Positions 1-44,726 of a stretch of DNA of 44,726 nucleotides are shown piece after piece. This stretch comes from an uncultured Candidatus Peregrinibacteria bacterium. Its GTDB lineage: Bacteria; Patescibacteriota; Gracilibacteria; Peribacterales; Peribacteraceae. The notes under the pieces are model-generated. The model ran no database searches. It was not told the DNA's origin and saw nothing but the letters and a program-made list of their open reading frames with translations. The position numbers and the translations under genes are program-made. Positions within the stretch are counted from its first letter, which is position 1, and each line of letters opens with the position of its first letter. The stretch is taken from the NCBI GenBank assembly GCA_937863435.1, contig CALMES010000150.1:1-44726 (forward strand). The letters are read 5' to 3'.

Positions 1-541
1 CACCTTCTAAGATAATATGAGTAGCATTCGCAGATAGAGCTGCATCTAAATCCTACGTCCAATTATCACGTGATTTATACGTATCGCCTTGCTTCGTTCC
101 AATTTCAACTAAAAGCCGAGAAAAATCTTTTCGAAGCGTACGCAGTGTTTCAGCGTACGCATGTGCCGGCAAGTCTCCGCTACTATTCGAGACCTCAATT
201 GTATCAATTCCTAATGCACTGAGTCTTTGCGAGAAAGCACTCAGGCGCCCCCGGCGCATTGCAGTCTCTGTCAAACCTCCTCCAAGATACGGGATGACAC
301 CATGCTGCTTACAGATAGTAACGAATTCCTTGATTTCGCTTTCGGGACGCCTGGTACAAGAACCTGAATGTAATTTTGCATGGTGAATGAGATGAGAATT
401 CTGCCTAAGCAGATCATCAATCTTTTTGAGAGATTCACCGTATATAATAATATTATTCTGCCTCTGATCATTTCCATCTGACAGAACTGGATGACCCGTT
501 GCTTCTGCATGCGCTATGAGTGATTCTGGCTCGGGTAACAT
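1..541 (-). pseudogene. Phosphosulfolactate synthase (ComA)-like gene, interrupted by an amber codon and cut by the window edge
   Basis: The frame from ATG at 541 gives 162 residues to a TAG at 53-55. It resembles the ComA family, a TIM barrel joining phosphoenolpyruvate and sulfite to form phosphosulfolactate. The visible pattern is YLGGGLTETA, then a helix, then GIDTIEVSNSSGDLP, then LLVEIGTK. After the TAG the same frame continues as DLDAALSANATHIILEG to position 1. Family members have a matching segment there (W..DL.aAL.AGA..vilEG). The stop therefore interrupts a coding frame rather than ending it. A nonsense mutation, sequencing error or readthrough are all possible. The leader is AT-rich with no clear Shine-Dalgarno. 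Family assignment is from remembered motifs, moderately sure. Confidence 0.55.
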
Positions 542-565
542 GGTGCTTAAATTTAAATTTTGCGC

Positions 566-593
566 ATTTTAATATATAATTAATTTTTGTCAA
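566..593 (-). promoter_or_regulatory. Sigma-70-type promoter of the ComA-like gene
   Basis: On the minus strand a perfect -35 TTGACA (588-593) is followed by a 16-bp AT-rich spacer and a -10 TAAAAT (566-571). The ATG at 539-541 lies about 25 bp downstream, so the leader is very short. Confidence 0.6.
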
Positions 594-637
594 AAATTTT
601 CTAAATCGCTTGAAACCAATATTCTCCAGCCCGCTTC

Positions 638-1887
638 TTATCCTCCGCACGCTGACCCGAAATTTTTCGAGAGCCGCGCATTCACCCGACCGAGCATTTT
701 GGGATTGCCCGAGAACTCTTTGGTGACGCGCTGGCAGACACGTTGTACGAAGTTTTGCTGAATCTTGATCTCTATTGCCTTGGCTTCGGCGGACATGGGT
801 GCCGAAGAATAATTGAGTGGAGGAGCTGGCGTCGTTGCGCTTGGCGCAGACCTGTTCGTTTTTACCGGTGACTGGATAAAAGATTTTGGAGAAGGGAGAA
901 TCGAAACAGGAGCAACAGTACGTCCACTAGTCAGCGCAGGCGCCTTGCCGCCTCCGCTGCCCGGGCTTCCACGATGCCCGCCGCCGCGCGGTGGCTCTAT
1001 GGCAACACTCGAACTGGACGACGAACTGGAACTTGGCAGCACCGATTCGCTGTAGCAAGCATTCACGCCATTCGCGAGACCGCTTATCTCATCGTCTGTC
1101 AGAGCGTAATCGTAGACACGCAGACCGTCCATATTGCCGTTCCAGTAACGCGCATCATCCTGGCCGTATCCGATCATCATGGTTGCCTGGCTCGTTAAGC
1201 TCGTCGTGCCGCCGAAACCCGAACCGTCGAGTGAGCCGTTGACGTAGAGCTTGATGGCACCGGTTGATTTGGTGCGCGTCGTGCATACATGCGTCCAGTT
1301 ACCGGTGTTTACCGCCGTCGCTCCGCGAACAGCATAGTCTGTTGTGCCGTTGCCATTGCCAGAAACAAGATCACCGTTGATATCCACGCCAAAACCAAAG
1401 TCATTGGCGACGGATCCGCCCACTTCCGCCTGTGCGATCGACATACTGAACCAATGCTGATCGCCGCTTCCGTTACCAAAGGCGGTCGTCTTGATCCAGG
1501 CACAGATGGTGTAGTCATCTTGTATGGGGCGACTGACGGAAATGTAGTCGTTGCCGTCGAATGAAAAGCTGTACGGATTGGTCACACCTGTTACGGGCAC
1601 ATCGGTCGACAGCGCGGGGGTGCTTCCCGTACCGGCCACGGCACCTGTGTATCCATTGCCCGTTGCATCGATCGGTGTGTCGGGCGTCGCATCCATCTGC
1701 CAGTAGGCTTTCAGGACACAGGCACCACGCACAAGCACGGTGACGGTTGCGGCATCGCTGTAGTTTCCGCTCAAGTCTTTCGTAAACAGCGAGTAGTAAT
1801 ACCTGCCGGGCGAAAGGCCTGTATCGGTGTAGGTGGTGCCGGTAATCCCGCTGTCGACGGCGGTGCCGTCGGTGACGGTCGCCGGGT
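638..1887 (-). pseudogene. C-terminal half of an interrupted secreted LamG-domain protein
   Basis: This is the downstream part of a gene whose upstream half lies at 10634-11734. The frame enters from the 35-bp repeat (PATVTDGTAVD) and continues as the end of an FnIII-like domain (TYTDTGLSPGRYYYSLF). A LamG/concanavalin-like domain follows, with FDGNDYISV, CAWIK, WTHVC, KLYVNGSLDG and MDGLRVYDYALTDDEI. Then come a serine run and a Gly/Pro-rich linker. It ends in a tag (RVCQRVTKEFSGN...FGSACGG) shared with other surface proteins here. The paralogue at 24402-26162 has the same uninterrupted FnIII module (DGTYYYSIFARDVRGNYS), which supports the two halves having been one gene. The GTG at 1916-1918 that would start this frame lies in foreign sequence and is not a native start. 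Confidence 0.8.
1853..1887. repeat. Left copy of a perfect 35-bp direct repeat
   Basis: Positions 1853-1887 are identical to 10634-10668 and in the same orientation, with a spacing of 8,781 bp. On the minus strand the repeat encodes PATVTDGTAVD in the surface-protein frame at both sites. Removing one repeat plus the intervening DNA restores the surface gene in frame. Just inside each end is a similar 14-mer (1896-1909 and 10615-10628, one mismatch). Confidence 0.95.
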
Positions 1888-2286
1888 CTCGAAATCGAAG
1901 TCGCCCGAGCCCTCGCACACTTCGATGAGGGAAAGACGGTCACACCCTACAAGGTTTATCTGTCTTCCAAGGAGAGAGAAGCGATGGCCGCACGCCACAA
2001 CTCGAAGCCGAACGAGTTTGCCAAGCTTGCCAGGCTCATGCCACACTGGCGCGGCCAACCCGGCGGCGTTGATAATCGAGGCTTATATTCCGTTTCCACG
2101 TTCAATCCTCAAGGCCATTGGGACTGGTACGAAATCGGCGGACGCTGGGACGGCATCCTCGCCAACAATGTCGTCGAGCCCCAAGCATTGCTCGCTCGGC
2201 CCGATCTCTCCGCGATCCTCCCGGCCGTCAAAATCCGATCGCGAGTTTCTCACCGCTACTTCTGGGTGGCCAGGATCAAAATGTGA
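1888..2286 (+). CDS. Partial hypothetical protein with a GHWDWYEIGGRW motif, 5' end missing
   Basis: The frame is open from just before the left repeat junction (reading LEIEVARALAHFDEGKTVTP) and contains an internal ATG at 1984. It includes SKEREAMAARHNS, GLYSVSTFNP and GHWDWYEIGGRWDGIL. The WDWYEIGGRW signature occurs in uncharacterised phage, plasmid and genomic-island proteins. There is no credible start between the junction and 1984, so the N-terminus is probably lost at the junction. The last 31 bp overlap the convergent methyltransferase gene. Function unknown. Confidence 0.55.
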   Translation, partial: LEIEVARALAHFDEGKTVTPYKVYLSSKEREAMAARHNSKPNEFAKLARLMPHWRGQPGGVDNRGLYSVSTFNPQGHWDWYEIGGRWDGILANNVVEPQALLARPDLSAILPAVKIRSRVSHRYFWVARIKM

Positions 2287-3263
2287 TTGGCTAGGTCGAT
2301 CATGTGCGGCTTGCGGGACAGTTTCTCCTCGATCGCCTCGATCTCCGCCTGGACGAGATCTTCTCTAGGGAGTCCTTGATCGGAAGCCCGATTGGCCATG
2401 AATCGGGAATAGCAGACGCCCAGGCCCCAGCAATCCCGAATCCTTGCCACGCTCTGGAACAAGGAGCAGATCTCATAATAAACAAAGAGATGCGAATTAA
2501 TGACGCATTCATGTCCGTCGCGATCGAGGAACGAGAGTGTGTCCTCGACTTGCCGAAGTTCTCGAACGTCATCCACTGGGCAGACGTAGGCAGTCCGCAG
2601 TCCGCCGACCGGCTTGACGGTCGTCAGGTTGAAGCCTCGCGTAACCCGCATGATCTCGCGGATGGCGTCCGTCATCTTGGCCACGGGCAGGTGATTGAGG
2701 ACAGTGTTCAGGCAGAGCGTAATATCGAACTCGCTGTCGTCGTACTGGTTTAGCGGCTCGCAAATGTCGCCGATCACGAAGTCGATCTCGATATCCTTCA
2801 TCTTATTCTTCTTGCAATACGTCTTCTTGTGAGCCAGTGCGTCTTCGATCATGCCCGGCGCGTAATCCATGCCGACACCGCTGACCTTGCATTGCTGGCT
2901 GCGATAGTGGGAGTGCAGACGAAGGAGCCAAGTCCCTGGTCCGCAACCGATGTCCAGGACTCGGATTCGATCGAGTTCCTTGGCACGAATAAAGGCATCG
3001 ATGCGTGCCACCAGGTATTCAAAGAGTCGGGCGTCCTCGAAGGCATACAGCCGCGTCGCGAAGTCGAAGAGGTCACGGTCGATCTCGCCGTCGGCGTACC
3101 CGGTGTACACCTTCGAGAGATCGGAGTACACGTCCTTGGTACTCTTGCGGTTCGCCTTCATGGTGCCTCTCCCTGAAGTGTCGATCTCGCCGTCGGCGTA
3201 CCCGGAGTACACCTTCGAGAGATCGGAGTACACGTCCTTAGTGCCGTTGTGGTTCGCCTTCAT
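2256..3263 (-). CDS. Class I SAM-dependent methyltransferase with a duplicated N-terminus
   Basis: This is a 335-residue protein with motif I RVLDIGCGPGTWLLRL at about residues 98-113, then GVGMDYAPGMIEDA (motif II region), FVIGDICEP and FDITLCLNTVLNHL (motif IV). These are typical of a Rossmann methyltransferase. The substrate is unknown. The first 34 residues are a tandem duplicate of residues 35-68, caused by a 102-bp DNA duplication. Two start codons result, at 3263 and 3161, each with the same upstream GGGAGAGGCACC leader. The inner start gives the ancestral length (301 residues) and may be the main one. The gene lies in the foreign segment. Confidence 0.8.
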   Translation of the reverse strand: MKANHNGTKDVYSDLSKVYSGYADGEIDTSGRGTMKANRKSTKDVYSDLSKVYTGYADGEIDRDLFDFATRLYAFEDARLFEYLVARIDAFIRAKELDRIRVLDIGCGPGTWLLRLHSHYRSQQCKVSGVGMDYAPGMIEDALAHKKTYCKKNKMKDIEIDFVIGDICEPLNQYDDSEFDITLCLNTVLNHLPVAKMTDAIREIMRVTRGFNLTTVKPVGGLRTAYVCPVDDVRELRQVEDTLSFLDRDGHECVINSHLFVYYEICSLFQSVARIRDCWGLGVCYSRFMANRASDQGLPREDLVQAEIEAIEEKLSRKPHMIDLANHILILATQK

Positions 3264-3281
3264 GGTGCCTCTCCCTGAAGT
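3078..3281. repeat. 102-bp tandem duplication including ribosome-binding site and start codon
   Basis: Units 3078-3179 and 3180-3281 are near-identical. Each contains, on the minus strand, the Shine-Dalgarno-like leader, ATG and first ~33 codons of the methyltransferase. Differences (for example KANHNGTKD against KANRKSTKD, VYSGY against VYTGY) show the copies have begun to diverge. The offset is a multiple of three, so the long form stays in frame. Confidence 0.9.
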
Positions 3282-3547
3282 TCGGCTCGCAGCAGCGAGC
3301 GGTTATTTGTTGCGGTGCCTGCTCCCCCTCACCCGAATCGCATAATCCCAACAACTCTGACAGACACAAATTGAGGCTACCGTAACCCGATCGGAACTGC
3401 AACGCTATTATTTAAAATTCGTAAACTCAATTACATCAAGGGTCTAGAGATAATCGAGAAGTATTTCCTCACCGCGACCAAGTTCGGTAGACTCAAATCG
3501 TTTCTATCAGATCGCGAAAGAAAGAGGTTCGCGAGGCGGGCTCGCTT

Positions 3548-5686
3548 TCAATCACCAAGTTTCTTACGTCGCGGCGGTGCCGGGACGACGGCTATCAACG
3601 GCAAAGTGGTTGGTCCGACATGGTTGGTCCGACGTCCCGTTTCATCGAATACATCGAGTTGAAATGACCCATGTTTAGCCCGGCCGGCTGGCCGGAATCG
3701 AAGGTTCGCTGGCATCTTAGTCACAGGACACATGAGCCGCAGACCATATTTCTGAAGGAGGGACTGGATTCGGCTAGCGACGTCGCGGTTGGCCTCGAAA
3801 GATCCGAAGGACCTGCCGCTATAACGCAGGAGCGTCTCCTCGATGCGGCGCGCCATGGTGTTCCGAGACCGCTCAAGCTCCTCGTCGAGTTGGCTCAGAT
3901 CGGCGACGATATTTCCGGCATCGCATTCCGTTGACGTCTGGTGTGGCGTGGGCTCACCATCAGGCTTTCGATTGATGATGTTTTCACTGTCAGACTCCAT
4001 ATCTTGATTAATATTATCATTTGTATGATTTTCGTCAATGCGAGTAAACAGCGGGACTATCCTAGATTCCTGACGCAGCAGATAGAGACGCCGGCTCAAC
4101 TCTTCGTTCAGCTTATCTGCCAAGTCCTCTGCGGACCCAGTCAGTCCGGTATTGTAGATTCCGAAGCTGATGATACTGCTTACAGGCGAACAGTTTTTGT
4201 TATTAAATCTGTTTTCATGAGTAAATGTTTCTGAATGGTCGATCGAGAAACCAAGCGAAGCTAGGCAACCGGAGATTCGACTAAGGGCCCCTCGCATGTC
4301 CACGGAGGCAACCACAAGTTCCCACGCGCCGCGGTCGGGGTCCTGTACCTGCTCGAGCCCGATTCTGCAAAGGTTGCTATCGTTGAGTTGGGAGAGAAGT
4401 CCCACATGAGACTTGATCTGGGGAAGTTTATAGAAAAGCAGGTACGAACTAAGGTTCGAGAGCCTGCAGAAGTGGCTGCGAAGCACGTGAGGATCCACAT
4501 CCTGAAGGATGTCTGTGCAGAAATACAGACCAAAATCTTCGTCGAATTGAGCGGCCTCCGTCGAGTCCAGCGAATCAAATCGGCTTTTGAAGACTTGTAC
4601 AATTGATTTAATTCCCGAAGTGTTCCTAATCCCGATCAGGGCCTCCATCAGTTCGCGGCGAACCTCCCGTCTATTCTCCCGGCTGAGCTGCAATTCCAAC
4701 GTGGGAACGGCGAGGTCCGCATGCGCTCCGATCCTGCCAAGGGAGCGGATTGCGTAGCGGCGGATCTTCCCATCCTCGTTCCTGACGAGTTCGATCAGTC
4801 TCGGAACGGCTGCTTTTGCTTCCGGGCCCAGATGGCTGATGGCACGGGCAATTTCCTCGAGCACGCGGGCGCTGTCTTCGCGAGACAGTGCTAGGACAAG
4901 TTCCCCGGCGACCGTCCTGGCTTCCGAGCCGAGTTGTCGCAAGGCCATAGCACTCGCATATCGAATGTGTTGCGAGGGGTCGTAGAGCAGCTTCGCCATT
5001 GTCAGGATCGCTGCTGGATTCGCTGAGCCAATGCTGCCTAAAGCCACAATTGCGGCCTTCTGAACCTTCGGATTGGAGTGCTCCAGTAGTACGGATAGAG
5101 ACTCGCAGGCGGCGGTGGCTTTCGGACCGATCTTACCCAGGGCGTGCGTGATTTCTCTGACAAGTTCATGACGGAGAGGAGATGCCCTCATCTCATCGCT
5201 CAAGCAACTGATCAAATCGGGCACGGCGTGCTCCGCCCCGGCTCCAACCGCACCGATCGCCCCAGCGGCATCGCAGCGAATGCAGTGCTTCTCCGCTTTG
5301 TCTTGGAGACGGTTCACAAGCAGGGAGACGGCGGCCGGATCGGGCACGATGCGACCGAGTGCATAGGTCGCCCCCCACCGTATGTTCGCTTGCTCGTGCT
5401 CGATCAGTTTGATCAGGTGGGGTTCCGCCGACTTGGCCTGAGGACCGATCTTTCCTAACGTTTCGGCGGCAGACCCAACCACCTTATGGTCAGTACTCTC
5501 AAGGAGTCGGATCAGCTGGGGTACGGAGTATTGCCCCTGCTCGGCAAGCGCGAGGAAATCACCCTCAGTCGGCTTCCGACCGTTGCATCGGAGGACTTCG
5601 CACCAATCTCCTTCGACGTAATTTGGAACGTCGACGTCAGCTGCGGTCTCCATCCGCTGGTCCCCGAAGGAGTGATCTTTTCTCAT
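3548..5686 (-). CDS. HEAT-repeat protein with an ACT-like domain
   Basis: This is a 712-residue protein. Residues ~50-350 are about nine HEAT/PBS-lyase-type repeats, seen as recurring VPxLIxLL...IRxxAxxALGxIG units (for example AVPRLIELVRNEDGKIRRYAIRSLGRIG-like blocks). Residues ~455-555 (GAWELVVASVDMRGALSRISG, then LASLGFSIDHSETFT) resemble an ACT domain like those at the C-terminus of GlnD: beta strand, D-x-x-G-x-L, helix, then a second strand. The C-terminal ~120 residues are unassigned. HEAT arrays are usually scaffolds and ACT domains bind small ligands, so a regulatory scaffold is possible but unproven. No signal peptide or membrane segment is seen. Confidence 0.7.
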   Translation of the reverse strand: MRKDHSFGDQRMETAADVDVPNYVEGDWCEVLRCNGRKPTEGDFLALAEQGQYSVPQLIRLLESTDHKVVGSAAETLGKIGPQAKSAEPHLIKLIEHEQANIRWGATYALGRIVPDPAAVSLLVNRLQDKAEKHCIRCDAAGAIGAVGAGAEHAVPDLISCLSDEMRASPLRHELVREITHALGKIGPKATAACESLSVLLEHSNPKVQKAAIVALGSIGSANPAAILTMAKLLYDPSQHIRYASAMALRQLGSEARTVAGELVLALSREDSARVLEEIARAISHLGPEAKAAVPRLIELVRNEDGKIRRYAIRSLGRIGAHADLAVPTLELQLSRENRREVRRELMEALIGIRNTSGIKSIVQVFKSRFDSLDSTEAAQFDEDFGLYFCTDILQDVDPHVLRSHFCRLSNLSSYLLFYKLPQIKSHVGLLSQLNDSNLCRIGLEQVQDPDRGAWELVVASVDMRGALSRISGCLASLGFSIDHSETFTHENRFNNKNCSPVSSIISFGIYNTGLTGSAEDLADKLNEELSRRLYLLRQESRIVPLFTRIDENHTNDNINQDMESDSENIINRKPDGEPTPHQTSTECDAGNIVADLSQLDEELERSRNTMARRIEETLLRYSGRSFGSFEANRDVASRIQSLLQKYGLRLMCPVTKMPANLRFRPAGRAKHGSFQLDVFDETGRRTNHVGPTTLPLIAVVPAPPRRKKLGD

Positions 5687-5811
5687 GCATTTCCCCTATA
5701 TCGTATCAGGAACTATGGTCGCTTGGACAGAATCTTCCAGTGTCTACCTCAGACGCGGACTACGGTGGCCGGAACGCATCGGACGGCCGGGTGCCATGTC
5801 GCGTCCCGACC

Positions 5812-6249
5812 TCAGAAATTTACAGCCTTAAAGAGTCGAAGACCACCGATGAGTCGGTCGACGCGATTTCGCTCCGAGTGAAGTGCGACTCCCAAAAAAA
5901 TAATCTCGGCCTCGGTACGTTGCCGAATATCCTCGACGAGTTCTGCGTCTGTCCAGATGTCCAATGCCTGTCGGGGAAATCGGACGCAAGTCACTCCCGC
6001 TTGCCTGATGGATCGCTCGAGCGTTTTGAGAGTACCGGATTCCGCTTGGAGCACAGAGACTGGGTAACGCGATAACGGGGGGTAATCGTTCCCAGATAGA
6101 TCCGTCAGCGTTTTTCCGAAGATTCCTCCGGCGATATGGCCCAGTGGTAGCATCAGGTGTGCCACTACGATCATTGCGTTCGTCGCACTCAGTCGGGAGT
6201 CAAGGACAATAGCCGTTTTTTGATCGAATTTGATGGTTTTGTCCGACAT
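5812..6249 (-). CDS. DUF2000-family protein
   Basis: This is a 145-residue protein beginning MSDKTIKFDQKTAIVLDSRL, then NAMIVVAHLMLPLGHIAG. The pattern matches the DUF2000 family (PTH2-like fold): a short beta strand KxAIVLxxxL, then an alanine-rich helix. Later parts VSVLQAESGTLKTLER and FLGVALHSERNRVDRLIGGLRLFK also fit. Biochemical role unknown. It lies upstream of the HEAT-repeat gene on the same strand with a 125-bp gap. Family call from memory of the pattern. Confidence 0.6.
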   Translation of the reverse strand: MSDKTIKFDQKTAIVLDSRLSATNAMIVVAHLMLPLGHIAGGIFGKTLTDLSGNDYPPLSRYPVSVLQAESGTLKTLERSIRQAGVTCVRFPRQALDIWTDAELVEDIRQRTEAEIIFLGVALHSERNRVDRLIGGLRLFKAVNF

Positions 6250-6539
6250 TGCAGATCACTTATTTATATTTTGAGAAACGACCCGCTCCCCACTTCGCCG
6301 ATGCTACGCGAGAAGCCGCGAGGATTCCAGTGTACTTTGTCCAGTGTACGAATTCCCGCTTGCCACGGATGTTGGGGAGGGTGCCAGACCTCCAAGCCAG
6401 GGTCGGCTATGCCGAGGGCAATTGACCGTCTCCTATTCGCAGCCTCGGTAGGGAGGGCAGATTACCGGCGGCCGACCACACGACCGGGCCCCCTCGGGAG
6501 CCCAAGACGATCTGCAACTCATGCACACTTCGGAAATAT

Positions 6540-6818
6540 GAGCGAATCGTGGTTGACCCGCCCCGGCTCAGGGAGTTCCGCAACCGGCTGATCACCGCGA
6601 GTCCTGAACTCTTTCCACCGGAGATCCACCGAGGCTACCGCGTGAAGGACGCCTACACCTCCAGCAAGACGGGATGGAAGCTGCGCCAGATCGACCTCCG
6701 CAACGACGAGTCCTACTAGGTACAGCCTTCGTTCCTAACGCCCCACCTCTCCGGCCGCACCGAGGACGTCCACTCGCCTTTTTCTCCGCAAGTTCGCTGT
6801 CTCGTTCTGGGCCATGAC
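6540..6818 (+). pseudogene. Remnant of a planctomycete-type transposase N-terminus
   Basis: Translation from 6540 gives ERIVVDPPRLREFRNRL, SPELFPPEIHRGYRVKDAYTS and KLRQIDLRNDESY, then a TAG, then VQPSFLTPHLSGRTEDVHSP. In the +1 frame it continues LFLRKFAVSFWAMT, then another TAG. This resembles transposases I recall from Planctomycetes that begin with a SPELFPPEI..GY/F..xDxYTS region followed by VxPSFxxPYxxGxTDEVEKxLFLRxF. Both TAG codons sit where the family has a codon such as TAC or ACC. There is one frameshift, and the catalytic part is absent. Dead remnant. Confidence 0.6.
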
Positions 6819-7250
6819 CTAGTGGGTCACCCCGGGTTGAGTTGCCGGATACAGACGAAGGAGTTTGACCCGGGCGTCGCCGGTTGTGAATCGCGAATTC
6901 ACGCCGATCGCCTGCTCGTTGCGATCATTCTCCCAAGACGTGACCTCCCGCTCCAGATCCGCCCGCGAGCCGATCCGGCGGTCGAGGCACAGCCCACCAG
7001 CACACTCAGCTTTTCTCGGCCTTCTTCAGCCACTACCTGTGCTTCTGCGTGCGGTGGATCTCCAACCGCTCGGCGATCGCCCTCGCCTGCTCGGGCGAGA
7101 TTGCCTCATACAGCGAGGCGAGCTTGTGGGTATTTAGGTTGTCCATACCTTCTTTGCCGCCTCGTGGACCTCCTCGACCAGCTAGGCGACGAACTCGGCG
7201 AAGTCTGTTGCCGTCCGCCCGATCGGTTACATCCACGACCCTCCAGAGCC
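6819..7250 (-). pseudogene. Degenerate IS630-family transposase, C-terminal part
   Basis: Minus-strand translation in several frames reconstructs RRLWRVVDVTDR, TATDFAEFVA, amber, LVEEVHEAAKK, MDNLNTHKLASLYEA, AERLEIHRTQKHR, amber, LSVLVG, CLDRRIGSRADLEREV, FTTGDARVKLLRLYPAT. The (D)NLNTH and LDRRI..W..DRN blocks are characteristic of the IS630 DDE domain. At least three frameshifts and two amber codons make it inactive. Its stop (TAG, 6819-6821) abuts the preceding remnant, so two dead insertion sequences lie side by side. Confidence 0.7.
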
Positions 7251-7633
7251 GTCGCAGCGGTGGCAGGTCAGAGGTTCGGGTCCTCTCTTCGACGCATGGC
7301 AGTTTCCCAAGTGAGCGGATGAAGCGAATCCCGAGTAGGTACTCTGGATTCGTTATAGATTGTTAACCGCTTCTGGGCATGCATGCATCTTTGATCCTTG
7401 TCTCGATTGTACCTCCATTGACTCTAAGATCCGTTTCCACCCAATCCTCAATTGTTTACCTAAGGGGGGAGAGGAGACTCTTCTATAGGGACAAGATGGG
7501 CATGACACTGGCAACCCATCCCCCGCGATGAAACGCTTCAATCGCGGTACGGCACTGCAGATCTTTGGAAAAACAGATGACTTGAGGCCAGATCCAATGT
7601 ATTCCAAGTATAAATTCTATCGTGAAGCGATAG
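7251..7633. other. Stretch without a recognisable gene
   Basis: No frame here gives a protein I recognise. A 17-base stretch at 7267-7283 can fold as a tRNA T-arm (5-bp stem, 7-base loop), but no acceptor or anticodon arm accompanies it. Confidence 0.4.
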
Positions 7634-7689
7634 CCTGAGGGGCTAGTGGGCTAACCATGCCAGTGCAGGTTCAAGTCCTGTCTCCGGCA
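7634..7689 (+). other. 3' end of a class II tRNA gene (Ser/Leu type): likely integrase attachment site
   Basis: The sequence has a T-arm (7665-7681; stem GCAGG/CCTGT, loop TTCAAGT), preceded by a long variable-arm-like stretch and followed by an acceptor end CTCCGGCA and a T-run. The 5' half of the tRNA is missing. A tyrosine integrase gene starts about 100 bp downstream. A tRNA 3' fragment beside an integrase is the usual look of an attachment site. Confidence 0.6.
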
Positions 7690-7790
7690 CTTTTTACGAC
7701 AACCTGGAGGGGATGCAGAACGACGAGTTCTGCATCCCTTCTGCAATTGTTGGATTGGCATTGCGGTGGCGTCGCCCCTTGGGAGGTGAC

Positions 7791-9079
7791 ATGGCCTCGC
7801 TTCAGGAGAAGGATTACGGCTGGTACTGCCGGTTCGTTTACGCCGGCAAACGCCGCAGGTTCTCGCTGGGATCGGTCTCAAAGGCTGAGGCCGAGACGAA
7901 GGCCGGGCAGTTCGACGACCTGCTCATGCGGCTCGTACAGAAACTGATTACGCTTCCCGCCATCGTCGACTTCATGCGTCACGATGGCAAGCCGCCGTTG
8001 GTGCAGAAGAACGCCGTGGAAGTGCAGAAGACCTCGATCGGTAGGATTGAGGGATGCCTAGCTCTCGGCCCACGAATCCTCTCTCGAAGCCAACACTCGC
8101 TACATCGCACGGGTTCACTTCAAGAACCTGGCCTCGACGCTGGGCGAAATGTTCGATCTGTCGACGCTTGATTTGGTCGCTCTTCAGAAACATGTGAACC
8201 GTCGGGTCAGATCGGTGACTCCGACCACTGAAGAGAAGGAGATCCGCACATTGCGGACGGCGTTTCATTGGGCGGTGCGTATGGGATTTCTCTCCCGTGC
8301 ATTCCCAAGCGGGCTGATGTATCTCAAGTGAGAACGAGCCCCCCTTCCAGACTCGGACGGAGATCGAACGACAGCTCGAGGGGTTCAACGAGGAGCAGGC
8401 GGCTCAGCTCTGGGAGACCCCGTACCTAACGTTGCCGGAGATCGAATCGCTCCTAACGCACATTCAGAGGAACGCCGCGCACCCCTGGATTCACCCGATG
8501 GTTGCTACGGCGGCGCATACTGGAATGCGGCGAAGCGAGTTGATTCGGATGCGGAAATTCGACGTGGATTTCGACGCCGGAACGTTGCTCGTTCGAGAGA
8601 AGAAGCGCCAAAAAGGCAAACGGACGACCCGACGAGTCCCGCTCTCCACAGGGCTAAGCGAAATCCTCCGGACGTGGGTCGACCAACATCCCGGCGGCCC
8701 TTACCTCTTCTGCCATGCCGAAGAGGTTGCCAGAAGCAGGAAGCGGAGCCGGACCACGGGACACAAGAACACGAAGCATCGACCGACGACGATCGCCGGA
8801 AGAATGGCAGACGTGACGAATCGCGAACGTCGTGGATTCGAGCCGTTGACGCCGAACGAAGCGTCCGATCACCTGCGTCGGGTCCTGACGGGGGAGTGGG
8901 CGGTCGTCAGAGGATGGCACACGCTGAGACACTCCTTTATCTCGGCATGCGCCTCACAGGGTGTCGATCAGAGGCTACTTCAGGAATGGTGCGGGCACAT
9001 GACGACCGAGATCAGCCGACGATATGCGCATCTGTACCCGTCTGTCCAGCGTGCGGCGATCAAGGGCGTGTTCGGCTGA
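7791..9079 (+). pseudogene. Tyrosine recombinase/phage integrase, broken by two frameshifts
   Basis: The protein is spread over three frames. The N-terminal part from ATG 7791 (MASLQEKDYGWYCRFVYAGK, then KRRRFSLGSVSKAEAE) has a strong GGGAGGTG ribosome-binding site. The core-binding domain follows after ~8050 in another frame (SLEANTRYIARVHFKNLAS), ending at a TGA near 8330. The catalytic domain follows in a third frame to 9079. It has the conserved Arg in HTGMRRSELIRMR, HTLRHSF, the GH of WCGHM, and the tyrosine in RRYAHLYP. The catalytic part is intact, but no single polypeptide can form without two frameshifts. Probably a decayed integrase, unless the indels are assembly errors. Confidence 0.8.
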
Positions 9080-9344
9080 CCTCCGGCAGCAAGCCCTCCT
9101 TCTGAATGCGGAGCAGTTCGGCGTGGGAAACGACCCAGCTCTGATATTTCCCTCGGCCACTACCCCTCTTCTCCGCTTTTACCCGTCCATGTCGGCACCA
9201 CTCACGGCACGTAAACTCTGACTTGCCGAGAATGCGAGCCACCTCGTCCGTGCCGTACCAATCCTTGATGGTTTTCTGGTCGCGAATCAGCCCTTCGATG
9301 CGTTCCAGCGTCTCCAGGATGGTCGCGATTTCATACTGAGACAT
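9060..9344 (-). CDS. Helix-turn-helix DNA-binding protein, excisionase-like
   Basis: This is a 94-residue protein. An N-terminal helix (YEIATILETLERIEGLIRDQ) is followed by a MerR/excisionase-type helix-turn-helix: WYGTDEVARILGKSEFTCRE, then WCRHGRVKAEK, then YQSWVVSHAELLRIQ. The C-terminus overlaps the convergent integrase gene by 20 bp. Its place beside the integrase suggests a recombination directionality factor or local regulator. The AGGGAGAGGAGCC leader before its ATG resembles the leader of the methyltransferase at 3263. Confidence 0.65.
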   Translation of the reverse strand: MSQYEIATILETLERIEGLIRDQKTIKDWYGTDEVARILGKSEFTCREWCRHGRVKAEKRGSGRGKYQSWVVSHAELLRIQKEGLLPEVSRTRP

Positions 9345-9387
9345 GGCTCCTCTCCCTAAAGGGTTCGTCCAGTCGATGAGAATTGAT

Positions 9388-9576
9388 TCACGGTTTCACT
9401 GTCTCACCAAGGAGAACCTGGTCGGCTGTCGACTTCAAGCGAAGCAATCGCTTCAGGTCGGGGAAGCAGAGGAATCCGGTAAACGTGCGGTCGGCGCTCA
9501 CGAGGTCGACCCCCTCTCGATTCTCCTTGCGGCACCAGAGGCAGGTGCCTTCGCCGTACATCTTGATTGTGATCAT
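9388..9576 (-). CDS. Small Cys-containing protein of the integrated element
   Basis: This is a 62-residue protein with CLWCRKENREGVDLV, then FTGFLCFPDLKRLLRLK. The CxxC plus a later Cys could bind zinc, though a fourth ligand is not obvious. Its start overlaps the end of the prim-pol gene by 4 bp (9573-9576), which implies translational coupling. Small proteins of this look occur next to prim-pol genes in planctomycete elements, as far as I recall. Function unknown. Confidence 0.55.
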   Translation of the reverse strand: MITIKMYGEGTCLWCRKENREGVDLVSADRTFTGFLCFPDLKRLLRLKSTADQVLLGETVKP

Positions 9577-10379
9577 GTCTCAAAGTGCTCCTGATGGGGA
9601 TTCAGTCGCTCGGCTTCCTTGAGCTTGCGAAACAACTCCCGCTCGGTCCAGGGCGGGAGACAACGCGCGTTGTATTCGAGGAAGAGCGGCCACGCCTCGG
9701 GCACGCTCAGTCCGAATTGTTGGATCAAGGCCGAGGCCGCGTACAGCGTCTTGTCGTGGCCGCGACAACCGGAAATGGCTCCTTCGATTGTCGCCAGATA
9801 GGCCGATGCGCGACGGATGCGTCGATGCTCAGGGATTGTGATATCGAACGGAGACTTACAGACGTGATCGAGCGGTAACCAGTCGGGATCGAACGACGGG
9901 AGTTGGTCGGGCGCGAGGATTTCTTCGTTCCAACTCCACGTCGACTCGCGCGCCCGGCTCCAACTGGGAGCGACCACGACGTAGGAGGCTCCGGCGCGGA
10001 GATCGAGGGCGAGTCCTTCGATTCGCGTTCGTGGATGTAAGGGAACCGTGTCGGGCGCTCGAAAGTACGCATGCGAACCGCCGCGCGGCGTGCGTGCAGT
10101 CATCGGCGTGGCGTAGCCTTTGATCCTTTCCTCGGCCTCGCTCGAATCCGCATCGAGGACTACGATGCCGGACGCGCCGCAGACGATCGCCAGATTGCAA
10201 TTGGGTTCGCGACTCAGCCATCGGTCGAACTGGTCGTGAGACACGCGACGACCACGCCAATCACGCCATGCAACGGCTGGGATCTTCGTTCCAGGACGGA
10301 GCGCGAGCACTCCGTAACCCAGGTCGATCAAGTCGTGGGCCGCTTCGCGAATCGAGGATGTGCAGGAAGAAGTCGTCAT
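9573..10379 (-). CDS. Prim-pol (bifunctional DNA primase/polymerase N-terminal) domain protein
   Basis: This is a 268-residue protein from ATG 10379. An alternative upstream ATG at 10499 lies inside another gene and is unlikely. The sequence has AAHDLIDLGYGVLALRPGTK, IPAVAWRDWRGRRVS, NLAIVCGASGIVVLDADS, TARTPRGGSHAYFRAP and LDLRAGASYVVVAPS. These match the archaeo-eukaryotic-type prim-pol domain of replication proteins in plasmids and integrative elements. The D-x-D in VVLDADS would be catalytic. No helicase domain follows, so this is a stand-alone prim-pol. Its ATG overlaps the upstream gene's TGA (ATGA), so the two are coupled. Confidence 0.75.
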   Translation of the reverse strand: MTTSSCTSSIREAAHDLIDLGYGVLALRPGTKIPAVAWRDWRGRRVSHDQFDRWLSREPNCNLAIVCGASGIVVLDADSSEAEERIKGYATPMTARTPRGGSHAYFRAPDTVPLHPRTRIEGLALDLRAGASYVVVAPSWSRARESTWSWNEEILAPDQLPSFDPDWLPLDHVCKSPFDITIPEHRRIRRASAYLATIEGAISGCRGHDKTLYAASALIQQFGLSVPEAWPLFLEYNARCLPPWTERELFRKLKEAERLNPHQEHFET

Positions 10380-10633
10380 TCTTTGTCTTGGGGAATGAGT
10401 GATGCGAGCATAGGTTGGGTCGCTGACCCGTCTCCGTTCAAGTATTTTCTCAGCGTTGCGACGTCGACCTCGTTGACCTTGGTGACGCGGAGGTCGCACA
10501 GAACGCGCTCGTCGATTTCGTGGCGATTGTCGAGCCGGAGGTCGGCGACCGCCGTGCGGAAGTCGCCCAACGTGTACTCGAAAAAGCCGTCATGGATCTC
10601 CGGCAGGATGTCGGCGAAGTCGCACGAGTCGAA
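10376..10633 (-). CDS. C-terminal fragment of an element protein, truncated at the right junction
   Basis: The frame continues out of the 35-bp repeat as FDSCDFADILPEIHDGFFEY, TLGDFRTAVADLRLDNRHEI and VLRKYLNGDG-like sequence, ending in IPQDKE. I do not recognise a family. It overlaps the prim-pol start by an ATGA, so it is the promoter-proximal gene of that operon. Its N-terminus is missing because the insertion boundary falls here. If the segment is circularised through the repeat, the reading frame reaches a GTG at 1918 and gives no convincing N-terminus. Confidence 0.5.
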   Translation of the reverse strand, partial: FDSCDFADILPEIHDGFFEYTLGDFRTAVADLRLDNRHEIDERVLCDLRVTKVNEVDVATLRKYLNGDGSATQPMLASLIPQDKE

Positions 10634-10668
10634 GTCGACGGCGGTGCCGTCGGTGACGGTCGCCGGGT
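10634..10668. repeat. Right copy of the perfect 35-bp direct repeat
   Basis: Identical to 1853-1887. It lies at the boundary between the N-terminal half of the surface gene and the foreign segment. Confidence 0.95.
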
Positions 10669-11734
10669 AGCCGACCGTACTGCGGCGGATGGTGACAGAA
10701 TCGAAGTCAGGAAGCGTCGAGTTCGTCCAGGATAGACTGATGGAGAAAGCGCTATCGACAGCCGAGACATTGGTCGGAGGATCGGCGGTCTGAATGTATT
10801 TCTTGATCTGGCCGCCGCTTGTGCTCGCTGCATACACATAACGATTCGCATCCACCCACAGACCGACAAGCGGACTATTGAGAATGCCGCTATTGATTGT
10901 TCTGGTGGAGGAAAGAAGGGAGCCCGATGCATTGTATTTGTAGATGGCGCCATCGCCGCCAGCCCTTGTCCCGCGCACAAGGACATAGAGATTATCTGCA
11001 TTGTCCACGAAAACGCCCGACGGCGTATCGGAAGTATTGGCATTGAGCGTATCGACGTAACTGGAAAGATAGTTTGACCATCCTTGGCTTGTTGCGTCGT
11101 ATTTCACAACGCGGGCGTTTCCGACCGGAGCGACGATAGTGGAACGATAGTCGACGACAAAAATATTGCCATGGCTATCGAGTGCAAGGGCGCCGGGACC
11201 GGTGATTTTGCTGCCGAATGGAAGAGTGAGTGATTGCACCAGTGACCAGTCGCTTGTGCTGTAGATTTTCACAGCACTCGAGGTGGTGACATAGAGTTGG
11301 GTACGATCGGCGTTGAACGCCATTCCTTGTGTAGGATTGAACGTGCTATACGTCCCAAGACCTGTTAAACGGGTAGTATAGACCGCGCTATGGTCGAAAT
11401 CGGCAAATTCCAGAAGGTTCCCCGACCCGACCGTGTACACATACCCGTTATCGGGGTTTACCACCACTGTTCGCGGCCGCGCTCCATTCAGCGTCCAGGA
11501 AGTGATGAGCGCTCCTGTTGCACTATAATGGAGAATTTTGCTGTTGGCGGTTGTACCGGCTTGCGCGATGTAGATATCGCCGGTCGACCCCATCCATATT
11601 CCCTGCGGGGTATTGAGTCCGCTGATGAAAGTGGAACTATAGGTAAAAGAAGCCCACACCATTTGCGCACCGCAGAAGAGCAAACCCGCGACAACCAACA
11701 CACTCATGCCGATACGAACACATGAAAAACGCAT
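10634..11734 (-). pseudogene. N-terminal half of an interrupted secreted NHL-propeller protein
   Basis: From ATG 11734 there is a Sec signal peptide (VLVVAGLLFCGAQMVWA) and then a beta-propeller with NHL-like blades: GLNTPQGIWMGSTGDIYIAQ, ARPRTVVVNPDNGYVYTV, GPGALALDSHGNIFVVDY and TPSGVFVDNADNLYVLV. It then enters an FnIII-like domain (PTNVSAVDSAFSISLSWTN, SVTIRRSTVGYPATVTDGTAVD). The frame runs into the 35-bp repeat and then into foreign DNA. Joined to 638-1852 it would encode about 771 residues: propeller, FnIII, LamG, Ser-rich linker and C-terminal tag. The paralogue at 24402-26162 has SVTIRRGTGTYP at the same point. Confidence 0.8.
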
Positions 11735-11928
11735 TATTGCATGCTACAGAAATCTTTCCTGCAAACAAATTGCTATGCATTTCAAATAGTCATGCGATGA
11801 AGCTTTTGCACAGTTGTCCTGTGTACGACTGCGACAGGGCAAACAGGCTCAGTATCGGTATTTGTCTTTTTTGTCTCTTGTCGACTTATTCGCGTAACCT
11901 TTTCCCGCCCTATCCGTATACTAGACAT

Positions 11929-12324
11929 ATGAAAAAGCCTCTTCTCATCATCGTCGCACTTATCGTTCTCCTCGTCGCTGGATTCTTCGCGTTCAATGCC
12001 TACATCTACAAAGAAAAACAGGGCGACGGAAAAGCTGTCACCTCGTATCGCGGCACGCTCACGGGCACGCAGGTCTGCCTGCCGCATGCAGATACCGACG
12101 GTCCGCAGACGCTGGAATGTGCGCTTGGCATGAAGACCGATACGGGTGAGTACTACGCACTGGATTTCGGCACACTCTCGCAAGGAATGCCTCCGCTTAC
12201 GGATGGCGATCGCTTCTCGGCAACAGGACTCATTACCCCCGTCGAAATGCTCAGCTCCGATCATTGGAAAAAGTATGACATCCAGGGAATTTTGTCGGTG
12301 ACGGATGCGGTGCAGAAATTATAG
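11929..12324 (+). CDS. Small membrane-anchored protein of unknown function
   Basis: The ATG at 11929 (MKKPLLIIVALIVLLVAGFF) starts 131 residues. One N-terminal membrane helix is followed by an extracytoplasmic domain: TSYRGTLTGTQVCLPHADTD, LECALGMKTDTGEYYALDFG, DRFSATGLITPVEML, KKYDIQGILSV. The short beta strands suggest an OB-like or small barrel domain. I recall similar short proteins in Candidate Phyla Radiation genomes, without known function. A longer frame from 11722 is possible, but its extra residues are not membrane- or domain-like, so 11929 is preferred. TATACT at 11918-11923 may be a -10 element, very close to the start. Confidence 0.6.
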   Translation: MKKPLLIIVALIVLLVAGFFAFNAYIYKEKQGDGKAVTSYRGTLTGTQVCLPHADTDGPQTLECALGMKTDTGEYYALDFGTLSQGMPPLTDGDRFSATGLITPVEMLSSDHWKKYDIQGILSVTDAVQKL

Positions 12325-12451
12325 AACCGTCTTGGCTGTGACCCACGGTGCCGTTGTCACCCGCGAGTATGGCTTACCGGCTGTTGTGGGAGTGGAGAAT
12401 GCGAATGAATGGGACGGGGGGGTTGGATGTGGTGTTAGGAGGGATCTGTTT

Positions 12452-12484
12452 ATGATTAAATTGGAATATGGATGTATTAACTAA
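12452..12484 (+). promoter_or_regulatory. Leader mini-ORF overlapping the vsr start
   Basis: An AGGAGG ribosome-binding site at 12438-12443 lies 8 bases before an ATG that opens a 10-codon frame (MIKLEYGCIN, stop at 12482-12484). The vsr ATG at 12468 lies inside it, 24+ bases from the ribosome-binding site. Translation of the mini-ORF could deliver ribosomes to vsr. Confidence 0.4.
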
Positions 12485-12875
12485 AAAACAACGCAGCTAC
12501 TGCATGTCTATGATTCGGGCAAAAAATACGAAGCCTGAAACAGCTTTGAGAAAAATGATTTATCTGGCGGGAGCAAGAGGCTACAGATTACATGCAGCAT
12601 TGCCGGGAAAGCCTGATATATATTTTCCGAAGAAGAGAATTGCTGTTTTTGTGGATGGGTGCTTCTGGCATGGTTGTCCATACTGCAAACTCAATCCGGT
12701 GACAAACAGATCTTTCTGGAAAAACAAAATCACTGCTAATCGTGCGAGGGACAGGAAAAACACGCGCCGTCTGAGACGGAATAAAATACATGTCATCAGA
12801 ATCAGAGAACATCAACTTAAAAGATATCCTGATAAATATACCGCGAAGATTATATCAATATTGAAAGAGCGCTGA
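12468..12875 (+). CDS. vsr: Vsr very-short-patch DNA mismatch endonuclease
   Basis: This is a 135-residue protein, the family's usual length. It has the signature MSMIRAKNTKPETALRKMI, then LPGKPDIYFPKKRIAVFVDG, CFWHGCPYC, RSFWKNKI and HVIRIREHQL. The Asp of PGKPDIYFP matches the catalytic Asp of the family, and the Cys/His of FWHGC match the zinc site. Vsr nicks next to the T of T:G mismatches made by deamination of 5-methylcytosine, so it pairs with the cytosine methyltransferase at 14118. It is convergent with the endonuclease gene and the two meet without a gap (12875/12876). Confidence 0.93.
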   Translation: MDVLTKKQRSYCMSMIRAKNTKPETALRKMIYLAGARGYRLHAALPGKPDIYFPKKRIAVFVDGCFWHGCPYCKLNPVTNRSFWKNKITANRARDRKNTRRLRRNKIHVIRIREHQLKRYPDKYTAKIISILKER

Positions 12876-14087
12876 TTACTGTTTGCTTTTTACCGAATCG
12901 ATGAAATCTTCAAGATTCATAAGCCAAGTCTGCTGTTTTTCTGTATACGTTTTTTGGATTTCCGTCGGTACAACCAGCTGAAGCATGCTCGACTCCATCT
13001 CCGCCGTCTGATCTTCGGTAATACCGCGTTCCAGAGTCACAAGATGCTTGCGCTTTATCCTGTCAGCCTCATTTAAAACCTGCGCCCATCGTTCCTTGCA
13101 CGTTGATTTTGCACCGAGCATCGTCAGCCTTTCCGAAGGAAAACCAGCATCCCGGTATTGCTCGATACCAGGAAAAATGAAGTCGGGTGTTCTTTTTCTT
13201 TCTGTAGCTTTTCCATGCGAAAACGAGAGCTTATGTTCGATGAAAACGTAAGCCAGATGTAATTCAAATGACTTACCCATCCTTGCCTTTCTTCGATTAT
13301 GAACACTTAATGAAAACTGGATAAATGCATCCACATCATCATTATTTTTTCCGAAACCTTCCTGCAGACGTATGGTGACCAGATATTTTTCGAAAGCCCT
13401 GAAAAGCTCTTCTTCCTTGCTGATCCAGCTTATCAAGGCTAAGTCAGGCGAATCCATTGATGATCCTACACCCGAATGCAGGCGGGCATAATCGGAAAAA
13501 ACCTTTGTCGGTGGAAGATTACCGTTGAAATCGTGGAGCATTTCACCAAGAAGATTATTGTCTGGCCGGATTGCCTCTATGCCCAGCTCCTCCAGAATGA
13601 GTCTGGAGGTAAAATCCAATCTTGCTTTTTCGGTGCTTAAATCCTGATACTCGACTCTCTGCAGATTCTGAGGAGAAAGAGAAAAAAGCCATAACAACTC
13701 CTGCTCTGCGCCGCTTCCCTGCTTTGCAGCTATGAGCATCACCGTTCCGTCAGTTCTTTTGCCGAAAATAACCAGATCACCCTCGTGAAATTTTTCGGTA
13801 ACATTAGACTGGGTGTAATACAGACGATGCTCAGTTCGCGGCGGTTTTCGCGATTCATACCAAGTCAGCGCATCAGTATGCCTTTCGTATTCCTCAGAGT
13901 CATCAAGATAAAGAAATGTTGTTTTGTATCTTATCTTGTCTCCGTTTTCCCGCTTACCAAAGAGCTTTACCAAACCTTCCACTCCGTTAAATTCGTGCTG
14001 ATGCGATCTGTCCGGACTGACTTCAACAGCACTCATTCTTTTTGCTGTTATTCCTTCGAAGTACTGTGACAAACCGTCTTGATGCAT
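12876..14087 (-). CDS. EcoRII-like type II restriction endonuclease
   Basis: This is a 403-residue protein. The N-terminal half has GDLVIFGKRTDGTVMLIAAK and GSGAEQELLWLF, resembling the EcoRII effector-binding domain. The C-terminal half has RKARMGKSFELHLAYVF, RTPDFIFPG and LTMLGAKSTCKERW. That is the PD-(D/E)xK core of the EcoRII catalytic domain, with the Asp of TPDFIFP and the Lys residues of GAKSTCK. LVTLERGIT and LQLVVP follow. It matches full-length EcoRII in size, so it probably needs two CCWGG-like sites. It lies 30 bp downstream of the methyltransferase on the same strand, as an operon. Specificity is inferred from the Dcm-Vsr context. Confidence 0.85.
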   Translation of the reverse strand: MHQDGLSQYFEGITAKRMSAVEVSPDRSHQHEFNGVEGLVKLFGKRENGDKIRYKTTFLYLDDSEEYERHTDALTWYESRKPPRTEHRLYYTQSNVTEKFHEGDLVIFGKRTDGTVMLIAAKQGSGAEQELLWLFSLSPQNLQRVEYQDLSTEKARLDFTSRLILEELGIEAIRPDNNLLGEMLHDFNGNLPPTKVFSDYARLHSGVGSSMDSPDLALISWISKEEELFRAFEKYLVTIRLQEGFGKNNDDVDAFIQFSLSVHNRRKARMGKSFELHLAYVFIEHKLSFSHGKATERKRTPDFIFPGIEQYRDAGFPSERLTMLGAKSTCKERWAQVLNEADRIKRKHLVTLERGITEDQTAEMESSMLQLVVPTEIQKTYTEKQQTWLMNLEDFIDSVKSKQ

Positions 14088-14117
14088 ATGTACATAATAC
14101 AGGACAAGCTGATAATA

Positions 14118-15116
14118 TCACGCCGGAACCAAAGCCAGTTTCAAAGAGGCTTTTTTTGCGGGTATAGCTTTGCCGATTGCAGGAATAAAAGCTGACTGCC
14201 TTATAACATGTCCTGCGAGATAGGACATCAAGGGCACGCACACTGAATTACCAAATTGTTTGTATGCCTGTGTATCTGATACCGGGATAATGAACGAATC
14301 AGGATAACCCTGTAATCGTGCACATTCCCGCGGAGTGAGGCGACGTGGCAGGGTATCATCCTGTGCTATCAGTATCTCGCTGCCGTCTTTGTAATATCTG
14401 GCAGAAAGCGTTCGCGTAACACCCTCCGGATTCCCAAGACCATAACCAAATCCGTTTCCCTTCTCCTTATGCTTTTTGGCATAAACCTGCAAATACTGCC
14501 ATAATTTGTCTGACAATGTGTATTTCGGATCGACTCTCTTCTCGAGAATATCCTTTAGTTTCATATTTTTGTGCGGCAGACTCTCAGGAAGCAGTATTTT
14601 ATGTGTCCTACAGGCTACTATAATTGTCCGTTCTCTGTGCTGCGGAACAAAATGAGCGGCATCAAAAATCTTCACATCAACAAAATAACCAAGTTCTTCA
14701 AGAGTCGCTCGTATTACCCTGAAAGTGTTACCTTTATCATGCGACAGAAGATTCTTCACATTCTCAAGAAAAACTACTTTCGGCTCATGATGTTTGATTA
14801 TACGTGCTATTTCGAAAAAGAGATTACCCTGTGATTCATCATCAAAACCATGTTTTCGCCCCAAGCTTATCTTTTTGGAGACTCCTGCAATGGAAAAAGG
14901 CTGACATGGAAATCCTGCACACAAAATATCAAATGCAGGAATATCTTCGACAGCAATTTTTGTAATATCGCCATGAGGCATTTCATTGAAATTAGTTTTA
15001 TATGTTTCGCAAGCATATTTATTCCATTCTGAAGAAAATACACATTTACCGCCCTGTTTTTCAAACGCCATCCGGATTCCTCCGATGCCTGCAAATAAAT
15101 CTATAAATTTGAACAT
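14118..15116 (-). CDS. dcm: DNA (cytosine-5) methyltransferase, Dcm-like
   Basis: This is a 332-residue protein with the ordered m5C motifs: [33 protein letters not shown] (catalytic Cys), [56 protein letters not shown]. The target-recognition region lies between VIII and IX. It makes 5-methylcytosine and protects against the endonuclease encoded just downstream. With Vsr and the EcoRII-type nuclease, a CCWGG-type target is likely. The coding strand is more AT-rich than neighbouring surface genes, fitting recent transfer. A palindrome lies 75 bp upstream of its start. Confidence 0.93.
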
Positions 15117-15190
15117 ATTTATATCTCGATTGTATTTGAAATAATCAAAACCGCTAGGAAATATTGATGCAAGATTTTACTAAATGTTAT

Positions 15191-15208
15191 GGTGTACAAA
15201 TGTACACC
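15191..15208. promoter_or_regulatory. 18-bp perfect palindrome upstream of dcm (candidate operator)
   Basis: GGTGTACA-AA-TGTACACC is a perfect inverted repeat about 75 bp upstream of the dcm ATG. Type II systems often place a controller or methyltransferase-binding site there. No controller gene is present, so autoregulation by the methyltransferase or an outside repressor are options. Confidence 0.45.
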
Positions 15209-15220
15209 TTTCTCCTCAAG

Positions 15221-15291
15221 CCTCCTCCAACCCCGGTGAGACGGTGAGTGTTGTTGTGCCAGAGCCACTCTTGTAATTCCCGTTCGCTGCT
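15221..15291 (-). repeat. Orphan copy 1 of the surface-gene 3'-end repeat
   Basis: On the minus strand this encodes AANGNYKSGSGTTTLTVSPG then LEEA and a stop. This is the last ~25 codons of the Ig-like surface gene at 20081, but no upstream gene is attached. It is direct-repeat-related to 16311-16390 and 20086-20164. Confidence 0.8.
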
Positions 15292-15314
15292 CATCTTTTT
15301 ATTAATCCCTCTAT

Positions 15315-15770
15315 TTATGCCTGATTGATAGTTGTATAGGTCCTTTCCTCGCAATCAATCACAACCGCATTACCTTTTGCCACCCGCTGCTGCGGGATTT
15401 TTTTATTAAGCATCGTTTCTCCGTACACAGCAGGTAAGAGAGTGGCGATTTCTTCATGTGTGACGACAATCAGCAAACCAACAGAACCTGCCATCTCGTT
15501 TATAGTCGCCAGCAGCGGAGCTATATCAAACCTCTTGTATCCGTACTGCGATGCGAGAAGATCATTCTGCTGGAAAGGCAGTTTCAGCTCTTCTGCCAAT
15601 ACGCGTGCTGTTTGCACAGCCCGCAGAACGGGCGACGACAGCACAAGACCGTTGCCGTCTTTATAGACTTCAAGTTCTTTGCCAAGAGCTATCGCCTTTT
15701 CTACGGCGGAAGACGTTATATCTCCGCTTGGCTTGTAATCGCCATGCCGAACAACTGCAAGGTAGCGCAT
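15315..15770 (-). CDS. SixA-like histidine phosphatase
   Basis: This is a 151-residue protein. RHG at the N-terminus (MRYLAVVRHGDY) supplies the phosphate-accepting His. SSPVLRAVQTARVLAEEL gives the second Arg motif, and LLIVVTHEEI gives the second catalytic His. Short members of this superfamily like SixA remove phosphate from phosphohistidine in signalling proteins, although other small phosphatases also fit. It is divergent from the gene at 15842, which has a different possible link to phosphohistidine. Confidence 0.8.
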   Translation of the reverse strand: MRYLAVVRHGDYKPSGDITSSAVEKAIALGKELEVYKDGNGLVLSSPVLRAVQTARVLAEELKLPFQQNDLLASQYGYKRFDIAPLLATINEMAGSVGLLIVVTHEEIATLLPAVYGETMLNKKIPQQRVAKGNAVVIDCEERTYTTINQA

Positions 15771-15800
15771 AGAGGTGCTAGTTCCGGTATCTTACATGTT

Positions 15801-15829
15801 TTGACTAAAATTTCAAATTGCTGTATAAT
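15801..15829 (+). promoter_or_regulatory. Strong sigma-70-type promoter
   Basis: TTGACT (15801-15806), 17-bp spacer, TATAAT (15824-15829). Transcription should start near 15836. The ATG at 15842 is therefore nearly leaderless, and the upstream ATGs at 15818 and 15830 are ruled out as starts. Confidence 0.75.
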
Positions 15830-15841
15830 ATGAATGTACAT

Positions 15842-16270
15842 ATGGACACAAAAAAGCACGCATTGAGAGCAAAAATTCATAGTCTGCCCATTCCCTCAGA
15901 AGGACAGACAAGTATGCGCGTGCCTTATATTATTATGCATAGCCCCAAGGCTCGCGGAGATATGTATCTTTTGCTATCTGCCCCCAGCCCCAGCCATGCC
16001 AACGTCGCCGAAGACCTCAATCATAACTCGCGCGACCCCAATATTGTCGGCGGAGGAATTTTATCACTCAGCAAAAACGGAGACACCTGGAACATGAATA
16101 TGGAAGCAAGATCGCATTACGGCACTATTCCCGAAGAAGTGCAGGATCGTTTTGCGCAGAAGATCAAACGGACATTGGCACTCAAGGGAGTTGAGATTGA
16201 TCAGATGGAAACTATCGCATCAGATTCTGATGTACATCATCACTGGGAAAACAAACATCAAGCAGCGTAA
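15842..16270 (+). CDS. Hypothetical protein, possibly Janus/Ocnus (phosphohistidine phosphatase)-like
   Basis: This is a 142-residue protein, with the start fixed by the promoter just upstream. It has VPYIIMHSPKARGDMYLL, then APSPSHANVAEDL, then IVGGGILSLSKNG, WNMNMEARSHYGTIPEEV and RTLALKGVEID. The order (strand, His in SHANVA, GGG-I-L, strand, S-x-x-YG) resembles the Janus/Ocnus family, where a His before a GGGxI motif is catalytic. Similarity is weak and remembered, not searched. It is divergent from a SixA-type phosphatase, which may be functional or chance. It could also be an unrelated CPR-specific protein. Confidence 0.4.
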   Translation: MDTKKHALRAKIHSLPIPSEGQTSMRVPYIIMHSPKARGDMYLLLSAPSPSHANVAEDLNHNSRDPNIVGGGILSLSKNGDTWNMNMEARSHYGTIPEEVQDRFAQKIKRTLALKGVEIDQMETIASDSDVHHHWENKHQAA

Positions 16271-16310
16271 CAACATGCAAAAACTGATGAGCATGACTTT
16301 TTCAGCTACG

Positions 16311-16390
16311 CCTCCTCCAACCCCGGTGAGACGGTGAGTGTTGTGGCTCCCGAGCCGCTCTTGTAATTCCCGTTCGCCGCTTGGGTGGAA
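16311..16390 (-). repeat. Orphan copy 2 of the surface-gene 3'-end repeat
   Basis: On the minus strand this encodes TQAANGNYKSGSGATTLTVS, PGLEEA and a stop, matching the C-terminus of the gene at 20081. It shares about 80 bp with 20086-20164 and 70 bp with 15221-15291, all in the same orientation. Confidence 0.8.
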
Positions 16391-16422
16391 TGGATATGGT
16401 TATCTGCAAATTCCTCAGAAGC

Positions 16423-17220
16423 CTAATTACCTTCTTCTGCATTGTCATATACTGAATAAAAGCCATTTTCTCCCTCTCTTCGCGCAAGATCGAATGTCAT
16501 AATGTGCTTATCATCGCCTGTTGGTCTGTTGCCATTATGGATGACGAGCGGATCGCTGAACAATAGCCAGCCGTTTTTTCCTCCGGCTAAGACACTTTCC
16601 TCTTCAATCCTGGTAGAAAACCTCGGCTGTACGAATGTATTTGTATTAAGTACAGCATTTATTGCATCAGCAATTGTGGTTATTTGGTCAGTGATCTTTC
16701 CTATCGTTTTCTTATTCTCCCGTATGGTTTGTATGGTTTCTAAAGAAGAACGATCTGCCAACTCCGACTCGGCAACAGACAGAAAATGGAGGACGGGTGA
16801 CACCCGAGTTTGCGCGACGGTGGAGTCTGCCGGAGAAATAAACGTGTAATATTCGATTTCCCGCTCACTTCTATCAACATGCCAGATTGTTTCGTCCTGC
16901 GCTCTATTAAAAACCATTCCCATGCGTATTGGGGCAGAAAGAGTCCCTGCCAAGAGACCGTATCTGTTGCAGAGTGCGAATAAAGCTGCACGCACTTGTC
17001 CTATTCCATTATTGAATTGGTCGAATAACTCTCTAGGTAATTCATTCTCAAATTCAAACCCGAAGCCATAAGGAAGTAATTCATCTAGGTACGAGGGCTT
17101 CATAACCCTGCCCTTTTGACCCTGCAGTAACTCGGGGACCTGAATTGCAGGGAAAGCTATCGAGAGTATACTTTCAACCGTTTGAAGCTGTGAGTGCATA
17201 GAGGCATACAATACATTCAC
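16423..17220 (-). CDS. Unknown protein with an HxD...H pattern (possible Fe(II)/2-oxoglutarate oxygenase fold)
   Basis: This is a 265-residue soluble protein that I do not recognise by family. Visible features are TIWHVDRSEREIEYYTFISP (an HxD motif), a helical middle (TIGKITDQITTIADAINAVL), then NGWLLFSDPLVIHNGNRPTG and DDKHIMTFDLARR. A His about 120 residues after HxD, in a strand followed by an Arg-containing segment, is how Fe(II)/2-oxoglutarate oxygenases arrange ligands. That fold is an inference. It is divergent from the gene at 17274 with a 53-bp AT-rich gap, and lies in a cassette with a protease-like protein, an AsnB-like enzyme and a small peptide. Confidence 0.4.
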   Translation of the reverse strand: MNVLYASMHSQLQTVESILSIAFPAIQVPELLQGQKGRVMKPSYLDELLPYGFGFEFENELPRELFDQFNNGIGQVRAALFALCNRYGLLAGTLSAPIRMGMVFNRAQDETIWHVDRSEREIEYYTFISPADSTVAQTRVSPVLHFLSVAESELADRSSLETIQTIRENKKTIGKITDQITTIADAINAVLNTNTFVQPRFSTRIEEESVLAGGKNGWLLFSDPLVIHNGNRPTGDDKHIMTFDLARREGENGFYSVYDNAEEGN

Positions 17221-17273
17221 AGTAATGTATATTCAAACACACTATTTTTCTTAGTCCATTACCTTCCTCTGCC

Positions 17274-17783
17274 ATGAGTGACCAGCTTTCCAAAAACGTT
17301 ACGATTATCTGTGCAGATGAATCTTCGACGATGGAAACCTTCGCTTTCAGATCGGTGCTGGAATATCTCGGCTTTACCGTTTCTGTCCGGTGGATAGGAA
17401 CCAAAAAAGAGTTTTTAGACCTCCTGCAGGGTAAAAAGGAAACAGATAACCTTATTGTTATCTCCTCACACGGAGAGAAGGGTAAATTTTTTATGCCTAC
17501 CAATGAAAACATTCTGTTCAGTGAGCTACATGTGAATCTTCCGGGAAAGACCGTGCTTAGCGTCGGATGCGATACAGGTGAGGCAAAGGACGAATTTCTC
17601 AAAGGGAAATGTAGGCAATACATCGCTCCCATGGATTACCCTGAAGGTAATGATGCGATGATGTTTACAGTAAAGTTCTTCTGGCTGATTGCACAGAACA
17701 AGAGTATCCAGCAAGCATTTGATTCCGCCTTGGCGGACATGCCGGAAGGCAGCGAATTTATGCTAGCCCAAAATCATTCTTAG
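17274..17783 (+). CDS. Minimal CHAT/caspase-like protein
   Basis: This is a 169-residue protein. After a Rossmann-like start (VTIICADESSTMETFAFRSV) it has NLIVISSHGEKGKFF (His-Gly motif), then GKTVLSVGCDTGEAKDEF (Cys in a TVLSxGCxTG setting), then YIAPMDYPEGNDAMMFTVKF and SIQQAFDSAL. CHAT and caspase-type clan CD proteases have the same order: strand-HG, then strand-Cys, then a sheet edge with helix. It lacks any fused sensor domain. Its 3' end overlaps the AsnB-like gene convergently by 26 bp. Protease activity is inferred from the His/Cys pair. Confidence 0.5.
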   Translation: MSDQLSKNVTIICADESSTMETFAFRSVLEYLGFTVSVRWIGTKKEFLDLLQGKKETDNLIVISSHGEKGKFFMPTNENILFSELHVNLPGKTVLSVGCDTGEAKDEFLKGKCRQYIAPMDYPEGNDAMMFTVKFFWLIAQNKSIQQAFDSALADMPEGSEFMLAQNHS

Positions 17784-19761
17784 TTGCCCGAAGCCATAAT
17801 TCGAGAGATAGCAATGTATCAAGCCATGCAGTTACCGGATCTGCTGGGTCGGCACATTCATCACTTAAGGCGTAGAGAATTGCTTTCCTTAGTTTTTTGG
17901 GATCAGTGATGTCCATTTCTGTAACTAGTGCCTTATACGGATCAGCAAAAACAACAGGTAGCGATTCACTCAAACGATTATCAACAGGTGTGCTATATAC
18001 TTCTTTATGCTGAGACTGGATGATTTCGTGTGGCACAATATCTTCAAGGCCGTAGCGTTGTAAGCATTTTCGCGAACCGTAGTGTGATACTCGGTCGTCA
18101 TCAAGCCTAAACTTGAACTCCGGTGGCACAGTGAGACCGAATTCCAATAGTCTTTTATCTAGATACGGTAGTTTCAGCTCAGTATCAACCGCGATCCCTT
18201 GCCATCCATGATTTGGCGGAAACATGAGGTCATGCTCCAATTGCTGATTCCATGTGGATAGCCTCTTTTTCTTTCTCAGCATTGCTATTTGCTGCCGCAT
18301 CAATTCTTGCAAATCTTTTGTAAATGATTCTGTGAATAGATCGGGCACCTCTGCATGAAGAGTACTGGCATAATACTCTCGTAGATATTCTTCTGTACCT
18401 AACCTTCCCGGCAGCAAGGGACGAAGCGCATACATATACATGTACTTCGCGAAAGTTTTGGCGTTGGACCGTGCCCGAAGAATCTTTGCGGATCTCATTA
18501 ATTCTTTACTATTGCCCGACTTTATCAGGGAATCCCAAATAGCATCGGTACCTTCCAAATACCAATCAGCAGCTTCTCCTGTTAATACTGATCTGCATCC
18601 TAAGCGTGCGGCCAGCTGACATATCGCAACATATGATTCAGGAATATTCATTCTCGAGCAATTTGCGGTGGCACGAAGGTCCTTATACTGGCCAGATTCT
18701 AGGAAATTACAGAGGTCATCACCTTGAATGTAATGCTGCTCGATGAACGGCCATCTATTTAATACGGAATCTATTTTGACTTTTTCAGTTAAGCTACCTT
18801 TGCCGAAAACTGCAGTGAAGGTATGGAAGTCGTGAGCATCAATTTCTCCCTTACTCATGAGATCTGCTGCAACCGCAACATTGCAGCCGGAATCAATTCC
18901 GCCTGACAAATCCGCACCGATTGGATACCTGGAATCCAGAAAATCCCTCATCACTTCAATATAAATTCCACGAAAATCCTCTGCATATGCTCTGATATCT
19001 TTCCGGCTGCGCTGCAGTTGGTCTGGTGGTCGCCAATACTGTGTTGAAATTCTCCTACCATCTCGATTTATTTCGACAGATGTCCCGTGAGGAAGGGTGG
19101 CGTATCTTTCGAGCAAAGTTGAGCCTGGATCAGACCACCCTTCATCGTCGACATACAAGGGGGAAAACATTTCCAAGACTTTGGCTCTATTCAGTTGTGG
19201 AAGAGCATTATTTTGCGCAAGAAGCTGACAAATATCAGAGCCGAATGCCAACTGATTTTTCCCAACCTCAGAAAGATACACAGGTCTTAACCCCATGTGA
19301 TCATTAACAAGCAGCGCGCGGTTTTCACCGGCAAGCACGATGCAGGCAGTAAATGCACCAAGGATCCGCTTATAAAAATGTGGTCCCCAGGTATTAAATG
19401 CAGCATTTATTATACCTGAATAGGTAGCGCTATTGGCATTAATCCCCAGCTCCTTCGCCAGGGCAAGTCGATTATCGATTCTACCCTCAAAACAAACTGT
19501 GGATTCACCAATATGCACTAAGCAATTATCTTCATACCCGGAAGATTCATACCCTGCCTGGGCGAGTGCATACCATTCTCCGATAGTAGTTCTATTCGGT
19601 GAATTACCTGCCAGCTTTTCTTGCATCCTATAAAAGCTGCCGGTATCTATTGCTGATCCGTCGAGAGAAATGATGCCGCAAATGCCAGGACGCATAATCA
19701 TATGTTCAGCTGTGTCGCCATGGGGGAATTTCTCCCCCATGACGATCCGTGGAGACGTCAC
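17758..19761 (-). CDS. Asparagine-synthetase (AsnB)-like amidotransferase
   Basis: This is a 667-residue protein from GTG 19761. Better-supported downstream starts are possible (ATG 19740, 19701 or 19695). The N-terminal glutaminase-like domain begins PGICGIISLDGSAID, with GPHFYKRILGAFTACIVL and LVNDHMGLRPVYLS. The synthetase domain has the PP-loop DLSGGIDSG and LTGEAADWYLEGTDA, then DTELKLPYLDKRLLEFGLTV. In true AsnB the catalytic Cys is residue 2. Here it sits inside GICGI, so glutamine use is doubtful unless the N-terminus is trimmed. Such AsnB relatives include lasso-peptide cyclases and other ATP-dependent amide-forming enzymes. It lies directly downstream of a 50-residue peptide gene. 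Confidence 0.75.
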   Translation of the reverse strand: MTSPRIVMGEKFPHGDTAEHMIMRPGICGIISLDGSAIDTGSFYRMQEKLAGNSPNRTTIGEWYALAQAGYESSGYEDNCLVHIGESTVCFEGRIDNRLALAKELGINANSATYSGIINAAFNTWGPHFYKRILGAFTACIVLAGENRALLVNDHMGLRPVYLSEVGKNQLAFGSDICQLLAQNNALPQLNRAKVLEMFSPLYVDDEGWSDPGSTLLERYATLPHGTSVEINRDGRRISTQYWRPPDQLQRSRKDIRAYAEDFRGIYIEVMRDFLDSRYPIGADLSGGIDSGCNVAVAADLMSKGEIDAHDFHTFTAVFGKGSLTEKVKIDSVLNRWPFIEQHYIQGDDLCNFLESGQYKDLRATANCSRMNIPESYVAICQLAARLGCRSVLTGEAADWYLEGTDAIWDSLIKSGNSKELMRSAKILRARSNAKTFAKYMYMYALRPLLPGRLGTEEYLREYYASTLHAEVPDLFTESFTKDLQELMRQQIAMLRKKKRLSTWNQQLEHDLMFPPNHGWQGIAVDTELKLPYLDKRLLEFGLTVPPEFKFRLDDDRVSHYGSRKCLQRYGLEDIVPHEIIQSQHKEVYSTPVDNRLSESLPVVFADPYKALVTEMDITDPKKLRKAILYALSDECADPADPVTAWLDTLLSLELWLRATKNDFGLA
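19720..19740. promoter_or_regulatory. Perfect stem-loop between the small peptide gene and the AsnB domain
   Basis: ATGGGGGA-ATTTC-TCCCCCAT forms an 8-bp stem with a 5-base loop. On the minus strand it lies just after the peptide gene and overlaps the possible AsnB start region. No T-run follows, so it is not a standard terminator. It may protect mRNA or tune translation of the downstream gene. Confidence 0.45.
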
Positions 19762-19767
19762 GACGGC

Positions 19768-19920
19768 TCAGGACGCGGATTCATTGGCGTTCGCGTCGGC
19801 CGGCTTCTCTTCCTTCTTCTCGGGCACCGGGGTCTGGAACATGCGAGCGAACTCCTCATGTTTCATGCCCTTCGTGCCCTTGCCGTGACTACCGTCTCCG
19901 TGCTTGCTCTTTTTGCTCAT
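19768..19920 (-). CDS. 50-residue charged peptide, candidate precursor
   Basis: The ATG at 19920 is preceded by an ideal AAAGGAGGTG ribosome-binding site (19926-19935, 5-base gap). The product is rich in Gly/His/Lys at the start (MSKKSKHGDGSHGKGTKG), has a middle MKHEEFARMFQTP and an acidic tail ending ADANANESAS. It has no signal peptide or membrane helix and no Cys. It ends 6 bases before the first start of the AsnB-like gene. Strong translation of a tiny gene directly before a peptide-modifying-type enzyme resembles RiPP precursor organisation, but no known precursor motif is present. It may instead be an ordinary small protein. Confidence 0.6.
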   Translation of the reverse strand: MSKKSKHGDGSHGKGTKGMKHEEFARMFQTPVPEKKEEKPADANANESAS

Positions 19921-20006
19921 GGATTCACCTCCTTTCGTGAGCGTTAAAGTAAATGGAGCAAATTAAACCCTCCTTCCTTTAACCTGCTGGTCAAAAGAAG
20001 TGATAT

Positions 20007-20035
20007 ATAATCATGCCAATATTTACGTTTGTCAA
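20007..20035 (-). promoter_or_regulatory. Promoter of the small peptide/AsnB operon
   Basis: On the minus strand there is TTGACA (20030-20035), a 17-bp spacer and GATTAT (20007-20012, followed by more TA-rich sequence). The leader of ~75 bases contains an inverted repeat GTTAAAG/CTTTAAC (19942-19948 and 19976-19982) enclosing a second GGAAGGAGGG sequence. Confidence 0.55.
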
Positions 20036-20080
20036 TATTTTACTAAATATTATTGCATTTGGACTAGTATCTCACTCTTC

Positions 20081-20881
20081 CTAACTCTCCTCCAACCCCG
20101 GTGAGACGGTGAGTGTTGTGGTTCCCGAGCCACTCTTGTAATTCCCGTTCGCCGCTTGGGTGGAGATGATGGTTGTGGTTCCGGCACCAACGATGGTGAC
20201 TGCTCTGCCAAAAACGGTGGCGACACTCGGGTTCGTGCTGGTAAAGGTGAATGCACCAGCGCTGTTGGACACTGGGTCAGAGAGGAAAAACGGGAGATCT
20301 GATACGTTTTTGGAAATACTGATGAGCGCAATGATAGTTGGCGCGATGGTGTTTACAGTAAGCGTGGACAGAGCACTCGCTCCCGTAAAATCCCCTGCTG
20401 CTGCCTGCGTTGCCGTAATCGTCGCTGTTCCGGCGCCGATAATCGTCACCGTGTTTCCGGCGACGGTCGCAACTGATGGGTTGCTAGAGAGAAACGTAAA
20501 AGTACCGTTGCTGTTGGAGGTGGGAGACAACACGAATGCGCTATCGCCGTAGTTCTTGGTAATGGCTGTAAAGGTGATGGAGGGCGTTGTCAGTACATGC
20601 ACACTGCTGGAGACAGAACTTGCCACTGCTACCGGCTGATGGCCGCCACCATTGCGTCGCTTGCTCATGCGAAATGCTTCCCAGGCGAGCGAATCCAGTG
20701 ATGACGAAGAAGACGAGACAGATGATACCGCGGCAGCGTGCGCATATTTTTGTAGTCGCGCCAAACGTCTTTCCAGCAATTTTCCTCCTATTACCGGTGC
20801 GGCTTGCAGCGGTTGAAAAACGCCACCACCCATGCTTATGAGAATCGTCATTACGATGATTATGCTCAAGCGATGACGCAT
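20081..20881 (-). CDS. Secreted protein with bacterial Ig-like repeats
   Basis: This is a 266-residue protein. A signal peptide (IIIVMTILISMGGGVFQPLQA) is followed by a serine-rich stretch (VSSVSSSSSSLDSLA), a GGGH linker, then two tandem ~80-residue repeats: ITFTAITKNYGDSAFVLSPT, FTFLSSNPSVATVAGNTVTI, GAGTATITATQAAAGDF. The NPSVATV-x-G-x-x-VTIxGAGTxTIxxTQ pattern is that of Big-type Ig-like domains, often in surface adhesins. It ends in SPGLEES without the Cys tag seen in its neighbours. Its last ~80 bp recur as orphan copies at 15221 and 16311. Confidence 0.8.
   Translation of the reverse strand: MRHRLSIIIVMTILISMGGGVFQPLQAAPVIGGKLLERRLARLQKYAHAAAVSSVSSSSSSLDSLAWEAFRMSKRRNGGGHQPVAVASSVSSSVHVLTTPSITFTAITKNYGDSAFVLSPTSNSNGTFTFLSSNPSVATVAGNTVTIIGAGTATITATQAAAGDFTGASALSTLTVNTIAPTIIALISISKNVSDLPFFLSDPVSNSAGAFTFTSTNPSVATVFGRAVTIVGAGTTTIISTQAANGNYKSGSGTTTLTVSPGLEES
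20086..20164 (-). repeat. Parental copy of the surface-gene 3'-end repeat
   Basis: These are the last codons of the Ig-like gene (TQAANGNYKSGSGTTTLTVS). Same orientation as the orphan copies at 15221-15291 and 16311-16390. Confidence 0.8.
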
Positions 20882-20969
20882 AAAACGATTCTATCGCATT
20901 TTAAAAATGAGCAGTAGACGATCGACTTGCCGAGAATGATGAAACGAACAGATTCAACTGATTTCTCAC

Positions 20970-21407
20970 TTATCCGATCTTCTCTGCCAGCTCGACAATA
21001 ATCCCCTCCGGCCCACGCACATAGCATAACTTATAGATGTTTTCGTAGTTGCATATCTCGCCCATCAGCTGCCCGCCTTTCTTTTGGAGTTTCGCCACAA
21101 GTCCTTCTACATCCTCCACGGCAAAGCAGATATGCCGCATGCCATGGGTATTGGCAAACGACGGCTGCACTCCTTTTTCATCGACTGGCTTGTAGTATTT
21201 TACCAGCTCGATCATCGCCTCGCCGCCCGGGATGCGCATCATCACCATCCTGTCTTTTACATCTTGCAAGCCGATGACTTTTTCAACCAGCTCACCCTCC
21301 ATATCCATTTCGCCCATCACTTCCATTCCCAGGTCCAGAAAAAATTCCTTCGCGGCAGCAAGATCTTCTACGTTAATGCCGATGTGATCGATGCGGTGGA
21401 GGATCAT
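20970..21407 (-). CDS. VOC-superfamily protein, methylmalonyl-CoA epimerase-like
   Basis: This is a 145-residue protein with two betaalphabetabetabeta modules: MILHRIDHIGINVEDLAAAK, then MIELVKYY, then HGMRHICFAVEDVEGLVAKL, then GIIVELAEK. Metal ligands expected of the glyoxalase/epimerase group are visible as His8 in IDHIG, Glu in IELV, His in MRHICF and Glu in VELAE. The long first half (EKVIGLQDVKDRMVMMRIPG) fits methylmalonyl-CoA epimerase or a lactoylglutathione lyase relative. The exact substrate cannot be told. Confidence 0.75.
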   Translation of the reverse strand: MILHRIDHIGINVEDLAAAKEFFLDLGMEVMGEMDMEGELVEKVIGLQDVKDRMVMMRIPGGEAMIELVKYYKPVDEKGVQPSFANTHGMRHICFAVEDVEGLVAKLQKKGGQLMGEICNYENIYKLCYVRGPEGIIVELAEKIG

Positions 21408-21469
21408 GGTTTATATTGTAACACAAAAACGACTCAATCCAGCTCAAGCGATCCGACCCTTTTGTGCAT

Positions 21470-22225
21470 CTATCTTCCGCACATAAATCGATACCTCTTC
21501 ATCAAGCGTGTGTTCAGTGTATCGAGAATAACTGTGTTTCCGCTAAGCCACTTCATAGCGCGATTGCATGTGCGCTGTTGAAACGGACTTACTGTGGAGC
21601 TACTCGAAAGTGATGAGGCGACAGAGAAAGAGGAGGAGATCGAAGCAGAAGCAGACGAAACCGGGGCAGAAGCGGATGAATCTGTATCGGAGATTGGTGC
21701 ACTCGACAAGGAGGAAGAGGACGATGGAACGGGCAACGGATATCCCCATATATCCAAATTATTCTGCCGCCGAAGCTCAAGCAGCTGGGGAGTTACTCCA
21801 CCGCCACCGCCAGAATTGGCAACACTGACCGTGAGCGGACCCGCGCTGCCGGGAGGAGATGTAAGGCCGCCATTTTTTGCAAAGACGCTGTAGTAATACG
21901 TCCCGCTTGCGAGTCCGGCATCCTCGTAGGTTATTGTCGTGTTATCGGCCGTCAAGACGACAAGTGTTCCTTCCGATGTATTCGCAGGAGCTGCTGCCGT
22001 GTCACGACGAAGCATAAATGTCGCCGTTCCTGCAGGTACGTTCCACGAGAGCGATACGGTCGATCCGTTAACATTCGCTGATAACGTTGGCGCGAAAAGT
22101 CCATCGGCAAACACGGGCACAGAGGACATGCACAGCATCATGAGGCCGAGGGCAATGGCTGTGCCAAAATGAAAACGAGGAAAGCGCACAACTGTAGATT
22201 GTAGACGACGCTTGGCATGCTTCAA
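21470..22225 (-). CDS. Secreted FnIII-domain protein with Ser-rich linker and Cys-containing C-terminal tag
   Basis: This is a 251-residue protein. A long N-terminal region (possible start further inside) leads to a signal peptide (AIALGLMMLCMSSVPVFA). One FnIII-like domain follows (LSANVNGSTVSLSWNVPAGT, ITYEDAGLASGTYYYSVFAK), then a Gly run, the motif LLELRRQNNLDIWGYPLP and a ~60-residue Ser/Ala linker. It ends with FQQRTCNRAMKWLSGN, LNTRLMKRYRFMCGR. The Gly-LRRQN-WG-Ser-tag order recurs in 24402-26162. It is probably cell-surface anchored; the tag's role is unknown. Confidence 0.75.
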   Translation of the reverse strand: MKHAKRRLQSTVVRFPRFHFGTAIALGLMMLCMSSVPVFADGLFAPTLSANVNGSTVSLSWNVPAGTATFMLRRDTAAAPANTSEGTLVVLTADNTTITYEDAGLASGTYYYSVFAKNGGLTSPPGSAGPLTVSVANSGGGGGVTPQLLELRRQNNLDIWGYPLPVPSSSSSLSSAPISDTDSSASAPVSSASASISSSFSVASSLSSSSTVSPFQQRTCNRAMKWLSGNTVILDTLNTRLMKRYRFMCGR

Positions 22226-22273
22226 ATTGACCAGACGTGATTTATGTAGCTCACAACTGATAACTGCCTCTCA

Positions 22274-22645
22274 TTATTTTTTTCGCAAAATCCTCTCCAT
22301 CGCTTTGCCTTTGGCCAGCTCATCAATCAGCTTGTCCAAGTAGCGGACTTCTCGCATGAGTGGGTCTTCGATGTTTTCGATGCGCACCCCGCAGATGACG
22401 CCCGTGATCAGCTTTCGCGCGGAATTGAGCTTTGGAGCTTGCTCAAAAAAGGTTTCAAAATTCGTCTCCTTTTCAAGCTGGCCCTCTAGTCCTTTCTGCG
22501 TATAGCCTGTTAGCCAACGAATGACTTCATCCACCTCTTTTTTCGTGCGGCCTTTTCTCTCCACCTTCGCAATGTACAGCGGGTAGATACGCACGAAGGG
22601 CATGGTGTAGATCCGGGGCTTTTTCCCGCTGGTGTTTTGTAACAT
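22274..22645 (-). CDS. DUF2200-family protein
   Basis: The ATG at 22645 ([20 protein letters not shown]) gives 123 residues. Sequence blocks [51 protein letters not shown] and [20 protein letters not shown] match the DUF2200 family almost end to end. A frame upstream to 22759 adds 38 unrelated residues and is rejected. Function unknown; members are small cytosolic alpha-helical proteins. Divergent from the lectin gene at 22796. Confidence 0.8.
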
Positions 22646-22795
22646 GGTGAGCGAAACGGAAACTCTCTGGAGATGCTTATCAGTCTTGCTACGTGTGTCC
22701 ATCGCGTCAAGCTGTACAGCGCAGAGCTTCATTTTCAGAGTCTTGCAATCTCTTTTCATTTTTCCCTCCTCTCTCCTTCGCTAGAGTACACGTTA

Positions 22796-23797
22796 ATGCG
22801 TTGCGTCTCATTGAAAAACAGTGCTCTCTTTTTTGGTCTCGCTTCGGCCGGAACCGCCTTTGCTGTCTTCAGTATTGCTCAAACAGTGATGGCCACTTCG
22901 TATGTCTGTCCGAACATCGGGGCCACACGCACAACCATTGTGGACGGTACCTGCTACGGTCATTTTGCATCTTTCGGTGATGCAGCGCATGCAAGGTCCG
23001 CCTGTTCGGCAATAGGCGGAAAGCTGGCAAGCATACGCAGCAGTTCGGTGAATACTGCACTGTTCACTCTGCTCCAAGGAGCGAGCGATTGGATCGGCGG
23101 AGGCGACGATGACTCGATTGTGACCGGTTCAAGCGAAGGAAATTTTTTCTGGCCCGGTGACGTGCAGGCATTCTGGACCGGAGGAGTGAGCGGCGGACCT
23201 TTCGGCGGTGCATATGCGAACTGGAAAACCGGCGAGCCCAACGACAACTTTGGCGAAGACTGCATGGAGATCCAGGGCGTATCCGGACAATGGAATGACT
23301 TATTCTGCACGGCAAATCTTGGAGGATATATTTGCGAAATAGCGACTGTCGCAAGCAGTTCCGTTGCATCGGGTGATGGAGCGAACTCTTTCACTCCTGC
23401 TCGTGGCGGACTGCGGCCCGAAAGCCTGAAACTGCGTATAGAGCAGGCTGCGTTGCGATGGAAAACAGACGACCATTCTGCGGCATCTGCCCTGTCTTCC
23501 TCTGCAGCGGTGTCGTCTGCCGCCTCTTCTTCCGTATCATCAGCACGCTCCTCATCGGCATCCTCTACCTCTTCCGCCGCGTCGGTGCAGCAGGCTGCAC
23601 TTTCGAGCAATCAGCGAGTGGTCATCGCTCCTACTCTGTATCTGCGCAGCGATTCACGCATCAATGCGTCTGTTCTCCGCACGCTGCGCAAAGGTCAGCT
23701 GGTAACGATTATCGCTCTCGTCGACAAAGACTGGGCGCGTGTCCGGCTCCCGGACGGCAAAGACGGCTTTGTCTGGCGCAGGCATTTGGGGAAATAA
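22796..23797 (+). CDS. Secreted C-type lectin-domain protein with C-terminal SH3 domain
   Basis: The ATG at 22796 starts a signal peptide (ALFFGLASAGTAFAVFSIAQ). A C-type lectin domain follows: DGTCYGHFASFGDAAHARSA, KLASIRSSSVNTALF, WIGGGDDD, YANWKTGEPNDNFGEDCMEI, WNDLFC. It has the EPN motif and the WND motif that bind calcium and mannose-type sugars, and three or more Cys suited to disulfides. A Ser/Ala-rich linker (~50 residues) leads to a bacterial SH3 domain (LYLRSDSRINASVLRTLRKG, WARVRLPDGKDGFVWRRHLG). In all 333 residues, probably a carbohydrate-binding surface protein. It lacks the Cys tag and may be held by SH3-wall contact instead. Confidence 0.8.
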   Translation: MRCVSLKNSALFFGLASAGTAFAVFSIAQTVMATSYVCPNIGATRTTIVDGTCYGHFASFGDAAHARSACSAIGGKLASIRSSSVNTALFTLLQGASDWIGGGDDDSIVTGSSEGNFFWPGDVQAFWTGGVSGGPFGGAYANWKTGEPNDNFGEDCMEIQGVSGQWNDLFCTANLGGYICEIATVASSSVASGDGANSFTPARGGLRPESLKLRIEQAALRWKTDDHSAASALSSSAAVSSAASSSVSSARSSSASSTSSAASVQQAALSSNQRVVIAPTLYLRSDSRINASVLRTLRKGQLVTIIALVDKDWARVRLPDGKDGFVWRRHLGK

Positions 23798-23836
23798 GAC
23801 GAGTGGAAATCTCCCGCGAGTAACCGAGAACACGGC

Positions 23837-24109
23837 TTACTCCTTCATCTTCTTCGCCATTTCGGCGTGCTTCCACCATGGGTACTGCATTTGGTCGCCG
23901 CCGGTCATCCAGAAGAACAGCATTCTGCAAACGAGGAGAGCCATGTAGAACACAACCATCGACACGAGGAATGTGGTGAGCGAAATATTCTGCAGCGACA
24001 CCTTGTCTTTCATGAGTGCGACAAAGAATCCTGCAACGACAGATACGACAATGAGTGCTTCGCCAAAGGTGCTGCGGCTCGCTGATCGACGAATGGGCAT
24101 GTGATCCAT
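23837..24109 (-). CDS. Small integral membrane protein
   Basis: This is a 90-residue protein with two likely membrane helices, EALIVVSVVAGFFVALM and TTFLVSMVVFYMALLVCRML. A basic N-terminus (PIRRSASRS) points inward, and the end is a hydrophilic WWKHAEMAKKMKE. No recognised domain. Convergent with the lectin gene. Confidence 0.55.
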   Translation of the reverse strand: MDHMPIRRSASRSTFGEALIVVSVVAGFFVALMKDKVSLQNISLTTFLVSMVVFYMALLVCRMLFFWMTGGDQMQYPWWKHAEMAKKMKE

Positions 24110-24166
24110 ACTGATGGGGGATGAGAATCTTATGATATCACAAAGGCCGGAACTACGAAGGAAGAA

Positions 24167-24385
24167 TTGGGCATCAAGGCTGATGCACTGGTATTGGCTT
24201 ACTTACAGAGCGCAAAAGAAAGTGACAATGCACATTTTTTGGATCCAGTAGCGGCAAAGGCACAAAGGGAAAGCGCTCTCGAAAAGGCACTCGATGCTTC
24301 CGGTGTCACGCCTGATCACAGAGCTGCATTGAAGACTGCCTACGAAGCCTGGCTGAAATCACAGACGAAACAATACATCCGATGA
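24167..24385 (+). CDS. Small helical hypothetical protein
   Basis: This is a 72-residue frame starting with TTG at 24167, four bases after GAAGGAA. No ATG precedes it in frame, though the frame stays open to 24125. It encodes two amphipathic helices: KADALVLAYLQSAKES and AKAQRESALEKALDASGV, then DHRAALKTAYEAWLKS. Divergent from the membrane protein gene. Not recognised. The codon pattern suggests a real gene, but the start is uncertain. Confidence 0.45.
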   Translation: MGIKADALVLAYLQSAKESDNAHFLDPVAAKAQRESALEKALDASGVTPDHRAALKTAYEAWLKSQTKQYIR

Positions 24386-24401
24386 TCGTGCACAGACCTT
24401 T

Positions 24402-26162
24402 CTAGCAGCCAAAGCCTAATATTTTCAGAATTCTCGCCGCCACTCGCTTGAGACTATTCCCCGAAAATTCTCTGTGCACTCGGGCACAGGTGCGTTGCTG
24501 CAAGGGAGTCTTGGCTGCAGAAGGCAGAGATGCTTGAGCGGAAGAGGAGGACGATGAAATGGAGAGCGAGGAAGATGATGTATTTCCCGCACTCGATGCC
24601 GCAGACGAGGAAGTTGCAGATGCTGCCGAAGACGACGAAGAGGAGGCTTGTGGCAGTGGATTGCCCCACATGTCCAGACCGTTTTGCTGGCGCAGCAAAA
24701 TGAGGGACGCCGGCACTCCGCCTCCCCCGCCACTACTCGACGATGATGCGGTTGTATTGATCGTGGCACTCACGGTAGCGGCCGTCGAGTAGTTGCCGCG
24801 CACGTCACGGGCGAAGATGCTGTAGTAGTAGGTACCGTCGGTCAAACCGGTATCGCTGGTGCTGGTCGTTGCGAGTCCCGAGACAACCGATGTTCCATCG
24901 GTCGTCGTCGTAGGATACGTGCCAGTGCCGCGACGGATGGTGACAGACTGGAAATCCGCATCCACCGGGTTCGTCCAGCTTAAGTTCATGGTGGAACCGG
25001 AGGGTGTTGCAGAAAAAGCGGAAGGAGCAGATGGCGCCGTGGTATCGGTTGTTCCTACGACGACGTTCGTGCTCTCCATGCTGAACACGGTTGATGCATC
25101 GAGCGCCAGCATGTCGGAAAACTGGCTTTTGGAACCTGAACGATACACCGATGCCGTATCGGTGCTCACAGAGCCTGCACTCACAGTCAGACGCCTGGCT
25201 GTTGCGTAATTACTGTTGGCTCCGTCTCCGTAGTTCACGACGGCAGCAGACGAGTCCAGAGCGACCACCTGGGGACCCGTGACGGTGCCGGATGTGAAAG
25301 CAGTGGCAGATCCAAGCGACACACTTGTGCCGGAAATCGTCGCGACCAACGCGCGACCCTTGCCATCATTTTCGTCTCGAAACGCAATGATTCCGTGCGT
25401 ACTGTCGAGAGCGGAGAACGTACCGTAGTACCCCATGGTACTGTACTGTACGGCACTGCCAAACGACAGAGTTGTTCCGCTGACCGATGCGATTCTCACG
25501 TATGCCTGGCCCAGCAGGAGTGTATCGAGTGTTGCTATGTGCGTACTATCGACGACGGCAATATCGAACAGGATGTTTACGTTCGTATCGAGCGTTGTGG
25601 ACGATCCGAAGGAAATGCTGTTACCGCTGACAGTCGCAGCAATCGCATAAGCGGTCTTCATGGTTTGTCCGCCTCCAATATCAGTGGAAGTAATATACCC
25701 TACCGCCACATGAGTCGAATCGAGCGCGACAACAGCGCTGTTTTTGACGCCGGATGCAAGCCCCGTCGCAAATTGCACCGGCGTACCGTACGAAATAGTC
25801 GTGCCGGAGATTGTCGCAATCACCGCATATCCGGTGGTTCCCACACCATAGGTAATAATGACGTGCGTGCTGTCGAGCACTGCTAAATCGATACTTCCCA
25901 CAGATGGATCAAACTCATAGGCTGTTCCCAGTGAAATACCTGTACCGTCGATCGTCGCGATTCTCGCTCGGCCGGACATAGCGGCCGTGTAGGCAATGAT
26001 CACATGCGTACTGTCGAGCTTGCCGACAGAATGAAAGTCCGTCGTTCCCGTATTGAACGAAGTCGGCGTCCCGTAGGTGAGCGCCGCTGCATGGGTAACA
26101 AGAGGCAGAGCAAGCAGGCACAGGACCAAAAGAATGCTGCACGCCTTTTTTATTGATTGCAT
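24402..26162 (-). CDS. Secreted beta-propeller/FnIII protein with Ser-rich linker and Cys-containing C-terminal tag
   Basis: The ATG at 26162 (MQSIKKACSILLVLCLLALP) gives a good signal peptide and 586 residues. A longer frame to 26243 adds a non-signal extension. Residues ~25-350 hold about seven ~48-residue blades recognised by LDSTHVIIAY-type strands followed by ISGTxISxGTxxxF. An FnIII-like domain (SVTIRRGTGTYP, TYYYSIFARDVRGNYS) follows, then a Gly run and LILLRQQNGLDMWGNPLP. A ~70-residue Ser/Ala linker and the tag LQQRTCARVHREFSGN, ARILKILGFGC complete it. It is the intact paralogue of the gene split at 1853/10668. Confidence 0.8.
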   Translation of the reverse strand: MQSIKKACSILLVLCLLALPLVTHAAALTYGTPTSFNTGTTDFHSVGKLDSTHVIIAYTAAMSGRARIATIDGTGISLGTAYEFDPSVGSIDLAVLDSTHVIITYGVGTTGYAVIATISGTTISYGTPVQFATGLASGVKNSAVVALDSTHVAVGYITSTDIGGGQTMKTAYAIAATVSGNSISFGSSTTLDTNVNILFDIAVVDSTHIATLDTLLLGQAYVRIASVSGTTLSFGSAVQYSTMGYYGTFSALDSTHGIIAFRDENDGKGRALVATISGTSVSLGSATAFTSGTVTGPQVVALDSSAAVVNYGDGANSNYATARRLTVSAGSVSTDTASVYRSGSKSQFSDMLALDASTVFSMESTNVVVGTTDTTAPSAPSAFSATPSGSTMNLSWTNPVDADFQSVTIRRGTGTYPTTTTDGTSVVSGLATTSTSDTGLTDGTYYYSIFARDVRGNYSTAATVSATINTTASSSSSGGGGGVPASLILLRQQNGLDMWGNPLPQASSSSSSAASATSSSAASSAGNTSSSSLSISSSSSSAQASLPSAAKTPLQQRTCARVHREFSGNSLKRVAARILKILGFGC

Positions 26163-26280
26163 AACTTTGCAATGTACAGAATCACTCGATGAAAAGTAAT
26201 TGATCAGATTGCAAAAAATTGTGCTATTGCCGGAATGCAGCACTCTGTACTTTCTGTACAGGACGTTTGCCGAGACATTC

Positions 26281-27009
26281 CTAGCACCTAAACCCGAGCA
26301 CTTTCATAATTCTCGCAACCACTCGCTTGAGCGCGCTGCCCGTAAACCCTTTCTGCACCCGCGCGCAGGTACGCATCTGCACTTGGACACTCACACGTGG
26401 AACAATAACCGCAGCCGGAGCAGAAATAGTCGGCTTCGACGACGATGCTGCCGATGTATTTGCAACCGTGCGATCGGCTGACACAGAAACATGCCTGGCG
26501 CCTCCACCGCCATGTGATTGGGAGACGGCAGGTGCGCTGCTTGCCGCACTCGACGAACTGGAGGAGGATGAACTGCTCGACGGCGGCGTCCAGAGCGTCT
26601 GCACCTTGAAATTCGACGAACCGCACGTATTGTTATTGGCACAATTGAAGCTGATACGGCCGACCGTCGTCCCCGACGCCGTGCCGTGGAACATGCCGTC
26701 GCTGCCGATGGTGACCCCCGAAAAATTGATCCATCCGGTCTGCTCTCCCCACGCATTGCCGGAGAGCGTGCCGTTTCCATCATTGAGTACGCCACCATGT
26801 GCAGGAGCAAGATTGATCCAGCCATACACGTCGTTCCAGGCATAGCCTGTCATGCCGGTGCCTGTCACCACCACATTGCCGCTGCCCGGACGGAAGTTGA
26901 TCCAGCCGGCGTTCTCGCTCCAGGCATATTTGTTTGTGCTGCTCATTCCTTCTGCGAATGCCGTTCCGGCAAGCAGCAGCGCCATGGCGGGGAATGCGAA
27001 CTTATTCAT
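26281..27009 (-). CDS. Secreted GWINF-repeat protein with Ser-rich linker and Cys-containing C-terminal tag
   Basis: The ATG at 27009 (MNKFAFPAMALLLAGTAFAE) gives 242 residues with a signal peptide. A 31-residue upstream extension is not signal-like. Three short repeats follow, each with YAW/NAW...GWINF: YAWSENAGWINFRPG, YAWNDVYGWINLAP and NAWGEQTGWINFSG. Then come NCANNNTCGSSNFKV and two Ser-rich linkers around GGGGARH. It ends VQMRTCARVQKGFTGSALKR, ARIMKVLGFRC. Its start overlaps the upstream gene's stop by 8 bp (27002-27009), so the two are translationally coupled and may act together. Confidence 0.75.
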   Translation of the reverse strand: MNKFAFPAMALLLAGTAFAEGMSSTNKYAWSENAGWINFRPGSGNVVVTGTGMTGYAWNDVYGWINLAPAHGGVLNDGNGTLSGNAWGEQTGWINFSGVTIGSDGMFHGTASGTTVGRISFNCANNNTCGSSNFKVQTLWTPPSSSSSSSSSSSAASSAPAVSQSHGGGGARHVSVSADRTVANTSAASSSKPTISAPAAVIVPRVSVQVQMRTCARVQKGFTGSALKRVVARIMKVLGFRC

Positions 27010-28531
27010 GCAGTGTCTGCTTAAGTCTCTCGATCTCCTGTCGCAAATTGCGCACTTCCGTCTCCAGTGTGCCCGGTGCGGCAGACGACGCAGAAATGAC
27101 AACCGGCCCCGGCGTGATGCCGATCCTCACAACAGTGTCGTCGTGCGTGGAGACAGTGTCCCACGCCTGTCCGACTAGAAGATCCTCTGCCGTAAGATCG
27201 TTTTTGTGCTTTGCAATACCCCTGCCATCATTCTTGCCGGATGCGACAATGTACTCCCCCGATGCAACCGGACCGGCCACACGCACAAAGACCTGTCCGA
27301 CGAATGCGACGGTTGCAAAATTGTCTGCGCTGCCAGCGGGCTTGTTTCCAACCACAACCGGCGCGGCACTCACAACCATGGCGCGGTCCGCACCGGCTGT
27401 CGTACGCGAAATTTTACCTCCTTTGACGCCCACAATATCCCCCGGGCGCAGCACTTCGGCATGATCCGATCGCTCCAGATACTCGGCGTAGTCGGCACCA
27501 GCGGACTCAAAGACGAGACCGGGCGCAGTATTGAATGCGGCAGGATTGCCCGTCGCCCAGGACATGTCGACACTACCCGCGCCGTTGCCCTTAATACTGC
27601 CGATTGAACCGCCATTGGCGAAAAAATCAATGTACCGGTTCGTTGTGGCAGGATTGGAGATATTCGACAACGAAAGCTTGAGTACGCCCGCACCCCCGTT
27701 CGACGAAGTGTTCGTCATGCTGTTGGGAATACTGCTATCGCTTGTGGAAGCCGCAATGCTGGCAGGACTGACGGAGCCGGCCAGTATGACGGAGCCTCCG
27801 TAATTGGAGGTCACCACACTCGAGGTAACCGAAAAGACCGTTCCCACAAGCTGGAGTCCCGTGCCTGCCGTATAGGTTGTATCGCTCGCCGGAATGCCAA
27901 GGCCGGTAATGTCACTCTTGGCTATGTTCAGCTTGGAGAATGCAATGCTGGCGCTGTTGCTGATGTCTGCGTTCGCAATGGTGCCGTCGGCGATTTTAGC
28001 TGATGTAATCGCGCCATCGTTGATGCTCAGGTTTGTCAGCAGCGATGCATCTCCCTCCAGCAGGTTCGCCGTCACCTTGCCTTCGACGACAATGTTGCCG
28101 GTGTAGACCGGAGTGACAGCGCGCAGGTACGTCGTCATGGCTCCTGTGGTCGTCTTGCTCACAAGCGTGCGCGCCACGGCACTCAGATCTGTCGTGGCGT
28201 AGGTGTTCGATGCAGTTGTGTAGATCATCTTGTTCGCCGCCGTCGTCAGCCCGCCGATGGATGCGAGTGCGGCGCTGTATCCCTGCACATCGCTGTTTAT
28301 GACCAATCCAAGATTCGCCCTGGCAGCCGATGCGCTGCCAACGTCACTGAGATTGCCGGACGACTGCAGTGGTACGGTCACCGTACAGTTTGCATCGCCC
28401 GCCGCACAATTCGGATTCAGCGTTTCGCCCGGCGTGTAACGCGAACCGGGCGGAGACGCCAAAGCCATCTGCGCAACGATGAACACTCCTGCCACACCTG
28501 CAATAGAAAGCGACCGCCGCACTGAAAACAT
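27002..28531 (-). CDS. Secreted tail-fibre-like protein with an autoprotease-like C-terminal region
   Basis: The chosen ATG at 28531 (MFSVRRSLSIAGVAGVFIVA) gives 509 residues with a signal peptide. ATGs at 28570 and 28555 are possible. The repeat NLSDVGSASAARANLGL resembles phage tail-fibre proteins. NLLEGDASLLTNLS and ITSAKIADGTIANADIS resemble the collar repeats of fibres. GADYAEYLERSDHAEVLRPG, DIVGVKGGKISRT and SAAPVVVGNKP resemble the peptidase-G2-like/intramolecular chaperone region of such fibres. The end (ETEVRNLRQEIERLKQTLHE) is a short coiled coil, so a trimer is plausible. It lacks the Cys tag. Located before the GWINF-repeat gene. Confidence 0.6.
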   Translation of the reverse strand: MFSVRRSLSIAGVAGVFIVAQMALASPPGSRYTPGETLNPNCAAGDANCTVTVPLQSSGNLSDVGSASAARANLGLVINSDVQGYSAALASIGGLTTAANKMIYTTASNTYATTDLSAVARTLVSKTTTGAMTTYLRAVTPVYTGNIVVEGKVTANLLEGDASLLTNLSINDGAITSAKIADGTIANADISNSASIAFSKLNIAKSDITGLGIPASDTTYTAGTGLQLVGTVFSVTSSVVTSNYGGSVILAGSVSPASIAASTSDSSIPNSMTNTSSNGGAGVLKLSLSNISNPATTNRYIDFFANGGSIGSIKGNGAGSVDMSWATGNPAAFNTAPGLVFESAGADYAEYLERSDHAEVLRPGDIVGVKGGKISRTTAGADRAMVVSAAPVVVGNKPAGSADNFATVAFVGQVFVRVAGPVASGEYIVASGKNDGRGIAKHKNDLTAEDLLVGQAWDTVSTHDDTVVRIGITPGPVVISASSAAPGTLETEVRNLRQEIERLKQTLHE

Positions 28532-28686
28532 AATGCAGAAGATCGTAACAGCCATGCACACGCCTTTCAAGCAAGCGGGAACAGCGGGAGGTTAGTTGTC
28601 AACGATACTTTGATTGCCTGACTATGTTTCAAAGGCTGGACATCGTTCGCATCAAAAGAAGCATGTTCGCATTGCTCACTCATTTT

Positions 28687-29118
28687 TCAGCTGTGATTTT
28701 TCGGATCAAACTCCACCGTCCACTCAATGCCGTACTTGTCGCGAAATCCGGCAAAATACGTACCCCACGGACTTTGATCCATCGGCATTTCCACTTGTCC
28801 GCCCACAGAAAGCCCGTTGAAAATTCTCTCCGCCTCCTCTTTGCTGTCGGCACTCACTGCGATTTTGCTCCTGTTCTCATTTTCGCTCACGCGTCCCATG
28901 AATTCCGGCACGTCGTTGGCCAGCAACATGTTTTTGCCAATCGGCAGAGCAATGCGCATTATTTTATTGGCTTCCTTTTCCGGCACGGGAAAATCGGCAC
29001 TCGCGAGATCCTTGAAGCGGATCACTTTCGCAAACTCACCGCCGAAAACTGATTTGTAAAAAGTGAACGCCTCTTCGGCATTGCCGTTGAAATTGATGTA
29101 CGGATTGATGGCCACCAT
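28687..29118 (-). CDS. PhnB-like VOC protein
   Basis: This is a 143-residue protein with INPYINFNGNAEEAFTFYKS, VFGGEFAKVIRFKD, MRIALPIGKNMLLANDVPE and PWGTYFAGFRDKYGIEWTVE. This matches the PhnB/3-demethylubiquinone-9 methyltransferase-like glyoxalase fold, which despite the name has no known methyltransferase activity in most members. Substrate unknown. Confidence 0.8.
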   Translation of the reverse strand: MVAINPYINFNGNAEEAFTFYKSVFGGEFAKVIRFKDLASADFPVPEKEANKIMRIALPIGKNMLLANDVPEFMGRVSENENRSKIAVSADSKEEAERIFNGLSVGGQVEMPMDQSPWGTYFAGFRDKYGIEWTVEFDPKNHS

Positions 29119-29265
29119 AATTTTATGGGAACAAGAAGGAACGAAAGTGCAAAATGGCTCCCCGACGTGGCTCCTTCTAGAACTGGCGACAGTTTATAGA
29201 ACCTTAAAGGAAATATCGCTAGAAAGGTTGGCAATCGGTAAATCTTTCTGTAGATGATGCAGGGG

Positions 29266-29949
29266 TTATAAAATTACTGCGCAGCACTTCTCCGCAAGAA
29301 TTGCTGGGGAATCATAAACCGGAATTGCCATTTTCAAATGTTGGGCTAAGAAAGGTAATTCTGTACAGCCTAACAATATTCCATCTGCATCTTTGGAGAG
29401 TCGAATCGTCAATTCGGCAAACGATCGAATATGTTCCTTTCGGATGTCATCAGCAATGACGGCATGAATCAGTGTACCGAGAAATTCCTTGTCCTCATCG
29501 CACGGAATGATGACTTCAATACCCTTTTTTTGTAGAGGATCAGTGTAGAGAGAAGACTTCATAGTTGTCATAGTTCCAAGTAGAACTACCTTGGTGACTT
29601 TGTCGCTCACCAGTCTCTCAACTACGGCATCAACCATGGAAATAAATGGAAGCCCAGACGCAGCCTGAAATCTGTCCGCATACAAATGCATCGTATTACA
29701 CGGCATTGCGAGATGAGTGCATCCAGCATTTTTCAAGCGACGCGCTTCATCTTCCACCATTGCTACCGTCTTTACCTCGTCTTCTTTGCTTTTGATTAAA
29801 TCGGGCACAGGAATATTGTCGATCAATACGTGTGGAAAATCCGCATTCTTCTTCACTCCGTATTTGCGAATGCTCGTTTGAACGATCAAGTCGTAAAAAC
29901 GAACTGTCGCCTGAGGACCCATGCCGCCAAGCACTCCTAGAATTTTCAT
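29266..29949 (-). CDS. Aspartate/glutamate racemase family protein
   Basis: This is a 227-residue protein. The start MKILGVLGGMGPQATVRFYD is typical of the aspartate racemase branch. The two catalytic cysteines appear as AMPCNTMH and LLGCTELP. It interconverts L- and D-acidic amino acids without a cofactor. It overlaps the upstream gene by an ATGA, so it is translated with it, and the operon probably begins at the decarboxylase or the gene between them. In Candidate Phyla Radiation cells it could supply D-amino acids for the wall. Confidence 0.85.
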   Translation of the reverse strand: MKILGVLGGMGPQATVRFYDLIVQTSIRKYGVKKNADFPHVLIDNIPVPDLIKSKEDEVKTVAMVEDEARRLKNAGCTHLAMPCNTMHLYADRFQAASGLPFISMVDAVVERLVSDKVTKVVLLGTMTTMKSSLYTDPLQKKGIEVIIPCDEDKEFLGTLIHAVIADDIRKEHIRSFAELTIRLSKDADGILLGCTELPFLAQHLKMAIPVYDSPAILAEKCCAVIL

Positions 29950-30911
29950 CTGACTTCAGGGTAAATCTCAGATAGTGCCTCCGGAGTAGCTCCATCGGCA
30001 ATCATCGCATTTATATCGATTCTAATAGGGCCGTCTTTGATCGGCTGCTTCATGGCATCAGCATACTCTGCAATAGAGATTGGATCTCCAGATTGTGGAT
30101 AGTGATAGTACGTTGGACGTGATCCGATAGGCGTGAGCATGGGAATCACTTTGCGTTTTCCAAGATGCTCGGAAAAATGAGCAGTTAGTGTGAAGAACGG
30201 TTTCTCGGCATTTCCTCCAATGGGAAGTATTGCCTGCACATCTTCAGGGAGATCTTCACCAAATGGATACTGTTGAGTCGCACCGCTGTACAGAACGTTC
30301 GCTGCCGCATAATCGTCATAATGGTTTGTGCCATTGGAATGGCGCGCCTCATATGCATGGATTTGTTCCATAGCTTCTCGTAGCGGAGCAATATCGAGAA
30401 TCCGTGACCGAATTTCATCGACAGTCATGGTGACGGCTTGCTTAGCTTCAAGTGGATATTCGCATCCGAATTTAAAGATGACATGTTCGGCGATGCGTTC
30501 GTGGAATCTTGCAACGTATTGTCGCAGATACGCTTCCATTTTTTGAGAGCATTCATGCGAATCCTCACGGGGAAGACAATTTGTTTCCGCAATAAAATCA
30601 GTGGCTTGGTAGAGCAGATATTTCGGAACAGGTACTCCTGCATCCTGCATCCTTTCCATTACTTTGAAACCAGGTATTGCAAGTGCGGGGAGTCGCACAG
30701 GAACTTTCAGACTTCGATGAAGACCAAAACCCGTTGTGAGTAGTAATTGCCTCGATGAAGTAACACCCTGTGCTATGTTCTTCGAAATCCTTTCAAGAAC
30801 CGCTGCGTCGGGGCTTCGAGCGGGACGCAATGGACCAATGGCTTGGTCATTGTCTTTCAGGCGTATTGCTGACTGGATAAGGTTGGCCGACACTTTTGAG
30901 ATAGATTCCAT
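29946..30911 (-). CDS. Unrecognised protein coupled to the racemase
   Basis: The ATG at 30911 (MESISKVSANLIQSAIRLKD) gives 321 residues. An upstream ATG at 30938 adds nine residues. No family recognised. It is a mixed alpha/beta soluble protein with RSLKVPVRLPALAIPGFKVM, PKYLLYQATDFIAETNCL, FKFGCEYPLEAKQAV, QAILPIGGNAEKPFFTLTAH and SRPTYYHYPQSGDPIS. No signal peptide. The gene sits between a decarboxylase and a racemase and overlaps the latter, so an amino-acid-related role is inferred from context only. Confidence 0.5.
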   Translation of the reverse strand: MESISKVSANLIQSAIRLKDNDQAIGPLRPARSPDAAVLERISKNIAQGVTSSRQLLLTTGFGLHRSLKVPVRLPALAIPGFKVMERMQDAGVPVPKYLLYQATDFIAETNCLPREDSHECSQKMEAYLRQYVARFHERIAEHVIFKFGCEYPLEAKQAVTMTVDEIRSRILDIAPLREAMEQIHAYEARHSNGTNHYDDYAAANVLYSGATQQYPFGEDLPEDVQAILPIGGNAEKPFFTLTAHFSEHLGKRKVIPMLTPIGSRPTYYHYPQSGDPISIAEYADAMKQPIKDGPIRIDINAMIADGATPEALSEIYPEVR

Positions 30912-30992
30912 GGATAGTGTAATGATGTATCGGTACAATACTACATTCGGCTAGCCTGCCTTTCAAGAGATTATTAATGGGAAATAGCTCGA

Positions 30993-32336
30993 TTAGGATT
31001 GATTTGCTGCAAGCCACTCTTTATAGACATCCTCGAAACGAGAAATGCCTTTTTGAACGTGTTCCATCACAACAATATTCCAGATGCTTCTTCGCTCCTT
31101 ATCATGGGGATTACTCATATCGACAGGCATACGATCATCACCGTGCACGATAAATTTCATTCTAATGTCAGCAGGAAGCGATGTTTTTGCCGCAATGATG
31201 TTCAAATCGCTTCCAAACATTTCTATCCCCAGTGCAGCAATTTTTCCTCTCACTTCCTTTGTCATATCTTTCAGGGATTGTGCATACGAGGCGACTCCTT
31301 CCTTTCCTCTCCTTCGAAATGCGGCGTATGCACTGATGGCTACCGCACCCGAGCGAGATCCACTGATCGTTCTACTGCCTCCCGGGACATAGGGGCATTC
31401 AGATGCCAGCCAATCAAAATATCCCTTTCTTGCTAGAATTACACCGCAACCAAATCCAATTTTTCCCATTTTATGCGGGTCTATAGTGATGGAATCTACA
31501 TGCTGGTTGGCAAACCCAATTGTAGGAAGCTCCGGAAGAAAAGGGGCAATCAGTCCTCCGTGCGCCGCATCAATGTGGAAGTGGAATATCTTCTCCGGGA
31601 AACGTTGTTTGAATTGCCCGATGATGTCGCTCATTCCGGGGATATTGTCCACTGAGCCCAGCATTGTTGTTCCTGCATTCCCAACAAAAATGATATTTGA
31701 AATGTCTTCGTGGTTTTTGATCAGATCGCGTAACTGCATTTCTAATTGATTGAGCAGCACATGGCCGTCTTCGTCGGTCCCCAGCAAGTGAACTCTGGTG
31801 CCGTCGCCTTTGCCGATTGTAGCTACCTCTCCAATACCAAGATTACTGGCGTTTTGGAGAATAGAATAATGAGTGATATGTGAGCAGAGAACGGCAGTTT
31901 TATTCTTTGCATTCTTGAGCGGCTTTTCTTTTTCATCATACAAATGAGTGCGATTTCTTCCGATTAAGAGGCCCGCCATATTTGCCGTAGAGCCGCCTGC
32001 CTCTATGTATCCATCGACGCCTCTAAGATCACTTCCAAGCACATCAGCCATCATCCCAATAAAGAGCCTTTCTGCCTTCTGCGATCCTTGAAACCCTTCT
32101 TCGGCTTCACTGTCTGTCGTGTGGAGTCCAATATTATTAGGATTTCTCTTCAGTGCTAGATACTGCATTTCAATTCCTAATGAGTCTGGCTCACCAACAG
32201 GAAATCCGAGAATTTGCGGCTGATCATCTCGAGGGTCATTCAATGGAACGTTTCTGCCCAGAAATGCCTGAACTTCCTGCACGACGCGATCGTCAGGCTC
32301 AGGCTTATCCCACTCAAGAAGCGCGCTTTTGGCCAT
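30993..32336 (-). CDS. Group II PLP-dependent amino-acid decarboxylase
   Basis: The ATG at 32336 (MAKSALLEWDKPEPDDRVVQ) gives 447 residues. The frame to 32426 has no extra domain. The PLP-binding Lys is in HVDSITIDPHKMGKIGFGCG. The upstream IFHFHIDAAHGGLIAPF supplies the Asp-His pair that stacks on the cofactor. GYIEAGGSTANMAGLLIGR and VGNAGTTMLGSVD are the substrate-binding loops. It is closest in form to archaeal MfnA-like tyrosine/aspartate decarboxylases. Substrate not certain. Regulated by a palindromic promoter directly upstream. Confidence 0.8.
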   Translation of the reverse strand: MAKSALLEWDKPEPDDRVVQEVQAFLGRNVPLNDPRDDQPQILGFPVGEPDSLGIEMQYLALKRNPNNIGLHTTDSEAEEGFQGSQKAERLFIGMMADVLGSDLRGVDGYIEAGGSTANMAGLLIGRNRTHLYDEKEKPLKNAKNKTAVLCSHITHYSILQNASNLGIGEVATIGKGDGTRVHLLGTDEDGHVLLNQLEMQLRDLIKNHEDISNIIFVGNAGTTMLGSVDNIPGMSDIIGQFKQRFPEKIFHFHIDAAHGGLIAPFLPELPTIGFANQHVDSITIDPHKMGKIGFGCGVILARKGYFDWLASECPYVPGGSRTISGSRSGAVAISAYAAFRRRGKEGVASYAQSLKDMTKEVRGKIAALGIEMFGSDLNIIAAKTSLPADIRMKFIVHGDDRMPVDMSNPHDKERRSIWNIVVMEHVQKGISRFEDVYKEWLAANQS

Positions 32337-32358
32337 GCAAAAAGGGTACGTAAATGAA

Positions 32359-32392
32359 AGTATATTAAAATATACTAATTTATTTTGAGCAA
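32359..32392 (-). promoter_or_regulatory. Promoter with palindromic operator of the decarboxylase operon
   Basis: On the minus strand there is TTGCTC (32387-32392), a 17-bp spacer and TTTAAT (32364-32369). The -10 is embedded in a perfect 18-bp inverted repeat AGTATATT-AA-AATATACT (32359-32376), so a repressor bound here would block the promoter. Confidence 0.55.
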
Positions 32393-32403
32393 GTCCTTTG
32401 CGC

Positions 32404-32685
32404 TCAGCAAAGCGAGACTCCTTCATCCCTCTTAACTCTTACCGTAAGGCCAGGAATTGCCGTTTCGATAGATCCTAGCGGGGATTTGCCTATTTGATCA
32501 CGCAGTACTTCTTCAAAACTTCCGCGCGTGCTTCCATACTTATCTCGGAATGCTTGCTTCATATCTGCCGTAACCTGAGGGAAATCCGTGCTTGATCGTA
32601 GCATTGACTCTGCAATCTTTGGACAGCCAGTCGCGAACGATTTGTGCTGCCCTTCAGTGTCTTTCCAAGAAAGTTCGATACGCAT
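32404..32685 (-). CDS. Small hypothetical protein
   Basis: This is a 93-residue protein, MRIELSWKDTEGQHKSFATG then CPKIAESMLRSS, MKQAFRDKYGSTRGSFEE and IPGLTVRVKRDEG. It has no membrane segment or signal. Not recognised. It lies just upstream of the decarboxylase promoter on the same strand, separated by that promoter. Its own promoter region has a perfect -10 TATAAT. Confidence 0.5.
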   Translation of the reverse strand: MRIELSWKDTEGQHKSFATGCPKIAESMLRSSTDFPQVTADMKQAFRDKYGSTRGSFEEVLRDQIGKSPLGSIETAIPGLTVRVKRDEGVSLC

Positions 32686-32723
32686 AGTACTGAATATAGT
32701 ACATTATAATTTACATATGTAAA
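32686..32723 (-). promoter_or_regulatory. Upstream region of the small gene: -10 box, TAGTAC repeats and palindrome
   Basis: It contains TATAAT on the minus strand (32703-32708). A perfect 14-bp palindrome TTTACATATGTAAA (32710-32723) lies just upstream. Two TAGTAC hexamers ~12 bp apart lie between the -10 and the start codon. No clear -35 is seen. A repressor site is likely but unidentified. Confidence 0.4.
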
Positions 32724-32737
32724 GTGTGCTAAAAGAA

Positions 32738-32760
32738 GGCCCCAATCGAAGATTGGGGCC
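32738..32760 (-). terminator. Intrinsic terminator of tRNA-Trp
   Basis: GGCCCCAATC-GAA-GATTGGGGCC is a perfect 10-bp stem with a 3-base loop. On the minus strand it follows tRNA-Trp by 2 bases and is followed by TTCTTTT. Confidence 0.85.
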
Positions 32761-32762
32761 AA

Positions 32763-32836
32763 CAGGTGCGGAGGGACTCGAACCCCCAACCACTCGTTTT
32801 GGAGACGAGAGCTCTAGCCAATTGAGCTACGCACCC
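32763..32836 (-). tRNA. tRNA-Trp (anticodon CCA)
   Basis: This is a 74-nt cloverleaf. The acceptor is GGGTGCG/CGCACCT (one G-T pair at 1-72). The D-arm contains AGCTCAATTGG. The anticodon stem is CTCGT/ACGAG with loop CTCCAAA, so the anticodon is CCA. The T-arm is GGGGG/TCCCT with loop TTCGAGT. No encoded CCA end follows the discriminator. It is adjacent to trpR and two genes from trpS, all concerned with tryptophan. Confidence 0.93.
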
Positions 32837-32867
32837 AGATCTACCTCTTTTGGAAGCAGACCATCGA

Positions 32868-32896
32868 ATTGTATGTATGGCAAGACTCGGAGTCAA
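32868..32896 (-). promoter_or_regulatory. Promoter of tRNA-Trp, overlapping the trpR start
   Basis: On the minus strand there is TTGACT (32891-32896), a 17-bp spacer and TACAAT (32868-32873). It covers the likely trpR start codon at 32877, so the tRNA transcript and trpR are divergent with overlapping signals. Confidence 0.7.
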
Positions 32897-33227
32897 CGAC
32901 ATTATGGAGTATTGTACTGCTGTGCCAGTACCAGAACGTCACTACCGGGAACTCTGCGAACTCTTTTCATCAATAGATACATCAAAAGAGGCAGATCTCT
33001 TACTGAAAGATCTTCTTACACCTCAAGAGATGGAATCTCTTGCTGAGCGTTGGCAGCTTGTCCAATTGCTGGCGCAAGGAATATCTCAACGGGAGATTGC
33101 AGAAAAACTTAACGTCAGTATCAGTAAAGTGACACGTGGTTCACGCGTGTTGCAATACGGTACAGGCGGTTTTATGCATTTTCTCCGTAAATTAAAAAAG
33201 GCCGTCAGTGAAACAGAAAAAGGGTGA
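32877..33227 (+). CDS. trpR: TrpR-family tryptophan repressor
   Basis: The ATG at 32877 (MARLGVNDIMEYCTAVPVPE) gives 116 residues. The start is uncertain between 32850, 32877 and 32904. The core LLKDLLTPQEMESLAERWQL, VQLLAQGISQREIAEKLNVS, ISKVTRGSRVLQYGTGGF is the TrpR fold. The helix-turn-helix is ISQREIAEKLNVSISKVTRG, and the LTPxE..SLAxRWxLV region lines the tryptophan pocket. It should bind DNA when tryptophan is abundant. No trp biosynthesis genes are in view, so its targets may be the neighbouring trpS operon or tRNA gene. Confidence 0.85.
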   Translation: MARLGVNDIMEYCTAVPVPERHYRELCELFSSIDTSKEADLLLKDLLTPQEMESLAERWQLVQLLAQGISQREIAEKLNVSISKVTRGSRVLQYGTGGFMHFLRKLKKAVSETEKG

Positions 33228-33246
33228 AGGCGTCATGCCCTCACCC
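33216..33246 (-). terminator. Terminator of the trpS/chorismate mutase-methyltransferase operon
   Basis: GGGTGA-A-GGC-GTCAT-GCC-C-TCACCC forms a stem (33222-33246). On the minus strand it is followed by TTTTTCTG. It overlaps the trpR stop codon and might also slow the + strand transcript, although it lacks a T-run on that side. Confidence 0.65.
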
Positions 33247-33266
33247 CGTTTCACAGGCTGGCTTCG

Positions 33267-34376
33267 TCACTTTCGAATCAGAGCGGTCAGATGTGTCCCC
33301 CGATAGGGCTCCTTGCGTGCCATGGCCTCATCCACTTCCGTGACCGCTTTCACAAGCGGACGGAAGCGCGGCGATCCGAAGAAGAAACGTGGAACGATGG
33401 ACAGGAAGGTAGGGTAGGTTTCCACCCACTCCACTTCGAGTCCGTGCAGTCCGCATGCTTCTTGGAGCATCCGCACCGTCATGCCAGTGCCTTGCACGGT
33501 GTAGACCTGATCTCGGTACCACACCTCGAGCGTATTGTTATACGCGTTGAGGTGAGCCCTCATCGTGGAGGGCCACGGATAGTACCAGAGATTGCTGATC
33601 GCATCGGCGTTGTAGAAGGACAGGAACGCTTTCCCGCCCTTCTCCAAGACGCGCGACAGCTCCGGCAGGAGATGCTGCGACACTTCGGAGGCGGCTCCGA
33701 AATTCGCGACTGCGAACGAGACCGAGGCATCGTCCTGAGGGATCCGCTCTTCCAGATCAGTCGTTTCGAACTCGACGTAGTCGGGCCAAAGCCGCCGCGT
33801 GCGAGCGTGCTCGATCATCTGCGGACAGAGATCGAACCCGCGCACGCGGCAGAAGTACCGCTCGAGGAGCTCGGCGACCTTGCCGGTTGCGCATCCCAGA
33901 TCCAGCGCCACCTTCCGGTTGGGGAGAGCATCGATGCTCTCCCGCAGGAGTTGCTGTTCCCTTCCCAAGTATGATTGAACGGCATCCGAACCGCGCCCTT
34001 CGCAGTAGTCGGGGCTGTAGTTCGGAGCCGTTGCAGCCGTGAGCTTGAGGAGGTTTGCCCGAAGATCTTCCTGCTTCTTCGGGCGGGTGTCGAGGAACGT
34101 GTCCACTCCCAGCACGTCGCACTCCGCATCCTTCGCGTGTGCGATCATGAGGGAAACGATTTCGAGAACGTAGTCGGGGTCCAGCCCCAAGACGCGGCAG
34201 TGATCGACCGTACGGTCGAAGATCGCTGCTTCGCGGCTCGGGGCATGAATGACTCCGTCCCCCTTTGCCTTCTTCTGCGCGGCGACTTCCCTGACGAGCA
34301 TGAGCCGCTCATTGAGGATGAGCAGCGTTTGCCAGTTCAGGGCGTCGAGTCGGTTTCTGATGGTTTCGAGTTCCAC
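33267..34376 (-). CDS. Chorismate mutase-methyltransferase fusion protein
   Basis: This is a 369-residue protein from GTG 34376, with ribosome-binding sequence GGTG just before it, overlapping the end of trpS. Residues 1-~95 match AroQ-type chorismate mutase: METI-like LETIRNRLDALNWQTLLILN, RLMLVREVAAQKK, SREAAIFDR, PDYVLEIVSLMIAHAK. Residues ~145-369 are a class I methyltransferase: KVALDLGCATGKVAELLERY, VRGFDLCPQMIEHAR, FAVANFGAASEV, LSRVLEKGGKAFLSFYN. The fusion is unusual to my knowledge. It might methylate a chorismate/prephenate-related product or another small molecule. Eight bases separate it from trpS, so they are one operon. Confidence 0.75.
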   Translation of the reverse strand: MELETIRNRLDALNWQTLLILNERLMLVREVAAQKKAKGDGVIHAPSREAAIFDRTVDHCRVLGLDPDYVLEIVSLMIAHAKDAECDVLGVDTFLDTRPKKQEDLRANLLKLTAATAPNYSPDYCEGRGSDAVQSYLGREQQLLRESIDALPNRKVALDLGCATGKVAELLERYFCRVRGFDLCPQMIEHARTRRLWPDYVEFETTDLEERIPQDDASVSFAVANFGAASEVSQHLLPELSRVLEKGGKAFLSFYNADAISNLWYYPWPSTMRAHLNAYNNTLEVWYRDQVYTVQGTGMTVRMLQEACGLHGLEVEWVETYPTFLSIVPRFFFGSPRFRPLVKAVTEVDEAMARKEPYRGTHLTALIRK

Positions 34377-34384
34377 GGGTCACC

Positions 34385-35368
34385 TCACTTGATGAGGCCC
34401 ATAGCGCTGCGCATGTCCTTGAGGACGGACGCGGCGATGGGCCGGACTTTGTTGGCACCTTGCACGAGAACGTCTCGCACCTGGTCGTCGCTGAGCGACT
34501 TGTAGCGCTGCTGGATCGGTTCGAGCAGGGCGACGATGTCCTGCGCGAGCCGAGACTTCATCTCACCGAAGAACTTGCCTTCGCGGTTGGTGTAGCGACG
34601 CAGGTACTCGGTGTGCACGTCGGGCGGGCTGCACAGCTCCACGAGCGTGTACAGAGCCTTGGTGCCAGCTTGCATCTCACCGCCCGGTTCGGGTTGGGTG
34701 GGGATGCCTTTGACCTTCTTCGTGACGGCGGCGATGTCTTCGAGCAGGGCGATGGTGTTGCCATCGCTCTTACCCATCTTCTCCGCGCCGTCGATGCCGG
34801 GGACACGCAGGGGGTTGCTGATGTTCATCTCGGGGAGCGTGAACACTTCCTTGCCGAACATGTGGTTGAAGATGCGGGCGAAATCCCGCGCCATCTCGAC
34901 ATGCTGCGTCTGATCCTGGCCCACGGGAACGCGATCCGCGCGGACGCACAGGATGTCGGCCGCCATCAGGACGGGGTAGCCGAACAGGCCGTAGCTCACC
35001 TCGCCTTCGGGAACGCCCTTGTTGCGGACGCGGTCCTTGAAGGTGGTGCAGGTCTGCAGACGACCGAGCTTCACGATGTTGCCGAGGAGGACAGTGATCT
35101 CACTGACCTCGGGAACGTCGCTCTGCCGGTACAGGGTGGACTTGGCGGGATCGATGCCGCAGGCGAGGTAGTTTTTGGCGACCTCGACGGACAGCTTGTC
35201 GATCTCGGTTGGACCCGTGACCTCGGTCAGGGCGTGGATGTCGGCGACGAAGAAGAAGCACTCGCTTCCACCCGCCTCCAGATCCAGGAACTGCTTGATC
35301 GCCCCGAAGTAGTTGCCGAGGTGCAGGTTGCCGGTCGGGCGCATGCCCGACAAAATGCGGTTACTCAT
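34385..35368 (-). CDS. trpS: Tryptophanyl-tRNA synthetase
   Basis: This is a 327-residue protein of normal length. The class I HIGH-type motif is PTGNLHLGNYFGA and the KMSKS-type motif is AEKMGKSDGN. GYPVLMAADILCVRADRVPV and GQDQTQHVEMARDFARIFN form the Trp-adenylate pocket. It charges tRNA-Trp, whose gene is 1.5 kb away. It has a strong GGAGG ribosome-binding site nine bases before ATG 35368. Followed immediately by the chorismate mutase-methyltransferase gene. Confidence 0.95.
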   Translation of the reverse strand: MSNRILSGMRPTGNLHLGNYFGAIKQFLDLEAGGSECFFFVADIHALTEVTGPTEIDKLSVEVAKNYLACGIDPAKSTLYRQSDVPEVSEITVLLGNIVKLGRLQTCTTFKDRVRNKGVPEGEVSYGLFGYPVLMAADILCVRADRVPVGQDQTQHVEMARDFARIFNHMFGKEVFTLPEMNISNPLRVPGIDGAEKMGKSDGNTIALLEDIAAVTKKVKGIPTQPEPGGEMQAGTKALYTLVELCSPPDVHTEYLRRYTNREGKFFGEMKSRLAQDIVALLEPIQQRYKSLSDDQVRDVLVQGANKVRPIAASVLKDMRSAMGLIK

Positions 35369-35522
35369 GGTCTTAATCCTCCGAAAGGGACACGTGGGTT
35401 GAACACTTGTCGATAGTAGTGACTAAGCCGATCCTGTGAAAGATCGCCCCAAAACACGAGTTTTGAGATGTATAATATACAACTTTATTAACAAATAGCA
35501 AATGTCATAACCTCACTACCCC

Positions 35523-37308
35523 TTAATTAGCCCCGGACAGTGTTTTGTAGTCACTTATTTCATTAAGTTGATCTATAAACCTTCCCCAACTGAAAAATTT
35601 ATTAAAATCATTTTTTACGTCTTCCTTGTTGAATGACTCACTTAAAAAAGACGAAAAGCTGAAATGATTATGCCCTTTTGTTTGCAGCGATCTCCATTGG
35701 TTCAGTAAATCAACAAACTGATTCTTTGCCTTTTTCTTATTCGATAAGTTCCAGAACACTTCTAAATCATCGAGGTTCAGAATGATCGGCAGGTTATCTT
35801 TCAGATTGGTTAAGTTCTTACTCGCAATGTTCTCTGAAATACATCGATCAAACTTTTCCAACACGTCGCAGTCGCCTACGTGATTTTCAGTAACTAAAAC
35901 TGGGATTATTGTTTTTTTCTTGTTCTTCATTTTTTCAATATATCCATTCAGTTTAATGAACTTCCCCTTATCTTTTTTCTTCCTAGACTGCTGGCCACTT
36001 CTACCTTCATTGAAAAGCAGTCGATGAATATCTTCTATGAATAACTTCGTATCCTCGCTATATAGCGATGCAAATCTGTAATACTCAACTGTGAACTCGA
36101 AAATAACGATGTGGTCGGCAGTTTCTAGGATCGCATCAGGCTCGCCATCGCCCTGCGCCGTCCGTATTGATAATTTCCCGAATATCCTTTGCAAGAGGTC
36201 AGTGAAGTATCGTTCAAGCAGATGGCCGTATTGTGGTTTTATCTCTGACACTTTGAGAGAGGACATATCTTGCATCCGCCACATGAACCCTGCACAAATG
36301 CCCTCAATCAAAAACTTCAAGTCGATGATGCAGTAGTTATCATTATCGATTTTAAAAATCGGACAATCAAAAAACGTTTGAAAATACTTATAAAATCCAT
36401 TCAGGGGGGTCTTTACGTTTCTTCTTCAGGCTCCGTTTCAACTCGCTCAGGTCCTTCGATAGGTGACCAATCAGGCTGAAAGTATCATGACCGTCACCGA
36501 AGTTATGTCTACGCACATAAAATGATTCGAGATTTTTATGATTAAATCCCAATTTTTTTGCTTGATCGTTTGAAGGATCGGCATTCTTCAGGGCTTGAGA
36601 TTGGAGAAACCATCCGAAGACACCGACAAGAACATGGAAATATTGATTGAGTGAGAGCTTATAAGAATCTGTGATCTTCTTCAGTCCCACTTTGATTTTA
36701 TCGACCTCCTTGGCTTCCAGCTTGTTGATGAGATCATGATAAATATGCCAATACCTTTGCAATCGGATTCGATATATCTGCTCAACAATATGCGGAAGGT
36801 AATAGTACGGATAGGCTCTCAAAAAGGTATCTTTCAACAAAATTTGCTCTGTGAGTGTACTTGGTGGATGGAAGACCCCCTTACCATTGATAAGAAGTAG
36901 TGACTTGTAGAAGTCTGCTGCATTTCCAAAGGTCTTTTGGCCAGTTATTTTTTTTACTCCTGCCTTTTCTTTATCAATGAGCTGACCAATCAGATGAAGC
37001 AGATTGTCTCTATGAAAGACAATGCCTTCATTTTCATTCCCCTTAACCAGCTTACAGTGCTGCAATTCCTTCCAGCCAAGTTTTTGAGTGTCATCAGCTT
37101 TATATGTTTGTACCATTGCATTCAAAAACGAGCTGTAGGATATGGCTTCAACACATTCGAAATCATCGATGAGGTCATGAATTACATTATCAACATTGGC
37201 ATCTGAATTGAGGTATGAAAGAGGCAGTATCAATCCACTTTTTGAAACATGATCAAAGAGATTTTTGTAGCTCACGAAGGTCATAATCCTTGTATTGCCC
37301 ATATCCAC
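35523..37308 (-). pseudogene. Large nuclease-like element protein, split by a frameshift in a G6 tract
   Basis: Two frames, 36388-37308 (306 residues) and 35523-36320 (265), join into ~595 residues if one C is removed from the minus-strand C6 run at 36404-36409. The frame then reads KRKDPLNGFYKYFQTFFDCP, IFKIDNDNYCIIDLKFLIEG without a stop. The N-terminal part is helical and unrecognised. The C-terminal part has GDGEPDAILETADHIVIFEF, shaped like a PD-(D/E)xK nuclease core, but with Thr where Lys is usual. It may be a defence or element-maintenance gene. The indel may be a sequencing error, phase variation or true decay. It is unclear whether it belongs to the element or just flanks it. Confidence 0.6.
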
Positions 37309-37331
37309 AATATACTGCCCATGACCGCTTT

Positions 37332-38249
37332 CTACGAAACGAACCCATTTTCATTGTTCAGAGTGACATCTACCGCCGCAGCGAGTGGCAATGGCTTCCC
37401 TAATCGCACGCTTTGAACCCGCTGTAGCTCATGGAGCGTTTGCATGAACAGTCGATGAAGATGGGCCTCGTATCGTTGGATACGTTGTACATCTCCCTCA
37501 TTCAGAAGGACGTGTGTATCTTCCTCCGCCATAAAAAGCACGTCCTCACGCATGGCAAAGTTCTCACCCTTCTCGATCACAAACGCGAGTAATTCTTTCG
37601 CGGCAGCCAGTATCTGCTTTTCGTAGAACTCCTTATCTTTACCGTGATAATCCTTGGTTTCGATTGCCTCATTGCAAGCCAATAGTTCCTCGCGGTGGGG
37701 AGATAGCTGATGAGTAACCCCGAAATTGGCATCAATGCGATCTTTCAGAATCTTGGGCAACGGTATGAAGCCGTGTTCGATAAAGTGAATAATCTGCTGC
37801 ACGTCTCGGATAAGTTCAACATAGATCAGACTGACTTTGTATTTTTCCAATCGAGGAACATCTTCTTCTGGATCGGGGAAATGATCGTATTTGATCGGCT
37901 TCTGGGCATAGTCCATTTCCCGTCTCATTCGAGCTGTGATGATGGCGTATTCGATAAGAGCGCGCTCGGCGCGAACGACCCTGCGTCGTCGCCAAGAGGT
38001 GGCACAGAGATCATCAACCAGCATATTTTCCAGTTCGCCGACAGGCTGAAACTCTTCGAACATGTTTGCCCGAATCTCCTCATATTGCTTCACATTTTCA
38101 GAGCATCGACCCCGATCAATCACAATCTCTTCAGAGAGAATCCCATGCTTCATGGCATTGCGTTTGCTGACAGATTTGCCAGAGGAAGTCTTCACGCCGC
38201 CTTTCTGTCCATTCTCTCGATTAGCCGCAATCTGTTTCTCGGAAGTCAT
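37332..38249 (-). CDS. Conserved mobile-element protein of unknown function
   Basis: This is a 305-residue protein beginning KQIAANRENGQKGGVKTSSG then KSVSKRNAMKHGILS. The ANRENAQ..GP-T-EGKxxxxxNALKHGLxS start is known in many uncharacterised proteins of mobile elements. It continues in a helical body (VDDLCATSWRRRRVVRAERA). No signal peptide. Its start overlaps the primase-like gene's stop by 4 bp (ATGA), so it is translated with it. Function unknown. Confidence 0.65.
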   Translation of the reverse strand: MTSEKQIAANRENGQKGGVKTSSGKSVSKRNAMKHGILSEEIVIDRGRCSENVKQYEEIRANMFEEFQPVGELENMLVDDLCATSWRRRRVVRAERALIEYAIITARMRREMDYAQKPIKYDHFPDPEEDVPRLEKYKVSLIYVELIRDVQQIIHFIEHGFIPLPKILKDRIDANFGVTHQLSPHREELLACNEAIETKDYHGKDKEFYEKQILAAAKELLAFVIEKGENFAMREDVLFMAEEDTHVLLNEGDVQRIQRYEAHLHRLFMQTLHELQRVQSVRLGKPLPLAAAVDVTLNNENGFVS

Positions 38250-40096
38250 AGGTCTGGTAGAGAAGAGAAATCAATAAGATCGCCACTACCGCCACTATCG
38301 TTCTTATCGCTTCCCTTTGCCGTTTCGATACCAAGGGATAGTTGTGGCGGTGTAGAAGTAATCTGGTTCGTTAACTCCGTGGCGGTAGAGGCAGTTTTCT
38401 TTGCTGTTTTACTGATCGTGATAATGCGTCTGCCGCTCGTGCCTTTATGCGAATCAATATAAATGCCAACCTCCGCAAGATTGGTTTTCACCTCGTTCAA
38501 TTTGCGGGAGAGACTGTTAGCGGCACGTGGCCATCCTCCGCTCTTGGTGCTGATCTTCTCGTTGTCTGCCGTGGCTTCCAGTGCTTCCAGCAATGATGAT
38601 GCGCTGCCTTCCCATTCGTTTTTCTCTTCCATGAAGATGCTGATAGCAGCAGCCACCGAGTTCTCATTGATGGCTTCTTCGTGTTGCTCACCGATATTGC
38701 TGTAGTACGTGTCAATAAACTCCTTTTCGTCGGCACCGAAGGCGCGAGCCAATGCACAGCCCCACAGCGCGAAATCGGCCATGCGGGGTACTTCGGATAG
38801 GGAAATATCCTTCCTCACGCCCATAGCAGCAGACACGGCGTCGAGGATGCCGCCAAGTATCGAAGGCCGTACCCGTTCAAACTCTTCCCATAAAGCCTTC
38901 TCGCCCTGTCTGCGTTCCTTGGGGATGCGTTCGAGTTTGAAGAGTATCCCTCGATCTAGCAGGTCAGGCTTCTTCGCCGCGAGATTGATGCCGTTCAAGC
39001 CGACACATCTTCTGAAGGCGTAAATGACGTCATCATCGTCGGAATAGAGTTCACGCTTTGAGAAGCCCTCGCCCGTGACCGCTCGACACAGAGCGTCCGA
39101 AGCCCATTCGGGCATGACCGTGATGTTGTCGAAGAATGCGAAGCAATGGTGCGATAATTGCTGAATCAGATCATTCGGAGTGGTGGGCATCGAGAGGACT
39201 TCGACTGCCGAGGGATCAATGATTCGGCGCATCATGCGAGCGAGGGTCGTTTTCGCCGCTCCTTGGGGTCCATACAGAATCGGGATTGGGTGAGGAATGT
39301 CGGGAATGAAGCAGGAAGCGATATAGATGATCACGAGGAGTTCTTCGTCATTCGCTAAATTGATCAGTGGCAACAATGCACGAGCATCGCCGTTCCGAGC
39401 AGGAGCGATCTGTGAAGTCTGATGTGCGTGTCGCCGGAAAAGAATCGGCGGTTTTGTCACAACCTCCCACCCTTTGGGACTGATTCGTACCGCCTCCCAC
39501 TGCTCGTTCGCCAAGTCGTACCATATCGCTTCTTCATGCCATGCAATGCGGTTCTCTAATCGAAACTGTGATCCCTTGAAGTAGGCTTTGCTTTCAAGGA
39601 TGTTTATTGCTGACGCTAGAGCGTTGGCGTGGGGTGCTTTACCTTCTGATTCCCATAGCTTTTCGCAGAGCCATCGTTTGAAAAATTTGCTCTTGATACG
39701 CCATGTTTCCCAATGATCCCCGACGAGGATTTGAGCATGTGGGTCTTTGAATTGGTCGTGGAAAAGCACCGAATTTTCATCGGTGAGAAGTTCAATGAGC
39801 CTATCGGCTTGTGACTTCTTTCTATCCGCAGCTGGCTTCGTTTTCTTGCTGATTTTGAACTGTTTTCCGATCCATTCTTCTGCTTCGTCTCCGTTGCAAG
39901 ACTGTATGACCATAACGAGGTCCACAGCGTCTCCGCGCTCTCCATTTTCGAAGAGCACGGCATTGGAATTGAGATCGAGAATGGCGGGGATGTAATCCTG
40001 TCCCTGCATGAGTCGCGCCCGCCCAGCCCCAGATGCTTCGCATCCGAGGCCGAGCGCAGCCGCGACCTCTGCAATGGGTAATGATTTGTAGCTCAT
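38246..40096 (-). CDS. Primase/helicase-like AAA+ protein of the element
   Basis: The ATG at 40096 (MSYKSLPIAEVAAALGLGCE) gives 616 residues; ATG 40108 is an alternative. The N-terminus resembles CHC2/primase-type recruitment sequences (LFENGERGDAVDLVMVIQSC) but lacks zinc-binding Cys/His. The middle has Walker A YGPQGAAKTTLARMMRRI, Walker B HHCFAFFDNITVMPEW, and a sensor region GLNGINLAAKKPDLLDRGI, as in SF3/virus-type helicases. It is followed by an acidic C-terminus. It probably drives element replication. Preceded by a 48-residue gene ending one base before its ATG. Confidence 0.7.
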   Translation of the reverse strand: MSYKSLPIAEVAAALGLGCEASGAGRARLMQGQDYIPAILDLNSNAVLFENGERGDAVDLVMVIQSCNGDEAEEWIGKQFKISKKTKPAADRKKSQADRLIELLTDENSVLFHDQFKDPHAQILVGDHWETWRIKSKFFKRWLCEKLWESEGKAPHANALASAINILESKAYFKGSQFRLENRIAWHEEAIWYDLANEQWEAVRISPKGWEVVTKPPILFRRHAHQTSQIAPARNGDARALLPLINLANDEELLVIIYIASCFIPDIPHPIPILYGPQGAAKTTLARMMRRIIDPSAVEVLSMPTTPNDLIQQLSHHCFAFFDNITVMPEWASDALCRAVTGEGFSKRELYSDDDDVIYAFRRCVGLNGINLAAKKPDLLDRGILFKLERIPKERRQGEKALWEEFERVRPSILGGILDAVSAAMGVRKDISLSEVPRMADFALWGCALARAFGADEKEFIDTYYSNIGEQHEEAINENSVAAAISIFMEEKNEWEGSASSLLEALEATADNEKISTKSGGWPRAANSLSRKLNEVKTNLAEVGIYIDSHKGTSGRRIITISKTAKKTASTATELTNQITSTPPQLSLGIETAKGSDKNDSGGSGDLIDFSSLPDL

Positions 40097-40097
40097 A

Positions 40098-40244
40098 TTA
40101 GCGATCAAGGTGACGTGGATAATTACGGTCTAGTTTTTTGATGGCGTCCTTCGCACGCATCCATCCGCAGTAGAGGACACACCAACTTTCTTCGATACGA
40201 GGCGGATACGGTGGCTTGTACCAATGAGATTTGTGGCTTAACAT
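40098..40244 (-). CDS. 48-residue element protein just upstream of the primase-like gene
   Basis: The ATG at 40244 gives MLSHKSHWYKPPYPPRIEES, WCVLYCGWMRAKDAIKKLDR and NYPRHLDR, ending TAA at 40098-40100. The TAA is one base from the primase-like ATG. It has a Cys pair (WCVLYCGW) and many aromatics. Overlapping or abutting placement is the main evidence that it is real. Not recognised. Confidence 0.55.
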   Translation of the reverse strand: MLSHKSHWYKPPYPPRIEESWCVLYCGWMRAKDAIKKLDRNYPRHLDR

Positions 40245-40277
40245 GGTGAATAATAGGAATGGAAATAGAGCTTGCTC

Positions 40278-40406
40278 TTAGCGGGGCGGGTTCTTTTCCT
40301 TGCGAGGTCCGGCACGGATGTCGATGCCTTCCATCTGGCATCGCCGTTGGATGTTCGCAAGAATTGCGAAGTATTCGTGGTACGCGCGAAGTTGGTTATC
40401 ACTCAT
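40278..40406 (-). CDS. 42-residue element protein coupled to the HTH regulator
   Basis: The ATG at 40406 (or 40412) encodes MSDNQLRAYHEYFAILANIQ, RRCQMEGIDIRAGPRKEK then NPPR. Its start overlaps the HTH gene's stop (ATGAGTGA, 8 bp). A helical small protein, not recognised. Spacing and coupling support it. Confidence 0.5.
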   Translation of the reverse strand: MSDNQLRAYHEYFAILANIQRRCQMEGIDIRAGPRKEKNPPR

Positions 40407-40593
40407 CTTCATGGATAAGTTCGTCAGGGGATATGTGGAGCAGATGCGCTGCAAAGAAGAGCACCGACTTCGGTGGCTTGTTATGACCAAGCTCATAATT
40501 CACATACGTCTTTCGGCTGATGCCTAGCCTCTTCGCCATCCATGTTTGAGTGGTTCCTCTGGATTGCCGTATCTGTCGTAAAGTGATTGTCAT
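40399..40593 (-). CDS. Cro/CI-type HTH regulator
   Basis: The ATG at 40593 (MTITLRQIRQSRGTTQTWMA) gives 64 residues. A longer frame to 40767 lacks domain content. The helix-turn-helix is TTQTWMAKRLGISRKTYVNY with ELGHNKPPKSVLFFAAHLLH completing the fold. It is divergent from the gene at 40696 across an operator region and probably regulates both directions. Confidence 0.75.
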   Translation of the reverse strand: MTITLRQIRQSRGTTQTWMAKRLGISRKTYVNYELGHNKPPKSVLFFAAHLLHISPDELIHEDE

Positions 40594-40641
40594 ACACAAA
40601 CTTGGTAAAAGCTGAATGATTTGAGTCTTGCAGCTATATAT

Positions 40642-40690
40642 AAGTGGTGCAATGATTCTCTTGCGCACCACTTGGTGCGGGACTATAGTC
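40642..40690. promoter_or_regulatory. Operator/promoter region between divergent element regulators
   Basis: AAGTGGTGC (40642-40650) and GCACCACTT (40665-40673) are perfect inverted repeats. A second inverted repeat CGCACCA-CT-TGGTGCG (40664-40679) overlaps the right arm. The palindrome GACTATAGTC (40681-40690) contains a TATAGT -10 for the + gene, with a weak -35 TTGCGC (40661-40666) 17 bp upstream. The + gene's ATG (40696) lies only six bases after the -10, so it would be leaderless. Layout resembles a phage-type repressor switch. Confidence 0.55.
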
Positions 40691-40695
40691 GGCGC

Positions 40696-41685
40696 ATGAC
40701 CACTGTTTCTCCCGCCCAAATCATCAGCAAAAGAATCGATGAGCTGAAGCGTGAGGGCGTTTCGCAAAGAGAAATTGAAAAGCGTTCACGTGTCAGTCGC
40801 AAAACAATCACGCGCTATCTTGAGAATGATTTCCCTTCCGACTCTTCGAAACCAGAAAGACTGATCAACTATTTATTTGATGATCAAGTAAAGCAGACAG
40901 AAGTCATGGAACTCATCGAATCGTTCTCAAAGCAGAACAAAAGTGAGGTCAGTTTACGAAGAGTGATACGCAGGGAAATGACAGAAGTCTCACAGGTCTT
41001 CGATTGCAAAATCGGGATGGTGCTTATCAAAGATTTCGGAGAGGAATGGAATCAGGCTTCCGAGAAAGTACAGAAGGAGAAAGGCGAGTTTAAAATGGAA
41101 GACTATCTTGCACTGAAAAAGAAAATCGATTTGGAAGAACAATTTACCGAACTCGAAGTGTACGCAGATTTCTTCTATAAGAAGGTCAAAGCGGATAACA
41201 AGGCTTTCAGAATTGCTTCAAGGAAAGGACTGGAGTTTTTGTTCGATGTCACGACAGAAAATCTCGTTCATTTTAAAGACGAAGATATTGGCGAAAAAGT
41301 AAAGCAGTGGATTTTAATGTGTAGAAACAATCATGTGACTTTGAGAGGTATCGTTGCTCTCACGCAAAAGAAGCTAGCAACATCAGATTTATTCTCAAAG
41401 GAACGCCAGAAGCAGTTTATTATCGACGAGTGGCTAATGTCCTCATGGAAAAGCAGTATCGAAAGAGCAATTCGCTACGAGAAAGAAGGTGTTTTAGTTG
41501 AAGGCAAAGACGGCAAGCACCGCTACAACAAATCTGACAGGAAAGCGGTTTCTAGTTCGGTGATCAATGCGCTTCGGGATGTACATTCCGACATGCAGTA
41601 TTTTTCAAATCAATTTCGAGAGTTAAAAAACGGGCAGGCAAAGTTATTCTTGCAGCTTCAATCTATTCTGAAACAGTTGTCATGA
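40696..41685 (+). CDS. HTH protein encoded upstream of the serine recombinase
   Basis: The ATG at 40696 (MTTVSPAQIISKRIDELKRE) gives 329 residues. The N-terminal HTH is GVSQREIEKRSRVSRKTITR. The rest is a highly charged, helical body (FSKQNKSEVSLRRVIRREMT, VQKEKGEFKMEDYLALKKKI, RQKQFIIDEWLMSSWKSSIE) of no known family, with a C-terminal coiled-coil-like end. It overlaps the recombinase start by 4 bp (ATGA), so the two are translated together. It may regulate or partner the recombinase. Confidence 0.6.
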   Translation: MTTVSPAQIISKRIDELKREGVSQREIEKRSRVSRKTITRYLENDFPSDSSKPERLINYLFDDQVKQTEVMELIESFSKQNKSEVSLRRVIRREMTEVSQVFDCKIGMVLIKDFGEEWNQASEKVQKEKGEFKMEDYLALKKKIDLEEQFTELEVYADFFYKKVKADNKAFRIASRKGLEFLFDVTTENLVHFKDEDIGEKVKQWILMCRNNHVTLRGIVALTQKKLATSDLFSKERQKQFIIDEWLMSSWKSSIERAIRYEKEGVLVEGKDGKHRYNKSDRKAVSSSVINALRDVHSDMQYFSNQFRELKNGQAKLFLQLQSILKQLS

Positions 41686-43334
41686 ACTCAAGATTTCTCA
41701 TCTATTGTCGGCGTTCTACAGACGATGCAGATAATCAAAAGAACTCCTTGGAATATCAGGAGGCAGAGTGCAAACGCTATGCAGAGCGGGACGAAATGCC
41801 CATTGCTAATGACACAGTTGAAGGCCTTATGGAGCAGGGCATCATCAAGGAACGACATTCAGCTTTCAAGTCGTCAGCACTGTCGTTTTCGACTGATGGC
41901 ATGGTGGAATACAGCATCGAGCGTCCGAAGTTCATGCAGATGATTCCGCTGCTGTTAGAGCGAAAATATGCGGGAGTGATTGTACTTTGTTGGGATCGTA
42001 TCTCTCGCAATGAGCAGTCTGATCTGATCGTGAAGGAAATGATCAAGAAGCACGGCATCTGCGTGAAGTTCGTGCAGGCCGACTACGACGTTTCGACGAG
42101 TTCCGGTGAACTGCACATGGACATCGATGGCATGTTTGCCCGTCACCATAGTCGCGTGACTTCGGAAAAGGTCAGACACACTTTCAAAAAGCTGCGAGAG
42201 CAAAAGCGATGCACTTACTTCGCACCCATCGGCTATCTTGATAGCGGGTCCGACAATAAGCCCTTCGACCCCGAAAGAGCACCCCACATTAAACGTATTT
42301 TTGAACAATACGATACGGGAGAATGGTCTGTGAATGACTTAATGAAGTGGGCAAATCAGCAAGGTATGACGACGAAACCCCGTCGTCCCAAGCGAAGTAA
42401 AAAGGAAATGATGAGCGGAGAAGAATATGCAGAAAAATGCTCTCTACCTATTTGCAGATCAACGATTCACTACATTCTCACGAATCAATTCTACATTGGC
42501 CGCATCAAAGCGAATGGAAAATGGCAGGAGGGCGGTCATGCCCCTCTGATCGACGAAGGCTTGTTCTGGCGCGTCCAAGATCGATTGCGGCAGAATAACG
42601 TCACTGTGCATTACGTCGATAAACCTTTCTTTACCTATCGCGGACTCATCAAGTGCGACGAATGTGGCCGCAGTTTCAGTCCGTATCGTAAGAAAGGCAT
42701 CCCGTACTATTCTTGCACTTGTCGGGACGATTGCAGCAATACGGTCACGAACATAGGCGAGAGCATCATTGTGGAGGAAGTACAGAAGGTCATGGATCGG
42801 ATTCATTTCACTGACGAAGAGCTATATCACATCGAGGCAGGAGCGAAAAAAGGTCTCTCGCAGATCGCCAAGAAGCGAAATGCTGAACTCGACGATCTCA
42901 ACGACAGAAAGAAGAAAATCCTCAAAGACTTGGATTACCTCAAAGAGAATAAAATCACGTTACTGCGGGAAGAGGCAATGAATCCCGCCGAGTGGAAGCT
43001 AGAGGCTGATAAGCTCATGGATTCGCTGAAAGAGGTCGATGTGCGGCTGAACGCTCAAACGGAAACCGAGGAGGAGATGCTGTCCTATGTCCTCAATTTT
43101 TCAGAACTCATGAAATCGGCGTCGGCTCTCTACAAATACGCAACCGATGCCGAGAAGCGGAAGTTGGCTCACTTAGTATTTCTAGAACTCACTTTCAAAG
43201 AGGGCAAGTTGGCTTCCTATAAAGCGAAACCAGAGTTTGAAATCCTTCTAAACCGACCTAGTGTCTTAAATGGCTCCCCCGACTGGATTCGAACCAGTAA
43301 CCCCCTCGTTAACAGCGAGGTGCTCTACCGTTGA
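41682..43334 (+). CDS. Large serine recombinase
   Basis: This is a 550-residue protein. The N-terminal resolvase domain has SRFLIYCRRSTDDADNQKNS (catalytic Ser in RRS), GVIVLCWDRISRNEQSD and GMFARHHSRVTSEKV (Arg cluster). A recombinase domain (PLIDEGLFWRVQDRLRQN) and a zinc-ribbon (LIKCDECGRSFSPYR, YYSCTCRDDCSN) follow, then a coiled coil (AELDDLNDRKKKILKDLDYL). It integrates DNA without strand-passage intermediates. Its last ~20 codons (PDWIRTSNPLVNSEVLYR) are translated from the antisense strand of tRNA-Asn. The native stop may thus differ in the excised circle. Confidence 0.9.
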   Translation: MNSRFLIYCRRSTDDADNQKNSLEYQEAECKRYAERDEMPIANDTVEGLMEQGIIKERHSAFKSSALSFSTDGMVEYSIERPKFMQMIPLLLERKYAGVIVLCWDRISRNEQSDLIVKEMIKKHGICVKFVQADYDVSTSSGELHMDIDGMFARHHSRVTSEKVRHTFKKLREQKRCTYFAPIGYLDSGSDNKPFDPERAPHIKRIFEQYDTGEWSVNDLMKWANQQGMTTKPRRPKRSKKEMMSGEEYAEKCSLPICRSTIHYILTNQFYIGRIKANGKWQEGGHAPLIDEGLFWRVQDRLRQNNVTVHYVDKPFFTYRGLIKCDECGRSFSPYRKKGIPYYSCTCRDDCSNTVTNIGESIIVEEVQKVMDRIHFTDEELYHIEAGAKKGLSQIAKKRNAELDDLNDRKKKILKDLDYLKENKITLLREEAMNPAEWKLEADKLMDSLKEVDVRLNAQTETEEEMLSYVLNFSELMKSASALYKYATDAEKRKLAHLVFLELTFKEGKLASYKAKPEFEILLNRPSVLNGSPDWIRTSNPLVNSEVLYR

Positions 43335-43345
43335 GCTACAGGGGA
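43271..43345 (-). tRNA. tRNA-Asn (anticodon GTT)
   Basis: This is a 75-nt gene with encoded CCA. The acceptor is TCCCCTG/CGGGGGA (one T-G pair). The anticodon stem is CCTCG/CGAGG, loop CTGTTAA, anticodon GTT. The T-arm is ACTGG/CCAGT, loop TTCGAAT. It overlaps the serine recombinase gene antisense (43271-43334), so it is probably the element's attachment site and the tRNA is still complete. Confidence 0.93.
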
Positions 43346-43437
43346 ATGAGAGCGGTATAAAAGATCTGACGTATTCATGTGTAGCATATCCCGCCCGCCG
43401 AAGCTCTTCGAGAGCGTAGGTGGGAGCTACAGGGGAA
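43333..43437. repeat. 14-bp duplication of the tRNA-Asn 5' end around a stem-loop element
   Basis: GAGCTACAGGGGAA occurs at 43333-43346 (tRNA 5' end) and again at 43424-43437. Just before the second copy lies a stem-loop (43394-43424: CCCGCC/GGTGGG with inner CTCT-TCG-AGAG). It could be a remnant of a second tRNA-Asn start broken by a REP-like palindrome, or trace of recombination. Confidence 0.55.
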
Positions 43438-43527
43438 CGTGATGTGAAAGACGGCAATTGATGAATTACCACAAACGCACGCGTCATTATATGCACTCAA
43501 AGCCGCTTGTCGAGGCTGTTTCGCCTC

Positions 43528-44511
43528 TTACAAAGCATGTCGCAGAAGCAAACCGGCAACAATCAGCAAACCTAAGCCAAATATCGCAAATCCTGTCCAT
43601 CGCACTCGCTGCCAGAACAGCAGCGGCGCCGGTGTCACCCACACAAAAAGGACATCGGTCGGGGCCCTGTGCCGTACCAGATCCAGAAAATGCTCGCGGT
43701 GGCCTTCGCCAAGCACAAAGACTGCCGCAATGCCATCCGGTGCCCCTTTGGCGTGCAGCTCGACATTCTGCCACAGTGCGGTGTCACGCTCGGGGCTGGC
43801 CAGCACCTTGTTCCACTGCTGCACCAAAGCATTGTACTTCTTCATTGCGGCGTACTCGTCTTTCGTCAGCCGCCTGCCCTCTTTGGCCATTGCTGTTTTC
43901 CAGGCTGGTGTCGATTGCGCACGAGTGATCTCTATTTCCAATACATTGATCCGGGTCGCAACCGAGTGATGCACGGACATTTCTTCCAGTGCAAACAAAC
44001 CGACACTCGGGTAGAGCGCCTGCAACAGCGTGAGTGCATGGAGCGAGAGCGCCTGTTCGGCGACATTCGATGCGTCACTTGTACGCAGTGCCCTGGTCCA
44101 GCGCTTGCCTGCCTGCCGCAAAAACGCCTTGTCGGATCCGGTCTGCTCGAGCTGATGACGAATGGCGACCAGTATCTCTTCCTGCAGCCGCATCATCACC
44201 GGACTCTGTCTGTCACGGGACAATCCCTCCTGTCCGAATGCACGCACGCCCGTCTCTTCGTGAAGCCTGCGACAGCACTGCAGTATCCAGTACTGACAGG
44301 CCGCAATCTCGCGCCGCTGCCAGACACTGATGCGCCCCGACAGCACCGGATGCGCCTGCCCGATGCCAATAATGAGCCGCTTGACGCTTCGGCTACGGGC
44401 AACCCCATATACATGCGCGCCGGGGAAAAAATCGTTACGCTTCAGTTGCGAAAAAACATCCCATGCAGCACCTTTGAGCGGCAGAAGCCGACGCAGCGGA
44501 TACCAGTTCAT
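43528..44511 (-). CDS. TraB/GumN-like membrane protein
   Basis: This is a 327-residue protein. The N-terminal part has RLIIGIGQAHPVLSGRISVW (His-Pro motif) and a Gln-Glu region RAFGQEGLSRDRQ. Later it has AAVFVLGEGHREHFLDLV, resembling the GxGH motif of TraB/GumN/PrgY proteins, some of which are metalloprotease-like. The C-terminus has two hydrophobic stretches, VLFVWVTPAPLLFW and FAIFGLGLLIVAGLLL, so it is membrane-anchored. Family call is weak. Confidence 0.45.
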   Translation of the reverse strand: MNWYPLRRLLPLKGAAWDVFSQLKRNDFFPGAHVYGVARSRSVKRLIIGIGQAHPVLSGRISVWQRREIAACQYWILQCCRRLHEETGVRAFGQEGLSRDRQSPVMMRLQEEILVAIRHQLEQTGSDKAFLRQAGKRWTRALRTSDASNVAEQALSLHALTLLQALYPSVGLFALEEMSVHHSVATRINVLEIEITRAQSTPAWKTAMAKEGRRLTKDEYAAMKKYNALVQQWNKVLASPERDTALWQNVELHAKGAPDGIAAVFVLGEGHREHFLDLVRHRAPTDVLFVWVTPAPLLFWQRVRWTGFAIFGLGLLIVAGLLLRHAL

Positions 44512-44726
44512 GGGGATAGTGTAGAAGAGAGGATGAGAAGATGCGAGGATTTGAGGAAGAGAGGATGAGAAATATTATTATATCCGCAGACAGGACGCAG
44601 CGTCCCGGGGAGCGGGGTAAAACTACCAAACGCCAAGAAACCAGCTACCAATGAGAAATTCCAAGAAACAAGATACAAATAGCAAAAAATCCCACTACAC
44701 CAATAGTCAAAGCTCCCCTCTCCTCG
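44512..44726. other. Purine-rich stretch with degenerate repeats, no gene
   Basis: GAGGATGAGAA-type units recur (44528-44540 and 44563-44573 regions). Further on are purine-rich lines of the AACCAAGAAACAAG type. No frame encodes a recognisable protein before the window end. Confidence 0.5.

Follow-up and report, generated by a model that had tools for sequence, protein, structure and literature searches.

A predicted leaderless lasso peptide cassette of the lariocidin/triculamin family with a small CHAT-fold protein in Candidatus Peribacteraceae (Patescibacteria)

Introduction

Among lasso antibiotics, peptides of the lariocidin type form a recent, first-in-class group that targets the ribosome. 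Triculamin is reportedly a lasso peptide from Streptomyces, said to have been described by Andersen and colleagues in 2022.

The lariocidin cluster of Paenibacillus sp. M2, lrcA-F, includes a clan CD (clostripain-family) peptidase, LrcF, which trims the C-terminal Gly; carriers of lariocidin-type peptides in the published survey belong to the Alpha- and Gammaproteobacteria, Bacillota and Actinomycetota (PMC11451635). RiPP clusters are known from Patescibacteria in the form of CPR azol(in)e peptide (LAP) clusters, two of them in Peregrinibacteria (PMC7298704). The literature compared, which stops short of the triculamin-like peptides of Merrild 2025 and of the final Nature lariocidin genome mining, contained no description of a lasso peptide from Patescibacteria.

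The window analysed here is a stretch of 44,726 nucleotides from an uncultured Candidatus Peregrinibacteria bacterium (contig CALMES010000150.1), in which an original prediction, made from the letters alone, had placed a RiPP-type cassette of four genes: a 50-residue peptide, an AsnB-like enzyme, a CHAT-like protein and an HxD...H protein. We interpret this cassette, with a probability of roughly 0.83, as a mobile cluster of minimal size whose genes would make a lasso peptide of the lariocidin/triculamin type from a leaderless precursor, the product very probably being a knotted peptide of that kind. The RiPP assignment is upheld. The proposed novelty holds for the phylum and the CHAT partner and does not extend to the peptide class, which is already known.

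Organisation of the cassette and expression signals

All four open reading frames are present where they had been placed (Table 1). Two 78-nt direct repeats, 97% identical to each other, bound the cassette; the coordinates given for it in the original prediction match these borders. Recombinases and a transposase lie nearby. The flanks are 73–86% identical to a genome of the same genus (G001), and in another carrier, G459, the module is internal to a 242-kb contig, both of which support the binning.

Table 1. Features of the cassette and its borders (window positions)
Feature	Position	Strand	Basis or remark
78-nt direct repeat, left border	16312..16389	.	copies 3' end of Big_2 gene
Third repeat copy, 83% identical	15222..15299	.	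left of histidine-phosphatase gene
Accessory HxD...H protein (WHVD...IH...), possible Fe(II)/2OG oxygenase	16423-17220	-	motif only
Small CHAT/caspase-fold protein, predicted cysteine protease	17274-17783	+	predicted structure; His66-Cys99
Lasso macrolactam cyclase (AsnB-like)	ORF 17758-19761, likely gene 17758..19701	-	NCBIfam, relatives, N-termini
RNA hairpin, 13 bp	19715..19745	-	between precursor stop and cyclase start; fold z = -3.2
Precursor peptide gene, 50 aa	19768-19920	-	leaderless: Met + core + C-terminal follower
Follower segment MKHEEFARMFQ...	19771..19866	-	hydrophobic patch (F/L)xxxF near start
Predicted lasso core SKKSKHGDGSHGKGTKG, ring Ser1-Asp8	19867..19917	-	triculamin identity, alignment with relatives
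Ribosome-binding site AAAGGAGGTGA	19925-19935	-	sequence; 4 nt before peptide ATG
Sigma-70-like promoter match TTGACA-17-GATTAT	20035-20007	-	consensus only
78-nt direct repeat, right border	20087..20164	.	inside 3' end of Big_2 gene (20081-20881)

The ideal ribosome-binding site ascribed to the peptide gene, AAAGGAGGTGA, is borne out, the same box being shared by five of the six loci that carry the module, with G458 retaining only AAAGGAG. A promoter of its own had also been claimed for this gene. The sequence in question is a consensus match that carries no evidential weight, because one such match was found in the region against 5.6 in shuffled sequence. Folding of five loci gave a hairpin after the precursor stop in each, with a U-tract in four of them. 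The peptide stop does lie six nucleotides before GTG 19761, the first possible start of the AsnB-like frame, as had been stated. The relatives of this enzyme begin M-x(2-3)-PGICG, however, and its true start is therefore probably ATG 19701 or 19695, about 65 nt downstream and preceded by the strong hairpin.

The precursor peptide

The window core, SKKSKHGDGSHGKGTKG, is identical to triculamin, SKKSKPGDGIRGKGVRG (as printed in PMC13192320), at 12 of 17 positions and retains Asp8, which overturns the earlier view that no known precursor motif is present. Residues 1–19 of the precursor match the NCBIfam models triculamin_pre (2.7e-5) and lario_core (8.4e-5), with scores below the curated cut-offs (24 of 65 bits, and 22.8 of 27 bits for lario_core, NF050022). 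Two orthologous precursors exceed the latter cut-off (G459, 32.4; G458, 37.2), and two others score 16.6 (G052) and 16.7 bits (G455).

Alignment of the precursors places the core at residue 2, directly after the start codon, with a C-terminal follower next. The match covers positions 1–19 of the 50-position model NF050031, which is the leaderless triculamin layout. Ser1, Lys2, Lys3, Gly7, Asp8 and Gly9 are invariant in 6/6 precursors, and basic residues occur in both ring and tail. Natural core variants carry, for example, His6 or His5-Pro6, and Tyr or His at position 11. The hydrophobic patch of the follower has counterparts in relatives (PFDEVF, EELLATMF). In Kribbella and in Lewinella MAGs, too, AsnB-type cyclase genes have as neighbours leaderless precursors with the same core.

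The AsnB-like cyclase

The proposal that the AsnB-like enzyme forms an amide other than that of asparagine synthetase agrees with its family membership, from which the chemistry would follow. Its best family is the lasso macrolactam cyclase model NF033535 (4.4e-47, vs 4.1e-29 for asparagine synthase), and the same preference is seen for the cyclases of G458, G459 and Lewinella. The scores of the cyclases, 132–163 bits, lie far under the NF033535 cut-off of 525. Relatives of the window enzyme share 41–43% identity with it. Plasmids were rejected as a source of a closer cyclase, their matches being of AsnB level only (22–25%).

AsnB Pfam domains are present, and the PP-loop SGGIDSG is intact. 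The Cys lies inside GICGI, as originally noted, and the Cys nucleophile that follows Met in asparagine synthetase B is missing: Pro replaces it in the window, G458 and G459 enzymes, and relatives keep PGICG, with no Cys at residue 2; the outcome named in the original prediction as refuting it, a Cys at residue 2 in relatives, was thus not observed. Ordinary AsnB paralogues of the same family, by comparison, begin MCGIAG. The glutaminase domain is accordingly predicted to be inactive. The cyclases of G052 and G463 have no N-terminal domain, and a search of other parts of the contigs examined did not find it; a comparably short cyclase occurs in Kribbella.

The CHAT-fold and HxD...H proteins

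The identification of a CHAT-like His/Cys protein is confirmed by structure prediction. An AlphaFold2 model (pLDDT 90.5) has the caspase-haemoglobinase fold of CHAT proteins and clan CD cysteine peptidases, with structural matches to SAVED-CHAT (VIA Z 17.1), separase, caspases, Csx29 and legumain, and a peptidase role is predicted. The proteins of this group are 169–182 aa long and have no fused sensor domain; their His and Cys are invariant, within His-Gly and Gly-Cys catalytic motifs. The gene lies immediately 3' of the precursor in five of six loci, and its 3' end runs into that of the cyclase gene, tail to tail, in the window and in the loci where both genes are sufficiently complete to judge. 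Priestia and a further Patescibacteria family (CPR family f54) have similar proteins but no lasso genes next to them, and CHAT proteins in general are therefore not specific to lasso clusters. In Priestia the neighbours of the gene are a GNAT gene and a glyoxalase gene with the annotation 'response to antibiotic'. A defence annotation was rejected, the only match being a weak one to PADLOC BovA (4.6e-4).

The HxD...H protein does carry the motif for which it was suggested to be an Fe(II)/2-oxoglutarate oxygenase, but nothing beyond the motif backs this assignment. It matched no Pfam or NCBIfam family, no relatives were found among 115 related genomes, viral contigs, plasmids, PDB sequences and PHROGs, and its single-sequence structure model is unusable (pLDDT 33.7). 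The gene is present only in the window's genome, and the oxygenase was rejected as a fourth member of the pathway on account of its absence from all sets searched.

Distribution and missing partners

The original prediction had envisaged co-occurrence of all four genes; three do so. Six genomes of the Candidatus Peribacteraceae share a conserved module of peptide, cyclase and CHAT-like protein, which gives the peptide its conserved partners. The precursor is present in 6/74 genomes of the family, and full-length CHAT in exactly the same six among 144 relatives, always adjacent to the precursor; no other of these relatives has a full-length copy, and G030 holds a fragment. Core, ribosome-binding site and hairpin are conserved across divergent loci, which points to selection. 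The modules of G052 and G463 are 99.94% identical within different flanks. The idea that viruses carry the CHAT protein, the cyclase of G458 or the possible oxygenase was rejected, no relatives having been found.

Neither a leader-binding RRE (B1) nor a transglutaminase-like protease (B2) was recognised among the cassette genes with Pfam and NCBIfam; the precursor has no leader to remove. No exporter, immunity or GNAT self-resistance gene was found in the window cassette. In G459 the gene of a full-length ABC exporter is divergent to that of the cyclase. Orthologues at 76–78% occur in two other carriers, G052 and G463, and the matches in eight non-carriers do not rise above housekeeping level; G463 alone has a GNAT gene upstream of its module.

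The substitution G1207A in E. coli gives resistance to lariocidin (pair 1051-1207 in h34). This 16S pair is A-U or G-U in 3/3 carriers for which a 16S was found (that of the window is absent from its assembly). Target-site immunity by this route is not supported, since the pair is also non-C-G in 13/31 non-carriers (hand calculation, p about 0.09) and is C-G in the same-genus G001.

Proposed pathway and alternative explanations

The sequence features suggest the following route. The precursor would be made in excess, given the strong conserved ribosome-binding site and the hairpin directly downstream, and methionine aminopeptidase would take off Met, leaving Ser1 as free N-terminus. The cyclase would recognise the C-terminal follower and use its PP-loop to adenylate the side chain of Asp8, which would then be linked to the amine of Ser1 with the ring closing about the tail, giving the predicted threaded Ser1-Asp8 macrolactam. 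The CHAT-fold cysteine protease would then cleave off the follower, probably after Gly17 because triculamin ends there, to release a strongly cationic lasso of presumably 17 residues (predicted monoisotopic mass 1676.87). With 18 or 19 residues the predicted mass would be 1807.91 or 1936.01, and a second ring would lower each value by 18.01. The peptide would be exported and may act, by core homology with lariocidin, on the 30S subunit of competing or host bacteria. A bolder version, advanced tentatively and at somewhat less than even odds, makes the CHAT-fold protein a new class of lasso-maturation enzyme, in which caspase-like removal of the follower may be coupled to the closing of a further ring at Lys2, giving a double lariat like that of lariocidin B; an episymbiotic Patescibacterium would use this enzyme to make a ribosome-targeting antibiotic.

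Within a lariocidin-type cluster, the CHAT protein could instead be an immunity or defence factor that degrades the peptide or triggers shutdown, a housekeeping protease removing the follower. The stand-alone relatives in Priestia and CPR family f54 would fit such a role, as would the many bacterial CHAT proteins that are effectors (SAVED-CHAT and Csx29 being the closest folds), the Kribbella triculamin-type cluster without a CHAT gene and the lack of any other obvious immunity gene in the cassette. We nevertheless regard it as unlikely, though the most serious of the alternatives: sensor domain and convincing defence match are both wanting, in five of six loci the gene comes right after the precursor, the place expected for a processing enzyme, and lariocidin itself is trimmed by a clan CD peptidase. 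Decay is less probable still. A mobile passenger, spread horizontally, might have lost its active product in this genome, as the repeats, the nearby recombinases and transposase, the near-identical G052 and G463 modules in different flanks, the shortened cyclases and the G030 fragment could indicate, yet the three core frames of the window are intact with their catalytic motifs, and the features kept between divergent loci speak for selection.

That the enzyme makes another amide, such as an isopeptide-linked or amidated linear peptide, is quite improbable: its score well under the curated lasso cut-off and the unrecognised B1/B2 partners would allow it, but the ring of triculamin recurs in the core, where Ser1, Asp8 and the arrangement of Gly residues are conserved, and the same core stands beside lasso-type cyclases in two other phyla. 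An ordinary asparagine synthetase beside unrelated small genes, the peptide being there by chance, would account for the AsnB Pfam domains and is scarcely credible in view of the module conserved in six genomes, the lost glutaminase Cys and the core match.

Comparison with known systems

The preferred reading, a lasso cassette, has consequences beyond this locus. The lariocidin family is extended, and gains natural variants, by the occurrence of the core and its cyclase in Patescibacteria as well as in MAGs of Lewinella (Bacteroidota), while the strictly linked small CHAT protease is a testable candidate for follower removal in leaderless precursors. If true, ultra-small bacteria would gain a diffusible weapon or a tool against the host cell.

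With triculamin the window peptide shares the pattern SKKSKxGDGxxGKGxxG, the Ser1-Asp8 ring positions, a cationic character and, by the NF050031 model positions, a core at the precursor N-terminus with a C-terminal extension. It differs at core residues 6, 10, 11, 15 and 16 and in phylum, and its cassette adds a CHAT-fold protease and has no acetyltransferase. The lariocidin cluster has the same core family, an 8-residue ring and a gene for a clan CD cysteine peptidase, yet it also encodes B1/B2, an ABC exporter (D1D2) and a GNAT (E), whereas the window cassette has no exporter, GNAT or recognised B1/B2. In the lariocidin family model the core lies at the precursor C-terminus after a leader, unlike the leaderless window precursor, and the window CHAT protein, in contrast to LrcF, is small and not recognisable as a clostripain by sequence. 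The CPR LAP clusters rely on YcaO/nitroreductase chemistry rather than on lasso formation. SAVED-CHAT, Csx29/TPR-CHAT and separase resemble the window protein in fold and His/Cys motifs, but the window type, at 169–182 aa, is sensor-less and tied to a lasso module.

Precursor peptide and cyclase

The 50-residue peptide consists of Met, followed immediately by a core and then by a C-terminal extension, the same leaderless-plus-follower layout as in the triculamin model. Residues 1-19 match the NCBIfam models of the triculamin precursor (2.7e-5) and the lariocidin/triculamin core (8.4e-5), both under the curated cut-offs; the core cut-off of 27 bits is exceeded by orthologous peptides from the relative genomes G459 (32.4 bits) and G458 (37.2 bits). 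Compared with triculamin, cyc(SKKSKPGD)GIRGKGVRG (PMC13192320), the window core SKKSKHGDGSHGKGTKG is identical at 12 of 17 positions and retains Asp8. A hydrophobic patch lies early in the extension: the window shows EEFARMF there, relatives PFDEVF and Lewinella EELLATMF. Following presumed removal of Met, the product would adopt a lasso topology and be exported, with the ribosome as its probable target.

The AsnB-like protein matches the lasso isopeptide-bond-forming cyclase family best (4.4e-47, versus 4.1e-29 for asparagine synthase), a preference shared by the G458, G459 and Lewinella enzymes, with all scoring well under the strict lasso-cyclase cut-off of 525 bits. The window, G458 and G459 enzymes begin M-x(2-3)-PGICG, with Pro at the position of the nucleophilic Cys of AsnB; AsnB paralogues from the same bacterial family begin MCGIAG. 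Since Pro replaces this Cys, the ATP-binding SGGIDSG is retained and lasso cyclase is the best family, the sequence leads us to expect that the enzyme would condense Asp8 with the Ser1 amine rather than make asparagine. The N-terminal domain is absent from the cyclases of the carriers G052 and G463, where a family-less 115-residue ORF takes its place (L027 4677-5024, L041 10817-11089). The Kribbella cyclase is equally short, therefore this loss does not imply lost function.

Expression signals

In five loci AAAGGAGGTGA stands ahead of the peptide gene; G458 has the shorter AAAGGAG. Folding of five loci gave a strong hairpin downstream of the peptide stop in every one; in four it carries a U-tract and resembles an intrinsic terminator, while that of the window, lying between peptide and cyclase, has none. 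The hairpin may keep precursor transcripts above enzyme transcripts. A promoter belonging to the peptide gene itself, represented by a consensus match, was not supported.

Cassette layout and borders

Genes of the cassette and the repeats that border it
Feature	Position	Strand	Remark
HxD...H protein	16423-17220	-	ORF between repeats
CHAT-like protein	17274-17783	+	ORF between repeats
AsnB-like enzyme	17758-19761	-	ORF between repeats
50-residue peptide gene	19768-19920	-	ORF between repeats
78-nt direct repeat, left border	16312-16389		97% identical to right copy
78-nt direct repeat, right border	20087-20164		97% identical to left copy
Third repeat copy	15222		83%

The 78-nt repeats duplicate the 3' end of the adjoining Big_2 gene, and the three copies flank two adjoining inserts in the manner of duplicated attachment sites; no recombinase was identified within these inserts. 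Compared with the same-genus genome G001, window positions 12324-20972 form a variable spot with conserved genes on both flanks, which holds, besides the lasso cassette and a histidine phosphatase, the genes at 12468-15116 for Vsr, an EcoRII-C nuclease and a cytosine methyltransferase.

Neither an RRE protein (B1) nor a transglutaminase-like leader peptidase (B2) was recognised in the window cassette, which also contains no exporter or acetyltransferase. In G459 an ABC exporter gene diverges from the cyclase, its orthologues (76-78%) being confined to the carriers G052 and G463, where they lie on separate contigs, and a GNAT gene lies two genes upstream of the G463 precursor. The HxD...H protein, a possible oxygenase first regarded as part of the group, did not hold up as a conserved member. 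Target-site immunity via 16S helix h34 was likewise not supported. Among the 27 Peribacteraceae genera examined (loci L057-L093), about 9 have A-U, G-U or U-A as the h34 pair 1051-1207, of which position 1207 is a known lariocidin-resistance site; to our knowledge the pair is nearly always C-G elsewhere.

CHAT-like partner and conserved module

Precursor, cyclase and CHAT-like protein constitute a conserved three-gene module. Profile searches located the peptide in 6 of 74 same-family genomes and, across 144 relatives, a full-length CHAT-like protein in exactly those six, plus one fragment in G030. The module genes are adjacent in all six carriers; CHAT and cyclase overlap tail-to-tail, sharing 26 nt in the window and 86-89 nt at other loci with both ends readable (the G455 contig stops inside the cyclase). 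In five loci CHAT comes immediately after the peptide gene; in the window the peptide gene instead lies upstream of the cyclase.

A caspase-type fold is predicted for the CHAT-like protein (AlphaFold2, five sequences, pLDDT 90.5), closest to SAVED-CHAT VIA (Z 17.1, rmsd 2.9 over 166 residues), with separase, caspases, Csx29, gingipain and legumain ranking next, and its His66-Gly and Gly-Cys99 motifs are invariant. This small CHAT family extends past lasso clusters, standing alone in a Priestia plasmid and CPR family f54. The protein of Priestia filamentosa pBEH1 (L094 8226-9984), 36% identical to that of the window, has on one side a GNAT gene and on the other a gene for a glyoxalase, annotated 'response to antibiotic'; the arrangement may represent a small unit for resistance or defence. 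Standalone CHAT-like proteins of another Patescibacteria family (L099 4026-4574, L100 7882-8439) have no lasso genes nearby.

Mobility and wider occurrence

The module is mobile. The cassette is absent from G001, to which the window flanks are 73-86% identical, and the contig is therefore not mis-binned. G052 and G463 have 3,226 nt in common at 99.94% with differing left flanks, G455, of another genus, has 1.26 kb in common at 93%, and three loci have large serine recombinases or an IS1595-type transposase near the module. Two carriers are named, Ca. Peregrinibacteria CG1_02_54_53 and Ca. Peribacteraceae STF1_142, the latter holding the module on a 242-kb contig. Adjoining the G052 module, L027 5355-9676 encodes a DUF364-domain protein, then a PLP-type decarboxylase and an AMP-dependent ligase (by eye), with an MFS transporter beyond, and looks like another small biosynthetic cluster.

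A leaderless-core pattern scan of 84,980 species genomes, its counts a lower bound because the pattern is strict, recovered two of the Peribacteraceae carriers, Kribbella antibiotica (three precursors, a short AsnB-type cyclase and GNAT), Nocardia crassostreae and two Lewinella MAGs with cyclases 33-35% identical to that of the window. No CHAT gene was found within the stretches examined near the Kribbella, Nocardia and Lewinella precursors, nor further convincing precursors across the phylum (380 genomes). The Lewinella leaderless lariocidin-type precursors have their own cyclase (L046 927-3406, with two precursors in tandem; L047 5066-7262) and ATP-grasp and ketosynthase genes downstream; their phylum is outside those named in the published lariocidin survey.

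Comparison with known lasso clusters

The lariocidin cluster has a clan CD peptidase, LrcF, on whose deletion C-terminal trimming stops (PMC11451635), as the window cassette has a CHAT-fold protein. The latter is predicted to remove the follower, at a site that is likewise predicted. Azol(in)e peptides were already reported from Patescibacteria; no report of lasso peptides there was found in the literature searched, whose coverage of key papers was incomplete. The peptide class is already known, its surveyed carriers being Alpha- and Gammaproteobacteria, Bacillota and Actinomycetota (PMC11451635); new relative to that survey are the phylum, Patescibacteria, and the CHAT partner.
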